Part shown: one piece after another, positions 1 to 64,000 of the stretch
How the letters are laid out: each line of letters starts with the position of its first letter
Position numbering within the stretch: the stretch's first letter is position 1
Assembly: GCA_022702545.1 (NCBI GenBank)
Contig: JAHRBC010000005.1
Location: 4,216,001-4,280,000 of the forward strand
Direction: 5' to 3'
Length of the DNA stretch: 64,000 bases
Origin: Phycomyces nitens
Taxonomy: Eukaryota; Mucoromycota; Mucoromycetes; Mucorales; Phycomycetaceae
The notes under the pieces: generated by a model
What the model saw: the letters and a program-made list of their open reading frames with translations, nothing else
Database searches by the model: none
What the model was told of the DNA's origin: nothing
Position numbers and translations under genes: made by a program

Positions 1-600
1 TGTCTTTGCTCCAATAAGCTTCAGAATTTCTCTGGCATCGTCTACATTCATCTTTGACAATCTGCCTTTCAGTGTCGATTCTAGACACTCATCATCAAGA
101 GGATGATTGTAATATGACTCAATATCATGAGTGGCTTTCAAAGGAAGATACCCTTTGATGCTCTTCTTGTAGGAAACCTTCAAGAGATAAGGGGATTCAG
201 TCATTCTACTCGATGGAATCCTTATTCTGTCTTTGTCTTTGATTTTGCGGGTGTTCTTATACTATCCACCCTTGGAAAACTTCAAGTAAGCTCGAGTTGG
301 CTTACGGTCTTTGATTGTCAGGCTAAAGTTATTGGCAAGGGTATACTCTTGCATCTTTCCAATTGCCATGGTCATGTCCTGGTATCCATTAGCAGGTGGG
401 GCTGGGAGGGCTTGACGAACAGGATATTATTCCTTTCCATCGATAAAAATAGTTTCTTTATTGGTAAGGTTCATAATAAAGTGAGTTCTATAAAGTATTT
501 GTAATTTCAAGTTGGTCACGAGTAAAGTGATCTTGTTGTAATCTCCGGGGAAATGACTAATAGATGCAATAGATGATTAGTTCTTACACGATGAGTATAC
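1..600 (-). pseudogene. Broken minus-strand reading frame of unknown family, running off the left edge
   Basis: Reading the minus strand from about position 590 down to 1 gives a long protein-like frame interrupted by two stops, near 432 and 262. It ends at the window edge in a well-composed stretch that includes NHPLDDECLESTLKGRLSK. The frame is otherwise continuous across the stops, which suggests a decayed gene or transposon ORF rather than chance. I do not recognise the family. Unresolved introns could in principle remove the stops. The plus-strand frame at 127-504 is the antisense shadow of this one. Confidence 0.35.
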
Positions 601-1949
601 GAAAGAGAAGTAAGCTTTATTTAAAGTCTTTGAATATCTTTTTTTCAGGACACAACATTTTATTTCGTAAACTGGGAACAGGCACTAAATGCCGGACCAC
701 AAGTCCCTTTCAAAAAGTCTGGTAAAACAAAAGCGTCGTGCCCTTAAGATCGCTGAAGAAGTTTTGGAGGTATTCCTTCCATGTTGAACTAGAGCAAGTA
801 GCAACTATGGCTACCGTATTTTTTTTTAACAGCAATTGAGTGGCATTCAAAATACAGTTGATGTTGGCTATATTTCTTGGATATATTTTGTTCTCGGTAA
901 CCTTATAAAGAAACTTTTCTGTCAATTGTTTGCCTCAAAGTATGCTGATTTGATGGTTTAAATAATGTCTTTCAAAATGATAACTGCTCAAACCTTGGGT
1001 TAAGTATAGACTTGTTTCTTATATATAAGTTTTATTTACGACTCATTCTTACTTGTAGCCGATTGTGCTTAATGAACTGCGAATAAAGACATTCATACTG
1101 GACTTGTATTCTTTATAAGGTTTGTAAGAAAAAGGTAATAGTCTTTCGGCAAATGTTTTCTCATCCACTATGTTTGGTGGTAAATGCTGCACAATTGTAT
1201 TGGAAAGAAGCTGCTTGTTTTATTGGCAGTACAGAGCCTTGATATGTTCCCATGAATCTCCTTGGGCTGATGTAGAATCAACAATAAACCCTCAGGGTGT
1301 TGTCAGTCAAATATCGTTGCTAATAAAATGAATCACATAAAGCTTAGGGGACACAGATTTATCAAGTGAGGTAAGTTTAACAAATATTGTTGTGTCTAAT
1401 AAGTCTTTACATATTTTTTTATTCTTCCCATTCTTTTAAAAAAGCCATCTTACCTTTACATCTGTTATATCTATAATGCACTTTTATACATATCATTTAC
1501 CTTTATACAATCCCTGTAATTATTTTCTACTACATAGGCCGTCTTTTTTCTTTCTTGGACCTATGGGATTCGGACTGAGAGATTTAGAATTTTAATATCC
1601 AACAAAAGGATACAGTGAGTCTTATATTTAATCATCTAGTGAAGTGTATCAAACCTATATAGATCCCTGAAATTCATAAAGACTATTCTTCAAAGTATAA
1701 AGTTTACAATGAGAAAATAGATGCTATATTTAACAAATAGTGTGTCAATTTATCTTCATTGAGGGTAGCCAACCGATAATCTATAGCCCTGGATGTTGGC
1801 TAATGAGACATATTTGACCTCCTAATAAAAATATCTATTTTTCATTTTCTACTATGAGAATACGATATAAAAACTTACTGAAATGAAGAACACAAGCTTG
1901 TTATTAATAAATATATATATATCACTATAGAAACTCTAATATTTTGTAT
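601..1949. other. Gene-free AT-rich DNA
   Basis: No credible coding region, RNA gene or structured repeat is visible. A 16-bp sequence, GACATTCATACTGGAC near 1090, recurs exactly near 17064. In both places the minus-strand translation reads VQYECL, which hints at a shared, decayed transposon family. Nothing more can be supported. Confidence 0.4.
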
Positions 1950-2470
1950 GTAATCGATTTAGCATTGAATTGCAATGAGCTACATATGCTTTAGCTGGTT
2001 TTCCATACCATTCTTACTTCGTAAGTTGCTTCAAGTTTTCAAGAGTTTTTATGTGAGGTGTTTTGGCTCTTACAATTCTCCCAAGCTATGCCCAGATCTT
2101 CTCAATTGGATTGCGATCAAAACCGTACGTAGCCTACTTCATCACATCCAAATCTGTATTATTTTATCAATTTTCTTCAATGACATGGATCATTGTCTTA
2201 ATGAAAGATAAAATAGTCATCTTTATCATGCTTTAGATTATTTTTGAAAGGAACTAATATGTTTTGGAGTATATTCCTATACCCGAATTTGTCAATATTA
2301 CTACTTATGGTTTCTATCAGTCCAACACCACCAGACTAGATACATCTCTAAAGCGCAACATATCTACTACCATCTCGAGAGCCAGAAAGTACACTCTTCA
2401 TGCCATATATTTCTGTATATTGAGAATAACGTACATCCCAATCCATCACTCCAGATGAATTGATCCCAAC
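1950..2470 (-). pseudogene. Decayed Tc1/mariner transposase fragment
   Basis: On the minus strand the catalytic half of a Tc1-type DDE transposase is recognisable in pieces. They are GGVGLIETISSNIDKFGYRN followed by ILQNILVP, then DNDPCH (second catalytic Asp), then DRNPIEKIWA with an in-frame stop before LGRIVRAKTPHIKTLENLK (catalytic Glu in NPIE). Stops and frame changes break it throughout, and no terminal repeats were found. It is one of four Tc1-type remnants or elements in the window. The fragment assignment is confident; the boundaries are approximate. Confidence 0.65.
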
Positions 2471-4131
2471 ATTGATTCACTTTTTTGGAATGCTGAGCGA
2501 ATGCAATGCAATTTCTTTAATGAAAACCAGTAACCCATGGTTTGTATACAGCTATGTAATACTTTATATGAAGATTTTTGATGGAAGCACAAATTCTATC
2601 CTTAAAAATATCTTTATGAATCTATACCCATTATGCTGATCAAAATATCCAAGCTACAACCAAATTTCTTCTTGACTATCTGCACAAAACACGCTGGTGT
2701 CATTCGTTACACACCAGGCACACTTTAAACTGGTACAATGGTTACTAACCATTAGACAATAGATATTATAATACAAGAAAACTAGAATATCAAGTATATA
2801 AACAACCATAATATTATTATTTTTAATAAACAACACTCTCGCAGTATCTACAAGTTCCCTACCCCTATTTACCTCGGCAAGTTTATCAATGTTATTGTCA
2901 GAGTTCTAATGTTCCATAAATGTTTTTGTATGGCTACATCCTATCAAGTCTACTTGGGAAGACTCGTTTTGAGGGGGCCATATAAACAACAGAATTCTTG
3001 CATAGACCAAGAAATGATAATGGTTAATATCAAGCAAAAAAAAAATAGACTGCAAGGTATATAACATACCATGTTATATATATATATATATTGACTTATT
3101 TGGTACTAGAAGAGGTTCTCCTAGTTTTAACAGGCACTCTTCTAGCGTTTCTTGAATTCCTGCAATTTTTATCTAGTCTTTTGCCGATATCTCTCAAGTA
3201 TTACTTTAATGGCCTTGACTTGTTCGTCTAAAAACTCGCTCAAGTTTTTGCGTAAAGTAAAGCAGAAAAGTTACGGATACCGGGAAAAGATGTTTATTTA
3301 TGCAAGAGGTACAAAAGGAATGAGGTCAGTAGAAGTAGGACGATCAGTGACATGAGTGTTAATGGACACATCCGAATAGGAATCGTCGAGAGCAATTTCG
3401 AGGTCATTAGTCATTTGAAACAAGTAGACTTACGAACGGTCGAGCACCAGAATTTAAAATATAACATGGTAAAACTCTATTTTACTCTGAGAAGCAAAAA
3501 AAAAAAACCTTGTAACCCGCTCCATTCTTTTTGTCCTCCTTTCTTTATTCTTGTCTTTAGATTACCAAAAAAATCCTACTTGGGTTGACTAGTAAAAAAA
3601 AAAACTCGTTTTTGCTCAAGAATATGCATATAGCCACTCTATAACCTAAAAATTATTACAAAATTGAAACAGCTAAATCGATCCCTTGGTCAAAAATACC
3701 ATTTTATAGTGATCATTTTATTGAACATATAAAAGTTTTATATTAGGCCTATTGTTTAGTCTCTAATAAATCAGAGATACCTAATCTATAAACAATTGTA
3801 TGAAAAGGATGGTTTGAAATAAACTGACTCTTGACACGTCCTTCAACTTGCCATGGTGTATCTAAATCAACTTCACCCCACTATAATCTTTCTCTCTAGA
3901 AAGCTAGACCTGTCTTTTGGACAAACAACTAAACAACCAAAGTCGTGCACGAAAGAAAAGCGTTGTTTTTCACATTAATCTGTACTCTAGTAAAGTATAA
4001 AAGAGGGATATATTCATACGTTGGAATAGACCGTCACGATGTGGCTGAATCGCTTTCCTTTTGCAGCACCCCCTTCCCTTTCACTTTGACAGTCAACACC
4101 AAGCTTTGTTTTCTCCAGTCAAACCTCTACT
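2471..4131. other. Gene-free region upstream of the uS19m gene
   Basis: Only short open frames without recognisable protein character are present (for example at 3152-3588 on the plus strand). The last 300 bases before 4132 should contain the promoter of the mitochondrial ribosomal protein gene, but I see no motif I would name. Confidence 0.35.
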
Positions 4132-4588
4132 ATGCCCCGTTCAGCTTGGAAAGGTCCTTTCTTCACCTCATTCCCTGGTCTCAGACAGGCAATTCAGAAT
4201 GGCACCCCCATTGCTACCCAGGGTCAGTAACATGATTTATAATAGTAATAATAACAATTAAACATTCTTGTTTGTTTAACGTTTAATTACACCTTTTATA
4301 TATATATATCTACGCACCATTCTCGACATTTTAAATCAACCAATTGCCATTTATCCATCAATTCCACCAACCACGCCTACATTTATAAACACCACAAACA
4401 AAACACCAAAACGAACAATAGCTCGTAGCTGCACCATCCTTCCATCCTTTGTCGGTTTGAAATTCCTCGTTCACAATGGAAAGGACTATCTCCCTGTTCA
4501 TGTTACTGAGGAGATGATTGGCCATAAGCTGGGAGAGTTTTCATTCACTCGCAAGCGTTTCTCTTATAGATTCACAAAGGCAAAGTAA
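4132..4588 (+). CDS. MRPS19: Mitochondrial small-subunit ribosomal protein uS19m
   Basis: Two exons, 4132-4222 and 4422-4588, joined across a 199-nt GT-AG intron in phase 1, give an 85-residue protein. It starts [19 protein letters not shown] and continues with [20 protein letters not shown], then the signature [18 protein letters not shown], ending FTKAK. This is the canonical uS19 fold, which binds 16S-type rRNA in the head of the small subunit next to uS13. The length and the MPRSxWKGPF start match the fungal mitochondrial form rather than the cytosolic uS19 (longer, eukaryotic type). The protein is basic and has no separate presequence, as usual for this family. Its 3' end faces the polyprenol reductase gene 208 bp away. 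Overlapping plus frames at 3945-4261 are read-throughs of exon 1 into the intron. Confidence 0.95.
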
Positions 4589-4796
4589 AGCTGAAACTAA
4601 AAAAAAAAAACAAAAATCAAGAGAGAAAAAAACATTAAGTGGACTAGAGTGGAATCGATTTTCCAAGTGTTTGTGCGTGTTTTATGGGTCTCTCGATTGA
4701 TATTATATCCAACAGAGTCAAAGAAATGGAGAAAGCGTGGACCTCTTTATATTTTTGATCAACACGAATGAATAAATAAATAAATAAATTAAAGAT

Positions 4797-5780
4797 TTAA
4801 TATATGTGGGGTAACAGGAGCGACCGAGATCGAGGGAATGCATCGATATATCTTTGACCAAATGTCCTTTGGTACCACTGTTCAGTCTCTCCAGCAGTAA
4901 CACCAAGATTGACAATCGTCCACACCAGCCCACACGTCAGGGTCCAGTTGTGTCCTCGGTAAAGAAGCCAAAGCGAAACATAGACCAAAATGTCGGCAAA
5001 ATAATGAGGAACAACCAGCATCTCAAACCAGTCTCCACGAGGAATCATATAGGCATTCTTGGTCTTTGGAGTGCGAAGGGATGCAAGAATCTTGTGGCAA
5101 GTGTGCTGGTGATGGGAAGCATAGAGGAACAATCCAATTGAAGGAATAGTCGTCCATGGGAGTGCAAAGGATGCTATAGACGTGTAAGCAAACTCGACTT
5201 GCCAATCCACATTCTACCATGTACCTTTTGCTGGCTGCCAGACTCCAAGATTAGCTGCACCTTCTAACCAGGTACCCAGTACCATGGCACCATAGAATCC
5301 AATTCCAGCCAAATAATGGCTAAAGTGCATACGGGCATTGGCAGAAGGACGCTCAATGACCAAGGATTCATATAGACGCCTTGACAGATGAAGAGTCATT
5401 ATGACCAGTCCAATTAAACATTCTCCAAGGCCAAGGTGTTGGCTGCCCTGAGGCGTATCCCACAGACGCAAGATGGTCAGTACTGGACCACACACTCTCC
5501 ATTGCAAGACTAGAGTGATTTCTACCAAGCATTCTATTGCAGCCACCAGCCCCACTGCGTAAAAGTGACAAAACCAAGTCTTTGAGACAGTTATTTTCTT
5601 GATCCAACGTGCCATTGCAGTCAATGGTTGATCTGCAGTGAGATCCAATTTTCCATATGCCAGTACAGATGAGCGCAATAGTGCAATGTGCTTTGATGCA
5701 AGACTCAATGCTGTCAATGTAATCAGACAGCCACAGAGGACTAGAGTCAAGTACATTGTTCTGTTTCGTACGGATTCCAA
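4797..5780 (-). CDS. DFG10: Polyprenol reductase homologue (Dfg10/SRD5A3 family) with an in-frame stop or unrecognised intron
   Basis: The family reduces the alpha-isoprene unit of polyprenol to make dolichol for N-glycosylation, in the ER membrane. One continuous frame of about 327 codons (human SRD5A3 has about 318) is interrupted once by TAG at 5216-5214. The N-terminal part has several membrane segments and KTWFCHFYAVGL. The C-terminal part has the diagnostic steroid-reductase block HHQHTCHKIL, then PRGDWFEMLVVPHYFADILV, and the closing EQWYQRTFG with FPRSRSLLLPHIY. The stop lies in a poorly conserved loop that is longer here than in human SRD5A3. Excising 42 or 45 nt as a GC-AG intron (donor GCTAAT or GCAGCT, acceptor GGTAG) would remove the stop and keep frame, but those donors are weak. 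Alternatives are a recent nonsense mutation, readthrough or a sequencing error. Family assignment is firm; integrity is uncertain. Confidence 0.85.
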
Positions 5781-6054
5781 ACTAAAGATGTCTTGAAATA
5801 TATAAAGAGTAGACGGCTCACGTGATAAAAAGATATATATATATAAAGAGATTATATTTCAAAAAATCCAAAAAAAGAAAGAAAAAAGGCAAATGTCTTG
5901 TATTCTAAAGGAACTATGGACAAGAAGCCCCTATAATCTAATGGCAGGTTTATTACCCCAACCCAATGTTTACAAGATATATTTGACAGCATTGGATTGT
6001 GAATAACAGCTTGTTTGTAAATATATAAAAGGTGTTATATAGTTGATTAATTAA

Positions 6055-7088
6055 TTAATAGTATACATGGAGTACACCAAATGATATGTTGATCATAATA
6101 CCTGCCACGATACCTAACCATAGCCATATGAGCCCAAATACCAATTAAACCAACATCTTGTGCTTACCCATTTGATGTCTTCGAGAAAACACATTTTCAC
6201 GGAACCAAAACAGACAAATGATCCCCAGAAAGAATCCGAGCATAAGCCCCCAAACCATCTCTTTATATGTCCCTTGAAGAGCTTGTTTTCATAGACTAAA
6301 TAACCACAATGACAGTAGTAGTATAAATAAATCTTACTTCCGTCCGGCAAGGTGTCTGTGGTATTGTCCATCCACTGTTCTTCGAGATTCCGAGCCTCTT
6401 CATTATCTAAGGTGGTATTGGTATCATGCCTCTTTTCAAAAAAAAATTAAATAACTGACCTCCTTCAACCGGTGTGCCATGCAACCGATGGAACTGAGAG
6501 CGTATGTTTTGAATATCGTCTTCCGTAAAGCCACTCTCTCGTAATCGATCAAATCCGGTAGCAGGTGTATTGGGTGTAGGTTGCTATAATTCAGACATAT
6601 TAGACAAGTGTATGTGGTGGTATTAAAAGAAACACTTGCAGCTTTTGTGGCGGTCTGGTCAGGAACATATTCTGATAATGAGCAATGGATGTAGACAGGC
6701 AAAGGATCCATCTTTGATTTCGACCCATCGCTCGTCATCTTGCCGAGCCCATAGTCACTTGGAGTATTGTTGTCTTCGAGTATACGGCCACTGTGAATCA
6801 ACCGAATGTATTTTCCTTTGGCATGCGGTGACATTTGGCAAATCTATAAACCAATACAAAGATTCATAAAGGAATACTAAAGATAAATCTAGTATATAAA
6901 GAATCTCACTCTTTGTTTAAAGAAGTGTTTAAATAGATAAATATATAGATATATGATGCAAATAAGTATACTTTTTGCTTGACTGTCGAAATGGTATCGT
7001 GAGGAGAGACGGACAAGACTAGGTCCTGGCGATCTGACCATCGAATGTGGAGGTCAATTGTGTCATAGTATTCGGCTGGTTCGCTCAT
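6055..7088 (-). CDS. DSC3: DSC E3 ubiquitin ligase complex subunit 3 (Dsc3-like)
   Basis: Six exons (7088-6972, 6843-6640, 6583-6456, 6429-6338, 6281-6168, 6113-6055) give a 237-residue protein. The N-terminus is a ubiquitin-like fold, DTIDLHIRWSDRQDLVLSVS and ICQMSPHAKGKYIRLIHSGR. The middle has the family block GFDRLRESGFTEDDIQNIRS and LEEQWMDN. The C-terminus has two membrane segments, around GLMLGFFLGIICLFWFRENV and GIVAGIMINISFGVLHVYY, separated by FSRRHQMG. This is the architecture of fungal Dsc3, a Golgi/endosome subunit of the Dsc ligase, which cleaves SREBP or degrades membrane proteins depending on species. Intron 2 (6639-6584) is GC-AG with donor GCAAGT; without it the frame breaks. 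The short plus frame at 6636 is a shadow. Naming is confident; exon 3's donor (GTTATT) was chosen by phase. Confidence 0.88.
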
Positions 7089-7255
7089 TTAAAGGTATAA
7101 AGAAGTTGTGGGCTCAATTAAAAGGCCATAAAAGGAGGATAAGAAACAGGGAATTGAAAAAATAAAATTAAAATTAAAATCAAAAAAAGAAAGGTCTGAC
7201 GTACACTCTTTCCAGAAAGTAAGTTTGCCCAGGACGAGAACAAAATTCAGGTTGT

Positions 7256-7668
7256 CATGGCTCTTTCGCATTTATCTTACTTTGGTTGGGGAAGATGGAG
7301 TGAAGAGTTTGTCACAATGTCGCAATCCCTTTCATGTCCTAACCCACCCTCTCCGTCACTCTTTCCACCCCATGTTCCCTTTCTCTCATTGTCATGGAGC
7401 GAGACATGACAATGAGTTCCCAGTCTTTCCCTCCAGATCTCGCTCATTATTTGCTCTTTATTCTCCCTCGTGTTTCTACTGTAATCCAGCATGTCTTTCC
7501 AGCTGTTTCTCTATCGTTCTCTGCTTGACTTTAGGTCACTTTTTTCCTAGTCGAACCAAGAAGCCTTTAGATCTGACCCACCTCTTTGCAAAGAGATGTC
7601 TATGGGATGTGCTTTCTTGGGCTCACATCACCTTTTCACTTTATAAAATAGAAAACTCTCGAAAACAC
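7256..7668 (+). repeat. Dispersed repeat, copy 1 (about 410 bp)
   Basis: This stretch is clearly similar, roughly four bases in five by eye, to the reverse complement of about 55290-55630. Both begin near a CTCTTTCGCATTTATCT block and end with AACTCTCGA followed by A or C and then AACACTA. Shared translated blocks such as LTLGHF and HLFAKR are visible in one frame of each, but stops elsewhere make protein coding doubtful. The copy stops at a TA where the neighbouring MITE begins, so the MITE appears to have inserted into it. The nature of the repeat is unknown; it could be a piece of a larger transposon or a solo terminal repeat. Confidence 0.6.
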
Positions 7669-7670
7669 TA

Positions 7671-7995
7671 GGCCTGGTCAACCGTAAAATACCGCGCTTT
7701 GTTCATTTTTTTTAATAAGTATCATTGGATATGTTCATCAAAAAGTCTCAAAAAAGTTGAACAAAACGTAAAAAATTTGAACATGAAAAATCCTGTTCAA
7801 ATCATGCAAGAACAAAATTACTTCTTTCCAATAGGTTATTCATGAGAAAACAATAATTTTGATAGGTTCCAATGTGTGGTAAAAGGTTATTAACCGCTGC
7901 TTTTGCACTCACAATTGGCAAGGTTATCATACTATCATTGGCTAACCCCCCCAAAAAAATTGAACAAAGCGCGGTATTTTACGGTTGACCAGGCC
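7671..7995. mobile_element. MITE with 35-bp terminal inverted repeats and TA target duplication
   Basis: The left end (from 7671) and the reverse complement of the right end (to 7995) are identical for 35 bp, starting GGCCTGGTCAACCGTAAAAT. Both ends are flanked directly by TA (7669-7670 and 7996-7997), as for Tc1/mariner insertion. The 325-bp interior has no open frame and is rich in GAACA/TGTTC words. It is therefore a non-autonomous miniature element. A 14-bp piece of its terminus, CGTAAAATACCGCG, recurs at 55665-55678. Confidence 0.88.
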
Positions 7996-8213
7996 TAATG
8001 TCATTGACAATGGGAATATGGACCCAAGAGGATCGTACGAGGTGTCATCAACCTGTCAGTCGTTTTCTTTTTGCCTCGGTGTTGTTCTACACAACGGTTG
8101 ACCTTTATTTTTTAAAGACTTCAGGACCTGCCCAATACTCTCTCTTGAACAACCACGATGCAATCACTGAAACTGAGCTCTGGAGCACATATTATGACCC
8201 TGACAAGCTCGTA

Positions 8214-9559
8214 CACTGAGTGGGAGAAATTAAAGAAACGTTTGTTTTTAAAACTCAATAAATCTTTTAAACTTGGAGAAGTTTGCTTTTCTTTTTAAAT
8301 CAACAAATCAACAACACGACATTGCTGCCCGAGATCTCTTTTAAAAGCAAGAAAAAAGACGGACAATGTTACCCGCGCCATCAGTGTACATGAGAGCATT
8401 GTAAATGGCACTAAGCAATGTGACATTGCCAGAAAGCTCAAATGTTAGCAAGCTTGTTGTAACAAGAATACTCAAGCACTACAAAAATACCGGCTCATAC
8501 GAAAGAGTTAAGAACCCAGACAGATCATTGAAGCTTACGGAGAGGGATGGAAGAGAGATTCTTTGGGAGATCATAAAGGATCCAACACAGACAATGTCAG
8601 CTTTGAGACAGTCTGCTACCACACCTACATCAGCTAAGACTTTCCGCAAGTTTCTTCATAAACAAGGAATATACTCTAGGAGATTGATCAAAAAGCCCGA
8701 GATCTCCAAAGAAAATCAGAAGAAGAAGAAAACGTTTGAAATGGGCAAAGGCTCATCTCCATTTGGGCATCACAGAATAGAACTCCATCATCTGGTCTGA
8801 TGAATCGCGCTTCAAGCTCCACGGAAGTGATGGACACCAGAGAGTTCTTGGGTACAACAATACTGGTCTTCTAGTCTCTTTCATCTCACCAATTATGAAG
8901 TTTGGAGGTGGTTCTGTTATGGTTTGGAGACGTTTCTTTGGCAAGGGTGTCGGAATGTAAAGTTCGTGCCAGGGAAGATTGATTCCAAGAAGTATATCCA
9001 GACCTTTGAAGAAGCATATCTTGTCTCCCTTGCTAGATCCAAGGGAAAAAAATCAAGTTTGAGACGATTCAAACTACAAGAGGACAATGCCAGCTGTCAT
9101 GTGAGCAAGATGACTATGACCTGGAAGAAGCAGCACAGGCTGAAACTTTTACCTGACTGGCCAGCCCAAAACCCTGATCTCAATCCAATTGAGCACCTTT
9201 GGGACTATCTTGGAAAGAGAATCAGGTCCAAAGGATATGACTTGCACAGTTTATATCGTATCAGACATGCTTTGGAGAGGGAATGGAGGCGTATTCCCAA
9301 TAAATACTTGGATAGCCTAATTTCCAGTATGCATAAAAGGTGCAAGACAGTCATAGATGTCAAAGGTGGTCCAACAAAGTATTAATAAATAATCAATATT
9401 ATTATTATATATTTTGAAAAGAAGCTCCTTTGTGTCTATCCTGAAATTTCTCTGCATTAAATTATTTTATATATATTTTTAATGTATGAATATGAAGGTT
9501 TTTTTTTGTGTGAAGTTTTGCGGGCTATAAAATGTTTATTTAATTTCTCCCACTCAGTG
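8214..9559 (+). mobile_element. Tc1/mariner-family transposon, complete ends, 1346 bp
   Basis: Perfect 21-bp terminal inverted repeats beginning CACTGAGTGGGAGAAATTAA lie at both ends, each flanked by TA (8212-8213 and 9560-9561), the target duplication typical of this superfamily. The size and single internal transposase gene also fit. The sequence right of the element (TCACAAAT) resembles what follows the dispersed repeat near 55280 after its CACTA end. This may mean that the MITE and this transposon together interrupted one ancestral repeat copy, but the matching stretch is too short to be sure. Confidence 0.92.
8405..9385 (+). pseudogene. Tc1-type DDE transposase, disabled by frameshifts and a nonsense codon
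   Basis: The N-terminal helix-turn-helix part (from 8405) reads VTRILKHYKNTGSYERVKNP. The frame is lost near 8725-8735 in an AAG/AAAA run. It continues one frame over as KRLKWAKAHLHLGITE with a TAG where NSIIWSDESRFKLHG follows (first catalytic Asp in WSDES). It then shifts again near 8935 to the frame carrying QEDNASCH (second Asp) and NPDLNPIEHLWDYL (Glu), ending KGGPTKY at 9385. By my count 35 residues separate the second Asp and the Glu. All three catalytic acids are preserved although the gene is broken, suggesting a recent death. The element could move only with a transposase supplied elsewhere. Confidence 0.9.
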
Positions 9560-9561
9560 TA

Positions 9562-9725
9562 TCACAAATATTAGCTATTATTTTTTTTGGTAGTTGTGCG
9601 AGTATGTGTGTGGGTGTGGGTGTCAAGTTTTTTTTTTCTTCTTCTTTTTCTTCTTCTTCTTCTTCTTGTTGTTTTCTTCTTCTTCTTCTTTTTGTACATT
9701 TTTTAAAAAAAAGACTTTGTGCATC
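9562..9725. promoter_or_regulatory. Leader region of the GGA gene with TTC microsatellite
   Basis: Between the transposon end and the GGA start codon lies a GT-rich stretch followed by a long run of TTC/CTT triplets (about 9630-9695). It is probably the 5' untranslated or promoter region, because the transposon has inserted just 167 bp upstream of the start codon. No individual factor site can be named. Confidence 0.4.
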
Positions 9726-12080
9726 ATGGCCAATCGTCTAGAGTCATTAATCGGTAACTAGACACTGCACATTCTATTGTTGAATTCTATTGATGATGCA
9801 TTGCATTTAGAGATTGCCTGCAATCCAAAACGAACCAAAGCCGACCAGTCGACCAACAACACAATCTGTAAACTAATCAATGAAAAGGAAGGAATCTAGT
9901 AAGTCCCAACCACTCCTCCCAGCCAACCTCTTATGCTACCCTCTCCTAGTCCACGCAAGGCTGCCATGCTCCTTGCAAACTTTACAACAAGTTCCCAGCC
10001 CAACAAAGCCTTGCTTGCTCTCGACGTAAGTGTTTGTCTCCAAATACTTTGGCTAACGACCATAAAAGCTATTGGATTCCTGTGCAAAACAGTGTGGCTA
10101 TCCATTTCACCTCCAAATAGCCACCAAGGAATTCCTCAACAAAATCGTCTCCAAATTCCCAGAGCGTCCACCGCGTGGGTACTCGCCTTCATCCAACCAA
10201 GAAAGCCAATGGAACCATTTCGATAATTTTGGCCAGTCAGTCACATTTTCATCTCCCATCATGGACCGTACGCTTTATCTGATCAAGGAATGGAAGGTTG
10301 GATTGGCAGACATGTCTCGCTTCAAACAGGACTTTAGTATGATCAAGGAGATGTACCGTCTGTTGCGCTACAAGGGATACAGATTTCCAGAGATCAGAGA
10401 AGAATCAATTAGGGCTCTTGTACCCCCAGAAGTAAGAAGAATCAAATTGACTTGAAATTTTATTGATTGGGTTTTTATATTTTGAAAGGAGTTGCGAACA
10501 GCCGATGAATTAGAGGAGGAGGACAGACTAGCTCGATCAGCAGCAAGTATCCGCTTTAAATACGATGATTTACTGACTTTGGGCATTAGAAACTCCAAGA
10601 GCTCATCCGAAGAGGAACGCCCCAGGATCTTGTAGAGGCCCATAATCTGATCCAGATCATGACAGGATATGCAAGTAGTAGTAGTAGTAGTATTAATAGT
10701 AGTAATAATGTGTGGTTCTGGTGTGATATTGACATGGCATTATATACATATATATATAGGACCAGAGACATCAGACAGACTACAAGGAAAAGTTTGCAAA
10801 TGAAATCAATGCAATCCAAGAACAGGCCATGTCTCTATTCGAAATCTTAAATGCAGTGAAACCTACCCAGGGATTCCAATTGAGCACAGCTGCCAAGGTA
10901 AGCGAATTGATCATTAAATCCAAGGTCTAACATCCCATAGAACCTGGTCCAGGCATGCACACTGTCTCAGGCAAGAGTAGCCAAGTTTATCCAGAATGGC
11001 GACCGAGAGAACTCTGGTGAGTTTTATTTTTAAAAAAAACGACAATGGATACTGACGGACGGGTCTATAGATGATCTATTGGCATTGAACGACCTGCTAA
11101 ACAATGTGCTGGCCAAATATACTGATCTCAAGCAAGGGCTGTACAATACTCACTATGGTATCCATGGTCGAATCAAAGAGTCTGATATACCCACAGAACA
11201 ACAGCCACCTATCAGTCTTATTGATCTAGATGATGAATGCACCACAGAAGCACCTCCAGAATACAGCTCTGTTGCACATAACACTCTAGCCAACATGTTT
11301 GAACAAACAACCATCAGCCCGCCTTCCAATTCTCCAAAATCATTTGGATCTCCAGTCATTGGTGGTGACCCCACACAATCCCAAACACTCTCTCCAGTGC
11401 AATCTGCTGACGATAAAGGTGAATGTCTTGCATGGTGGTGGTCATACTAAGTAAATAATGAGGGGGATAAGAATGTACTGAAATCAAAAATCTAGTCGTG
11501 CTGGTCAACAAGAACGGCCTCTGTATCGTACTGGAGATTGCTCAAGAGGGATCTGTGCTGTCCATCAATGCACTCTATTCCAATCGATCAAATGCACTAA
11601 TGAGTCGAATGACTCTTTCGCTTGCAACACCAAAGGTAACTTTACTCGATTGTTCAATTGATAATGGTTTTATTAACCAAAACAAAAACAAAAAAGTCAA
11701 TGGAATTGAGTATGGGATTTCAATCATCTCAATCCATTCCACCAAAATCAGAAAACCAAGTCTATCAATCAATTCGTGTCAGGAATGCTACAAAGGTAAA
11801 TACATGATAAGAATATCGATTTGCTAGTTGTTTTAGAGTTGGAATCAAGATAGTGTAATATAGGCATTATGGATTACAAACATAAAAGAAAAGAAAAAGA
11901 TAGTCTAGGCTTTTGATTTATATTTATATTTATTTAAAAAAACAAATTGTACATAAATCTATGTACGTGTATCATTGATGATTCCAGGATTCATTGAGAT
12001 TACGATACAAGGCTACATATGAACAATCTGGTGTGGAAATGGAACAATCAGGAGAATACAGCGCTTTCAATAAAGAATAA
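9726..12080 (+). CDS. GGA1: GGA-type clathrin adaptor (VHS-GAT-GAE)
   Basis: Twelve exons (9726-9753, 9811-9898, 9950-10025, 10069-10431, 10489-10542, 10590-10670, 10760-10897, 10941-11016, 11071-11418, 11496-11635, 11697-11795, 11988-12080) encode 527 residues. GGAs are Arf-dependent, monomeric clathrin adaptors of the trans-Golgi. The N-terminal VHS domain runs from LESLIEIACNP through KALLALDLLDSCAKQCGYPF. The GAT domain contains ARSAKLQELIRRGTPQDLVE (Arf binding) and the helices through LNDLLNNVLAKYTDLKQ. A Ser/Pro-rich hinge follows. The C-terminal GAE ear starts VVLVNKNGLCIVLEI. Introns 5 (10543-10589) and 6 (10671-10759) are GC-AG with GCAAGT donors. Splicing intron 5 is what restores the conserved KLQELIRRGTP sequence. 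Intron 6 starts inside an AGT microsatellite. The gene is convergent with CK1, with stops 118 bp apart. Confidence 0.94.
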
Positions 12081-12198
12081 TAAAAATAAGAATAACATTT
12101 CTACACCCAGAGAGAATATTTTATAAAGTGTATGAAAAGCAAAGACGTTTGGCAGCAAAACAAGAAAAAGAAGAGAAAGATCCACTATCAAATGGGCA

Positions 12199-13587
12199 TT
12201 ATGTTATATAGAATATATTCATGGCTAAAGATATATATATATAAAAGGTGATGAGTAAAGGGTCAATTTTGGGGCTGTGGGGGGGGGGGGTGCTTCTTAC
12301 ATTGGCGGGAGGTATGTTCCTCGACGAGGACTGCATTGCACTTGGCTTGTGGAGACCACCAGCCACAGGAGATTGCTTTGGTCCCGAAGTCGAGCGACGG
12401 AAGGAAGAGATGTTGCTGGGATCCACGGCCGTATTTATGGTGGGGTTGGCGACGCGTGATGAGGATTGGACAGTTGCACCTTGCAGCCGTGCAGGGGTCT
12501 TCATTGCTTCTGGAGGTTCGATTGCCTGTTGCTGCTGCTGCTCTCCGTTCTTTTGAGTAAACATTAATTGATTGGAATCCCTCGATAGATGTTGAATGCA
12601 CTATAATATCACCCCACTTTTAAAACAAAAAACAAAAAAGAATGCTTACAATCTTGACAACGGTCCAGTCAAATACATAGTCATAGAGGAATTCTTCCCG
12701 AACAAATAGGTCTCTGAACAGCTTGCGTAGGTAGCTGTAGTCTGGCTTGTCATCGAATCGAAGGGAGCGTGTGTAGTTGAGATAGATGGCGAATTCACTT
12801 GGGAATCCACGGCAAAGCAGTTCTGTAGGTGTAGTCATCTTCTTTTCCATGATTCGATCATATTTTTGCTTTTTGGTAGCAGCCTTTTGACCTTGCCAGG
12901 GTAAAGAACCACGACAAAAGTACATGAGCACATAGCCCAGGGATTCCAGATCATCTCGTCTGGATTGCTCTATTAACATGTATTAGTTTTAGCAATCAAA
13001 AATAAATAAATGCAAAGGTGTTCTTGCCTACGCCCAGATGTGTGTTGATGCTGGCATAACGTGCAGTGCCCGTCAAGTTCTTGTTTTCTCTGTACGGGAT
13101 GTGGAGATGTGTGTGGGTGTCGCGGTACTTCTTGGCCAGTCCGAAATCAATCACATTGACCTGGTTTCCACGCTTGCCAATACCCATAAGGAAGTTGTCT
13201 GGCTTGATATCACGATGAATAAAGTTCTTGGAGTGAATGTATTCTATGCGAGAAAGCTACAAGACAATTAACAAGATTTTACATGTAAGAAGGAGATATA
13301 TGTACAACTATTGTGTGTGGTACACGAGCCAATGAATAACCATGAGTAACCAAGCCTGGCCCCCCCCCCTCCCCCTCCCCTCCAATTATACCCCCCCTTT
13401 GTTGTCTTGCTTATTGTTATTGGATTTATCCCACTCTTTTTATATACATATTAAATCAAGTGCACGTACCATCTGATCAGCCAGCAACAGTACAGTCTTC
13501 AAGGAAAACTTTCGGTTACAAAAGTTGAAAAGATCTTCCAGAGAAGCTATGAGCAGCAATATTAATATATATATATATATAAAGTGT

Positions 13588-13632
<45 letters not shown>

Positions 13633-13959
13633 CATACGTCCCAAGAGATCAATGACCATTGCATTATAGTCACACTCTGTTCCATACCACCGAACAAATG
13701 GGATTCCAACACCACCTGACAGTGCTTTGTAGACTTTGGCTTCGTATTCAAGCTGTGGGTGTTTTGCCTTTACTGATTCCAGCTTGATAGCAACTTCCTC
13801 ACTGGTAATGATATTTGTACCTAAAGAGATATAAGCATGTAGCTACAAAATAGCCATCTCCACCAATCTATACTCACCGAGATAAATGTCGCCAAAGGAC
13901 CCAGAACCAATCTTGCGTCCAATACGGTACTTATTTCCAACTCTTAAATCCATGGACAT
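12199..13959 (-). CDS. Casein kinase 1 delta/epsilon-type protein kinase (Hhp1-like)
   Basis: Six exons (13959-13878, 13820-13638, 13546-13470, 13256-13028, 12969-12650, 12600-12199) give 430 residues. The protein starts [20 protein letters not shown] (P-loop) and has VAIKLESVK (ATP lysine), [14 protein letters not shown] (catalytic loop), [10 protein letters not shown] and the CK1 hallmark [20 protein letters not shown]. The kinase core ends near FDWTVVKI. A polar tail with a QQQQQ run follows and lacks the C-terminal Cys pair of the membrane Yck type, so the nuclear/cytoplasmic Hhp class is favoured. Intron 4 (13027-12970) is GC-AG (GCAAGA), required to make GVEQSRR. The tail contains a 10-nt homopolymeric C run (sense) near 12281-12290 that is frameshift-prone. 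Hhp-class CK1 acts in DNA repair, trafficking and clock-type control; the precise role here is inferred only from class. Confidence 0.94.
13360..13397 (-). other. G-quadruplex-capable tract in a CK1 intron
   Basis: On the coding (minus) strand this intronic stretch has at least four G runs of four or more, separated by one to several bases (GGGGAGGGGGAGGGGGGGGG preceded by a further G7). It fits the standard G4 pattern and would be present in the pre-mRNA of the intron between exons 3 and 4. Function is not implied. Confidence 0.6.
13585..13630. repeat. TG microsatellite inside a CK1 intron
   Basis: More than fifteen TG dinucleotides on the plus strand (CA on the coding strand), directly next to the donor of CK1 intron 2. 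Such tracts are hypermutable and can alter splicing when close to a donor, but no effect can be shown here. Confidence 0.85.
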
Positions 13960-14835
13960 GATGGGAGATGGTCTAATGACTGCTTAATGGAAAAGAAGAA
14001 AAAGAAGTGTGTTTATATACAGCCAAACAAGTGGAGTAGAAAGAAATAAGAAAAAGAGCCGTGAATTTGTCTGAAGATCTCACAAGCGTTTCTAGTTTTG
14101 TTTTTTCTAAATATAAAAAAAAACAAGAGAAAGAGCGAAAGAGAGAGGGAGAATCAAGTTTCCTTTTTCCTTTTTCCCCAAAATTCACAAGGATTTGAAA
14201 GTTTTTTTGAGGAAAAAATTCATACAAATGTTGCAATAAAAAAAAATGGGGGGGTTGGAATTTTTTATTTTAATATTGTTATTGTTATTGTTGTTATTGT
14301 TTCTTTAGACAGGCTACAAGAATACTTTGCAAACAACCTTTTTGGTTTTGTAATTCAAGAGTTACATCAAATTACACAAGAATTACGCCAAATTACAGAA
14401 TTACAGTATTTTTTATATAAATACTATATTATATATATATATATATTAATAATTACGCGTTTTAGTGACGATGCACAAATTTACTTGTGAGATTTTCATT
14501 GTTTCTGTGCATCAATGTCTATTTTATTTTATTTTATTTATAAGCAGATCGGACGGAGCCGAAATATTATAAACTTTCCTTTTCTTGACATCACCTTTTA
14601 TTTTATTTTTTCAATCCCTTTGAAAAACAATAAATTAATAGAGGCATTTATAGATAAATGACAATTGGGTTATAAAGAGTGTTATTGTCGTAAATTCCCT
14701 TGTGGAGGGTGTTTATAGGTCAAATAGAAAGCAAGAGGCCATAATACAGACCCCAAAAACCACCATGACTTGCTCACTCGACAGTGGCAATTGTCTCGAT
14801 TGGAGTCCAGCATCAGATATTCACACTGATATGGA
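13960..14835. other. Upstream region of CK1, no gene seen
   Basis: AT-rich, with long T and A runs next to the CK1 start that probably hold its leader and promoter. No open frame with protein character is present. Confidence 0.35.
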
Positions 14836-15459
14836 CATGGCTTGGTTTAGGTTTAGGTTTTATTCACCAGCACACCTTGTCTGACTATCAATGGCACAGA
14901 TAGCCTGCCTTGAATTGTGGTGGGAAAACATATAGACAAAAAGTCTAGTAGCATATTTAGTTGACAATGGTAAAAGTATCAGAATTATCAAAAGGAATAG
15001 GGTCAATAAATACAGCTTTTATGGTTTTGTTATAGTATTGGGATGCCCAGGGGTAAAAAAATATAGGCTTTTTTATTTATTTATTTATTTATTTATTGGA
15101 AATGTCAAAAAGGCATTTGTCGCATACCCTTTTTCTTTTTTTCCACGATATAAATACTCTTTCATCTTATACAGACCATGCTACATGCTATAAAAATAAT
15201 TATCTAGGTCTCTCTCTCTATGCTTGTTGTACAGGGCCTAGATCTCTGCCTTCTAAGGATAATGAGTAAAGCAAAGTTTAGTAAAGCCACTTAAAACTAG
15301 GTACTACACAAAACATGGTTTTGGTTATCTTGGCTATAAATATTGGCCAGCATGCAAAATAGAGTCCAAGAGACGATTGCCATAAAAATGCAATTGCAGG
15401 CATTAGATTATATAATAAGGTCATCTAGTCCAACTGTTTGTTATGGACATTATTATCAG
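14836..15459 (+). repeat. Long inverted repeat, left arm (624 bp)
   Basis: This segment is the reverse complement of 27209-27818. I compared most of the arm by eye and found no base substitutions. The arms differ only by one extra hexamer (GTTTAG near 14850) and two extra TTTA units in a TTTA microsatellite near 15075. No open frame spans it, and neither arm has clear terminal repeats or a target duplication. It begins TGGCTTGG and ends ATTATCA, so a solo-LTR-like TG...CA element is possible but unproven. Very recent duplication or gene conversion is implied. Confidence 0.9.
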
Positions 15460-18400
15460 CCCTATTTTTACAAGCACTCCTATTTCTCGGAAAGATCAAG
15501 AGAATCTCCTTTCAAATACAATGGTATTTAGCTTTAAGAATGAAATACGGTACTTGTTCAACCAAATGTATAATAATCTTGTTAAGATTGCATATATCCC
15601 TTGATAGATAAATATATATATATGACACATTGACAAGTGCAGCTGTCTTATTTCCATTGAAAGCATATACCCAGTCAAAAAAAAAGTCTACTTTAACTGC
15701 CTGAGAACGGCCTGCCAAGTAAATTGTCTTTTTTGCTATAATTAATTAATCTCCTTTCAACTAATTTACCATTAATAATATATATATTTGTTTTTGTTCT
15801 TTGCCCTTTTATTGTACAGAGGTTGACAGATAGTATGGCAAGTACAATATCAGTCAGGACAAAATGTTCAAGGAATTCAATTGTTTCCTCATTAGGTACC
15901 AGTCTTGATATTTTTCATATAAAAATAGGGTGTGAGATATACATCATTTTGTGCGCCCTTGGTGACAATAAACGTTATCCAAACTGCCAACTAATTACTC
16001 CTGAAAAATTGATTTCTTCCCACAAAGTAAGAATTCCAGAACTTGCACAAAATATTAAAGAGTTGTAAAACTTTGTAATTTTCAAAAAAAAAAAAGAACT
16101 TTATATAATATATTAATTCAGAACACAATGTTACTTTTAGTGCCAAATACTAAAAAGCATACATTTACTAAACTGATTAGAAATATGCCAGCAATCTTCT
16201 TCTTTTTTTTTGGATTCTCTACAGGTTTATTAAACCAAAAATCCCTACACCCATCTTTACCATTAAAATGATACTCAAAAAGAGCTTGTTGATTAAAAAA
16301 AAAAGAAGACTTTATTGTGAATGTCACATAAAACCAACTGTAAAGTGATGTCATTCGTCTAGGTAAAAATGTGTCGGTGACCTTGTTAGAGAACGACTGA
16401 CGGGTGTCTGTATGAGATTTGCGTTCATAATCAATAATAAAAAAGGATGCATTTATATTTTGGTTTATCTGATAGCAATCAAGCTTGAATGAATTGAGAA
16501 GCTTTTGATATTTATAACTAGCAAGCCCAGAATGTTGATAAATGGACTGAATCTGGTGCTCATAATGAACAAGAAGTTTGTCTGTGGTTAGCATATGACC
16601 AACAATATTTCCAAGATTAATAGACCATGTAAAAACAAGGAAAGACTCGTACTAATCTAATTGTTGAGGCTAGACATCTCTTCAAGGCTGCCTTTTAGAT
16701 CTCTGACCATTAACCCAAGAAATTATTAGACTAAAGAGGTATCTTGAAAAAAAATATTAAAAGAATATACTATATGCATCAAGAGGAAACTTGGCAGACT
16801 GTCTTTTCACCAACCTGCAGCATACTGGTTACAGATCAGGCTATTTGGTTGAGAGTGAATACGATTCCCTCAAAAAAGAAACATGTCGGCCATTCAGTAT
16901 TTGTGCTGTTGCTTTGACAAGAATAAATTCTAGTATCTTTTGTAATTTGAAAATGGCCTAAACTTGTGAGTTGGACAAAGCTGGTTTCATACATTCTAAA
17001 ATCAAAAAAATGAGCTTTTATTACATGGCTCAATCCTTGTTGCATACAGGTTTGCCTTGGCAGACATTCATACTGGACCAACAAGATTTTATGAGATAAA
17101 TTTATCTCGAGGAATTGAGCTATATCAGTGAATACAAACACTGTACCAAAACAAAAATATCAGGAAGAGGGAATCTCGACATTTATTTGATAGGCAATTT
17201 ACATTTTATGGCAGCATATTCTCAAAATATTTGGTAAAATACTCGTTAATAAGAGTATTTTTTTATTATTATTATTATTTAACAGGGTATTATTTACTCG
17301 ATAATATCTAGGCCCTGGGTTCTCTATATCAATTTTTTTTGCACCTGACATATTGCGCGCTTTGGTGTCAAAAGTCATGAATAAAATACCAACAACAAAA
17401 AAATAACTGTATTATTACTTTATTTCCCGAAATCGTTTCTGTCCAATTTGCTCACTTTTTAATGAATCAATCAATTAATCAAGAGTTTACCTACTAGATA
17501 CACATTTTCAGAGTCTTGGTATAGACATGCCATTTAAGCTCCAAATAACATTCATGACTCGAGTAAAACTTTAAAGCTCCACGAGGATCTGGAACAGCCG
17601 CCTGTAGCTCTATCAAATGCTGCAAATCTACTGAAATAACTAAAGTCAAGAATCTAATAGCAAAAAAAAAAGACTTGCCCCTAACTTTTTATCAAGTCAA
17701 TTGTGATTCTCAAAAAGAATTATGGGTGTTATTGATACAGTTTGACAGCTACTAGTGTCATGACCTGTATATATGATTATTGAGTAGATTTGTAAATGGT
17801 CCAGATATGTCGCCCCTTATATATATTTTTTATTCAGGGCAAAGTTTATAATGTAAAAACAAGGCCAATAGTTTATATTTAAATAGACATCTGGCTAACC
17901 TTGACATTTTAATATTCAAGCTTATAATAAAAGATAAGAAAGGGCATTGATAGATGCAAGATAACATGCTTTAGAGAATAGTACCAGTTCAAGGCATATG
18001 CTTATAACTAAAAGAGAGAGCCCTAAAAAGTTTTCTGCCATAGTTTGGCATTTCCGTGTTTCAACCATGGAAAATTATTATAAAGAATGGCTAGCAAATA
18101 TTGCATAATTTTGTAATGGACTTGTCTGCCAACTTTAAAATTTTGTACATCATATATTAATAAGCCTATCAAATAGTTCTTGGCTCACCATATCGACCTT
18201 ATTTTCTCTCTTTCAAGGTATTAAATCAATAAAATCAAAATACTTGCTTGAATAAGAGCCTGAACAATATTTATTGGTAATCCTTTATTGAGAAGAGTGT
18301 AAAGTTTAGATGAAATACACGGTCACTTTATTAACTCTGATGCTGATAAGAAAGATCTATCAATTTGATATTTTCTTTATTTTATCCATCGAGACTTACT

Positions 18401-19573
18401 ATATTCATAATAAACTAGATTGCAAAACATGTGTTGGCTTATTTTGGGCCAAAGAAAGAAAGAGAAAAGACATTTTTAAAAAAAAGAAATAGTAGATTGA
18501 AAGATGTTAATTGATGCCCATGATTTTGAGATGATTGATTATAAATTGCCTTTAATCATTCTATATCCCTTTCCTTATCTTGGCCAAAGAATCTTTACTG
18601 TTATTGCCACATTCAATTAAGAAAAAAAAAGGCTTGGGATACTTTACCAGTAACAATCAACTCTGTCATTCAAACCTCTCGTCAATGTGATCAAAGACAC
18701 CTTTATGTTTCTTGAAAATACATCAATGTCTTTATCTCGCAAAAGGAAACGCTCAAATACATATATATTGGAAATAATAATTTAAACTTTGGCTCGGGCC
18801 ATATGGGTAATAGTTGATCGATGGTGGTCTAATTGTGCCACATTCAGTATTAATGGCATATTATCTCCAAGGATTGTCCAGCCATTTAAAAAAAGCCATT
18901 CAAATTGCCCTGTAAAACAATTGAATGTGAGAGACAGCAAGAATATCTTTTAAACAACCTTTATATATATATATAACCAAACCCTCTAATAATTGCAATA
19001 AATCATAGAGTTGAGCCTGATACACTTTTATCCTGTTAAAAAAAAAAAGGCAACAATTTTTAATTCATAGGGGATATGTTTTTTTCTTTTTTTGATATTT
19101 TATACTTGGACCAGTGCGACATTGCCCACCTGATAAAACTAATTTCTGGAAAGACTATATTGAGAAATTACAGGAGCTTTTCTTTCTTTCTTTCTTTTGT
19201 TTTACGTTTCTATATATTAAAATTGTATATATTGTACTATAAAGATTTGAAGCAAAAAGCTATTTGGATACAATATGCAGAGATTTCCAAAACAAGCAAT
19301 AGGTTTGTATATGCCATGTAGGTCCATAGTAGCACATTACAGCATTGTACTGAAGCACTAGTGGCATTGAGGATATTTCGGGAACTAAAGGTTTCTAGAA
19401 ATCGTACGTTCTCCAAAACTATCTGGTGCCTTTTTTTGTTATTATTGTTATTATTGTTATTAAAAATGTAAGGGTATTGGTTGTTATTTTGTACAATGAG
19501 TTTAATAATTAAATAAATCTTTTTTCTCTATTATATACTTTCAGCAGGTAAATAAGTTTATATATATATATAT
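15460..19573. other. 4-kb gene-poor region with degenerate ORFs
   Basis: The only longer frames are on the minus strand at 16118-16594 (158 codons) and 16836-17141. Neither matches a family I recognise; their composition is weakly protein-like, so they may be transposon debris. The rest is AT-rich, with TA runs and homopolymers. The first part of this stretch lies between the left inverted-repeat arm and the kinase gene. Confidence 0.4.
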
Positions 19574-22500
19574 TTAGTTTTTTGGTGGCCTTGACCTTGA
19601 GCTTTTGCGTATCCAAGGATGCTTCATTGCCTCTGTTGGCGATAGTCGATGTACGGGATCCCATTGAAGACAGCTGTCTATAAAATCAACAAAGTCCTCA
19701 TCGGTAGACTTCAAGACAACCGCCAGCTTCTTGGACCCAGGCTTCCGCTTGATGCCCTTGGAGTTTGGGAAGATGCGAGGGTTTCCATAAGAGTCTACAT
19801 CATATTATTATTATTATTATTATTTCATGGTAATTGTTAATGACATGTAAAATTATCCCGAATTAAATCTTTACCAAACAAGGTTTTGCGGCGCGTGCTA
19901 GTTTCCACGAGACGTTTGTCTGGCACTCCTTGAATCTCCATGATACAAGCCAGCTGGTCTTGCTCGTTCTCACCCGGGAAAAGCGGCTTTCCTGTAAAGA
20001 GCTCTGCCAATATACATCCCATACTCCACATGTCAATTGCACTGCTGTAGGGCAGTCCAAGCATTACTTCGGGTGACCGATAGAATCGACTCTGGATATA
20101 TGTGAACACTAGGAGGATATTAGCAAACCAAAGCATCTAAAGATCTTGTACCTTTTTCACTCTCTAGACATGAACTGCCGAAATCAATGACCTTGATGGT
20201 GCTTTTGGTAGGACATTTCAAGATTATATTCTATAATTACCAATGTTAAAAAGTGTTTCAAAAACATAAATAAAAATATAAATAAAGATTGATGCTATCT
20301 TGCCTCTGGTTTCAAATCACAATGGATAAGCTTGTGTTTCTTCAAGAGGACTAGGCAGTTCAAGATCTGTATTCCAAACCTTTTTTTAAAAAAGCCACAT
20401 TAGTTTCCGGTTTCTTGGTGGTCTTGGTTACCTTCTAATCAGGCCAATGCTGAACCCTTGGAATTGGCTACTCTTGAGAAAGTCATAGAGATTAAAACTT
20501 AGGCACTCAAACGCAATACACAAATGGTTTCGGAAATAAAAGTGGTTCAGCATTCGGACCATATTGTGCTCATCCTCAGGGTCCTGCCAACATCATGATG
20601 AGTTGATTTATATTGTTGTTGTTTTTTATTATTATTATATTATATTTTGGTTTATTTAATGGTGTATTAGAAGAACAAGAGAGATGAGAAAGACTTACCC
20701 ATCTGACTAGTTCTTCAAGTGTCTTGATCTCTACCAATGCCTGGGTGTGGTATTGAGGCATGTTTCGAATGATCTTGATAGCCACGGTTTGGCCGGTTTT
20801 GTGATCAAAGCATTTCACGACCTGTCCAAAAGAACCTCTTCCTAGACCACCAACTGCTTCATAGCGATACCCAAGATGATCCTTTTCGACAATATGGTAT
20901 TCCCCACGACCATCGTCATAGCCAAAATTGGAGTAGGACTGGCCAGGTGAAGCACGTCGTTTGTCAGCATGTGGCCCCACAAAATACACCTGTGAATACT
21001 CGAGGATCTCTTTGTGTTCAAAGGGAGACAAACTGTTTCGATAGAGTTTCAAAGCAGCTTTAGAACAACAACAAATAAACCAAAATATAATAATAATAAA
21101 AATAATAAAAATAATAACATTAGCCCATGGATCTCAAAAGATATCAATCGTCACTAGTTTTCTGCAATATTTATTTATTTGCTCTTGTTTGTTACCTTGA
21201 GGAGACATGGCAGGCCTCACCCCTTTTTCTTTCTCTTTTAACCGCGCCGACTGCTCGTTAGATTTCTGGCGATCGTGATCTGATTCGTGCCGTTGGTAAA
21301 GTCGAGTGACTTCTTCGCGTGCACTAGCTGACGTGCTTGTACTGCTATTCTCAACGTCTACTAATACCCCCACACTAGGATCTTCACTATCATTCCCATC
21401 TTTGGATTTTATTCCATGACCAGTATTCCAGCCGTCTCCATCGACCATCCCTTGCAGTCGGTCGTGCCATGATATTGCCTGGGATCCCTTGACTACCGTG
21501 TCTGGCTGGTGGAGGGGTATCAGCACACCCTGAGCAACCACAGGATTTATGCTGAGCTGACAGGACTTTTCGCGTTCTTTCCTAAACTGATCTTGAAGGA
21601 GGTCGTTGGCACTTGCACACGACGGTTTGCGCCCAAGTGCTGTAGAATGTACAGTAGAGGCAGTTGCAGAGGGGGTTGGTAACATTCCTGAAATGATGGG
21701 AATCGTGTCCAAGGATCCTTTGGAACTCGTGTGCCGACTGCGAGGAATATTGCTACGGGGCGTCTTTTGAGATGGACGAGGGGGTTGGGGCACAAGAGAG
21801 TCTTCGGCTGCCTTGGCTCGTCTGGGCGGTTTGGCAGACCGTTCGTTGTTTTCGTCCCATTGATTGATCATTGGGACATGCTCACTGGGAACCTTTGGTG
21901 TGTTTGGCTTGGGTTTTGGAAGAGGAATGCGTGTGAGAGGGGTCTTTGAAGGGTCCTTTTTGGTGTCTGGGGATGGTTGGCTGGCAAGGCTAGGACCCCA
22001 TTCGGATTGGCTTTCTCTCGAGGGTGCTGCTATTGAGCCAGAGGGAGACTTTGGAAAGTAAAGAAAGTGAATACCCATATTTCTCATACTAGAAATATCA
22101 TTCTTTAAATACAATCCATGGTGTATAAATACCTACTTTTTGAGATGAATGGGTACAGGTGTGAGAGGGAATCGTTTTGAGAAGTGCATCGATCATGCTG
22201 TCACTCTGCTGGATGTCAGTCTGCTTCTTACTAGCACCAGGTCTGATCATTGAACTCAATTTAATGTTCACCTGTGCAGGCATCTCCATGTCATCCTTGT
22301 CACATCTACAGCCGTCTTCCTCACACACAAGCAAGGGATCGAATTCGACTAGGTCTTTATTGGCCTTGCCGGTCAACAGAATTGGTTTTGCAGCCGTGGG
22401 TGGCGGTATAATAATATCTTCATCTGCTGTTTTCTTCCAGCCGAATTTTCCCATGGAAACCATTGAATTGGTCTTTAACGATCGATTGGACCTTGTTTTG

Positions 22501-23777
22501 GCCCGCACTGGCTTGTCGGACTCAATCTCTTCAGACTCTCCAGACTCGTATTCCTTGCCCTTGTTTAGGCTTGCGGCTGGAGATGTAGAAGAGTGGGGTG
22601 GTGAGTGGGCTGGTGCACAGGTGATACTGGTGCGACGAGAGGACGAATACACTTTGGGGGTGGGCAGTTTTGTCTGTAACTTGGATACCGTCTTCTTTGG
22701 CCGATTAACAAGAGGTTTCTGTGTGTCAATGGCGGAGATGGGAGGAAGACGTCCGGAATTACTACTGTCCAGGTTTGGTTTTTGTGTGTGGGTGGGTTCG
22801 ACCACCTGATTGTCGAGAGATACACGTGTTGGAGCTAGATTGTGAGGGTTTGGGTTTGGTGATTGAAGATGTATAGAATGGGCTGTAGTAAGCGGATCAA
22901 ATTGCTGGACCATTGATGACATGGTATTTTTGTCTCCTTTGGATTTGTTCATTTCGGGGTATATTGGTCGAGTTGACAAGGGTTCTAGGGCGTGTATGAG
23001 GTCCAAAGTCTCTTTTTCGGCCAATGTCCTAACGCCATAATCAGTCTGGTCCATCGATGCCAGTGCCTCTGATATGCTGTCGGTTTCTAGCCCGGTTGAA
23101 GCGGCAGACTGTCCATAGTCTATTGAAAGCAATGACTTTTCATGATGATGAAGCACATCGTACAATGTGTCCCCATCTAACAAATGTGTTTCTCGCACGG
23201 CACTTTTAGGCTCGTAGGTTGAGTCTGAGCTTTGGGAAGCATATGTGGTTCCAGAAGATCCACTGCTAAGCCTCAGGCTATTGTTCTGCACCTCGGCCGG
23301 ACTAAGCTCAGCTGGTTCTGCGACTGTTGGTGGTAGTGGTAGTGGTAGTGGCAATGGTGGTGGTGGTGGTGGTGATGCGGTTGATGGGCTAGCTAAAGAT
23401 ACAGCTTTATTCTGAGTTGGCCAAAAGGTCTCTCCAGAGGGCCAGGCAGAAGTATAGAGATAGTCGTTTTGGTCAGAAAAGGTCTCTAGAGATTGTTCTT
23501 GATCCTGCTGGTCTTGGTTTGGCCGAGAGCTGAGCACATGGTCTACATAATCGATATTCCAGTCTACTTGTGGACTTGCATGTCTAGGAGTGTTTGTGTT
23601 TGATTCCACATCTACCAATACGGGGTTTGATGGCTGCATCCAGGCAGGATGACTTTGTCTGGGCCATTCTATAGACTCGAGTGCCCATTGACGATCAATG
23701 TAATCTGGTGCTGATTCCATCCATTCGGTGGTGGTGGTGTCTGGACAAGGGTCGGAAAATGGAGATTGATTGGACAT
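19574..23777 (-). CDS. DYRK-family protein kinase (Pom1/DYRK2-like), 1204 residues
   Basis: Eight exons (23777-22137, 22048-21196, 21057-20699, 20583-20432, 20379-20304, 20230-20152, 20108-19875, 19794-19574) stay in phase throughout. The first 830 residues are low-complexity, rich in Ser/Pro/Thr, with a poly-Pro run. The DYRK homology box [20 protein letters not shown] precedes the kinase domain (about 895-1190). That domain has [20 protein letters not shown], the class-specific HCDLKPEN catalytic loop, DFGSSCLE and the activation-loop Tyr in [12 protein letters not shown], which DYRKs autophosphorylate during translation. Fungal members (Pom1, Ppk5, Yak1 relatives) control polarity, size and growth. 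The DH-box and HCD motif favour the Pom1/DYRK2 branch over Yak1. Intron 5 (20303-20231) is GC-AG, splitting KPE from NIIL. The long N-terminus is probably regulatory and may contain unrecognised introns. Confidence 0.92.
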
Positions 23778-24600
23778 TTTCTAAGAGATTAGATCAACAA
23801 AGACACCATTTCTCTCTTTATATGGTTGTAAAGCCATTTTTTTCATAAATATACTTCTAGTGTACTCTATGCACAAAGAATATGTCTTTACCTTTTTGTC
23901 TTTTTTGTATTGGGTTTAATGATGTTCTATGTCTAGGGAGAAGCAAGCCTTTGAGAATTTAGGGCTGGTTATATAAAATATATAAATATATATATAAATA
24001 TATAAATATTTTTTTTTAAAGGGTATAAATATAAAGAAGAGTGGACTAAAATATATATATATATATATATATCTAAAAGATGGCTGCGATGATACTATTA
24101 CATTTTTATTTTATATTTTATTTTATTTTATTTTTTTAATTTTTAATTTTTTTTTTGAATTCTTTTTTTGGATGTTTTAAAATGCGTTGTTATAGGCAAC
24201 CAAATTGCCAATTATATATGTATGCAATTTTTATATGCAGTACTTTTTATATATATATATAATCAATTGCCATGGCAACAAATTAAAGGCTAGCGTATAG
24301 AATGTTGGTTGACAGGCCAAACAATACAAATGATCGATTTTCTTTTGCAAAAAGAGGATCGTCCAAGAAGGATCACCTAATTGAATACCCGACCTCTTTT
24401 TGCTTTTGCGTCACTCTTTGGGATGACATCCAAAAAAAAAAAAAGGTACTGAAAGGAGACAATGAAGAGGATAAAACGATTTGATTGGAAGTACATCGGC
24501 TTGGCGTCACTCTTTTTTTAAAAAACAAAATAAAATATAATATAGAATAAATAATAAATAAAAAGACATCTCAGACCCACTTTATCTTTTGCAAGTGTAC
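23778..24600. other. AT-rich upstream region of the kinase gene
   Basis: Contains TA repeats (23980-24075) and TTTTA/TTTAT runs around 24100-24170 but no gene-like frame. It probably holds the promoters of the kinase (minus) and of the small membrane protein (plus). Confidence 0.4.
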
Positions 24601-24961
24601 ATGACAACTGAACCGACTGCTTGTTTAATTAATCAAGTCTGGCTCATTCTTGAGCACCTCTGGCCAGTGTAATAATGTTGTTTGTTAATATACTTGCTGA
24701 TTCCATTCCAAAACAACTAGCCTAGAGGATCCTGTGTTTATCACAGTATTTGGCATGCTGTTTGTTATTCCAGCGTCTTTGTTCGTACTCCATGTCGTCC
24801 TAGTGCTCTTTATGGCCACCTGTGCTGCAATTATGATGTGGATCTTGACAGTATCGGCCTCTATAACAGCAGGCCTGATGTTTCTTGTGCCCTTCTTTTT
24901 GATGGCCATAGTGACCTCTGGCATCCTGGCTGGCTGTTCTAGATTCCTCAACAATCCTTGA
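24601..24961 (+). CDS. Small hydrophobic membrane protein, about 99 residues (tentative)
   Basis: Exon 24601-24666 and exon 24728-24961 join in phase 0. The protein begins MTTEPTACLINQVWLILEHL and continues into a strongly hydrophobic region predicted to form two or three membrane helices (VFGMLFVIPASLFVLHVVLV, then ILTVSASITAGLMFLVPFFL), ending FLNNP. I do not recognise it by sequence. The short soluble head with closely spaced hydrophobic hairpins recalls promethin/LDAF1-type lipid-droplet proteins, but that is only an architectural resemblance. The donor GTGTAA and acceptor were chosen for phase. The antisense frame at 24685-24966 is a shadow. Confidence 0.4.
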
Positions 24962-25739
24962 AACAAAGATTGACTGTATAATAATGTTGTTTTTTTCTTG
25001 TGTGTGAATGAAACATGGCCTTTTTTGAAACAAAAACTGGTACCTCATTTGATATGTATTTGGATCACATTCGACACCCTCTTAATTTGGACTGGTGTGT
25101 GGAGATGTTTGGTTATATATTAGCCCCTCTTTTTTTAATCAGTGGGCCGACAGTGGTACGAATGGACTGGCAGGATTTGTTATTATCCCATAAAGAGCCT
25201 TTTTACTTGACAACACTTGAAAATAAATAAAGGGCGTACTGTTGAGTACAGAGGCATCAAGACATCAAAGCATGTCTATACTAAACTGATAAGGTCGCCT
25301 CTTTGTACTGGCCAATTAGAACCAGACGCTCATTCATGCAATGGTTAAATTTGGCCCAAACGCGCCCTGGATATTAGAAAGCGATTCTGTTGCACATCCA
25401 GACTTCTTTATTACCCCCTTTGAACAGCCAAACAAGTGTTTTTTAACGGAAAAAGTTCGGACGTTTGCCAAATAAAGCATTGAAATATATCATTAAAAGC
25501 GGCCGCATCACACTAATCCCGTGGCTGTGGAATCCTAACCCTTTTATTTTTATCAAACAGAAAACAAGGCTTTAATTTACTTAACCTGACTGCGGATGTA
25601 TAAAGACACCAAGATCTATTATATAAAGACCACCCACAGGAAAAAAAAAGTGCTCTTGATTCTCCTCCAACCATAGATAGATTCATTCCCTTACCACCAC
25701 CACCACCCCTTACTACCACCCCCTTTACATTCACTTCAA
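24962..25739. other. Intergenic, with one doubtful 71-codon frame
   Basis: A plus frame from 25015 to 25230 is open and starts MAFFETKTGTSFDMYLDHIR, but it has no family resemblance and no clear upstream exon, so it is not called as a gene. A NotI-type GCGGCCGC lies at 25499-25506. The last 150 bases before 25740 are C-rich, with CCA triplets in the leader of the Zn2Cys6 gene. Confidence 0.35.
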
Positions 25740-26680
25740 ATGTCGTCCCCAGTTCATTTCCAGTGCGATATCAATTGCCACACCCCCAATTCGTCCCACT
25801 CGCTTCCTTTCTTGACCACCCGCAAACCTTCCCCTCCACCATGCCCCACAAAGGATACCCAGAAAACGACCAGACCAATCTTCCGTTCCAAGAGTGCAAC
25901 CACACTCTCAGCAACACCTCTGGCCAACCGGCGTTTGAGCTCTGGATCCGCCTGTGATACATGCCGAAAACGGAAAACAAAATGCGACGGAAATCAACCA
26001 TGCGCCTTTTGTGTTTGCAACGACAAGGCGTGTACACACACTCCAAATGTCAGACGCAAGAGAGCACCCTCGGTTAGTGGTCCCGGTAGCCTTTCTAGAA
26101 CATCAGCTCGCCACAGCCGTCAATTTTATCTTGGGCTACCATGGTTACCCAAGGAGGATGACAAGTACAGCCAAGACTATGTTTACAGGAGAAGTTCTGG
26201 TGAGTTATGCGTGTGAACCATATGGTTTTTCTCACCTCATGCTAAACACACCGGGAATTCTAAAAGAACAAAAGACGCGATTGGTAACAAAGCCAGACTA
26301 CCCGCTCCTTTTCCCCTGGCGTCAAGAGGACCTCAAGCCAAAACCCAACCATTTCGATATCCACCTGAGCCCAATCTCCCAGACATGCCTGCCCATAGTA
26401 TTAGACACCTTTCAAGATCTACAAAACGCACAATCAAAAGAAGAAATTCCAAGTATAGTAGGTAAAGTTATCATTCAAACGGATACCCATGATCTCTGAC
26501 ATAATAATCATAAATAATAATAATAATAATATTTTTTTTCAAGATCAACTTTCCTGCTTAACATTTTCAGCTGCTACTCTGGATCGCAACACAAATTATC
26601 CAATCTACCCCCTCTCCTTGCACGTCATAAATAGGTTTCCTCCTCGCCATGTATCACCCTACCTGTCTCTCCAAATATGA
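25740..26680 (+). CDS. Zn2Cys6 zinc-cluster transcription factor, short form
   Basis: Exon 1 (25740-26199) encodes a Ser/Pro/Thr-rich head and a complete binuclear zinc cluster, ACDTCRKRKTKCDGNQPCAF followed by CVCNDKAC (spacing 2-6-5-2-6), with a basic tail RRKR. Such proteins bind CGG-type DNA sites and regulate metabolism. The second exon has two possible acceptors eight bases apart (exon starting 26267 or 26275), each leading through 26461 to a third exon from 26544. They give a 263-residue (stop 26680) or 245-residue (stop 26634) product with entirely different C-termini. No fungal middle homology region is visible, so it is much shorter than typical family members. The DNA-binding part is certain; the C-terminus is not. 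Confidence 0.75.
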
Positions 26681-27208
26681 GCGGAAACACGTCACCAAAC
26701 CTATCACTAAGACTACTACTACAACAACAACAACAAAAAAACTTATGCAACAGAAAGTATATAATTATGTATATGTATCTACCTACGACCAAATCACGCA
26801 CAAACATTCTTCTTTTTTTTCTTTTTTTTTTCAAGCAACATATTCACATTAAAATACACACTTTTTACACACATATTATTATATGCCTCTTTGATTGATT
26901 GATCGTTGGACAGATTGTGTTTATATTTTCAGCATTGACCAATTACTAATTTTGAATGTTATTATTATTATTATTATAATTAGTATTTTGATCTAAAAAA
27001 AGGTAATAAACTCAAATATCACAATTCAAATCTGCCCATGTTTAATAATATAAATATACCCTTAATATATTCTACTTGGTCTTCATCGGTGGTCTCTAGA
27101 GTGTATTCCGAAACCAAACAGGGTACGATAGGTAATTTAATTGTAAATTATTAAATATACATGTACGCATATGCAAGTGTAAGATCCAAACATACTATTT
27201 TTCTAAAA
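26681..27208. other. Intergenic, no gene seen
   Basis: Holds the 3' region of the zinc-cluster gene, including CAA and TTA triplet runs, and AT-rich DNA up to the right inverted-repeat arm. Nothing else can be supported. Confidence 0.4.
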
Positions 27209-27818
27209 CTGATAATAATGTCCATAACAAACAGTTGGACTAGATGACCTTATTATATAATCTAATGCCTGCAATTGCATTTTTATGGCAATCGTCTCTT
27301 GGACTCTATTTTGCATGCTGGCCAATATTTATAGCCAAGATAACCAAAACCATGTTTTGTGTAGTACCTAGTTTTAAGTGGCTTTACTAAACTTTGCTTT
27401 ACTCATTATCCTTAGAAGGCAGAGATCTAGGCCCTGTACAACAAGCATAGAGAGAGAGACCTAGATAATTATTTTTATAGCATGTAGCATGGTCTGTATA
27501 AGATGAAAGAGTATTTATATCGTGGAAAAAAAGAAAAAGGGTATGCGACAAATGCCTTTTTGACATTTCCAATAAATAAATAAATAAAAAAGCCTATATT
27601 TTTTTACCCCTGGGCATCCCAATACTATAACAAAACCATAAAAGCTGTATTTATTGACCCTATTCCTTTTGATAATTCTGATACTTTTACCATTGTCAAC
27701 TAAATATGCTACTAGACTTTTTGTCTATATGTTTTCCCACCACAATTCAAGGCAGGCTATCTGTGCCATTGATAGTCAGACAAGGTGTGCTGGTGAATAA
27801 AACCTAAACCAAGCCATG
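27209..27818 (-). repeat. Long inverted repeat, right arm (610 bp)
   Basis: Reverse-complement copy of 14836-15459, about 11.7 kb away. The arms enclose the DYRK kinase, the small membrane protein and the zinc-cluster gene. The only differences I found are one hexamer and two TTTA units shorter here. Such near-identity over intergenic DNA implies recent transposition or ongoing gene conversion, and makes the enclosed block a candidate for inversion. Confidence 0.9.
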
Positions 27819-28500
27819 CTTTTTAAGTCACAGCTTGTACCAACTTAAAAAAGAAAAGGGTGGCCTTCTTGTAAAAATGTACAATTCCTACGGGTTTGGG
27901 AATAGACTTGCTTGCATGTCAAAAAAAATGCTTCTCATTGTACCTCTTGTACAAATATCTACACAACTTTGTACAAGATAGGTCTATTATCTCTAGGATC
28001 TTTTTTTTTTGTTAATATTTTATCATTGATTTCGCTTTCGAATGTGACTCGTATTTTGGGATTACTGATTTAACCTTTCCTTTTGAGAATGCTCAAGTTA
28101 AAGTCGATTAATCTTTTATGGAATGAGATGAAGTGTCCAACTCATCTCATTCTCTTCTTGTCATGACTTGACTGCCACCATGAATTATTTCACAATGAAT
28201 ACATTGGTCACCCAGTGAGCTTCTTGACAAATCTCATCAAAACCCCATAACTTGTATCCCTTTACACACGGTTATTTAATTTCCACTCTGTGGTTAAATA
28301 TTTTCCAATAGTCCATATATTTCGATGCGAAAACCCTTTGGATTATTATAGATTCGAGTCCATTTCACACTCACACAGGGGGTAATGAAAATATATGAGA
28401 CTGTCTGTGACTGGGGAATTCGGCAATCCATCAGGCCCAGAACAAAATTCCACCAACGCGTTCTTTCATCCTTTTTTTATCTAGCTTTATATTCTTTACT
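27819..28500. promoter_or_regulatory. Upstream region of the cyclophilin gene
   Basis: Non-coding. A TTTTAAGT...ACTTAAAA palindrome with an 18-nt loop lies at 27821-27853, just outside the inverted-repeat arm. The last 120 bases before the start codon are pyrimidine-rich (TCATCC, TTTTTTATC, CTTTATATTC), as is common upstream of highly expressed fungal genes. Confidence 0.4.
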
Positions 28501-29279
28501 ATGGCTTCCAAGAACATTCCCAAGGTCTTTTTCGATATTGCCATCAATGGCAGCCCTGCCGGCCGCATGAAGTTCAAGGTAGAGTAGAGCCAGGGCTCCT
28601 TAAAACTATGCATTTATATCAGAGTAATTTACTAATTACAAAAAATATATCTAAATGTATCCGTGATATCCATGATATCCCAAATAGCTCTTTGCCGACA
28701 CTGTCCCCAAGACCGCCGAGAACTTCCGTGCTCTTTGCACTGGTGAGAAGGGTATCGGAAAGTCTGGAAAGCCTCTCCACTTCAAGGGAAGCAGCTTGTA
28801 AGTCTATAAAGATGTCAATGCGCCCGCCCTTCTAAGCATTGTCCGTCTTTACATATAGCCATCGTATCATTCCTGGTTTCATGGCTCAGGGTGGTGGTAA
28901 GCAATCGGATGTTCATACTTGCCACACAGTGCCTAACAAACCAAAAAAAAACTATATTCTATAAATCCCCTTAGACTTTACTCTTGGTGATGGTCGTGGT
29001 GGTGAGTCCATCTATGGCAACAAGTTCGCCGACGAGAACTTTACCTTGAAGCACAACGCCAAGGGTCTCTTGTCCATGGCCAACGCTGGTCCCAACACCA
29101 ACGGCTCCCAGTTCTTCATCACCTTTGACAAGACCCCTTGGTTGGATGGTGCTCACACCGTCTTTGGTCAGGTCACCGAAGGTACTGAGCTCCTCGACAA
29201 GCTTGAACAGTTGGGTTCCAGAAATGGTGTGCCTATGGCCAAGATTGACATCACTGAGTGTGGTGAGATCAAGGAGTAA
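28501..29279 (+). CDS. CPR1: Cyclophilin A, peptidyl-prolyl cis-trans isomerase
   Basis: Four exons (28501-28578, 28688-28797, 28859-28896, 28975-29279) encode 176 residues, the normal size for the cytosolic form. The enzyme interconverts Xaa-Pro peptide bonds and is the target of cyclosporin A. The active-site block [16 protein letters not shown] carries the catalytic Arg. [10 protein letters not shown] and the tryptophan in [16 protein letters not shown], the cyclosporin contact, are intact. The divergent-loop insertion [11 protein letters not shown] seen in fungal and plant CyPA is present. There is no signal peptide. C-ending codons predominate compared with neighbouring genes, consistent with high expression. 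The antisense frames at 28971-29431 are shadows. The 3' end faces Sla1. Confidence 0.97.
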
Positions 29280-29820
29280 ATAGAATGGGCAGAAAGTGAA
29301 AAAAAAAGGAAGATGTGTTTTGATGTAATAGATGCATTTAACGCCAAAAAATAATAATAATAACAATCTTTGCAAACCAACCACAATTTTAAACCCTTTC
29401 TTTGCTTGTTTTTATTAAATACCAAAAGCATATATCACAAAACCGGTACTTTATCAGTGCAAGGACGATTTTAAAAGGATCAAACGCCGTGAGCTTTATA
29501 GTATCTTTACAGGATCAACTAACTCGAGAGATATCAAAATTAGCATTGGCGTGCCTTGATCAACGATTAAAAAGAATATTATCCATTTGAGACCCATGGG
29601 TATCATTTGCAAAATATGGCACTTGTCCAATTGTATGTATAAGACAGATAGATTATCTTTGTGGAAAATGTATTTGCTTCTTATATACCAGTATCCAGAC
29701 CAAAGCTGACCCCTCGAGTAGAAGGTTGATTGGCAATTTGTTGGGCAAGGGTTATTGGTCAGATTTAGCCCCAGGTTCATAGTAAAGGGCAATGCTTCTG
29801 ACCAATCAATGGCAAATCAA
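29280..29820. other. 3' region of cyclophilin and decayed DNA
   Basis: No intact gene. From about 29590 the sequence probably belongs to the transposase remnant described next, but it is too degraded to translate reliably. Confidence 0.35.
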
Positions 29821-29824
29821 ACGT

Positions 29825-30045
29825 TTCGACTATTAGCCATCTCAAAGCCCTGATTTGAACTTGATTAAGCAGGTCCAAAAGGCCATAAAGATTGTGCCAT
29901 AGGGGAAAAAAAGCACATGTCAATATATTAGATCTCAAGGCTTGGATATCCAACGAGTGAGAGCAGATTGGTACTGAATTCGGTGCAAGGCTTTTAGGTA
30001 TGCCTGATGGAAGCAAGGCTGTGATTGGGGCTTTTGATATGCACT
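29825..30045 (+). pseudogene. Tc1/mariner transposase C-terminal relic
   Basis: Plus-strand translation shows DY, a stop in place of Trp, then PSQSPDLNLIKQVQKAIKIV, matching the family's WPSQSPDLNPIE block around the catalytic Glu (which is lost here). About 100 bases further on, RLLGMPDGSKAVIGA resembles the usual SMPRRIEAVI end. Stops and substitutions throughout show it is long dead. Confidence 0.6.
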
Positions 30046-30498
30046 CAATATCTAATTATCGAGTCTTTAAAGATCAAAGAAAATATATATTAAAATGTGT
30101 ATGTTTTTAGAGTGCAAAAAGGCTCTAATTTTACACTGGCTTTTTCTTCTTTTGTGAGTGTATAACCAAGTGTTTCTTTTGTCTTGTGGATAACATACTA
30201 GAAAGACCATTGTTTTACAAAGATCCTCCATATATATATAAATTAAAAGCATTAAAAGATATATACAGTATTGATGATTTGTATTAATAAAAACACTGAA
30301 GTATATATAGAGGAAAAAAAATAAATGGTATGTTTGTACTGTATTTTAACAGAAATATAAATGTCTTGAATGCAAAGAAAATAAAGAGAAAACAAAAGTC
30401 TATGTAGGATAACACAGAGTGTGTTTTTTTTTGGTAGCAGTAAAGAAAGAAGAAGAAAGGAAAAAGGCACAAAGTTTGTACATTTGATCACTGCAAGA
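30046..30498. other. 3' flank of Sla1, no gene seen
   Basis: AT-rich, non-coding. Open frames here in the minus direction are extensions of the Sla1 terminal polyglutamine region in other frames. Confidence 0.4.
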
Positions 30499-30529
30499 TT
30501 ACCATCGTTGCTGCTGGTAAAATTGTTGA

Positions 30530-30576
<47 letters not shown>

Positions 30577-31892
30577 TTGTTGTGGCTGTCCAAACACAGA
30601 TTGATTACCAAATGTTTGTTGTTGAAGTCCAAATCCAGTAGGTTGGGGCTGCTGGAAAGCCATGGAAGGAGAGGAAAAGACACTGGGGGTCTGGTCGAGT
30701 GTCTTGAAGACAGAGTATTTGTCATTGGAGTCTATACAGCAAATTTCGTTTCATACGTTAGACACATACATATAGAATCATATTTTTCATACAATACTTA
30801 CGAATTCCCTGGCCATTCATGTTAGCCTGTCCAAAACCAGTCTGCTGAGATGCAAGATATCCTGTGGGCTGACCTGCCATGGATGCAAACACTTGTTGTG
30901 GCAAAGGTCCACTAGAAGAACCAAAGGAATGCATGCCGGTCATCTGAGGCTGTACATTTTGCTGTTGCTGAGCAGGAGCACTGCCAAATGGGTTATCAGG
31001 AGTAGCATTTGCCCAGCTTCTAGATGATGTGGTCGTAGAAGATCCATAGCTAGACGATTGTTGAGGCTGGATATTGGCATTGCTCATCATTGGAGATGGA
31101 CGCAGAGGAGGTGGCAGTACAGAAGTCAATGGCATGCTAACAGAAGTAATGGGAGACATTCCAGTGAACTGAGAGGTCTGTTGTCCCATCATGTGTTGCT
31201 GCTGATTGAATCCAGTGGGTTGCAACTGAAGTTGAGAGAATTGTAAGCTTGGACTCGAGCCCATGTTGTTAAACACCTGTTGTGGCTGAGATGGTTGCTG
31301 TTGACTATTGAAACCTGTCATTTGAGGTGTCTGGGTCATGAAAGAAGTATTCTGTGATTGCTGGATATTGAATTGGTTTACAGGTGGAGCCTGTTGGCCA
31401 GTGGGCTGGAAATTGATAGTAGGAGGGGGAGGGGGGACGGCTCTTTGCTGCTGTTGAGGAGAGCCACTGGTCCATTGAGACAGCAGATTTGGATCTATCT
31501 TGTTCTGCTGTGACAGTTGAGGTGTAGGACGCTGTCGTGGTGGAAGAGACACGGGCACTTGAGGTGGAGGTGGAGGTGGAGGCTGATGCTGCATCGATTG
31601 AGATACCTGCTGAATCGATTGTGATGCCATGGAATTTCCTCCATAGGACTGTAAAGAAGTGTTATTCATGGGTGCAGCTACAATAGCAGGAGGATTATGT
31701 GCAATGACTGGAGGGAGAGGAGGAGGAGGAGGAGGGGGAGCACCAGTAGTCGTATTTACAGTGGCAGTCCAGGCTGGCTTTATTGGATTGAGTGATGCAA
31801 ACGCAGGAGATGCTGGAGCAGCTGCTCGGGGTGCCCAAGCATCATCGTCAAATCCATTGCTCATTGAACGTGTTGCGGCAAAAGCAGGAGGT

Positions 31893-31924
<32 letters not shown>

Positions 31925-34749
31925 CTGATGTTGCTGTTGTTGCTGATGTTGCTGTTGCTGCTGATGCTGCTGTTGCTGCTGATGTTGTTGTTGCTGTTGC
32001 TGTTGCTGTTGCTGGACGGGAGGAGTAGCTGGAGCTGGTGAAGCGACATTTGCAACAGTTGGGGATGGAGCAAGAGGAGCAGGAGAAGGCACCAAGATAT
32101 GTCCACTAAGCTGTGTCTTGATCTTCTCCAGATAATCCACATTAACATCCTTGGGTGCAGCCTTTGCAGGTGTAGGTCTACCCGTACCTTTAATACAGGG
32201 TTAATATCAGCCTCTCTTTTTAACTATCCATCTTAATCACTTACCACGACGCTGAAGACCACCACTTTTGAACACAGGAGAACCATGTTCGCCTGATTCC
32301 TGCTCTTGTAACTGACGAGCCATTCTCTCATCTTCTTCAATCTGGCGCTGGATATCGTCTGTTCCTGAAAAGTTTGCTTCATCATTGTCTTCAATGAAAC
32401 TCGTTCCACCAAAGGTAACTGTCTTTTTGGTCTTTTTGACAATTGTTTTTGCTGAACCTTCATTATCAGACGGAGGCTCGGGAACATCATTCTCAATATA
32501 GCGCTGGAGTCTTTGGACGTGGTTTTCGGCCATTCCGAGAGACTTCATCTGACGATGGGTCAACTTTTGTACATCGTCCTCTCCGAGGTTATCGGCCTGG
32601 AAAGAAGCAGCATAACGCTTACTGGCTTCTGTAGGAATATTTGCATTTGTAAAGTACGTAAACCAATCCCAATGATGTTTGGAATGTGATTCTGGATTCT
32701 TTGAGGCCAAATGAGCAAGTGGGATATTGTCGTTGCGATCCTCGATCAACTTCATGCCTGTCTCGCTCTCAATAAAGTACAAGTCCTCGGCACACATCTT
32801 CTGGACAGGCACATCAATCTTGACACCATTGATCTTGTGTAGTCTGATCTTTCCAGCATGGATAGCAAGGTATTGAGCCTCTACCTTGAATGCACCAGTA
32901 CGGTCAGTCCATGTACGAACTTTGTTTGGATCAGGTTTGCTAGGATCGTTGGCTTGCTTGGGACGGTCGGGAAGAGAACGATTGCTGGGAACAGCAATAG
33001 ATCTGACGGCATGGTCTGATGGAAGACCTTTTACCTGTGGTCTAGTTGGAGGAGGAGGAGCAGGAATCTGGCTGCGTCTTGGAGATCCACCTGAAGAAGA
33101 AGATGCCAATGCTGCAGCACGAGCGGCCTGTTTCTTGGCCTCTGCTTCTCTCTGTTTGGCTTCATCCTGCATCCGCCTACGCCTATCGACTTCATCCTGG
33201 CGTCTCCTTTCCCTTTCACGTTCTTCCTCTTCCTCGGCCCTTTTTCTGTCCTCTTCCTCTTTTTCTCTGCGACGTTGGCGGGCCATTGCATCGTCCTCTG
33301 AGCGTCTACGGCTGTCCTCTTCCTCTTCCTCTTGTCGCTGGCGAATCTGAGCCTCGGCGGCTAAATCAGCGTCATAGTCTTCCTGGAACTTGAGGTATGT
33401 CATTGGGACGATTCCCGTCCTACCGTCCTGATGCTCGACTGTCCACCAATCATCACTGCTCACATAATCTGTGACTAATACTTGCTGTTCAGCCTGGGCG
33501 GATATTTCGTCTTCTCCACCAGCCTCAAAATCATAGAGCACCACAGCCCACCGAGGCTGGCATGCAGGCGCGGCAGGAGTGGGTGGAGACACAGGTCTTG
33601 GTGATGCTGCTGGTGCTGGTGCTGGTGTGGGTGCTGGTGTGGGTGCTGGTGTGGGTGTTACCACTGTTCGATAGCTCAGGGCCTCTTCAGGGTCAATAAG
33701 GCTCGTAGGAGGCTGGACTGGTCTTATGGGTGATGATGATTGCACACCAGAGTGGGCATTTGCTGCCTTGGATTCTTCTATTTTAGCCATGACCGCCTTT
33801 GCCTCTGATTTAGAAGATGCCTGAAAGTCAAATACAGTTCTATTGGTGTCTGAGATCTCAATGTGGATGTTCTTGCCGTCCTGTGTGTTGTGGGTGACAT
33901 TGGTGATGGAGAATTGGCGGACAGGAGATGCCTTGTCGGTTTCGCTTCCATAGCAAAGCATGCCGTTTCCAACCAACAAATTGCCCTTGCTCTTCTTCTT
34001 CTTCTTCTTATCGACGTCGTATTCGCTCACTGACCAAGATATTGCTTCGTCCTTTGGGTTGATTGTCAATGGTTTCTCGGTAGAGTTCTAAAAGCACATG
34101 GTCAGAATCTACAGTCAAGGTAATATAGCGGGATAAGGTGTGCTCGTGAGGTGCTTACTGAAATGGCCGAGAATACTGAGACTGGTGGAGTTTGGGTAAT
34201 TTGGGCGGGTGCAGTAGAAGGGGATGGGGTGGTCACCTCGTGGTCGGATACCTTGCATGAAAAAGAAGCATTAGGCATCCTTGACTCGGTTTATTCCGCT
34301 TGTCTATCTAAAGTGTCTTACGATTTCAATGTAATTGCTCGGTGCAAGACCAATGGAACCCTTTTTTGACTTTACTAGGAACCAGTCAGGGTCATCGTTC
34401 TCATACAAGACCAGTCGTTCGTCTTCATCAAACGAAAGTTCTTCTTCCTGCTGTGCGGTGTATGCATAGATGGCCTTGACAGCACCCATGGGTTCAGCCT
34501 AGACAACGAGGTTTAGAGCTTGTTTGTTTGGTATTCAAGTACACACACACACACCTCACTGATATAGTTGGCGGGAATGAGGCCAATGGGGCCAACCTGC
34601 TCGAGAGCAGGTGCTTTTAATTGGGCTTTCCACCAGTCAGGGTCATTGTTCTCTAGGATGTATAGGATATCATCTTCTTTGAAATCAAGTTCTTCATCGG
34701 TCTGGGCTTGGTAATCGTAAAGCGCTTTGCAGATGGTAATGTATTTCAT
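30499..34749 (-). CDS. SLA1: Sla1-type actin/endocytosis scaffold, 1308 residues
   Basis: Six exons (34749-34555, 34498-34322, 34251-34159, 34087-32245, 32187-30802, 30731-30499). Sla1 couples cargo, clathrin and actin assembly at cortical patches and restrains Las17/WASP. Domains in order are SH3-1 (ALYDYQAQTDEELDF), SH3-2 (IYAYTAQQEEELSF), a Lys-rich PH-like region, SH3-3 (VVLYDFEAGGEDEI), a charged coiled coil rich in Glu/Arg, SHD1 (RTWTDRTGAFKVEAQYLAIH; it binds NPFxD cargo signals) and SHD2/SAM (HHWDWFTYFTNANIP). The C-terminal third has polyGln and polyPro and about seven TGF/TGM/TGY repeats (for example QMTGF, QPTGF), the Prk1/Ark1-type phosphosites that bind the Pan1-End3 complex. It ends QQQRW. 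Frames of Ala, Ser, Val or Cys runs on either strand are polyGln shadows. Domain content is unmistakable. Confidence 0.95.
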
Positions 34750-36074
34750 ATTGTAAATAATGCGAGGGAAAGAAGAAGAAGGAAAGGGGGTAATTGTTAT
34801 TATTATTCTTGTTATTTAATTGTTCTTTTAGGACTGTTCCCAGAGAGTTGGTGTTAACGATTGGAGATTCTATATATTAATATATATAAGAGAGAGATAT
34901 ATATTAATATTAATATATATATATAGAATATATAGATATAGATAGATATAGATAGTGAGAATGACTGACTGGCTGCAGGTGCAACTAGCCAGGCCGAAAA
35001 GGAAGGATGGCAAGGAAGAAAGGAAGGATATAGAGCACTTGCTAAGCACGAGTAGAGCACTAAGGATATTATTCACTAGATAATTGGCAAATAATATGTA
35101 TATATAAAAAAAAGGGTGCATTGCCTTTTATGGAAATGAATGTGATGTCACAGTTGTGCTGTATATTTTACAAGAACATGTTTAATGTTGGCTGCCATGT
35201 TATGCCATGTAATGTTATGCCATGCCAAGTTATGTCCGTCAAGACAAGGCTTTATGGCACCCGGTCTAATGAAATAGAATAGAATGGAATGAAATCTATA
35301 TAATTCACTGCAAAAGAAACACACACAGATAAATGTGCCACAGATTATGTTGTGGTAAGACAAGAATATACAGTAAAGAAACCAGAAATGCTGTTTAATA
35401 TCAATAAAAGTCAAGCCAACCTCCTCCAAAATAGCTATCCAAGCGCCTCTGCTGAGATGGCCACAAATAAGCCCAAAATGGCCCACACCACGCTATTGTT
35501 GAATTTTTGGCTACTCAAAAATAATAATCACATCCAATCTGGCCCTCATCACACTATGGAGATTTTAAGCTTCGCAATCAAAACGTTAAAGTCTAGGGTA
35601 AGCCTATTCTACAGCCCATCGCCGAGGATTCTCTCCAATTCGCCCTCTGGATTGGTCTGACTGAGATATGGTAGGCCAACATTCAGACCGCAATACCACT
35701 TTTAGGGCTGTACAACAACCGAACCTCTTTCCCCGTGAAATGAAGCGCCCCCTAATTTTTTATTCACAACGTGTTTGTTGCTCTATTCTCTTGTTTCGTG
35801 ATCCTCTATCATATTTTTCCTTCTCTGCCCTTTTCCCCTCTTTTCCTCTCTTTTTATTGCCAAGAAAGAAAGCTCCCAAAGGTGATTAGGTTCAGCAATC
35901 GGCAGTCATTGGGTCTCAATTGATCTCATCTTGTTTTACCTAAAACTCATATTCAAACATTAGCGCGCCCATTACGTCTCTAGAACACAGAACCAACCTG
36001 GATTCAACAATACTTTTATATACGAACTCACCAGACAGCCCATTCAATCGATCATCAATCCATCAAATCCTGAA
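34750..36074. promoter_or_regulatory. Divergent promoter region between SLA1 and the Rap GTPase gene
   Basis: 1.3 kb without a gene. It contains nested TA palindromes at 34868-34945 with AGAT repeats, and a short cluster of TTATGCCATG words at 35198-35240. Small open frames here have no protein character. Confidence 0.45.
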
Positions 36075-36746
36075 ATGAGAGAATACAAACTAGTCGTCCT
36101 TGGATCTGGAGGTGTTGGTAAATCTGCCTTGGTATGGTCTAGAAAGATATTTAGGATATCCAGATGAACCGTGTGGCTGACCCACCCATCTTGTACTCTT
36201 AGACTGTTCAATTTGTCCAGTCGATTTTTGTCGAGAAATACGATCCAACCATTGAAGACTCTTATCGCAAGCAAGTAGAGGTCGACGGACAACAGTGCAT
36301 GCTCGAAATTCTTGATACAGCCGGTACGGAGCAGTTCACTGCCATGCGAGATTTGTACATGAAGAATGGCCAGGGATTTCTTTTGGTCTTTTCTATCGCA
36401 AGCATGATTACCCTGACAGAACTGCAGGAGCTGAGGGTACAGATCCAGCGAGTAAAGAACACAGATAATGTAAGTTTGGGTTTGTTTCGAGTGTCAAGTC
36501 TTAATGTCCTTGTAGGTTCCAATGGTGCTGGTGGGTAACAAGTGCGATCTCGAAGACGATCGAATGGTCTCGAGAGAACAGGGCATGCGTCTGTCGCAGC
36601 AATGGGGTGGAAAGCCATTTTATGAGACATCAGCACGATACAAGATCAATGTTGACGAAGTATTCTACGACCTTGTCAGACAGATCAACAGACAAATGCC
36701 ACCAAAAGACAAGAATAAGAAGAGACTCAAGTGCCTTGTTCTTTAA
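36075..36746 (+). CDS. RSR1: Rap/Rsr1-type small GTPase
   Basis: Three exons (36075-36131, 36203-36469, 36516-36746) give 184 residues. The protein starts [20 protein letters not shown] (P-loop) and has the effector loop [27 protein letters not shown] and ETSA. The Thr in DTAGTEQF, in place of the Gln-61 of Ras, is the Rap/Rsr1 hallmark, and [16 protein letters not shown] is Rap-specific. The protein ends with a polybasic stretch and the CAAX box CLVL, whose final Leu predicts geranylgeranylation and membrane attachment. In yeast, Rsr1/Bud1 directs bud-site and polarity signalling; in a filamentous fungus hyphal polarity is the likely role (inference). The name RSR1 is by orthology to the fungal member. 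Confidence 0.93.
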
Positions 36747-37552
36747 TAATACCTTACATCGACGTTCATTTATTCTCCATATCCGCTTCCCTTTTTTTCA
36801 TAATACTTTCCTCTTTTATATCTCTTTATAACTCTATAACTCTTTATATCTCTCTCTATATATCTATATTATCGACTGGTCATTCCAATTGAATTGCTGG
36901 TAACAAAATTGGATCCAATACTTTTTGCAGTAACGATTAAAATCAAGTCGTCTTGCGTCTACCGGGATCTTTCTTCCTCTACTTCTTTTTTTTTTGGCCC
37001 ATTTATTGGATCCTTGTTTTATTTAACATATCTTTAGTTGTTTTATCTTCAGTGTATCCACACGCCATTCTCTTGGTTTTGGCAAAGTGATGGATTTTAA
37101 AAATACTTGGCCGTTGGGGTCTGTGTGTTGATGGCCAAGAAACTATAGAAAGATATTTAATCATTATAAAAAGACTCATGCATTCCTTATTCACAAGTTA
37201 ACATGTCCCTCTAGGAGAGATCCCACAAGGTTTTAAATGAAGAATAAAAAAGAAATAATAATAACAGGGAGCGTATGTGAGATGGCTAATGGTATGTGGA
37301 TTATCATTATTATTTTAATTTTATTATTTTCTGTGGATAACAATCCACTTTTTATAAATCCTAGTTAAAGACGCCCTAGGTTCCAATACAATCTCAAAGA
37401 TTGGTCTGTGGTTTTTATAATACATAATACATAATAATACAATACATCATCCTTGTTATATCGACATCTGTCCAAGATCAAGGAATATGGAAACCAGGTT
37501 TTATAGCAAAAACCCCTTTTTTTTTAATAATAATCTTACACTAGTTTGAAAT
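36747..37552. other. Convergent 3' intergenic region
   Basis: Non-coding DNA between the GTPase and membrane-protein genes, with CTCTTTATA repeats near 36815-36860. A 63-codon minus frame at 37003-37194 is not credible. Confidence 0.4.
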
Positions 37553-38971
37553 TCAATAGTCGTCATAGACACGGATATCGCCTGCAAGTACCTTGGACAA
37601 TCCTATGGTCAGCAAACCACCCACCATAATATACGCCATGGCTATAAACACGCAAGCAATCGACCGGGGAATAGCCAATGATCTGACTAGACCAGCCATT
37701 GCCATTCCAACCACCATACAGAAAATTAAACATGCATATTCTGCGACAGGAATAAAAGTCATTCTGAAATACTTGCTGTCCTCATGAAACCCAAGAAAAC
37801 TGGCAATTGCAAACGCACAATATACCGCCGCCAGTCTCTCGGGGGATTTGGCCAAAGGAGTCCAGTAGATCTGGTTCACCAGGAACACCACCGCAAATCC
37901 AAATGAGAATATTTGCCACGAATTTCCCGGCTGAAACAGCGCAGTAATCGTTCCATGGAAAAACACCCAGAGTTCAAGCACCATGATCCATGTCTTGTCT
38001 CGATGGCTCTATAGAGACTGTGTAAATATACACAGACGGCAGCAAAGGTACCCCTTGACTCACAGAATGTAAAAAGGTAGTAGATTGCCAGAGAAGCATG
38101 ACTTGGTAGGCAAAACCTAAATAGTGGCCCATGGTGCCTTCCTATTCCCAGACGATCAGCCTCTTGTTTGCTCACTATTAGAACCTTACCGCAGGATGAT
38201 AGTGGAAGTTGTACACAGTGCCAAAACTAACAAGGTAGCCATGATACTTTCTAGTAAACCAAATCACATCTTGCACTAGCTCTGACCTTGGCTTGCGTCC
38301 CAGGCCAAATATAACACCACGGCTATATAAATATATAAAAAAGGGGGGTTATTGGGCAATAAATGTCTAGGATGACTTACGTTGGTATGGCCATGATTAG
38401 AGCAATGACCAGTATTGCAACCACAGAGCCTTGGGCTGTGCCTTCTGCCACATCTGCCGCCAACCCATCGTAAAACATGTGTGTATGGACCAATTTGAAT
38501 AGGAGCATAAACCCATTCAGGTACACCATACTCCAATTCCACCATCGATATGTATTGCTCCATTCTTCTTTTGCCCTTTGGGCCTTTGCCAGGATCCACC
38601 ATTGGCCAACCTGATGTATTCCATAGCTAATCCATGCCACACTTCTTCCTATCCGAAAGGGCTCGAGTAATCGCCAGGGATAGGCAAATGGCGTGGATTT
38701 TCCTATGGTTCTATAAGCATACAAATCACCAACCAATTGCACATTGGACATTACCATTGACCACACGAGTCCCTCTAATCACAAATCGGCCGAGACCCAT
38801 CTCTCCACGTCTGGGATGAGCATTGAATAAATTGGTCCATGTGGTAGGCAAGAGGGCAAGAAATACGACCAGGGTTGCAAACCCAATAGAGGTCGATATG
38901 TAGATCAAACGCCATTTGCTGGGCTTCCAATTGCTATGAACAGGGAGTGGTTTTGCAGCAGTGGGGCCCAT
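37553..38971 (-). CDS. Polytopic membrane protein of unknown function
   Basis: Exons 38971-38809, 38774-38381, 38322-38190, 38141-38064 and 38008-37553 give about 407 residues with roughly nine hydrophobic segments. It begins MGPTAAKPLPVHSNWKPSKW before the first membrane helix; an in-frame ATG at 39010 would add 13 residues. A block of histidines, GTVYNFHYHPAEGTMGHYLG, recurs with VFFHGT further on. These His/Glu residues within membrane segments could bind metal or haem, which is speculation. The last three introns are ordinary GT-AG. The first junction is problematic: only a 34-nt GT-AG intron (38808-38775) or a 49-nt GC-AG intron with a poor donor restores the frame, so a frameshift there cannot be excluded. 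I recognise no named family. The region is divergent from the F-box gene. Confidence 0.7.
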
Positions 38972-39455
38972 GGAAGTATTGGGTATGTAGAATAAATAAA
39001 AAGGAGCCAAAGGAATAATCTGGATTTATTTTTTTGGGTGAATTTTACAAAAGAATGATGCTGCTGCTGATGCTGATGCCAATGATTAAGGGTCAGAAGG
39101 ATTGAATTCTTGGTTTTCTCTCTGCAATCGAATCGATCGATGGATCGTTCCTGCAGTGCGGCTGATGAAAAATCACGCGAAATATTGGGGTTGATGGTGT
39201 GGTGTTTAGAAATGTCATTAGGGCTCTAATGACCTCTTTATTGAAACCTGTTTCAATTTATGCCTACAAATCAGTCTATATTTCACACTGAATTTATTCA
39301 TACAATAAAAAAAAAAGTGGTTTAAAGCCTCACGTGGAAAACTGGACACGGTGCAGTTAGCCCAGCCCAGTCCAGTCCAGGCTGGAGAGAGAAAAACAAT
39401 TAGCCAAATTATCAATTCTCAAACACTTTTTAAGCGGTTGGAATCCATCATTCTC
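38972..39455. promoter_or_regulatory. Divergent promoter of the membrane-protein and F-box genes
   Basis: Short intergenic region. It includes GCTGATGCTGATGCC repeats near 39065 and CCAGTCCAGTCCAG near 39367. If translation starts at the upstream in-frame codon at 39351, part of this would be coding, but the F-box begins at the ATG at 39456. Confidence 0.4.
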
Positions 39456-41300
39456 ATGAGAGCTTCCGAATTATCCTTTGAGATTCTGTCTTTAATCGCA
39501 TCCCTGCTCACAAACAAAGATAAATTATGTTGTACTTTGGTTTGTAATGCCTGGAAAGCTCCGTTTCAAGATGCCTTGTGGAGCAGAATAGAGATTAGCG
39601 GCTATGAAAAGTTGGATTCATTGTTTAATGTGCTTTTGGAAGCAAACATCTACCTCGCAAACGGTCATCGAGTACGAGAACTTCTATTCAACAAGGGAGT
39701 AGCAACAAGCGAAGAACAGCTCTTGACGACCCAAAAGTATTTCCGCAACATTAGTTATCTAAAGATTCGACTAGGCAACCTAAGTTATAGCCATCCAGCT
39801 GTGGTGCCTGCCGACTGGAGTCTCTGGGGGAAACTGACGCGTCTAGAGATCTATGTTTCTGGCTTAAATTCTGAAAACGAAGCTCAGGACATACTCCATG
39901 TCATCTCTTCACTGCCTGTTCTCGAAAGATTTGATTTGACAGACAATTATTATACGCGAAGGAAACCATACACTTTTCAGGATTTTGAGAGCTTTCATAG
40001 ATATTCACCGCGACTAAAGTATCTAGCTATGGATCTTTTAACTACAACAATCTCAATTGAAGATATCCTACAGGCAGATATAGTGCCAACCACCGTCCTC
40101 ACAACAGTAAACCTGTTCAATCGAACAATGGATCTTGGGTGGCTATATTACTGTGCACTCAAGTATCCCAATGTACACACCTTTGGATGGAAGATGGATT
40201 GTAGACAGGATCCAGCACAGGTCCAAGACCAAGACCAAGACCAAATCATGTCCAGATTTGCTGCCCTTGAGTGCTTCTTTCCACACCTAGACACCCTGTT
40301 TGTCAGAGATATCCTAAAGATTGACTTGCGACACACAATATTTTGGAAACTTTTATGTCAGTTTGGTGTATTTCCAAGGAATCTATACTACGATCTTGAA
40401 TGGATAGATAGCACGCCATACCAATCCAGAAGAACCTTGGGTAATGGAATGTACTCTTGTCCAAATCATCTCAAGACCCTCTCACTCACAAGTTTTAACC
40501 ACAATTTCCTTCTCACTTACTCACTCTTGACCCTGGGCGAGTTCCCCCAGCTTGTTGATCTGCATATCATGTTAAATCGAGCAAGCATATTCTTTGACGT
40601 GCTCCTCGACCAATGTCTCTCTCTCAAAACTCTCAGGTTGGACAATTGTCTTATTCTCTTTGATTCAACCTCGAGGAACTGTGTGAAGCATGGATTACGC
40701 CGGCTACAGCTGAGCCATCTAAAGGTCGATCCGAGAACCTTTGATTACATTTCTCTTCATTGTCAAGAGTTGAGCCATCTCTACCTAAGCGAGGTCAGAG
40801 TAATAGGATCAATGTCCAAAGATACTGGCGCCCTGTATCTCAATATGTCCTATACTCGGCTCAAATTATTAAAGCTGGAAAATGTGCATTTCTATTCTTC
40901 TAAAACCGAATATGACAAGGATCTCATCAAACTACTTTGCATCAAACAAAGCGAGATATCTACCATTAGTGGCCTCGATAATCCAGGATCCGTTGAACGT
41001 CGTCTGATATCTGTACTGGAGGGACTCTGGCTTCACTATTATCAAAGTCGATCCGAAGGAAAACTTGGCGCAAAAATACGAATATTACATGCAGACGAAA
41101 TCGAGTATGCAAAAAGATACTTTGTGTCTTTCCGAAACAAAATGACTGTTCTTGCCGATTCTTACATGACTTGGAACGAACTTGGACCAGTTCAATCTAG
41201 CTGGAAGGACGACCTTTGTCAAGGACATGTGGAAATATCCTGTAGATATCTAGAGGAGCTGTCAATCGACAATGTACTGTTTTCCAAAGCCATCATATAG
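39456..41300 (+). CDS. F-box protein with leucine-rich-repeat-like C-terminus
   Basis: An intronless frame of 614 residues from the ATG at 39456 (649 if read from the earlier in-frame start at 39351). The N-terminus is an F-box, LSFEILSLIASLLTNKDKLC followed by CTLVCNAWKAPFQDALWSRI, which binds Skp1 in an SCF ubiquitin ligase. The remainder has irregular Leu-rich motifs (for example LKYLAMDLL, LRRLQLSHLKVD, LSHLYLSEVRVI) typical of the large F-box/LRR families expanded in Mucoromycota, where the repeats select the substrate. The substrate is not predictable. The lack of introns contrasts sharply with its neighbours. The gene is convergent with SPT7, 196 bp away. Confidence 0.85.
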   Translation: MRASELSFEILSLIASLLTNKDKLCCTLVCNAWKAPFQDALWSRIEISGYEKLDSLFNVLLEANIYLANGHRVRELLFNKGVATSEEQLLTTQKYFRNISYLKIRLGNLSYSHPAVVPADWSLWGKLTRLEIYVSGLNSENEAQDILHVISSLPVLERFDLTDNYYTRRKPYTFQDFESFHRYSPRLKYLAMDLLTTTISIEDILQADIVPTTVLTTVNLFNRTMDLGWLYYCALKYPNVHTFGWKMDCRQDPAQVQDQDQDQIMSRFAALECFFPHLDTLFVRDILKIDLRHTIFWKLLCQFGVFPRNLYYDLEWIDSTPYQSRRTLGNGMYSCPNHLKTLSLTSFNHNFLLTYSLLTLGEFPQLVDLHIMLNRASIFFDVLLDQCLSLKTLRLDNCLILFDSTSRNCVKHGLRRLQLSHLKVDPRTFDYISLHCQELSHLYLSEVRVIGSMSKDTGALYLNMSYTRLKLLKLENVHFYSSKTEYDKDLIKLLCIKQSEISTISGLDNPGSVERRLISVLEGLWLHYYQSRSEGKLGAKIRILHADEIEYAKRYFVSFRNKMTVLADSYMTWNELGPVQSSWKDDLCQGHVEISCRYLEELSIDNVLFSKAII

Positions 41301-41496
41301 TTGCCCATTTTCCTCGGATCTTTCTACTATATCACATTGGAGTTTTATTACACATTTGCTAAAGAAAGAAAGAAAGAAAGAAAGAAAAAACATATAAAGG
41401 TGCCCAGGCCTTTTTTGTATAAAAAAATAAATGAAAATAGAAGAGGTATTATTTACAAAAAAATAAAGACATGTTATTTTGCATCATAAATGCTGT

Positions 41497-44400
41497 TTAA
41501 TTATCTTCAAGATCATCCATTGAGGAAGAGTCAATTGAAGGAGGAACAAAAGCCGGTTGAGAAGATGATTCGACAGGTGTAATCTGCTTTACTTTTTTTG
41601 CAATGGCCTGTGGCATCTTAAAAATAAGAAAGCCATATCTTACCAGACTTATGCCTCCTGTCTCACCTTTTTCTCTTTAGCTTCTAGCTTAGCCTGTCGC
41701 TCTTGCTCCTTTAGCTCCTCTCTTAGCTTCCGCTTCTGTTCCTTTTCAGCTATCCTTTGTGCCCTCTCTTCCAACTTTTGGCGTTTTTTTTCTGCACGCT
41801 CGGCTTTTTCAGCCTTGATTTCCTCTAATGGCCGCTTCCTCTTTGATTTCTTGTTATCAATCCCATTCCCAGAACCACCACCAGAAGAGCTTCCATCCTT
41901 TGCCGTCTTCTTTCTTCCTATGCCGCTGTTCTTATTGATCGGTGGGTATCGGGGGCGGTTGCGGTTCCTTGGCAAGTATTCGTCTTCGACAAGGCCATGA
42001 GGTGAGTCGGCTAGTTTCTTACGAAAGATAGGTTGCAGGAGCCCAATCAATTCTTTCTCGCTCGTAATGGGTGTAAAGGGAGGCGGAGGAGGGTACTTTG
42101 GTAACGGCTCTAAAACATAATGTTAATATTTTTTTTACAAAAAATCATACGTATTTTATCGCTAATCTTACCATTGCTTGCACTGTATTTTGTGAATGGC
42201 ATAGAAAAGCACCGATATTTAGCTTTTTGGTTTCTTGATAATACTTGTAGACTTACATGTTTGTACTCTTTGCCTTTTCCTTGTCGCCTCCAAACCATAG
42301 GCGTGAAGGAATCTGGTGAGATATGGTTAGGACCCCCGAATCAGTTTCAATGTTCGTTATAGACTTACAGGATAGGCGGCCAAATTAAACTCTCTTTCCA
42401 GACCAAGCTCTTTGAATCCAAAATAGTCCTCACCAAGGTCTTCGCCAAAAGATCCACTAATAGATGTATATGGATATGTATATGGATGTCATTAATAAAA
42501 ACTATATGTGAGTTTGTGATTAGATGGTTCAACTTGCGTTAAGAATGTCTCTTCGTCTTGTAAAAGCGCATCTGTATCTACAGTACATTTATCTGTCGAT
42601 CCCTAATTTGCGAAAATAGTATAATAATATATATAAATTAATAAGTTGGCCTATAGATCATGTATTGCCAATAACTTGTTACCGAAAGAATGTCCTGGTA
42701 GGAAGAATCGAGTTTTCTATGCAAATCTTCCAACCGGGCACCAAATCGTTCAATGTCGTCGTGAATGTATGATTCTAAGGCTCGAATGGAAGGAACTCCA
42801 TTTTCATACAAGGTATGCATTACAATTTCCTAATAGATCGTCAATACATTTGTATTAAATGTGTACAAATTCACTTACCTCGCTATTCATCTGACGACCA
42901 TAATCATCCCAGTATGTACGAAGGGTCTTTCCGACATTGAGCAGATAGTCTGACATCATGTCCGTAAGCACGTTCAACGCGCCAGTATGAGCTCCCTCAA
43001 AACCAGCATGAGCGAGCAATTTAGCAACTGTTCTCTGTGTTAGTTGCTGGCTAGAGTCCTGGTTCATAATTAGAGGTGGAATCGTCTTATGTGGAGTAGG
43101 TTTAGGTGGCAACGAAGACGAAGACGAGTGTGGCTGTGTAGATAAAGGATGAGAAGACGTAGAGGCATTCTTGACAGGTGCTGGTTTTGCAAAGACAAAC
43201 TCAGAGGTCAAAACAGGGTCAACTGCGTCCAAAGGTATAGAAGCGAATGTTGATATCTTTAAAGAAAATAGAATTTTGTAAATGTGTACAAGTTATGTCA
43301 CTGTCAATGGAGGATGTTAAATGTCTTTGGCTTACCGGCACATTGTTACGAACAGCATTACATTTGTTATACACTGTGCGTATGTGCTGCATCTCATGTA
43401 GATTATGATCGATCAGCTTGTTTAGTCCATGCTTTGGGAACGATGTAGATGGATATACATCCAATGAGACATCGGTGTATCCTCTTGGCTGTGAAGATGT
43501 ACACCCAAAGCCTAAACTGTCAAAATGAGACATTCGAGACGCATGTTTTCCTTGCTTCGAATCGTCTTTTGAATCATCTTCATTCAATTCTTCAGGCACA
43601 CCGTCAATCTCTGGAATTCCACTAGAAATAATGTACTCTGGCAAAAATAGGTCTGTACGTGATTCATCATCTTGCTCGGTTTTTGGCTTTGCTATCTTTC
43701 GGGAAAAGAAGGCGTCAAGGTTTTCTTCGTCGCTCGAATTTATATCAAACTCGTCGTAAAGGCTCGCATTTCCTCCTCTTCGATCTGTCCACTGTGAAAA
43801 TGCGTCTGGTGTACATCGAACTAATCTCTGGGTTACTTGTGGAGTAGAATGCGTGTGTTCCAGCATAGCAAACCGCTCCATATCTAGAGGAGATCGTATA
43901 ATTGCTTCTCTATCTCCAAATGAGAACTGGTACTGCCTCTCTATATCAGCCTACAAAACCAGGTTAAGTCTTTGTTACTTTCAAATGCCCACACTTACTG
44001 TCATCTTTGCTCTCGTTTTTTTAGTCATATCTCGCCACACCTGATCCTGTAGTTCACCAACATCCCCGTCAATCTCTGCACCAACGTCCTTTTCTTCTTG
44101 TTCGAGATCGATATCAACCGCAACTCCATTTTGATTCTTGAGTTGTTTTCCACCATAGTTTTTATGCGACACACCATTTTCTGATGAGTTGGCTCTCTCG
44201 TCATCCTTACCAGAGCCCATATTTGCCGAGTCGCCTGCCCCATGTGGTGTTGCACTTGATCCACAGGTCAGGGATCGTTCTCGAGAGCCCCGTGCTAGAT
44301 TATCGTGGTTTGCTAATGCAGAACCTCTTTGTTTTGACGCAACAGGATGTTTATGTGCTCCAGGTGCCTTGTGAGATTAAATTAGGATATATATATACAC

Positions 44401-46355
44401 AAAACACACACATTTCCATGCTATACCTTTCTAAATGCACGATGAGAGTCAGTATCTTCTTCCTCACTGGGCTCATCAATCTCATCATCAATTTCGGCCT
44501 CTGGCCTTTCTTTGATTGAGATATCTGGTACTCGAGACAACAATTTGTCCGTCTTTCTTCGCATTGCAATGGCATGTTTACGATATTCACTTGCCTGGCA
44601 ATAATGAGTTGAGTTTAGTGATCCAACGGTTTCTAATGTGATACATACAGGATTTGTGTTGTATATCAAGCAATTTTCATAAATTAAATGAAGGTCTTCA
44701 GAAAACTCTTTTTTAGACTTGTAGTTGAGCGACTTTAATTTCTTGGTAATGGTTCCAAGATCCATAGGCCGTTTTATGACTACCAAAGTACATGGAATGT
44801 TAAATTAATATGAACAAGAGCTTCGCTACTCTCCAATCTACCTTCAAAGTAATCCGGGGCTTCTCTTTTACTGACTTTATTAAGAAACGGGGTGGAATGC
44901 TCCTAAGTTTGTCCCGAATTATTATCGCTGCTTGTCTGGACATTTGATTAATCGCCATGTATTTACCGTATAATTCTTGAGATCATTCAAGACCTTTTCA
45001 CAAGCTTCATATAATTCCTCTTGTCCTGGTCTTTCGTCATTTGCCTACATTCCATATCGTATACACACACACACACACAACATTCGCAAGCTGGTCAAAA
45101 CACAATTGGGCTCTAGAAACACAAAATTACCCATTTTGATCGATGTGGTCTAAAATCAGACAAGAGGTTCTGAAGATCCCGGTCTGAAAGTGAAGTCTGC
45201 TGTCTGTTGGCTGCTATTCCCTGCAGTAGATACTATGTAATATTATAGCCCAGTGGCATCAGATCCCTTTTCTTTTTCTTTTTTCCTTGCCAAGTCGTAC
45301 AATAAACGATTGGTTTCTTACCTTGAGATTGAAGTTTCCATTTGCGTTGAATATAGCAAGCTGAAATTATGTATATATCCATAATATACACACATACATA
45401 TATATACATACATACATATGTTGTTTAACACCAATTGGCTCAGTAGGTTCCTTTTGTCTGCTCATTCCCTACCGACTGATCTTCAGCATTCTCTTTTTCT
45501 TCTTCTTCATTCAATTCCTCTTGTGCTTCGAATTCCTAGTAGCTAATTAGATCATCACAATAAAATCATAATGGCTCAGGCCTTTCAAGGCAATATAAAG
45601 TACCTGTAGTTTTCTTTGTTCAATCATTGCTGCCTGGTCGTATTCGAGTGTCTGGTAGATTTCTCTGATTGGCACTTTTTCTACTTGTTCAATTGGCATT
45701 GTACCTAATGCAGAAGGCGTTTCTGTTTTGATGGCTAGATGCACATATCAATTGAGGGGTGTGATCAACAATAGCCGTTTTGATGTTCTCATCAATTGAT
45801 TGATTGTATAAAAGGATTGGCATTGAGCTACGCACCTGGTTCATTATCTGTTTCTTCGTCTGGGTTTTGTGAAGAATGAGGCGATTTTGGTGGGTCTGCT
45901 TCTTTAAGATTAGCAATGGCCTTTTTCTGTATTATGGATGCTTCCACAACTTGAGCAGGATCTGGTAATTGTAGGTGGCGAGCCGACTCGCATAATTGGT
46001 CGAGATCAAGACGTAAATTGCGACAGCATGGGCGATTGGAGTGATGAAGATGAGGTATGAACTTTTCAAAGATCATTGCGCGTATGCGGAATGCAGCAAT
46101 TTCAGGTTCAGTAATGGTATCGTTGGCAACCGAGTCTTCACAATCTCGGGCAGGTGACATGAAGGCTAGCCAGGTTGCAAAGGTCTCTACAGCACCTTTG
46201 AAATAAAGCGTCTCTGGAACTGTGAGGAATTCAGCATGAAGATTGTTTCTGTAAATGTCTTTTGCGAGGACAAAGGACAGTTGCTGCCATTGTGGTAGCC
46301 GCGATGGAGGCGTGTTTCCTACTAAAGCCATCACTAATACTCCTCTGTCGTGCAA
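41497..46355 (-). CDS. SPT7: SAGA complex subunit Spt7 (bromodomain plus histone fold), 19 exons
   Basis: The 19 exons stay in phase and encode about 1190 residues (1182 if started at the MALVGN methionine). Spt7 is the SAGA core scaffold. The N-terminus (LPQWQQLSFVLAKDIYRNNL) is followed by an acidic stretch. The bromodomain spans STPFLNKVSKREAPDYFEVI, KRPMDLGTITKKLKSLNYKS and the acetyl-lysine Asn region LIYENCLIYNTNP. Later comes the histone-fold region RTVAKLLAHAGFEGAHTGAL with NVLTDMMSDYLLNVGKTLRT, which pairs with Ada1-type partners, then IPSRLWFGGDKEKAK. A Lys/Glu coiled coil and an acidic tail (SSSMDDLEDN) end the protein. Intron 14 (42537-42457) is GC-AG (GCAAGT). Exon 17 (42182-42172) is only 11 nt. 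It supplies four codons' worth of phase and joins STN to EPLPKYPPPP. The last exon starts at 41616. The promoter is shared with the bZIP gene. Confidence 0.92.
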
Positions 46356-46641
46356 TCGTTGAGGTGATGAGTTTGTTGATAAAGAGAAAAAGGTGTTTGG
46401 ACAGTGAAGACGACGTCGATTGCTAGTGATTCGTTATGGCTCGGGATGTCTGCCTTTGCCACCTACTTTTTCTGTTTCTTTTTTTTTGGGTGTTTGCTTC
46501 TTCTCTCGATTGCTGCTTGCTCTTTCCTTTCTCGCGTTGTTTGAATGTTTGCTGGATGTGGCCCGTGACTTGCGGGTTTGCGTCGTGGCACGTGAGTAAG
46601 AGGTTATCAGCCGTGGATCGATTTTGGCTCTTCTTTCCACA
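46356..46641. promoter_or_regulatory. Bidirectional promoter with an E-box (CACGTG)
   Basis: 286 bp separates the divergent SPT7 and bZIP start codons. A perfect CACGTG palindrome at 46589-46594 lies 48 bp upstream of the bZIP ATG. In yeast, Met4/Met28/Cbf1 act at such sites, and the adjacent bZIP resembles that sulfur-regulator class, so autoregulation is a possible but unproven reading. Overlapping open frames here are not credible. Confidence 0.4.
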
Positions 46642-47437
46642 ATGTCGTTCATTTCTTCTCTAAACCTTTTGGGTGCAGAATCCCCAGCGACTCTCACTGA
46701 AGACGCCTTTACGGATGAATTGGCTCTGTGGGCCAATGCACAGTTCACCTTTGATACTGCACCAGGCACGGCTCTACTGGACGACCTGCCGTCCAAGCCA
46801 GAGAGCGTCCAGTCCAAAGGCCAAAGCGACTTTTTCCAGAATTTGCACAATTTTGGAGAAATTGGTAAGGATAATTTGTATATACATATTTATATATGTG
46901 TATATATATATCTGTGCCTTTATTGCCCTTGCGCCCCCCAAGATATGCATCTTGCTTATTGATGTTTTATTATTATTAGGGTCTGATGGCCACTCTGAGC
47001 AGAATGTGATGGAGCCATACTTGTCACATCCATATATCCTGCCCCAAATCCAGCCCTCGGAACATCATCGTTTACCAAGACTGGCACCTGCCTCTGCCAT
47101 TAAAGGGGGCGAGCCTAAGCCTATTCTTCCTAGTCTGTCTGCATACGCCCCTGCTACAGCAAAGAAGCGCAAGAATACTGAAGAAGAAGCCAATGAAACC
47201 CTTAGCGTTGAGGACGACAAGCGTCGACGCAATACGGCTGCCTCTGCCCGTTTCCGACAAAAGAAGAAGATGAGAGAACAAGCCCTTGAACTGACTGCCA
47301 AGGAAATGACAGCAAAGACCGAGAGATTGGAAAGCCGGGTCAAAGAGCTTGAGATGGAGGCCAAGTGGCTGCGTGCTCTTGTTGTCGAAAAGGACGTCAA
47401 GTTGCTTTCAAAGGAGAATTTGGAACCCTCGTCCTAA
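46642..47437 (+). CDS. bZIP transcription factor, Cys3/MetR/Zip1 type
   Basis: Two exons (46642-46864, 46980-47437) encode 226 residues. The first half is acidic and Ser/Pro-rich, a likely activation region. The C-terminus is a bZIP: the basic region DDKRRRNTAASARFRQKKKM is followed by a Leu heptad through LESRVKELEMEAKWLRALVV. The NTAASARFR signature is that of the fungal sulfur regulators Cys-3/MetR and S. pombe Zip1, and differs from Gcn4 or AP-1 (NTxAARxSR or NRxAQRxFR). These factors control sulfur-assimilation or stress genes. The start at 46642 is the first ATG of the frame. The Arg/Ser-rich antisense frames at 47065-47400 are shadows. Confidence 0.93.
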
Positions 47438-50400
47438 CCAGATAGTTTTATTATGCAATATGTTTATATATGACCCTTTTGTAAACCGCAAAAGAACTTG
47501 GGATATGTAGAGCGACAAATATATGTGTATGGTATATATATGCACACTAACCGCTATGGCTGATGAAATTTCATATCAAATTAGATTCACACTTTATTGA
47601 GTCTTGCTGTTCTTTCTATATATTTTTTCTCCTCCTAGATTACTAAAGGACATCTAGATTTCGTTATTCAAATGCCATTTTGCGTGATCATCTCAGTTGG
47701 CTAAATCCGCCTTGATTGGCTCTGTTCTCTAAAATAAATCGTGTTACTCTATTGTTCGTCTTGTTTGCAGCATACACCACGATCACAAGCCATTTATCAT
47801 GTTTTATTATGTTAAAAAAGGGGACAGTAAGGGTGGATAAAGGACATGGTTAAAAAGAAGACACACACACATCGCTCTGATTCCTGCAATTAAACCGATT
47901 TTTAATATGTGTATATGTATATATACATATACTTACAGTTGATGATTATAGGATTTGTTTCCAAACATTGGGCTCTATTTCCAAGGCACTCTTTATTTAA
48001 GAAACAAAGCAATTTATAGCCTACAATCAGTAACCATCGTATAGGTACGCTGGATAACTATTGGGATTATCATTTAATATATATATATATATATAAGTAT
48101 TTTATGAAATAAAGAAAGGATATTGGCAAATATATCCCTGTTTTTCTTTTAAAAAAATGTTGTAAACTCGCCTTTGCATATTTTTAAAATGCTTTATGGA
48201 AATTGATATTTAAATTGGAGCTTTAAAGCATGGTTTCAATACACATTACAAGTTAAAGAAAACACTTGACCATGTTATAAAAGTCTATTTTTAATCTGTA
48301 TATATGGCTTACAAGTATCCAATACTAGCCCTCTTTTTTTGCCTATTAAAGTGTATATATATATATATATTTATAAAATCCAAATGAAACATTATTTGCC
48401 GCAAGAGCTTTTAGTATGCAGAAATAAATTGGCTAAATAAATAAATATATATCATATAGTGTGATTGGTCAATGTAGAATGATATTGTATAATCGCAAGC
48501 CATAATGTCTTGTATACTCCTTAATTATTTCTGTGGCAACCACTAGATTTAATAGTATATTTGGTTCTATAAAGTATTCAAAGTAAACTTTGGAATATAT
48601 CAGGCTTTGTCAAATAGACCAATTGTGTTCTTTCACTCACTACGAAAAATAAAATAAATTATTTACTGTCAAGCTTCCAATGAGATTTCAATTTTATGAT
48701 TCCCTAATTGCCTCTCGAGTTATAAAAAGTACAATATTAGGTATCTTGTATTTGTGATATACTTAGATTAGGTATAATTGAATCTATTTAATCAATCAAC
48801 AAAAACTCTTATTAAAATCATTTCATGACATGAAAGCCAAAAAAAACCAAAAGTCAAAAGAAGATCGCATCTACTCATTACCTCGGTCAATCAACGGCAG
48901 AATAGTGTTACCTAGAAATAATGACCACAAGATTATATATATATTTATCTCATGACGGTAACAAAAGAGAGCTCGATGCCTCCCCAGCAAAGAATATTAA
49001 AAAAAAGCTTTTAAAAGTTAATATTAGAGTTTAAAGAGTTTATTCATGGCTTGGATAATTTTGGCAAGAGTGGTACATTTGAAAACCATAATCAACAACA
49101 TTGACCTATATATGAGTTAATAAGAGGAGAAACCCTTTTCCTTAAATACATCTTTATCAAATTGACGGTACATTTTTAAAGCTCTATACTAGGTTATCGG
49201 ATTATTAAAGAAAATTAGATGCTCCAAGAGTTGGTGAGGTCTAAAGAGCCAAAAGCCAACTTTCCCCCCAAAATATCCTTTATTGTTTTCTTGAATATAT
49301 GAAAAAGCAGGTACTTTTAATGTAACATAGCCGTTCTAGGTGCAATGTGCTCTTTGGTAATTCAAAGAGACACAAACCATATTATTATTATTATTACTAT
49401 TATTATTTTAGAATTGATTTTGTGGTCCAAACACTGTCAAATTGGTGAAACACTGCTTGTGGCAATAAAACACACAAACGACACCTGTAACCACAATAAA
49501 TTCCCATTGACTTTTTTGAAATTTATAAATCTTAATAAAATATCCAAAACATGCAAATTGAACCTACAATCAAAATATGTTTGGCCAACCTTTGCAAGAC
49601 CTCGAGTGTTCAGTCTATATGGATCTGCAATCATCCTCTGAACCATCAAGAGACTGTGTACGAGCATCAGAATATATCAAACTTGGTTTCCCAAGCATTT
49701 GCAAAAACATTGGGACTGATAATACACTTTTAAAATGCAACTATCGACATTCTTATCATGATCTCTTAAAACCAAAGAACTTGGTACATCCAGACCTTTT
49801 TATGAATTAAAAAAGATGGAAAGAGGTTGTCAGTAGATTGTGAGTGACAATTCAACTAGGAATACGCTCAGAATGAGTAAAGAGATTTTGGTACATGAAG
49901 TCAATCCATACTATATGGATTTTGTTCATGACATATTAATATAGTTTGAACAAACTGGCAACAGTTCTTTGTATTGATTATCAATAGGCGAGACACATCT
50001 TTGGTATTGTCACGCGGTGTGTTGTCTTTAGACAAGAAGTGTCCAAGAAGATAGACGAAGAGAGAGAAAGAGTAGAGAGAGAGAGAGAGATTCTGACGTA
50101 AATATCCAACAATTCGTAGCTTAGCAAGCAAATGGAATTGTTCTTCAGGAAGAAACGTAGAAGTAAATGTAAGAGAAAGTTGTAAAGGGTTTTCTTGAAT
50201 CCTTTATTTCGTTAGATCTTTGTTGGTATTTATATTAATTAAAATGGAAGAAATCGGGAAAGGTTGCTTAGTAAAAATATGGAGTGCTCACTCTTGAAAA
50301 AGGGTGGCATGCCAATTGCTAAGAAGATGGTGTGCTTTCGATATGGACAGAAGACGGAGAACCACAAACACGGCGTGACAGTATTTAGATGATTAAATAA

Positions 50401-51199
50401 ATATAGCATATGGACTATAAAGAATATCCAAAACTCTGAATCCAGAAAAAAGATGGCAGCAGAAACGCCGGATTGTTAATTATTCATGAGAAATTGTCCC
50501 TTGGTTTGATTTCTGGGTGACAGAGAGTAAATGAAGCATATTTTTTACATTGTCTTATGATTTACTTGAAGCTAGTACTTTACTAGTATTGTATTCTTTC
50601 TTAAGCTGTCTTGATGAATCATTGAAAAAACTCTGCTGGGGTAGCTCTTTGGAGTAAAGTAAAGACTCGTCAATTCACAAGTTAAACTTACTTATGGTCA
50701 AGCCAGGGCACAAATACAAATTATAAAGTGCTTTGTTACAAGACATCAAAGGTTCAAATTAATCAAAATAGTTTTGTGACTATGCTTTTATAACCTTTTA
50801 AATCATGCTCTTAACAATCGCTGTCTTTTGACGTATAATCGCTTCGTCGATACTAAAAGAGATCCAGGTTGAGAAAGTAGAAATACAAGCTCAAATATGC
50901 TTAATCTGAAATAGATTATACAATCAAGCATATTTCTACTTGTAGAATATTTTCTCAATGAAACATATATTATCAATTGATGGGTAATATATATTAGAAA
51001 TAGATGCTTACATTTATCCAGCATACAACTTGACAGTGACGATAGCTAGAACATTCAAGCTTGAAACATAAAAATATAAGAAACTGCTGGTATTTGGTAT
51101 GACTGTCTTGAGCGTCAATTACTAACTAGCATCAATTCCGTATACTCTCCATTAAAAAAAAGGCAAGTTTGTTGTCTAGTATGTTTTGCAGACACCTAA
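47438..51199. other. 3.8-kb gene-poor region
   Basis: Rich in TA microsatellites (47910-47930, 48078-48095, 48355-48370). Frames at 49345-49810 (plus) and 49901-50131 (minus) are open but lack recognisable protein features. Around 49040-49090 the minus strand reads TLAKIIQAMNKLFKL, faintly like a Tc1 transposase end. I see no gene that I can defend. Confidence 0.4.
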
Positions 51200-51760
51200 T
51201 GTTATTATCCTCTAGTTTCTGTGCAGAAACTCTCGATTTTTCTTTAATTTGATAAGGGTGTGACATCTTGGTCTCAAAAAATCATTGACAAAGTTCTAAA
51301 TATTTTCCAATGGGTTCAGTTCTGGACTATTTGATAAACACTTGCGACTTTCAAGCCAAATTAGTCTTTATACATTTCTGATATTCTTCTACTATTAGAA
51401 GACATGTTATCTTCTCTGTAAAAGTAGCCACAAATATAAGTATTAGGACTATTTATGCCTAAAGGCAAAATATAGCTTTCAAAAATTGTGCGTGCTTTAT
51501 AGCACTTGTGTTATCCAACACAGCAAGTGGTTCGACCTATCCTGATACGTTTTACCCCAAGACTATGATAGACATTCCATCTATTTGGACTTTCGGTGTG
51601 AGACAGTTGGAATGGTACTTTTTATTAGGTTTATGTCAAGTATCAGCACAGCCATTATCCTCAGAGAATATGAATCTGGACTAATCGCTGCAAATCACAT
51701 TTTCCTCTTGTAAATTACAATTCTATGTGGCGCTGTAATAAGCATGGTACCTGGATATAT
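51200..51760 (-). pseudogene. Tc1/pogo-like transposase remnant
   Basis: On the minus strand, GVEPLAVLDNTSAIKHAQFL-like text (interrupted by stops) is followed about 60 codons later by NSPELNPLENI, then a stop, then NFVNDFLRPRCH. These correspond to the strand around the first acidic centre and to the SPDLNPLENIWxxV block with the catalytic Glu. No terminal repeats or intact frame remain. It differs in sequence from the other three Tc1-type copies here, so it represents a separate family. Confidence 0.55.
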
Positions 51761-52065
51761 GTTTTTTTAGACAGGGAATGTTTTACAAGAGCTACTCATA
51801 AACCAGTGTTTATTATGCTCAAGACCTTAATAATAGCCTTTGAACAAACAGATATTTTGAGTTGGATTGGTTACTACATCATATATCTACAATATATTCC
51901 CATATCTTTACATAGTATCCAATGGTTGTTATTGGCTTTTATTTTCTACGAATAAAAATTCTGGGTCTATGGGCTATATAATAGAAACACTTGGGTGCTT
52001 TATCCATCCAAGTGTATTATATATTCTACGGTCTTTATAACATGCAAGCGCGTTTGTGCTTTTTT
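51761..52065. other. 3' flank of the NADH dehydrogenase gene
   Basis: AT-rich, non-coding; a 76-codon plus frame at 51725-51955 is antisense to transposon debris. Confidence 0.35.
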
Positions 52066-54694
52066 TTAAAATCGGGAAATATCACGCCCAAACATCCAGG
52101 TCAAACACCTGTAAATTGAAACACATTTAGGTTTGCAAGGGTATAAGACAATTGATAAACAAATAAAGGTTAATTACATACCAATACATAGGAATTAGCA
52201 TCTTGTTTCTTGCACTGACACTCATACTCAAGTAGGCAGACCTATTTCATTTAATCAATAAATGTTTTCAATATGTATGTATGTGTGTGCTTATCCTTTA
52301 CCTCCAGAACATCCATGCCATGTGTCCTCCTTCGGTAGCCTTTTCATGAACTGGTCTCATATCTACAACAGCCTGCCATGATCCGATATATGCCTATCAT
52401 ACAAAAACACTTAGTTTACCATGCGTGCTGCTATATTAAACCAAATTACCATTGATCCACGGTTTTCAAAACTAAAACCTTTATCCACATGAGAGCTTGA
52501 TTTCAGTTCCGCATTGAGCTCTATTGTTCAGAGTCAGAGAGTGTATAATGATATATTGTTTGACAGGTACCTTTGCTTAAATAAATAGCTTTCTGACTGG
52601 CGACTAGATTCAAAAGTTGATTTGGTTAGAGCCAGGTTGAGTATCATTGACAGCTTTATAATATTCAACATACCCTGAGCCGTGGCCGGAAGGTTATGGT
52701 CTTTGATTGTAGCGCAATCTCCAAGAGCATAACTAGATTGAATTACCAAAAAAAAAGATACGTTTGTCAGACTTGGTTTGTTTGATAAAATCTCTTTTCT
52801 CACATATTATTCAATGGTTCCATGGTTTTGCCGTCTAATACTCGCAATCTCTTATCTGTGAGGATACTAGATAAAATGAATTAGCTTTGTAAGGTAATAG
52901 CTATCGACTAAATACCGATGAGTACGAGGATCCTTGGCAGCTGTCATCATGGATTCGACAATTGGATTAGGCATTAGCCCAGTAGACCACACGAGCATGC
53001 CATATGGCACTTGAATGACGTTAATATTAGCCTGCCTTATCTTTAATAGCAACAACAACAACAATACCTTCTCCTTCTTCCTTTATTGAAATCACATCCT
53101 TCTTGACTTCAAGAACATGTCTTCCGGTCTATGGTTCAATTTTTAGAAATAACTTGTGCTGATTTAATTGTGTAATTTATTTACCTTTATCTGGATGCCA
53201 TTACGTTCAAACTTTTGGGTAGCATAACTAGACAACTTTTGGTCAAAGCTTCCTAGGATACTTGGAGACACATCATAGACTGTCATTCGGGTATAGTCCA
53301 TGAGTTGCGGATACAATCGGGAGAGGTCCTCGGTAATAAAGTCATATAACTCAGCCGAGAACTCGATACCCTAAAATAATATTAAATTAAATTAAATTAA
53401 AATATAGGAATATGTTTTATGCGCATTGGATATTCTATTATTTAATTTAATATTTTTAATCTATTTTTGCACTCACGGTAGGACCACCACCAACTACCGC
53501 AAAATGAAGTTTGTTTGCCTTTTCTTCATCTGTAACACCAGGCTGTGCTGCAAACTCAAAACCTAGAGAAAGTCAACAGTTACACTCTTGTTGACGTTCC
53601 AAAGCCACTTACATTCCAATACTCGGGCGCGAATTCGCTGGGCATCTTTGATATCCTTTAGAAAGATACCATGCTCCTTTACGCCGGGTGTATTAAACGT
53701 ATTAGAGTATTCACCAACAGCAATGACAAGCTTATCATAATCTATGGTAAACTTCTCGCCCTTGTCTACATATTGATTAGCATTCAAATAAATGGTACAA
53801 GAATGCCTTACTATCATCCAGGTTAGAAATACAATGGATTAGCTGGTTCTCCAAATCTACAGAATAAAATATTAACCAACAATTCAATAACCAAACAAGC
53901 CAATCAATCTTACCAATGCTATTGCACGACGCTTGATGGTAATCAACATCTTTGGAATATCCTCGCACGGGTTCTGTGATACATCTGAATTCAAGAGTTC
54001 CCACTGCAGTACTATTTGATCATGTTTAATATCCAAGAAAAATATACCCAAAAATGTTATTCTACCTGGCCAGGAGGGGAGTAAACACAAAGTAATTTCT
54101 ATATACAATATCATTGAGTGCCTGGGTCATCTTGACGTTTGATACATCAACTTCTTCTTCTTCTTACCTGGGTGAAATTACGGTAACGTCATAATGCTCC
54201 TTGTTGAGATCTCTCATCAATTTAAACCCTGTTGTTTTGATGAGTAAAGCTAGAGGTGTCAATGGCAAAAATATTATCTTACCAGCCCATCCGGATCCTA
54301 TTTTAATATATAATAAATACTTTATTAGAATATCCACATGTCTATAGTCGTGTCAGTACACTTGCCTAGGACAACGATTCTGCCTATTATGATGTCAAGA
54401 TTATGTCAGGATATATTGGTACAAAAGGGCCTAGTGCACATACCATGAGATTTGGCCAGAGTTCTGGTCCTGTTGGTTGCATTTGCAAAAGATCCTATGC
54501 ACACAATACATTTAAGCACCCAATGTTCTCAATAATATGCCAGACATACTCTGAGATACTTCGACTGTACGTGTAGATAGAGATCTTTTAAGTATCAAGC
54601 AAATTGGTTGATTGAGAGAAAAGGCTTTATTGATAGCGAATTAGTAGACGAATTAGTGTTGGAGCAAGATTAATCTACCAGAAAGATGCTGCAT
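52066..54694 (-). CDS. NDE1: Mitochondrial alternative (type II) NADH:ubiquinone oxidoreductase, 21 exons
   Basis: Twenty introns, read out one by one, leave a 470-residue protein. NDH-2 enzymes pass electrons from NADH to ubiquinone without pumping protons, at the inner mitochondrial membrane. The first exon (54694-54679, 16 nt) and second give an Arg/Ser-rich targeting sequence, ICLILKRSLSTRTVEVSQR. The FAD dinucleotide fold starts RIVVLGSGWAGFKLMRDL. Then come NYFVFTPLLASTAVGTLEFR, the NADH fold FAVVGGGPTGIEFSAELYDF, YALGDCA and the membrane-anchoring C-terminus LTWMFGRDISRF. No EF-hand insertion is present, so it is not the calcium-binding Nde form. Whether it faces matrix or cytosol cannot be told. 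Exon 5 (54297-54283) is 15 nt and encodes part of GSGWAG. Intron 4 (54365-54298) is GC-AG with GCAAGT. Conserved protein sequence supports each junction. Confidence 0.94.
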
Positions 54695-55289
54695 GTTGAT
54701 ATAAAGTCTTTAACAGTGTAAAAAAGAAAATACTTGGTCAGTACGAACTTTTATGCACTTTGTATAGTTGGACATATCACGTGCACAATGTAATAAATGG
54801 CCTACACAATAATCTTGAGGAGAAAGTAGGAATGGAGAATGTTAAGCATTATTCCGAAACTGCCAATTTGACTCAATAATAATAAATAGACGAGAGATAA
54901 GCTTTTTGTGCTACTTTAAAGCACAAGGTAAATGACACATCTGAATGTATTTTAAGAATTTATCTAACACAGCGATCTTAGGGGACACGAATCCAGTTTG
55001 GTAAGGAGACAAAGGGGCGCGGGCCGGACTATTTATTGTGACCATTTTTTATGACGTCCGGCTTGTACGTCTTTGAGACGATATTTATCATTTTGTTATA
55101 AGCACACACTGTCCCATCGATAATGTATCAATTATTGAATTCTATCTCGTGATTATTCCTCAAATATCCAAATATAATATTTTTTGTAGGGACCCTTTTG
55201 CTCAAATAATTGGTGTGCCTGTATTGTCATAAATCAGAAAAGGGCATCACGACTTGTTTTTGTATTTTATTTGTGATATAGTGTTGTCG
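54695..55289. other. Upstream region of the NADH dehydrogenase gene, no gene seen
   Basis: The promoter side of the NADH dehydrogenase gene; contains GGCGCGGGCCGG, an isolated GC-rich patch near 55016, but no recognisable element. Confidence 0.4.
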
Positions 55290-55630
55290 AGAGTTTGCTA
55301 TTTTATAAAGTAAAGAAATGATGTGAAACCAAGAGAGCACATCCTGTAGATATCTTTTCGCAAAGAGGTGGGACAGATCTGAAGGATTCTTGGTTTTACC
55401 GGGGAGAAAGTGACCTAAAGTCAAACAGAGATCGAGAGAGAAATAGCTGGAATGACATGATTTATTACAGAAGAAACACGAGAGGGATCAGATAGAAACT
55501 GAGAGGGAGAAGAAAGAGCAAAGAGTGACCAAGAGGGTGGGTAGGGACATGGAGGGGCCCGCGACATAGCGACAAGCTCTTTACACTATCTTCCCTTACC
55601 AAAGTGAGATAAATGCGAAAGAGCGGCATG
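55290..55630 (-). repeat. Dispersed repeat, copy 2 (inverted relative to copy 1)
   Basis: Reverse complement similar to 7256-7668, sharing the CTCTTTCGCATTTATCT start, a TTTGACTTTAGGTCACTTT core and the AACTCTCGACAACACTA end. Here no MITE interrupts it and the sequence continues with TATCACAAAT. It lies immediately left of a TIR-like word and 400 bp from the tandem array. Confidence 0.6.
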
Positions 55631-55664
55631 TCCAATTATAATACAAATAATAAGTGTGGATAGA

Positions 55665-55860
55665 CGTAAAATACCGCGACGAGGAATAATCACGAAATTG
55701 AAATGGAACATTCACGACATTGAAACTGTCATTTCACGAAATAAGAAGTTACATTGACGAGATACGATTCAATACTGGGTATTTGTTAGACACCGGACAG
55801 AAACTCACAATTAAAATATCCGATAAAATCAAAACGTCGTGCCCGCTTAAAAACTTCGTG
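55665..55860. mobile_element. Possible partial MITE-related sequence
   Basis: Starts with CGTAAAATACCGCG, identical to 14 bp of the 7671-7995 MITE terminus, followed by repeated CACGA(A/C)ATT words (CACGAAATTG, CACGACATTG, CACGAAATAA). No second terminus could be found, so this may be a truncated relative or a chance match. Confidence 0.3.
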
Positions 55861-56004
55861 CCATTAACATTAGCCTTATTCTAATATATAAAATATTTAT
55901 TCTATTTACATACCAACACTCAATCAATACTGAGTGTCCGAAAATGCTGGAGTTCTTTTGGCTTGATTTAAATTGAATAAAGACAAATATACAACAGAGC
56001 ACCT

Positions 56005-59000
56005 CAGCTACTATATAATCTGAAAACATTGTTAGTAGTGCAAACCAGGTTGAATACGATCGACTTGCCTTATCCATATGGGACTGCTCCAATAAGACAA
56101 AACGTGGATAGTATACAAAATGAAAGCAATGTTAGCAGTGCAGGCAAGTTTGCTTTGGATTCACTTACATTTCTACTCTAATCAGACACCAACTCTTACT
56201 ATTATTCAAATATCAATTTCTAATGTACATTACACTTACCTTGACGCCCACCACCATCCCCGATCTTACCAACCGGAAATAAGCTACTACAAAATATGTA
56301 ATCCATGTAAGTCATTGCGTCCTCATCACAATCAATTCACTTACCATTCTAATCTACTAGAATAGCTACACAAAAGATGATCTAATCTATTCTAGACGTT
56401 AAATACATTATTAGCAATACGAACAAATTTGAGTGCGATTACCTTACCTTTCTAATATACTCGGACAGCCGCTCTAAATAATATCTACACTACAATATCT
56501 AATCTACCTTCCACCTACCTTGGAGCCCACCACCATCCCCGATCTTGCCAACCGGAACTAAGCTACAACTAAACTAAAATCCAAGCTAACAGTATGTCCT
56601 TGATCACATTCGATTGACCTACCATTCTATGCTACTCGGACGGCTATACTATGTGACAATCAACGCTACTATTTAGAGTGGAGGCATTGTTAGTAGTGCT
56701 TGTTAAGTTTGATTAGGATTGACTTACCATTCTACTCTATTCGGACGGCTGTCCTAATTAATATCTACACTACAATATCTAATCTACTTTCCACCTACCT
56801 CGGAGCCCACCACCATCCCCGATTCTTACCAACCGGAACTAATCTACAACTAAACTGAAATCCTAGTTAGCAGTGTGTCCTTGATCGCATTCAATTTACT
56901 TACCTGCTAATCTACTCGGACGTCTAAACTACGGGACAGGCTACGCTACTATATAGAGTGGAGTCATTGTTAACAGGGCTGTCAAGTTTGATTGGGATAG
57001 ACTTACCTGCTAATCTACTCGGACGTCTAAACTACGGGACAGGCTACGCTACTATATAGAGTGGAGGCATTGTTAACAGGGTTGTCCAGTTTGATTGGGA
57101 TAGACTTACCTTTCTACTCTACTCGGACGGCTACTCTAAACAATATCTAAACTACAATTTCTAATCTACTTTCCACCTACCTTGGAGCCCACCACCATCC
57201 CCGATTCTTCCCAACCGGAACAAAGCTACACTAAACTGAAATCCAAGTTAGCAGTGTGCTCTTGATCGCATTCAATTTACTTACCTGCTAATCTACTCGG
57301 ACGGCTAAACTACGGGACAGGCTATGCTACTATATAGAGTGGAGTCATTGTTAACAGGGCTGTCCAGTTTGATTGGGATAGACTTACCTTTCTACTCTAC
57401 TCGGACGGCTACTCTAAACGATATCTAAACTACAATTTCTAATCTACTTTCCACCTACCTTGGAGCCCACCACCATCCCCGATTCTTCCCAACCGGAACA
57501 AAGCTACACTAAACTGAAATCCAAGTTAGCAGTGTGTTTTTGATCGCATTCAATTTACTTACCTGCTAAACTACTCGGACGGCTAAACTACGGGACAGGC
57601 TACGCTACTATATAGAGTGGAGTCATTTTTAGCAGTGCTGTCAAGTTTGATTGGGATAGACTTACCTACTAATCTACTCGGACAGCTAAACTACTCGGAC
57701 GGCTATGCTACTATATAGAGTGGAGTCATTGTTAACAGTGCTTGTCAAGTTTGATTGGGATAGACTTACCTTTCTACTCTACTCGGACGGCTACTCTAAA
57801 CAATATCTAAACTACAATTTCTAATCTACTTTCCACCTACCTTGGAGCCCACCACCATCCCCGATTCTTCCCAACCGGAACAAAGCTACACTAAACTGAA
57901 GTCCAAGTTAGCAGTGTGTCCTCGATCGCATTCAATTTACTTACCTGCTAATCTACTCGGACGTCTAAACTACGGGACAGGCTACGCTACTATATAGAGT
58001 GGAGTCATTGTTAACAGTGCTTGTCAAGTTTGATTGGGATAGACTTACCTGCTAATCTACTCGGACAGCTAAACTACTCGGACAGCTATGCTACTATATA
58101 GAGTGGAGTCATTGTTAATAGTGCTTGTCAAGTTTGATTGGGATAGACTTACCTGCTAATCTACTCGGACAGCTAAACTACTCGGACGGCTATGCTACTA
58201 TATAGAGTGGAGTCATTGTTAGCAGTGCTGTCAAGGTTGATTGGGATAGACTTACCTTTCTACTCTACTCGGACGGCTACTCTAAACAATATCTAAACTA
58301 CAATTTCTAATCTACTTTCCACCTACCTTGGAGCCCACCACCATCCCCGATTCTTCCCAACCGGAACTAATCTACAACTAAATGAAATCAAAGTTAGCAG
58401 TGTGTCCTTGATCGCATTCAATTTACTTACCTGCTAATCTACTCGGACGTCTAAACTACGGGACAGGCTATGCTACTATATAGAGTGGAGTCATTTTTAG
58501 CAGTGCTGTCAAGGTTGATTGGGATAGACTTACCTTTCTACTCTACTCGGACGGCTACTCTAAACAATATCTAAACTACAATTTCTAATCTACTTTCCAC
58601 CTACCTTGGAGCCCACCACCATCCCCGATTCTTCCCAACCGGAACAAAGCTACACTAAACTGAAATCCAAATTAGCAGTGTGTCTTTGATCGCATTCAAT
58701 TTACTTACCTGCTAAACTACTCGGACGGCTAAACTACGGGACAGGCTACGCTACTATATAGAGTGGAGTCATTGTTAACAGTGCTTGTCAAGTTTGATTG
58801 GGATAGACTTACCTTTCTACTCTACTCGGACGGCTACTCTAAACAATATCTAAACTACAATTTCTAATCTACTTTCCACCTACCTTGGAGCCCACCACCA
58901 TCCCCGATTCTTCCCAACCGGAACAAAGCTACACTAAACTGAAATCCAAATTAGCAGTGTGTCTTTGATCGCATTCAATTTACTTACCTGCTAAACTACT

Positions 59001-62000
59001 CGGACGGCTAAACTACGGGACAGGCTACGCTACTATATAGAGTGGAGTCATTGTTAACAGTGCTTGTCAAGGTTGATTGGGATAGACTTACCTTTCTACT
59101 CTACTCGGACGGCTACTCTAAACGATATCTAAACTACAATTTCTAATCTACTTTCCACCTACCTTGGAGCCCACCACCATCCCCGATTCTTCCCAACCGG
59201 AACAAAGCTACACTAAACTGAAATCCTAGTTAGCAGTGTGTTTTTGATCGCATTCAATTTAGTTACCTGCTAATCTACTCGGACGTCTAAACTACGGGAC
59301 AGGCTACGCTACTATATAGAGTGGAGACATTGTTAGCAGTGATGTCAAGTTTGATTGGGATAGACTTACCTACTAATCTACTCGGACAGCTAAACTACTC
59401 GAACGGCTATGCTACTATATAGAGTGGAGTCATTGTTAATAGTGCTTGTCAAGTTTGATTGGGATAGACTTACCTGCTAATCTACTCGGACAGCTAAACT
59501 ACTCGGACGGCTATGCTACTATATAGAGTGGAGTCATTGTTAGCAGTGCTGTCAATGTTGATTGGGATAGACTTACCTTTCTACTCTACTCGGACGGCTA
59601 CTCTAAACAATATCTAAACTACAATTTCTAATCTACTTTCCACCTACCTTGGAGCCCACCACCATCCCCGATTCTTCCCAACCGGAACTAATCTACAACT
59701 AAACTGAAATCCAAGTTAGCAGTGTGTTTTTGATCGCATTCAATTTACTTACCTGCTAAACTACTCGGACGGCTAAACTACGGGACAGGCTACGCTACTA
59801 TATAGAGTGGAGTCATTTTTAGCAGTGCTGTCAAGTTTGATTGGGATAGACTTACCTACTAATCTACTCGGACAGCTAAACTACTCGGACGGCTATGCTA
59901 CTATATAGAGTGGAGTCATTGTTAACAGTGCTTGTCAAGTTTGATTGGGATAGACTTACCTTTCTACTCTACTCGGACGGCTACTCTAAACAATATCTAA
60001 ACTACAATTTCTAATCTACTTTCCACCTACCTTGGAGCCCACCACCATCCCCGATTCTTCCCAACCGGAACAAAGCTACACTAAACTGAAATCCAAGTTA
60101 GCAGTGTGCTCTTGATCGCATTCAATTTACTTACCTGCTAATCTACTCGGACGGCTAAACTACGGGACAGGCTATGCTACTATATAGAGTGGAGTCATTG
60201 TTAACAGGGCTGTCCAGTTTGATTGGGATAGACTTACCTTTCTACTCTACTCGGACGGCTACTCTAAACAATATCTAAACTACAATTTCTAATCTACTTT
60301 CCACCTACCTTGGAGCCCACCACCATCCCCGATTCTTCCCAACCGGAACAAAGCTACATTAAACTGAAATCCAAGTTAGCAGTGTGTCTTTGATCGCATT
60401 CAATTTACTTACCTGCTAAACTACTCGGACGGCTAAACTACGGGACAGGCTACGCTACTATATAGAGTGGAGTCATTGTTAACAGTGCTTGTCAAGTTTG
60501 ATTGGGATAGACTTACCTTTCTACTCTACTCGGACGGCTACTCTAAACAATATCTAAACTACAATTTCTAATCTACTTTCCACCTACCTTGGAGCCCACC
60601 ACCATCCCCGATTCTTCCCAACCGGAACAAAGCTACACTAAACTGAAATCCAAGTTAGCAGTGTGTTTTTGATCGCATTCAATTTAGTTACCTGCTAATC
60701 TACTCGGACGGCTAAACTACGGGACAGGCTACGCTACTATATAGAGTGGAGGCATTGTTAGCAGTGATGTCAAGTTTGATTGGGATAGACTTACCTTTCT
60801 ACTCTACTCGGACGGCTACTCTAAACAATATCTAAACTACAATTTCTAATCTACTTTCCACCTACCTTGGAGCCCACCACCATCCCCGATTCTTCCCAAC
60901 CGGAACAAAGCTACACTAAACTGAAATCCAAGTTAGCAGTGTGTTTTTGATCGCATTCAATTTAGTTACCTGCTAATCTACTCGGACGGCTAAACTACGG
61001 GACAGGCTACGCTACTATATAGAGTGGAGGCATTGTTAGCAGTGATGTCAAGTTTGATTGGGATAGACTTACCTACTAATCTACTCGGACAGCTAAACTA
61101 CTCGGACGGCTATGCTACTATATAGAGTGGAGTCATTGTTAACAGTGCTTGTCAAGTTTGATTGGGATAGACTTACCTGCTAATCTACTCGGACAGCTAA
61201 ACTACTCGGACGGCTATGCTACTATATATGGTGGAGTCATTGTTAGCAGTGCTGTCAAGGTTGATTGGGATAGACTTACCTTTCTACTCTACTCGGACGG
61301 CTACTCTAAACAATATCTAAACTACAATTTCTAATCTACTTTCCACCTACCTTGGAGCCCACCACCATCCCCGATTCTTCCCAACCGGAACAAAGCTACA
61401 TTAAACTGAAATCCAAGTTAGCAGTGTGTTTTTGATCGCATTCAATTTACTTACCTGCTAAACTACTCGGACGGCTAAACTACGGGACAGGCTATGCTAC
61501 TATATAGAGTGGAGTCATTTTTAGCAGTGCTGTCAAGTTTGATTGGGATAGACTTACCTACTAATCTACTCGGACAGCTAAACTACTCGGACGGCTATGC
61601 TACTATATAGAGTGGAGTCATTGTTAACAGTGCTTGTCAAGTTTGATTGGGATAGACTTACCTTTCTACTCTACTCGGACGGCTACTCTAAACAATATCT
61701 AAACTACAATTTCTAATCTACTTTCCACCTACCTTGGAGCCCACCACCATCCCCGATTCTTCCCAACCGGAACAAAGCTACATTAAACTGAAATCCAAGT
61801 TAGCAGTGTGTTTTTGATCGCATTCAATTTACTTACCTGCTAAACTACTCGGACGGCTAAACTACGGGACAGGCTATGCTACTATATAGAGTGGAGTCAT
61901 TTTTAGCAGTGCTGTCAAGGTTGATTGGGATAGACTTACCTTTCTACTCTACTCGGACGGCTACTCTAAACAATATCTAAACTACAATTTCTAATCTACT

Positions 62001-63930
62001 TTCCACCTACCATGGAGCCCACCACCATCCCCGATTCTTCCCAACCGGAACAAAGCTACACTAAACTGAAATCCAAGTTAGCAGTGTGTTTTTGATCGCA
62101 TTCAATTTACTTACCTGCTAAACTACTCGGACGGCTAAACTACGGGACAGGCTACGCTACTATATAGAGTGGAGTCATTGTTAACAGTGCTTGTCAAGTT
62201 TGATTGGGATAGACTTACCTTTCTACTCTACTCGGACGGCTACTCTAAACAATATCTAAACTACAATTTCTAATCTACTTTCCACCTACCTTGGAGCCCA
62301 CCACCATCCCCGATTCTTCCCAACCGGAACTAATCTACAACTAAACTGAAATCAAAGTTAGCAGTGTGTCCTTGATCGCATTCAATTTACTTACCTGCTA
62401 ATCTACTAGGACGTCTAAACTACGGGACAGGCTACGCTACTATACAGAGTGGAGGCATTGTTAACAGGGCTGTCCAGTTTGATTGGGATAGACTTACCTT
62501 TCTACTCTACTCGGACGGCTACTCTAAACAATATCTAAACTACAATTTCTAATCTACTTTCCACCTACCTTGGAGCCCACCACCATCCCCGATTCTTCCC
62601 AACCGGAACAAAGCTACACTAAACTGAAATCCAAGTTAGCAGTGTGTTTTTGATCGCATTCAATTTACTTACCTGCTAAACTACTCGGACGGCTAAACTA
62701 CGGGACAGGCTATGCTACTATATAGAGTGGAGTCATTTTTAGCAGTGCTGTCAAGGTTGATTGGGATAGACTTACCTTTCTACTCTACTCGGACGGCTAC
62801 TCTAAACAATATCTAAACTACAATTTCTAATCTACTTTCCACCTACCATGGAGCCCACCACCATCCCCGATTCTTCCCAACCGGAACAAAGCTACACTAA
62901 ACTGAAATCCAAGTTAGCAGTGTGTTTTTGATCGCATTCAATTTAGTTACCTGCTAATCTACTCGGACGGCTAAACTACGGGACAGGCTATGCTACTATA
63001 TAGAGTGGAGTCATTTTTAGCAGTGCTGTCCAGTTTGATTGGGATAGACTTACCTTTCTACTCTACTCGGACGGCTACTCTAAACAATATCTAAACTACA
63101 ATTTCTAATCTACTTTCCACCTACCATGGAGCCCACCACCATCCCCGATTCTTCCCAACCGGAACAAAGCTACACTAAACTGAAATCCAAGTTAGCAGTG
63201 TGTTTTTGATCTCATTCAATTTACTTACCTGCTAAACTACTCGGACGGCTAAACTACGGGACAGGCTATGCTACTATATAGAGTGGAGTCATTTTTAGCA
63301 GTGCTGTCCAGTTTGATTGGGATAGACTTACCTTTCTACTCTACTCGGACGGCTACTCTAAACAATATCTAAACTACAATTTCTAATCTACTTTCCACCT
63401 ACCATGGAGCCCACCACCATCCCCGATTCTTCCCAACCGGAACAAAGCTATACTAAACTGAAGTCCAAGTTAGCAGTGTGTCCTCGATCGCATTCAATTC
63501 ACTTACCTGCTAATCTACTCGGACGTCTAAACTACGGGACAGGCTACGCTACTATATAGAGTGAAGGCATTGTTAACAGTGCTGTAAAGTGTGATTGGGA
63601 TAGACTTACCTGCTAATCTACTCGGACAGCTAAACTACTCGGACGGTCTACGCTACTATATAGAGTGGAGTCATTGTTAACAGTGCTGTCAAGTGTGATT
63701 AGGATAGGCTTACCTGCTAATCTACTCGGACAGCTAAACTACGGGACGGCCTATGCTACTATGTAGAGTGGAGGCATTGTTAGCAGAGCGGTCAAGGTTG
63801 ATTGGGATAGACTTACCTTTCTACTCTACTCGGACGGCTAGTCTAAACAATATCTACACTTCAATTTTTAATCTACTTTCCACCCACCTTGGAGCCCACC
63901 ACCATCCCCGTCCTTCCAACCAAAGTGATC
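56005..63930 (-). repeat. 8-kb tandem array of nested, intron-bearing modules
   Basis: The sequence CCCACCACCATCCCCG occurs 24 times, the first (56247) and last (63895) in diverged units. Successive cores are about 278 bp (15 intervals), about 382 bp (4) or about 485 bp (4) apart, so the unit is 278 bp plus zero, one or two copies of a module of about 103 bp. Read on the minus strand, each unit holds CAG/GTAAGTAAATTG...CTGCTAACTTGGATTTCAG (49 nt, for example 62672-62624) and AAAG/GTAAGTCTATCC...GACTCCACTCTATATAG (about 59 nt). These look like full spliceosomal introns. The 103-bp module is one such intron plus a segment of about 42 nt. Every reading frame of the exon-like parts has TAG stops and the units differ by single-base indels, so it is not protein-coding now. 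It could be a non-coding RNA gene, a decayed exon-repeat gene or a satellite. Units at the left edge are the most diverged. Confidence 0.93.
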
Positions 63931-64000
63931 AACTGACTAGGACTGGAAATGCCGCTGAAAACTGGCAATGGATCTAAAACTAAAAAAATAACACGGCTTA
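63931..64000. other. Right edge of the array
   Basis: After the last core copy the sequence leaves the repeat consensus (only a faint match to the CGGAACAAAGCTACACTAAACTG segment). If the array is transcribed leftward, the promoter lies to the right of the window. Confidence 0.5.

Follow-up and report, generated by a model that had tools for sequence, protein, structure and literature searches.

Near the end of a 64,000-nt stretch of Phycomyces nitens DNA (the window) lies a tandem array that raises a simple question: is it a satellite, or are its repeat units the exons and introns of a gene?

Layout of the array

Between 56005 and 63980, the minus strand could be divided into modules of exon E1 (126 nt), intron I1 (58-59 nt), exon E2 (45 nt) and intron I2 (49 nt), with extra I1-E2 steps. 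Tandem Repeats Finder reported periods of 278, 103/104, 382 and 486, the 278-nt units carrying I1-E2 insertions of 103/104 nt. Profiles recognized 60 introns in the window copy (37 I1 and 23 I2). The branch pentamer lies 11 nt from the intron end in I2 and 20 nt from it in I1, and the intron sizes given by a first-pass annotation of this DNA, 49 nt and about 59 nt, were confirmed. Because the last nucleotides of the window read as the end of another upstream intron, the gene to which the array belongs appears to start outside the window and to continue rightward past 64000. Predicted features are listed in Table 1.

Table 1. Positions of array features in the window, with the basis of each assignment
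Feature	Position	Strand	Basis
Tail past the last intron, still similar across loci	55876..56010	-	alignment
Last tail intron, GC-AG type, GCAAGT ... CTAAC ... TATATAG	56011..56068	-	intron-body search without the donor
Predicted tail intron, acceptor AG lost from its usual site, end set at the CAG 47 nt beyond the branch	56084..56168	-	seen in 8 loci
Homogeneous part, E1-I1-E2-I2 modules with extra I1-E2 steps	56905..63840 (limits approximate)	-	Tandem Repeats Finder and segmentation
E1 example, 126 nt, G-rich core followed by TAG-rich half	57388..57513	-	sequence, segmentation, E1 profile
Possible second donor within E1 (GTAGGT)	57453..57458	-	comparison of E1 copies
G-rich core of E1, example (GGTTGG...CCAAG)	57459..57494	-	slowest-changing part of E1
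I2 example, 49 nt, GTAAGT ... CTAAC ... TTTCAG	57514..57562	-	pattern and segmentation
E2 example, 45 nt	58153..58197	-	sequence, segmentation, E2 sets
I1 example, 58 nt, GTAAGT ... CTAAC ... TATATAG	58198..58255	-	pattern and segmentation
First I1 intron, 58 nt, GTAAGT ... CTAAC ... ACATAG	63759..63816	-	profile and pattern
Predicted E1-like exon, first in the array copy	63817..63979	-	sequence; E1 profile match C7b_8061
Apparent end of upstream (alpha-type) intron, acceptor TTTTTTTAG	63980..64000	-	sequence

Splice signals and their rates of change

The pattern GTAAGT-N20-45-CTAAC-N5-30-AG had 71 matches in the window where 0.81 were expected, and none of 100 shuffles reached 71. As the first-pass annotation had claimed, the signals run along the minus strand of the array: 68 of the 71 matches, many of them nested readings of one intron, fell inside it, all on that strand, and its plus strand gave 0 matches to the pattern. 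In the window copy, donor, branch TAA and acceptor AG stood at the aligned places in 35 of 37 I1 and 20 of 23 I2 introns. The stretch from branch to intron end was free of AG in 53/55 window introns, as read by a pattern that stops at the first listed acceptor.

Across ten loci, 291 introns were retained from 663 raw profile matches (305 + 358), namely those in array loci that were near-full-length, non-overlapping and above a score of 10. A donor GT or GC, a branch TAA and an acceptor AG were kept at the aligned places in 263 of them; the donor was GTAAGT in 252 and the branch CTAAC in 221. The predicted array introns show these traits of U2-type introns: ordered donor GT/GC, branch TAA(C) and acceptor AG, an AG-free stretch past the branch, and signals constrained relative to the interior. 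In chaperonin genes of the same genome, 19 of 20 gaps gave a candidate intron, chosen by a scoring scheme biased towards GTAAGT-like donors. Of these candidates, 17 were 55-144 nt long and the other two (38 and 240 nt) are doubtful. Their donors were looser than those of the array.

Signal columns changed 2.86 times per column in I1 and interior columns 6.66 times (P 0.002); the values for I2 were 1.07 and 2.69 (P 0.016). Interiors therefore change 2.3-2.5 times more often than signals over the 291 modules, the P values coming from column permutation on parsimony counts, which is a rough test. The first-pass annotation had held that splice-site bases mutating as fast as their neighbours would count against spliced modules; since these bases change more slowly, that half of its refuting result was not obtained.

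The most diverged copies add detail. In the 19 most diverged I1 copies, with a mean interior divergence of 39%, donor positions differed at 9.6%; GT/GC and TAA were present in 19/19 and the aligned acceptor AG was gone in 10/19. Four I1 copies at 20-30% divergence had GT/GC in three, TAA in three and AG in two, and the five I2 copies more than 20% diverged had GT in 5/5, TAA in 1/5 and AG in 0/5.

Conserved motifs in the predicted exons

The trinucleotide TAG separates predicted exons from introns. In the window, 4131 nt of predicted exon held 434 TAG and the intron interiors held 2; with all loci pooled, E2 had 798 TAG in 6033 nt, and intron interiors had 17 in 13325 nt. In 134 E2 copies cut by the pattern, which requires splice-like flanks, TAG columns showed 0.72 changes and other columns 3.41 (P 0.0001). 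The comparison was repeated with profile-defined exons (160 copies of 38-52 nt, from 281 between-intron stretches), giving 1.28 against 4.48 (P 0.0003), so that TAG columns have three- to five-fold fewer changes than the remaining columns. Six or seven TAG were found in 142 of these 160 copies. Such dense, conserved short motifs in the predicted mature RNA are also a property of architectural repeat RNAs.

E1 differs in this respect, as TAG columns in its second half were not significantly slower than others (2.33 vs 2.89, P 0.18). For E1 and E2 together, 17 TAG were seen against 11.4 in shuffles, and dinucleotide composition accounts for much of the excess. The slowest part of E1 is its G-rich core, at 1.33 changes per column; the preceding stretch has 2.47 and the following one 2.68. 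After filtering by length and score, 114 E1 copies remained; at the possible second donor within E1, 78 of them had GTAGGT, 16 another GT hexamer and 20 TTAGCT.

The tail of the array

The claim that GT is kept in every copy failed at the last tail unit, which begins with GCAAGT. Searching with the body of this intron, donor excluded, recovered the unit in eight loci at 85% identity or more, with GCAAGT in 8/8. This is the usual donor of GC-AG introns, and one GCAAGT candidate also occurred among the chaperonin-gene introns. In the tail intron that has no AG at the usual place, the first AG was at +44 or +45 in seven of eight loci and at +28 in one. The tail of C1a aligned with the window copy to about 55876, and part or all of the tail is common to seven other array loci.

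A dispersed family

The search for other arrays that the first-pass annotation had proposed found the same modules on seven contigs in all. The 5' region of the array gene is common to at least 22 loci; its upstream part, taken from L009, aligned with 20 others, and the array was absent downstream in 10 of the 21 loci read. The family is dispersed, and the array forms its 3' part. Aligned introns per locus ranged from 0 to 60, a large variation between loci of one genome which, together with the 278-nt units and their 103/104-nt insertions, supports the earlier proposal of growth by duplication of exon-intron modules. No title or opening of an abstract among the papers listed by our literature search, which left most subscription journals uncovered, described the family.

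The 5' region carries splice-like signals of its own. It has no gene-like profile, predicted exon 1 being less similar between loci (0.873) than the following intron (0.925). Three striking hairpins in a conserved 5' block made a structured RNA a candidate; 20 of 21 loci have the first, and the second and third are exact in 7 and 14. The alignment fold gave no useful covariation, with at most three double-change cells in the ten best windows listed, and the candidate was rejected. A MULE transposase near C6, C9 and C10, and farther off in C7a, was judged to be a neighbour, because the 18 kb compared alongside the window copy contained nothing matching its sequence.

On a tree of 21 loci, the presence of an array required five changes (32 of 500 shuffles were as low), and a single change sufficed in 0% of 200 bootstrap trees. 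Yet the well-supported branches force only one change, so neither one nor several origins of the array members is established.

Alternative explanations

The array could be a neutral satellite derived from an intron-containing gene, its inherited signals held uniform through gene conversion and unequal exchange, with no present transcription. The near-identity of the array units, the six long arrays against many short members, the retrotransposon LTR bordering most loci on the left, the roughly uniform identity along the 5' region and the loss of the aligned AG in many of the most diverged copies all agree with it. However, homogenization works on whole units and would not pick out the donor, branch and TAG columns, which change more slowly within the unit, and the diverged I1 tail copies all kept GT/GC and TAA. 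We regard this explanation as unlikely, although it deserves serious consideration.

A non-autonomous mobile element, spread via a Ty3/gypsy element with the exon array as cargo, is less plausible still. Its copies would be dispersed, as observed, with left flanks that mostly differ (C9 and C10 share theirs). An LTR of a Ty3/gypsy element with a chromodomain lay left of all 11 array loci (one inverted), and a whole or partial LTR left of eight of nine alpha-only loci tested (three inverted). On the right, LTR-like stretches were found in 2 of 11 array loci, the near-duplicate pair C1a and C1b. Three of 10 alpha-only loci also had one: L026, L030 (inverted) and L031 (direct). But the two stretches in C1a and C1b are only 71-75% similar to those on the left, and the remaining nine array loci yielded none downstream. 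The gypsy coding strand runs opposite to the array, and the left LTR occurs in both orientations. Mobility would account for the spread and not for the constraint on splice signals.

In Cryptococcus, engagement of transposon transcripts by the spliceosome feeds RNA interference, which is also present in fungi of the Phycomyces group. The repetitive surroundings would suit an siRNA-producing locus of this type, but the introns look optimal rather than prone to stalling, given their GTAAGT and CTAAC frequencies, and silencing needs none of the conserved exon motifs; such a role is highly improbable. Non-coding genes whose introns carry snoRNAs include known tandem exon-intron arrays, and the general plan here is the same. 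A snoRNA host gene was nevertheless rejected as extremely improbable: the introns are only about 48-59 nt long, their interiors are the fastest-changing part, box C and box D occurred in order in 1 of 291, and Rfam gave no match at gathering score in the window. Least credible is a protein-coding gene with many small exons, since the short open frames in the 5' part, although similar between loci, are interrupted by stops and shifts in many of them and are not kept between copies, and all three frames of the spliced array exons are closed (142-152 stops per frame, longest open run 26 codons).

Proposed origin and role

Because TAG is confined to exons, the frames are closed and the 5' part has splice-like signals, the array is best explained by a leftward non-coding transcript of many exons. 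What lies in the window would then be the 3' part of a single member of a dispersed, intron-rich non-coding gene family in a Phycomyces-like fungus, in which the last exon-intron modules were presumably multiplied by tandem duplication, in this member and five other long ones, while unequal exchange between modules would preserve the splice phase. Transcription would proceed leftward, probably by RNA polymerase II, and removal of about 60 short introns would leave E1 and E2 exons joined in a long RNA, to which every E1 contributes a G-rich core and every E2 contributes six UAG at set positions. The UAG-rich exons would probably bind an RNA-binding protein many times over, and the RNA may most likely be a sponge or scaffold offering many UAG (and G-rich) sites to such a protein. 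As a whole, a transcribed and spliced non-coding exon-intron array family with this role is the explanation that we favour, with modest confidence.

We propose more tentatively a class of fungal RNA in which selection acts on a satellite as an exon-intron array: removal of dozens of tiny introns may join short UAG-locked exons into a multivalent RNA whose valency would follow module copy number and could be changed by unequal exchange without harm to the splice pattern. An array with constrained exon motifs and splice signals would show splicing and satellite growth together building a multivalent RNA. The family also makes it possible to test, inside one genome, whether introns are gained and lost by tandem duplication, as it combines copies of widely differing ages with a GC-AG donor and an acceptor loss.

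Comparison with known systems

The rat Bsr and mammalian SNHG14 (SNORD115/116) host genes reportedly consist of tandemly repeated introns carrying C/D snoRNAs. The array, as read from its sequence, resembles them as a non-coding gene of tandem exon-intron modules, but its introns are short (49-59 nt), fast-changing and almost devoid of ordered C/D boxes, and it is the exon motifs that are kept.

Musashi proteins recognize a UAG core (PMC9287312), and UAG is also the motif of the predicted array exons. PNCTR, a short-tandem-repeat RNA, gathers PTBP1, its dense motifs holding many copies of one protein (PMC6224606). The array has a similarly dense set of short candidate binding motifs, whereas PNCTR is made by RNA polymerase I and carries pyrimidine motifs instead of UAG.

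The Drosophila nuclear RNA hsr-omega, found in omega speckles, gathers many hnRNPs, and its intron-bearing 5' part is followed by about 5 to 15 kb of 280-nt tandem units (PMC9865238). The array likewise places tandem units downstream of a 5' part. Each of its units, however, contains two predicted introns, and the passages on hsr-omega mention none inside the repeat (PMC9865238). The hsr-omega RNA comes from one gene, whereas the array family comprises more than 20 dispersed loci.

Modular structure of the array

The minus strand of 56005-63980 is made of two predicted exon types and two predicted intron types, E1 (126 nt), I1 (58-59 nt), E2 (45 nt) and I2 (49 nt). The 278-nt period corresponds to E1-I1-E2-I2, and the 382- and 486-nt periods are fitted by added I1-E2 steps of 103-104 nt. 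A profile search found 37 I1 and 23 I2 copies in this array. A strict donor-branch-acceptor pattern matched 71 times in the window versus 0.81 by chance; 68 of these matches, many nested, were inside the array, all on the minus strand. Of 281 stretches between introns, counted over all array loci, 15 were only 20-29 nt long, possibly representing micro-exons or degenerate units.

Conservation of predicted splice signals

The first-pass annotation had read the repeated motifs as preserved splice signals, and substitution rates bore this out. We compared 188 I1 and 103 I2 copies from 10 loci (the eleventh, C1d, has the E1 core only), counting changes per column by parsimony on a tree of unique copies. 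For I1, the donor (2.33), branch (3.60) and acceptor (2.67) changed more slowly than the interior (6.66; column permutation P 0.002), and 13 of the 18 branch changes fell on its first base; the upstream and downstream exon flanks had 2.44 and 5.57. The corresponding I2 values were 0.50, 1.80 and 1.00 versus 2.69 (P 0.016), with flanks at 1.63 and 1.80. GT/GC, TAA and AG were all retained in 167 of 188 I1 and 96 of 103 I2 copies. Among I1 copies with interior divergence above 30%, GT/GC and TAA were each kept in 19 of 19 and the aligned AG in only 9 of 19; the I2 counts were GT 4/4, TAA 1/4 and AG 0/4. At 20-30% divergence, four I1 copies kept GT/GC in three, TAA in three and AG in two, and the single I2 copy retained only GT.

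The last unit of the tail, the diverged left end of the array, is a GC-AG intron; its donor reads GCAAGT in full at each of the eight loci having that unit, two of which (C1a and C1b) are near-copies of each other. The preceding unit has lost its AG, with at least 42 AG-free bases past the branch in seven of eight loci. In the window, the intron with its donor at 58430 has TTTCAT for TTTCAG and an AG four bases farther on. The GC-AG unit and the changed-acceptor units argue for real splicing.

TAG motifs in the predicted exons

In the window, predicted exons (4131 nt) contain 434 TAG, whereas intron interiors (introns minus the donor hexamer and last three bases) contain two. The commonest E1+E2 has 17 TAG, a number reached by 0.05% of 2000 dinucleotide shuffles; since the shuffled sequence already averages 11.4, much of the excess is compositional. 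In 160 profile-defined E2 copies from all array loci, the 18 TAG columns averaged 1.28 changes versus 4.48 in the 27 others (P 0.0003), and a pattern-cut E2 set gave 0.72 versus 3.41. Exactly six TAG were present in 126 of the 160 copies, and one or none in 8. In the TAG-rich half of E1, TAG columns did not differ significantly from the rest (2.33 versus 2.89, P 0.18). The slowest part of E1 is its G-rich core (1.33 changes per column versus 2.47 and 2.68), a relative of which, GGGGTTGGTGGAGGG, lies in the upstream alpha exons. A degenerate 15-mer covering both matched 139 times in the genome and never with the reversed control.

The dispersed family and its flanks

The genome (49 Mb, 11 contigs, the window on C7) most likely belongs to a Phycomyces other than P. 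blakesleeanus: a stretch of its CCT-zeta chaperonin matches P. blakesleeanus NRRL 1555 at 98% identity over 442 residues, and at least some of the differing residues recur in the second gene copy. In this genome, an 801-bp piece of the region 5' of the array had at least 22 near-full matches and partial matches at at least six further places, a lower bound with 40 of 65 candidates scored. Of 21 loci read downstream, 11 have at least one E1 core, and 10 have alpha modules and no E1/E2 array within the 4 kb read per locus. The array loci contain 60, 52, 51, 45, 34, 33, 5, 4, 4, 3 and 0 introns. Alpha modules are also repeated, four standing head-to-tail (~130 nt each) at L025:1100-1600, a locus without an E1/E2 array; it seems that modules of this family have duplicated on more than one occasion. 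Two array loci on C1 (8.56 and 8.61 Mb, L016/L018), about 56 kb apart and sharing a 2.2-kb tail at 98.7% identity, are by sequence a recent duplication. The tree of loci neither demonstrated nor ruled out a single array origin.

Similarity along the 5' region is roughly even, with segment means of 0.84 to 0.93 in pairwise comparison. The open frames of this region are not conserved between loci, and its alignment fold gave no covariation of note. The block upstream of the alpha exons (L021, transcript orientation 4265-5060) contains repeated TTGATGAAAG words and a CTTTAG/CTAAAG hairpin that 20 of the 21 loci share.

Most family loci are bounded on the left by the LTR of a Ty3/gypsy element that encodes reverse transcriptase, integrase and a chromodomain on the strand opposite to the array. 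This LTR borders all 11 array loci, in one of them inverted, and eight of nine alpha loci tested, where it is whole or partial and in three cases inverted; downstream LTR-like stretches occur at two array and three alpha-only loci. It also lies at many other genomic places (546 first-look candidates). At C10 and at C9, sequence related to the L014 MULE transposase flanks the array on both sides. The GGCACGACGTTT-like words, in both orientations in L023, are perhaps another repeat family.

Other features in the window and in the genomic stretches read (L numbers)
Feature	Location	Strand	Remark
Long open frame	window 22098-23780	-	no Pfam match
Long open frame	window 39309-41300	+	only F-box match, below curated cut-off
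Chromodomain Ty3/gypsy LTR, examples	L035:134-407; L035:5241-5526; L021 2911-3172		L021 in transcript orientation
MULE transposase domain	L014:1-1284	+	PF10551
GGCACGACGTTT-like words just past array ends	55831-55862	-	also L023 ~5740-6110, transcript orientation

Discussion

One alternative to a spliced non-coding RNA under selection is an inert satellite. Several results on the 5' region count against the spliced RNA: the roughly even similarity along it, a first predicted exon less similar between loci than the following intron, open frames that are not conserved, and an alignment fold with no covariation of note. On the sequence evidence as a whole, we nevertheless infer that a spliced RNA under selection is clearly the likelier of the two and, with less certainty, that its most likely function would be that of a multivalent UAG scaffold.
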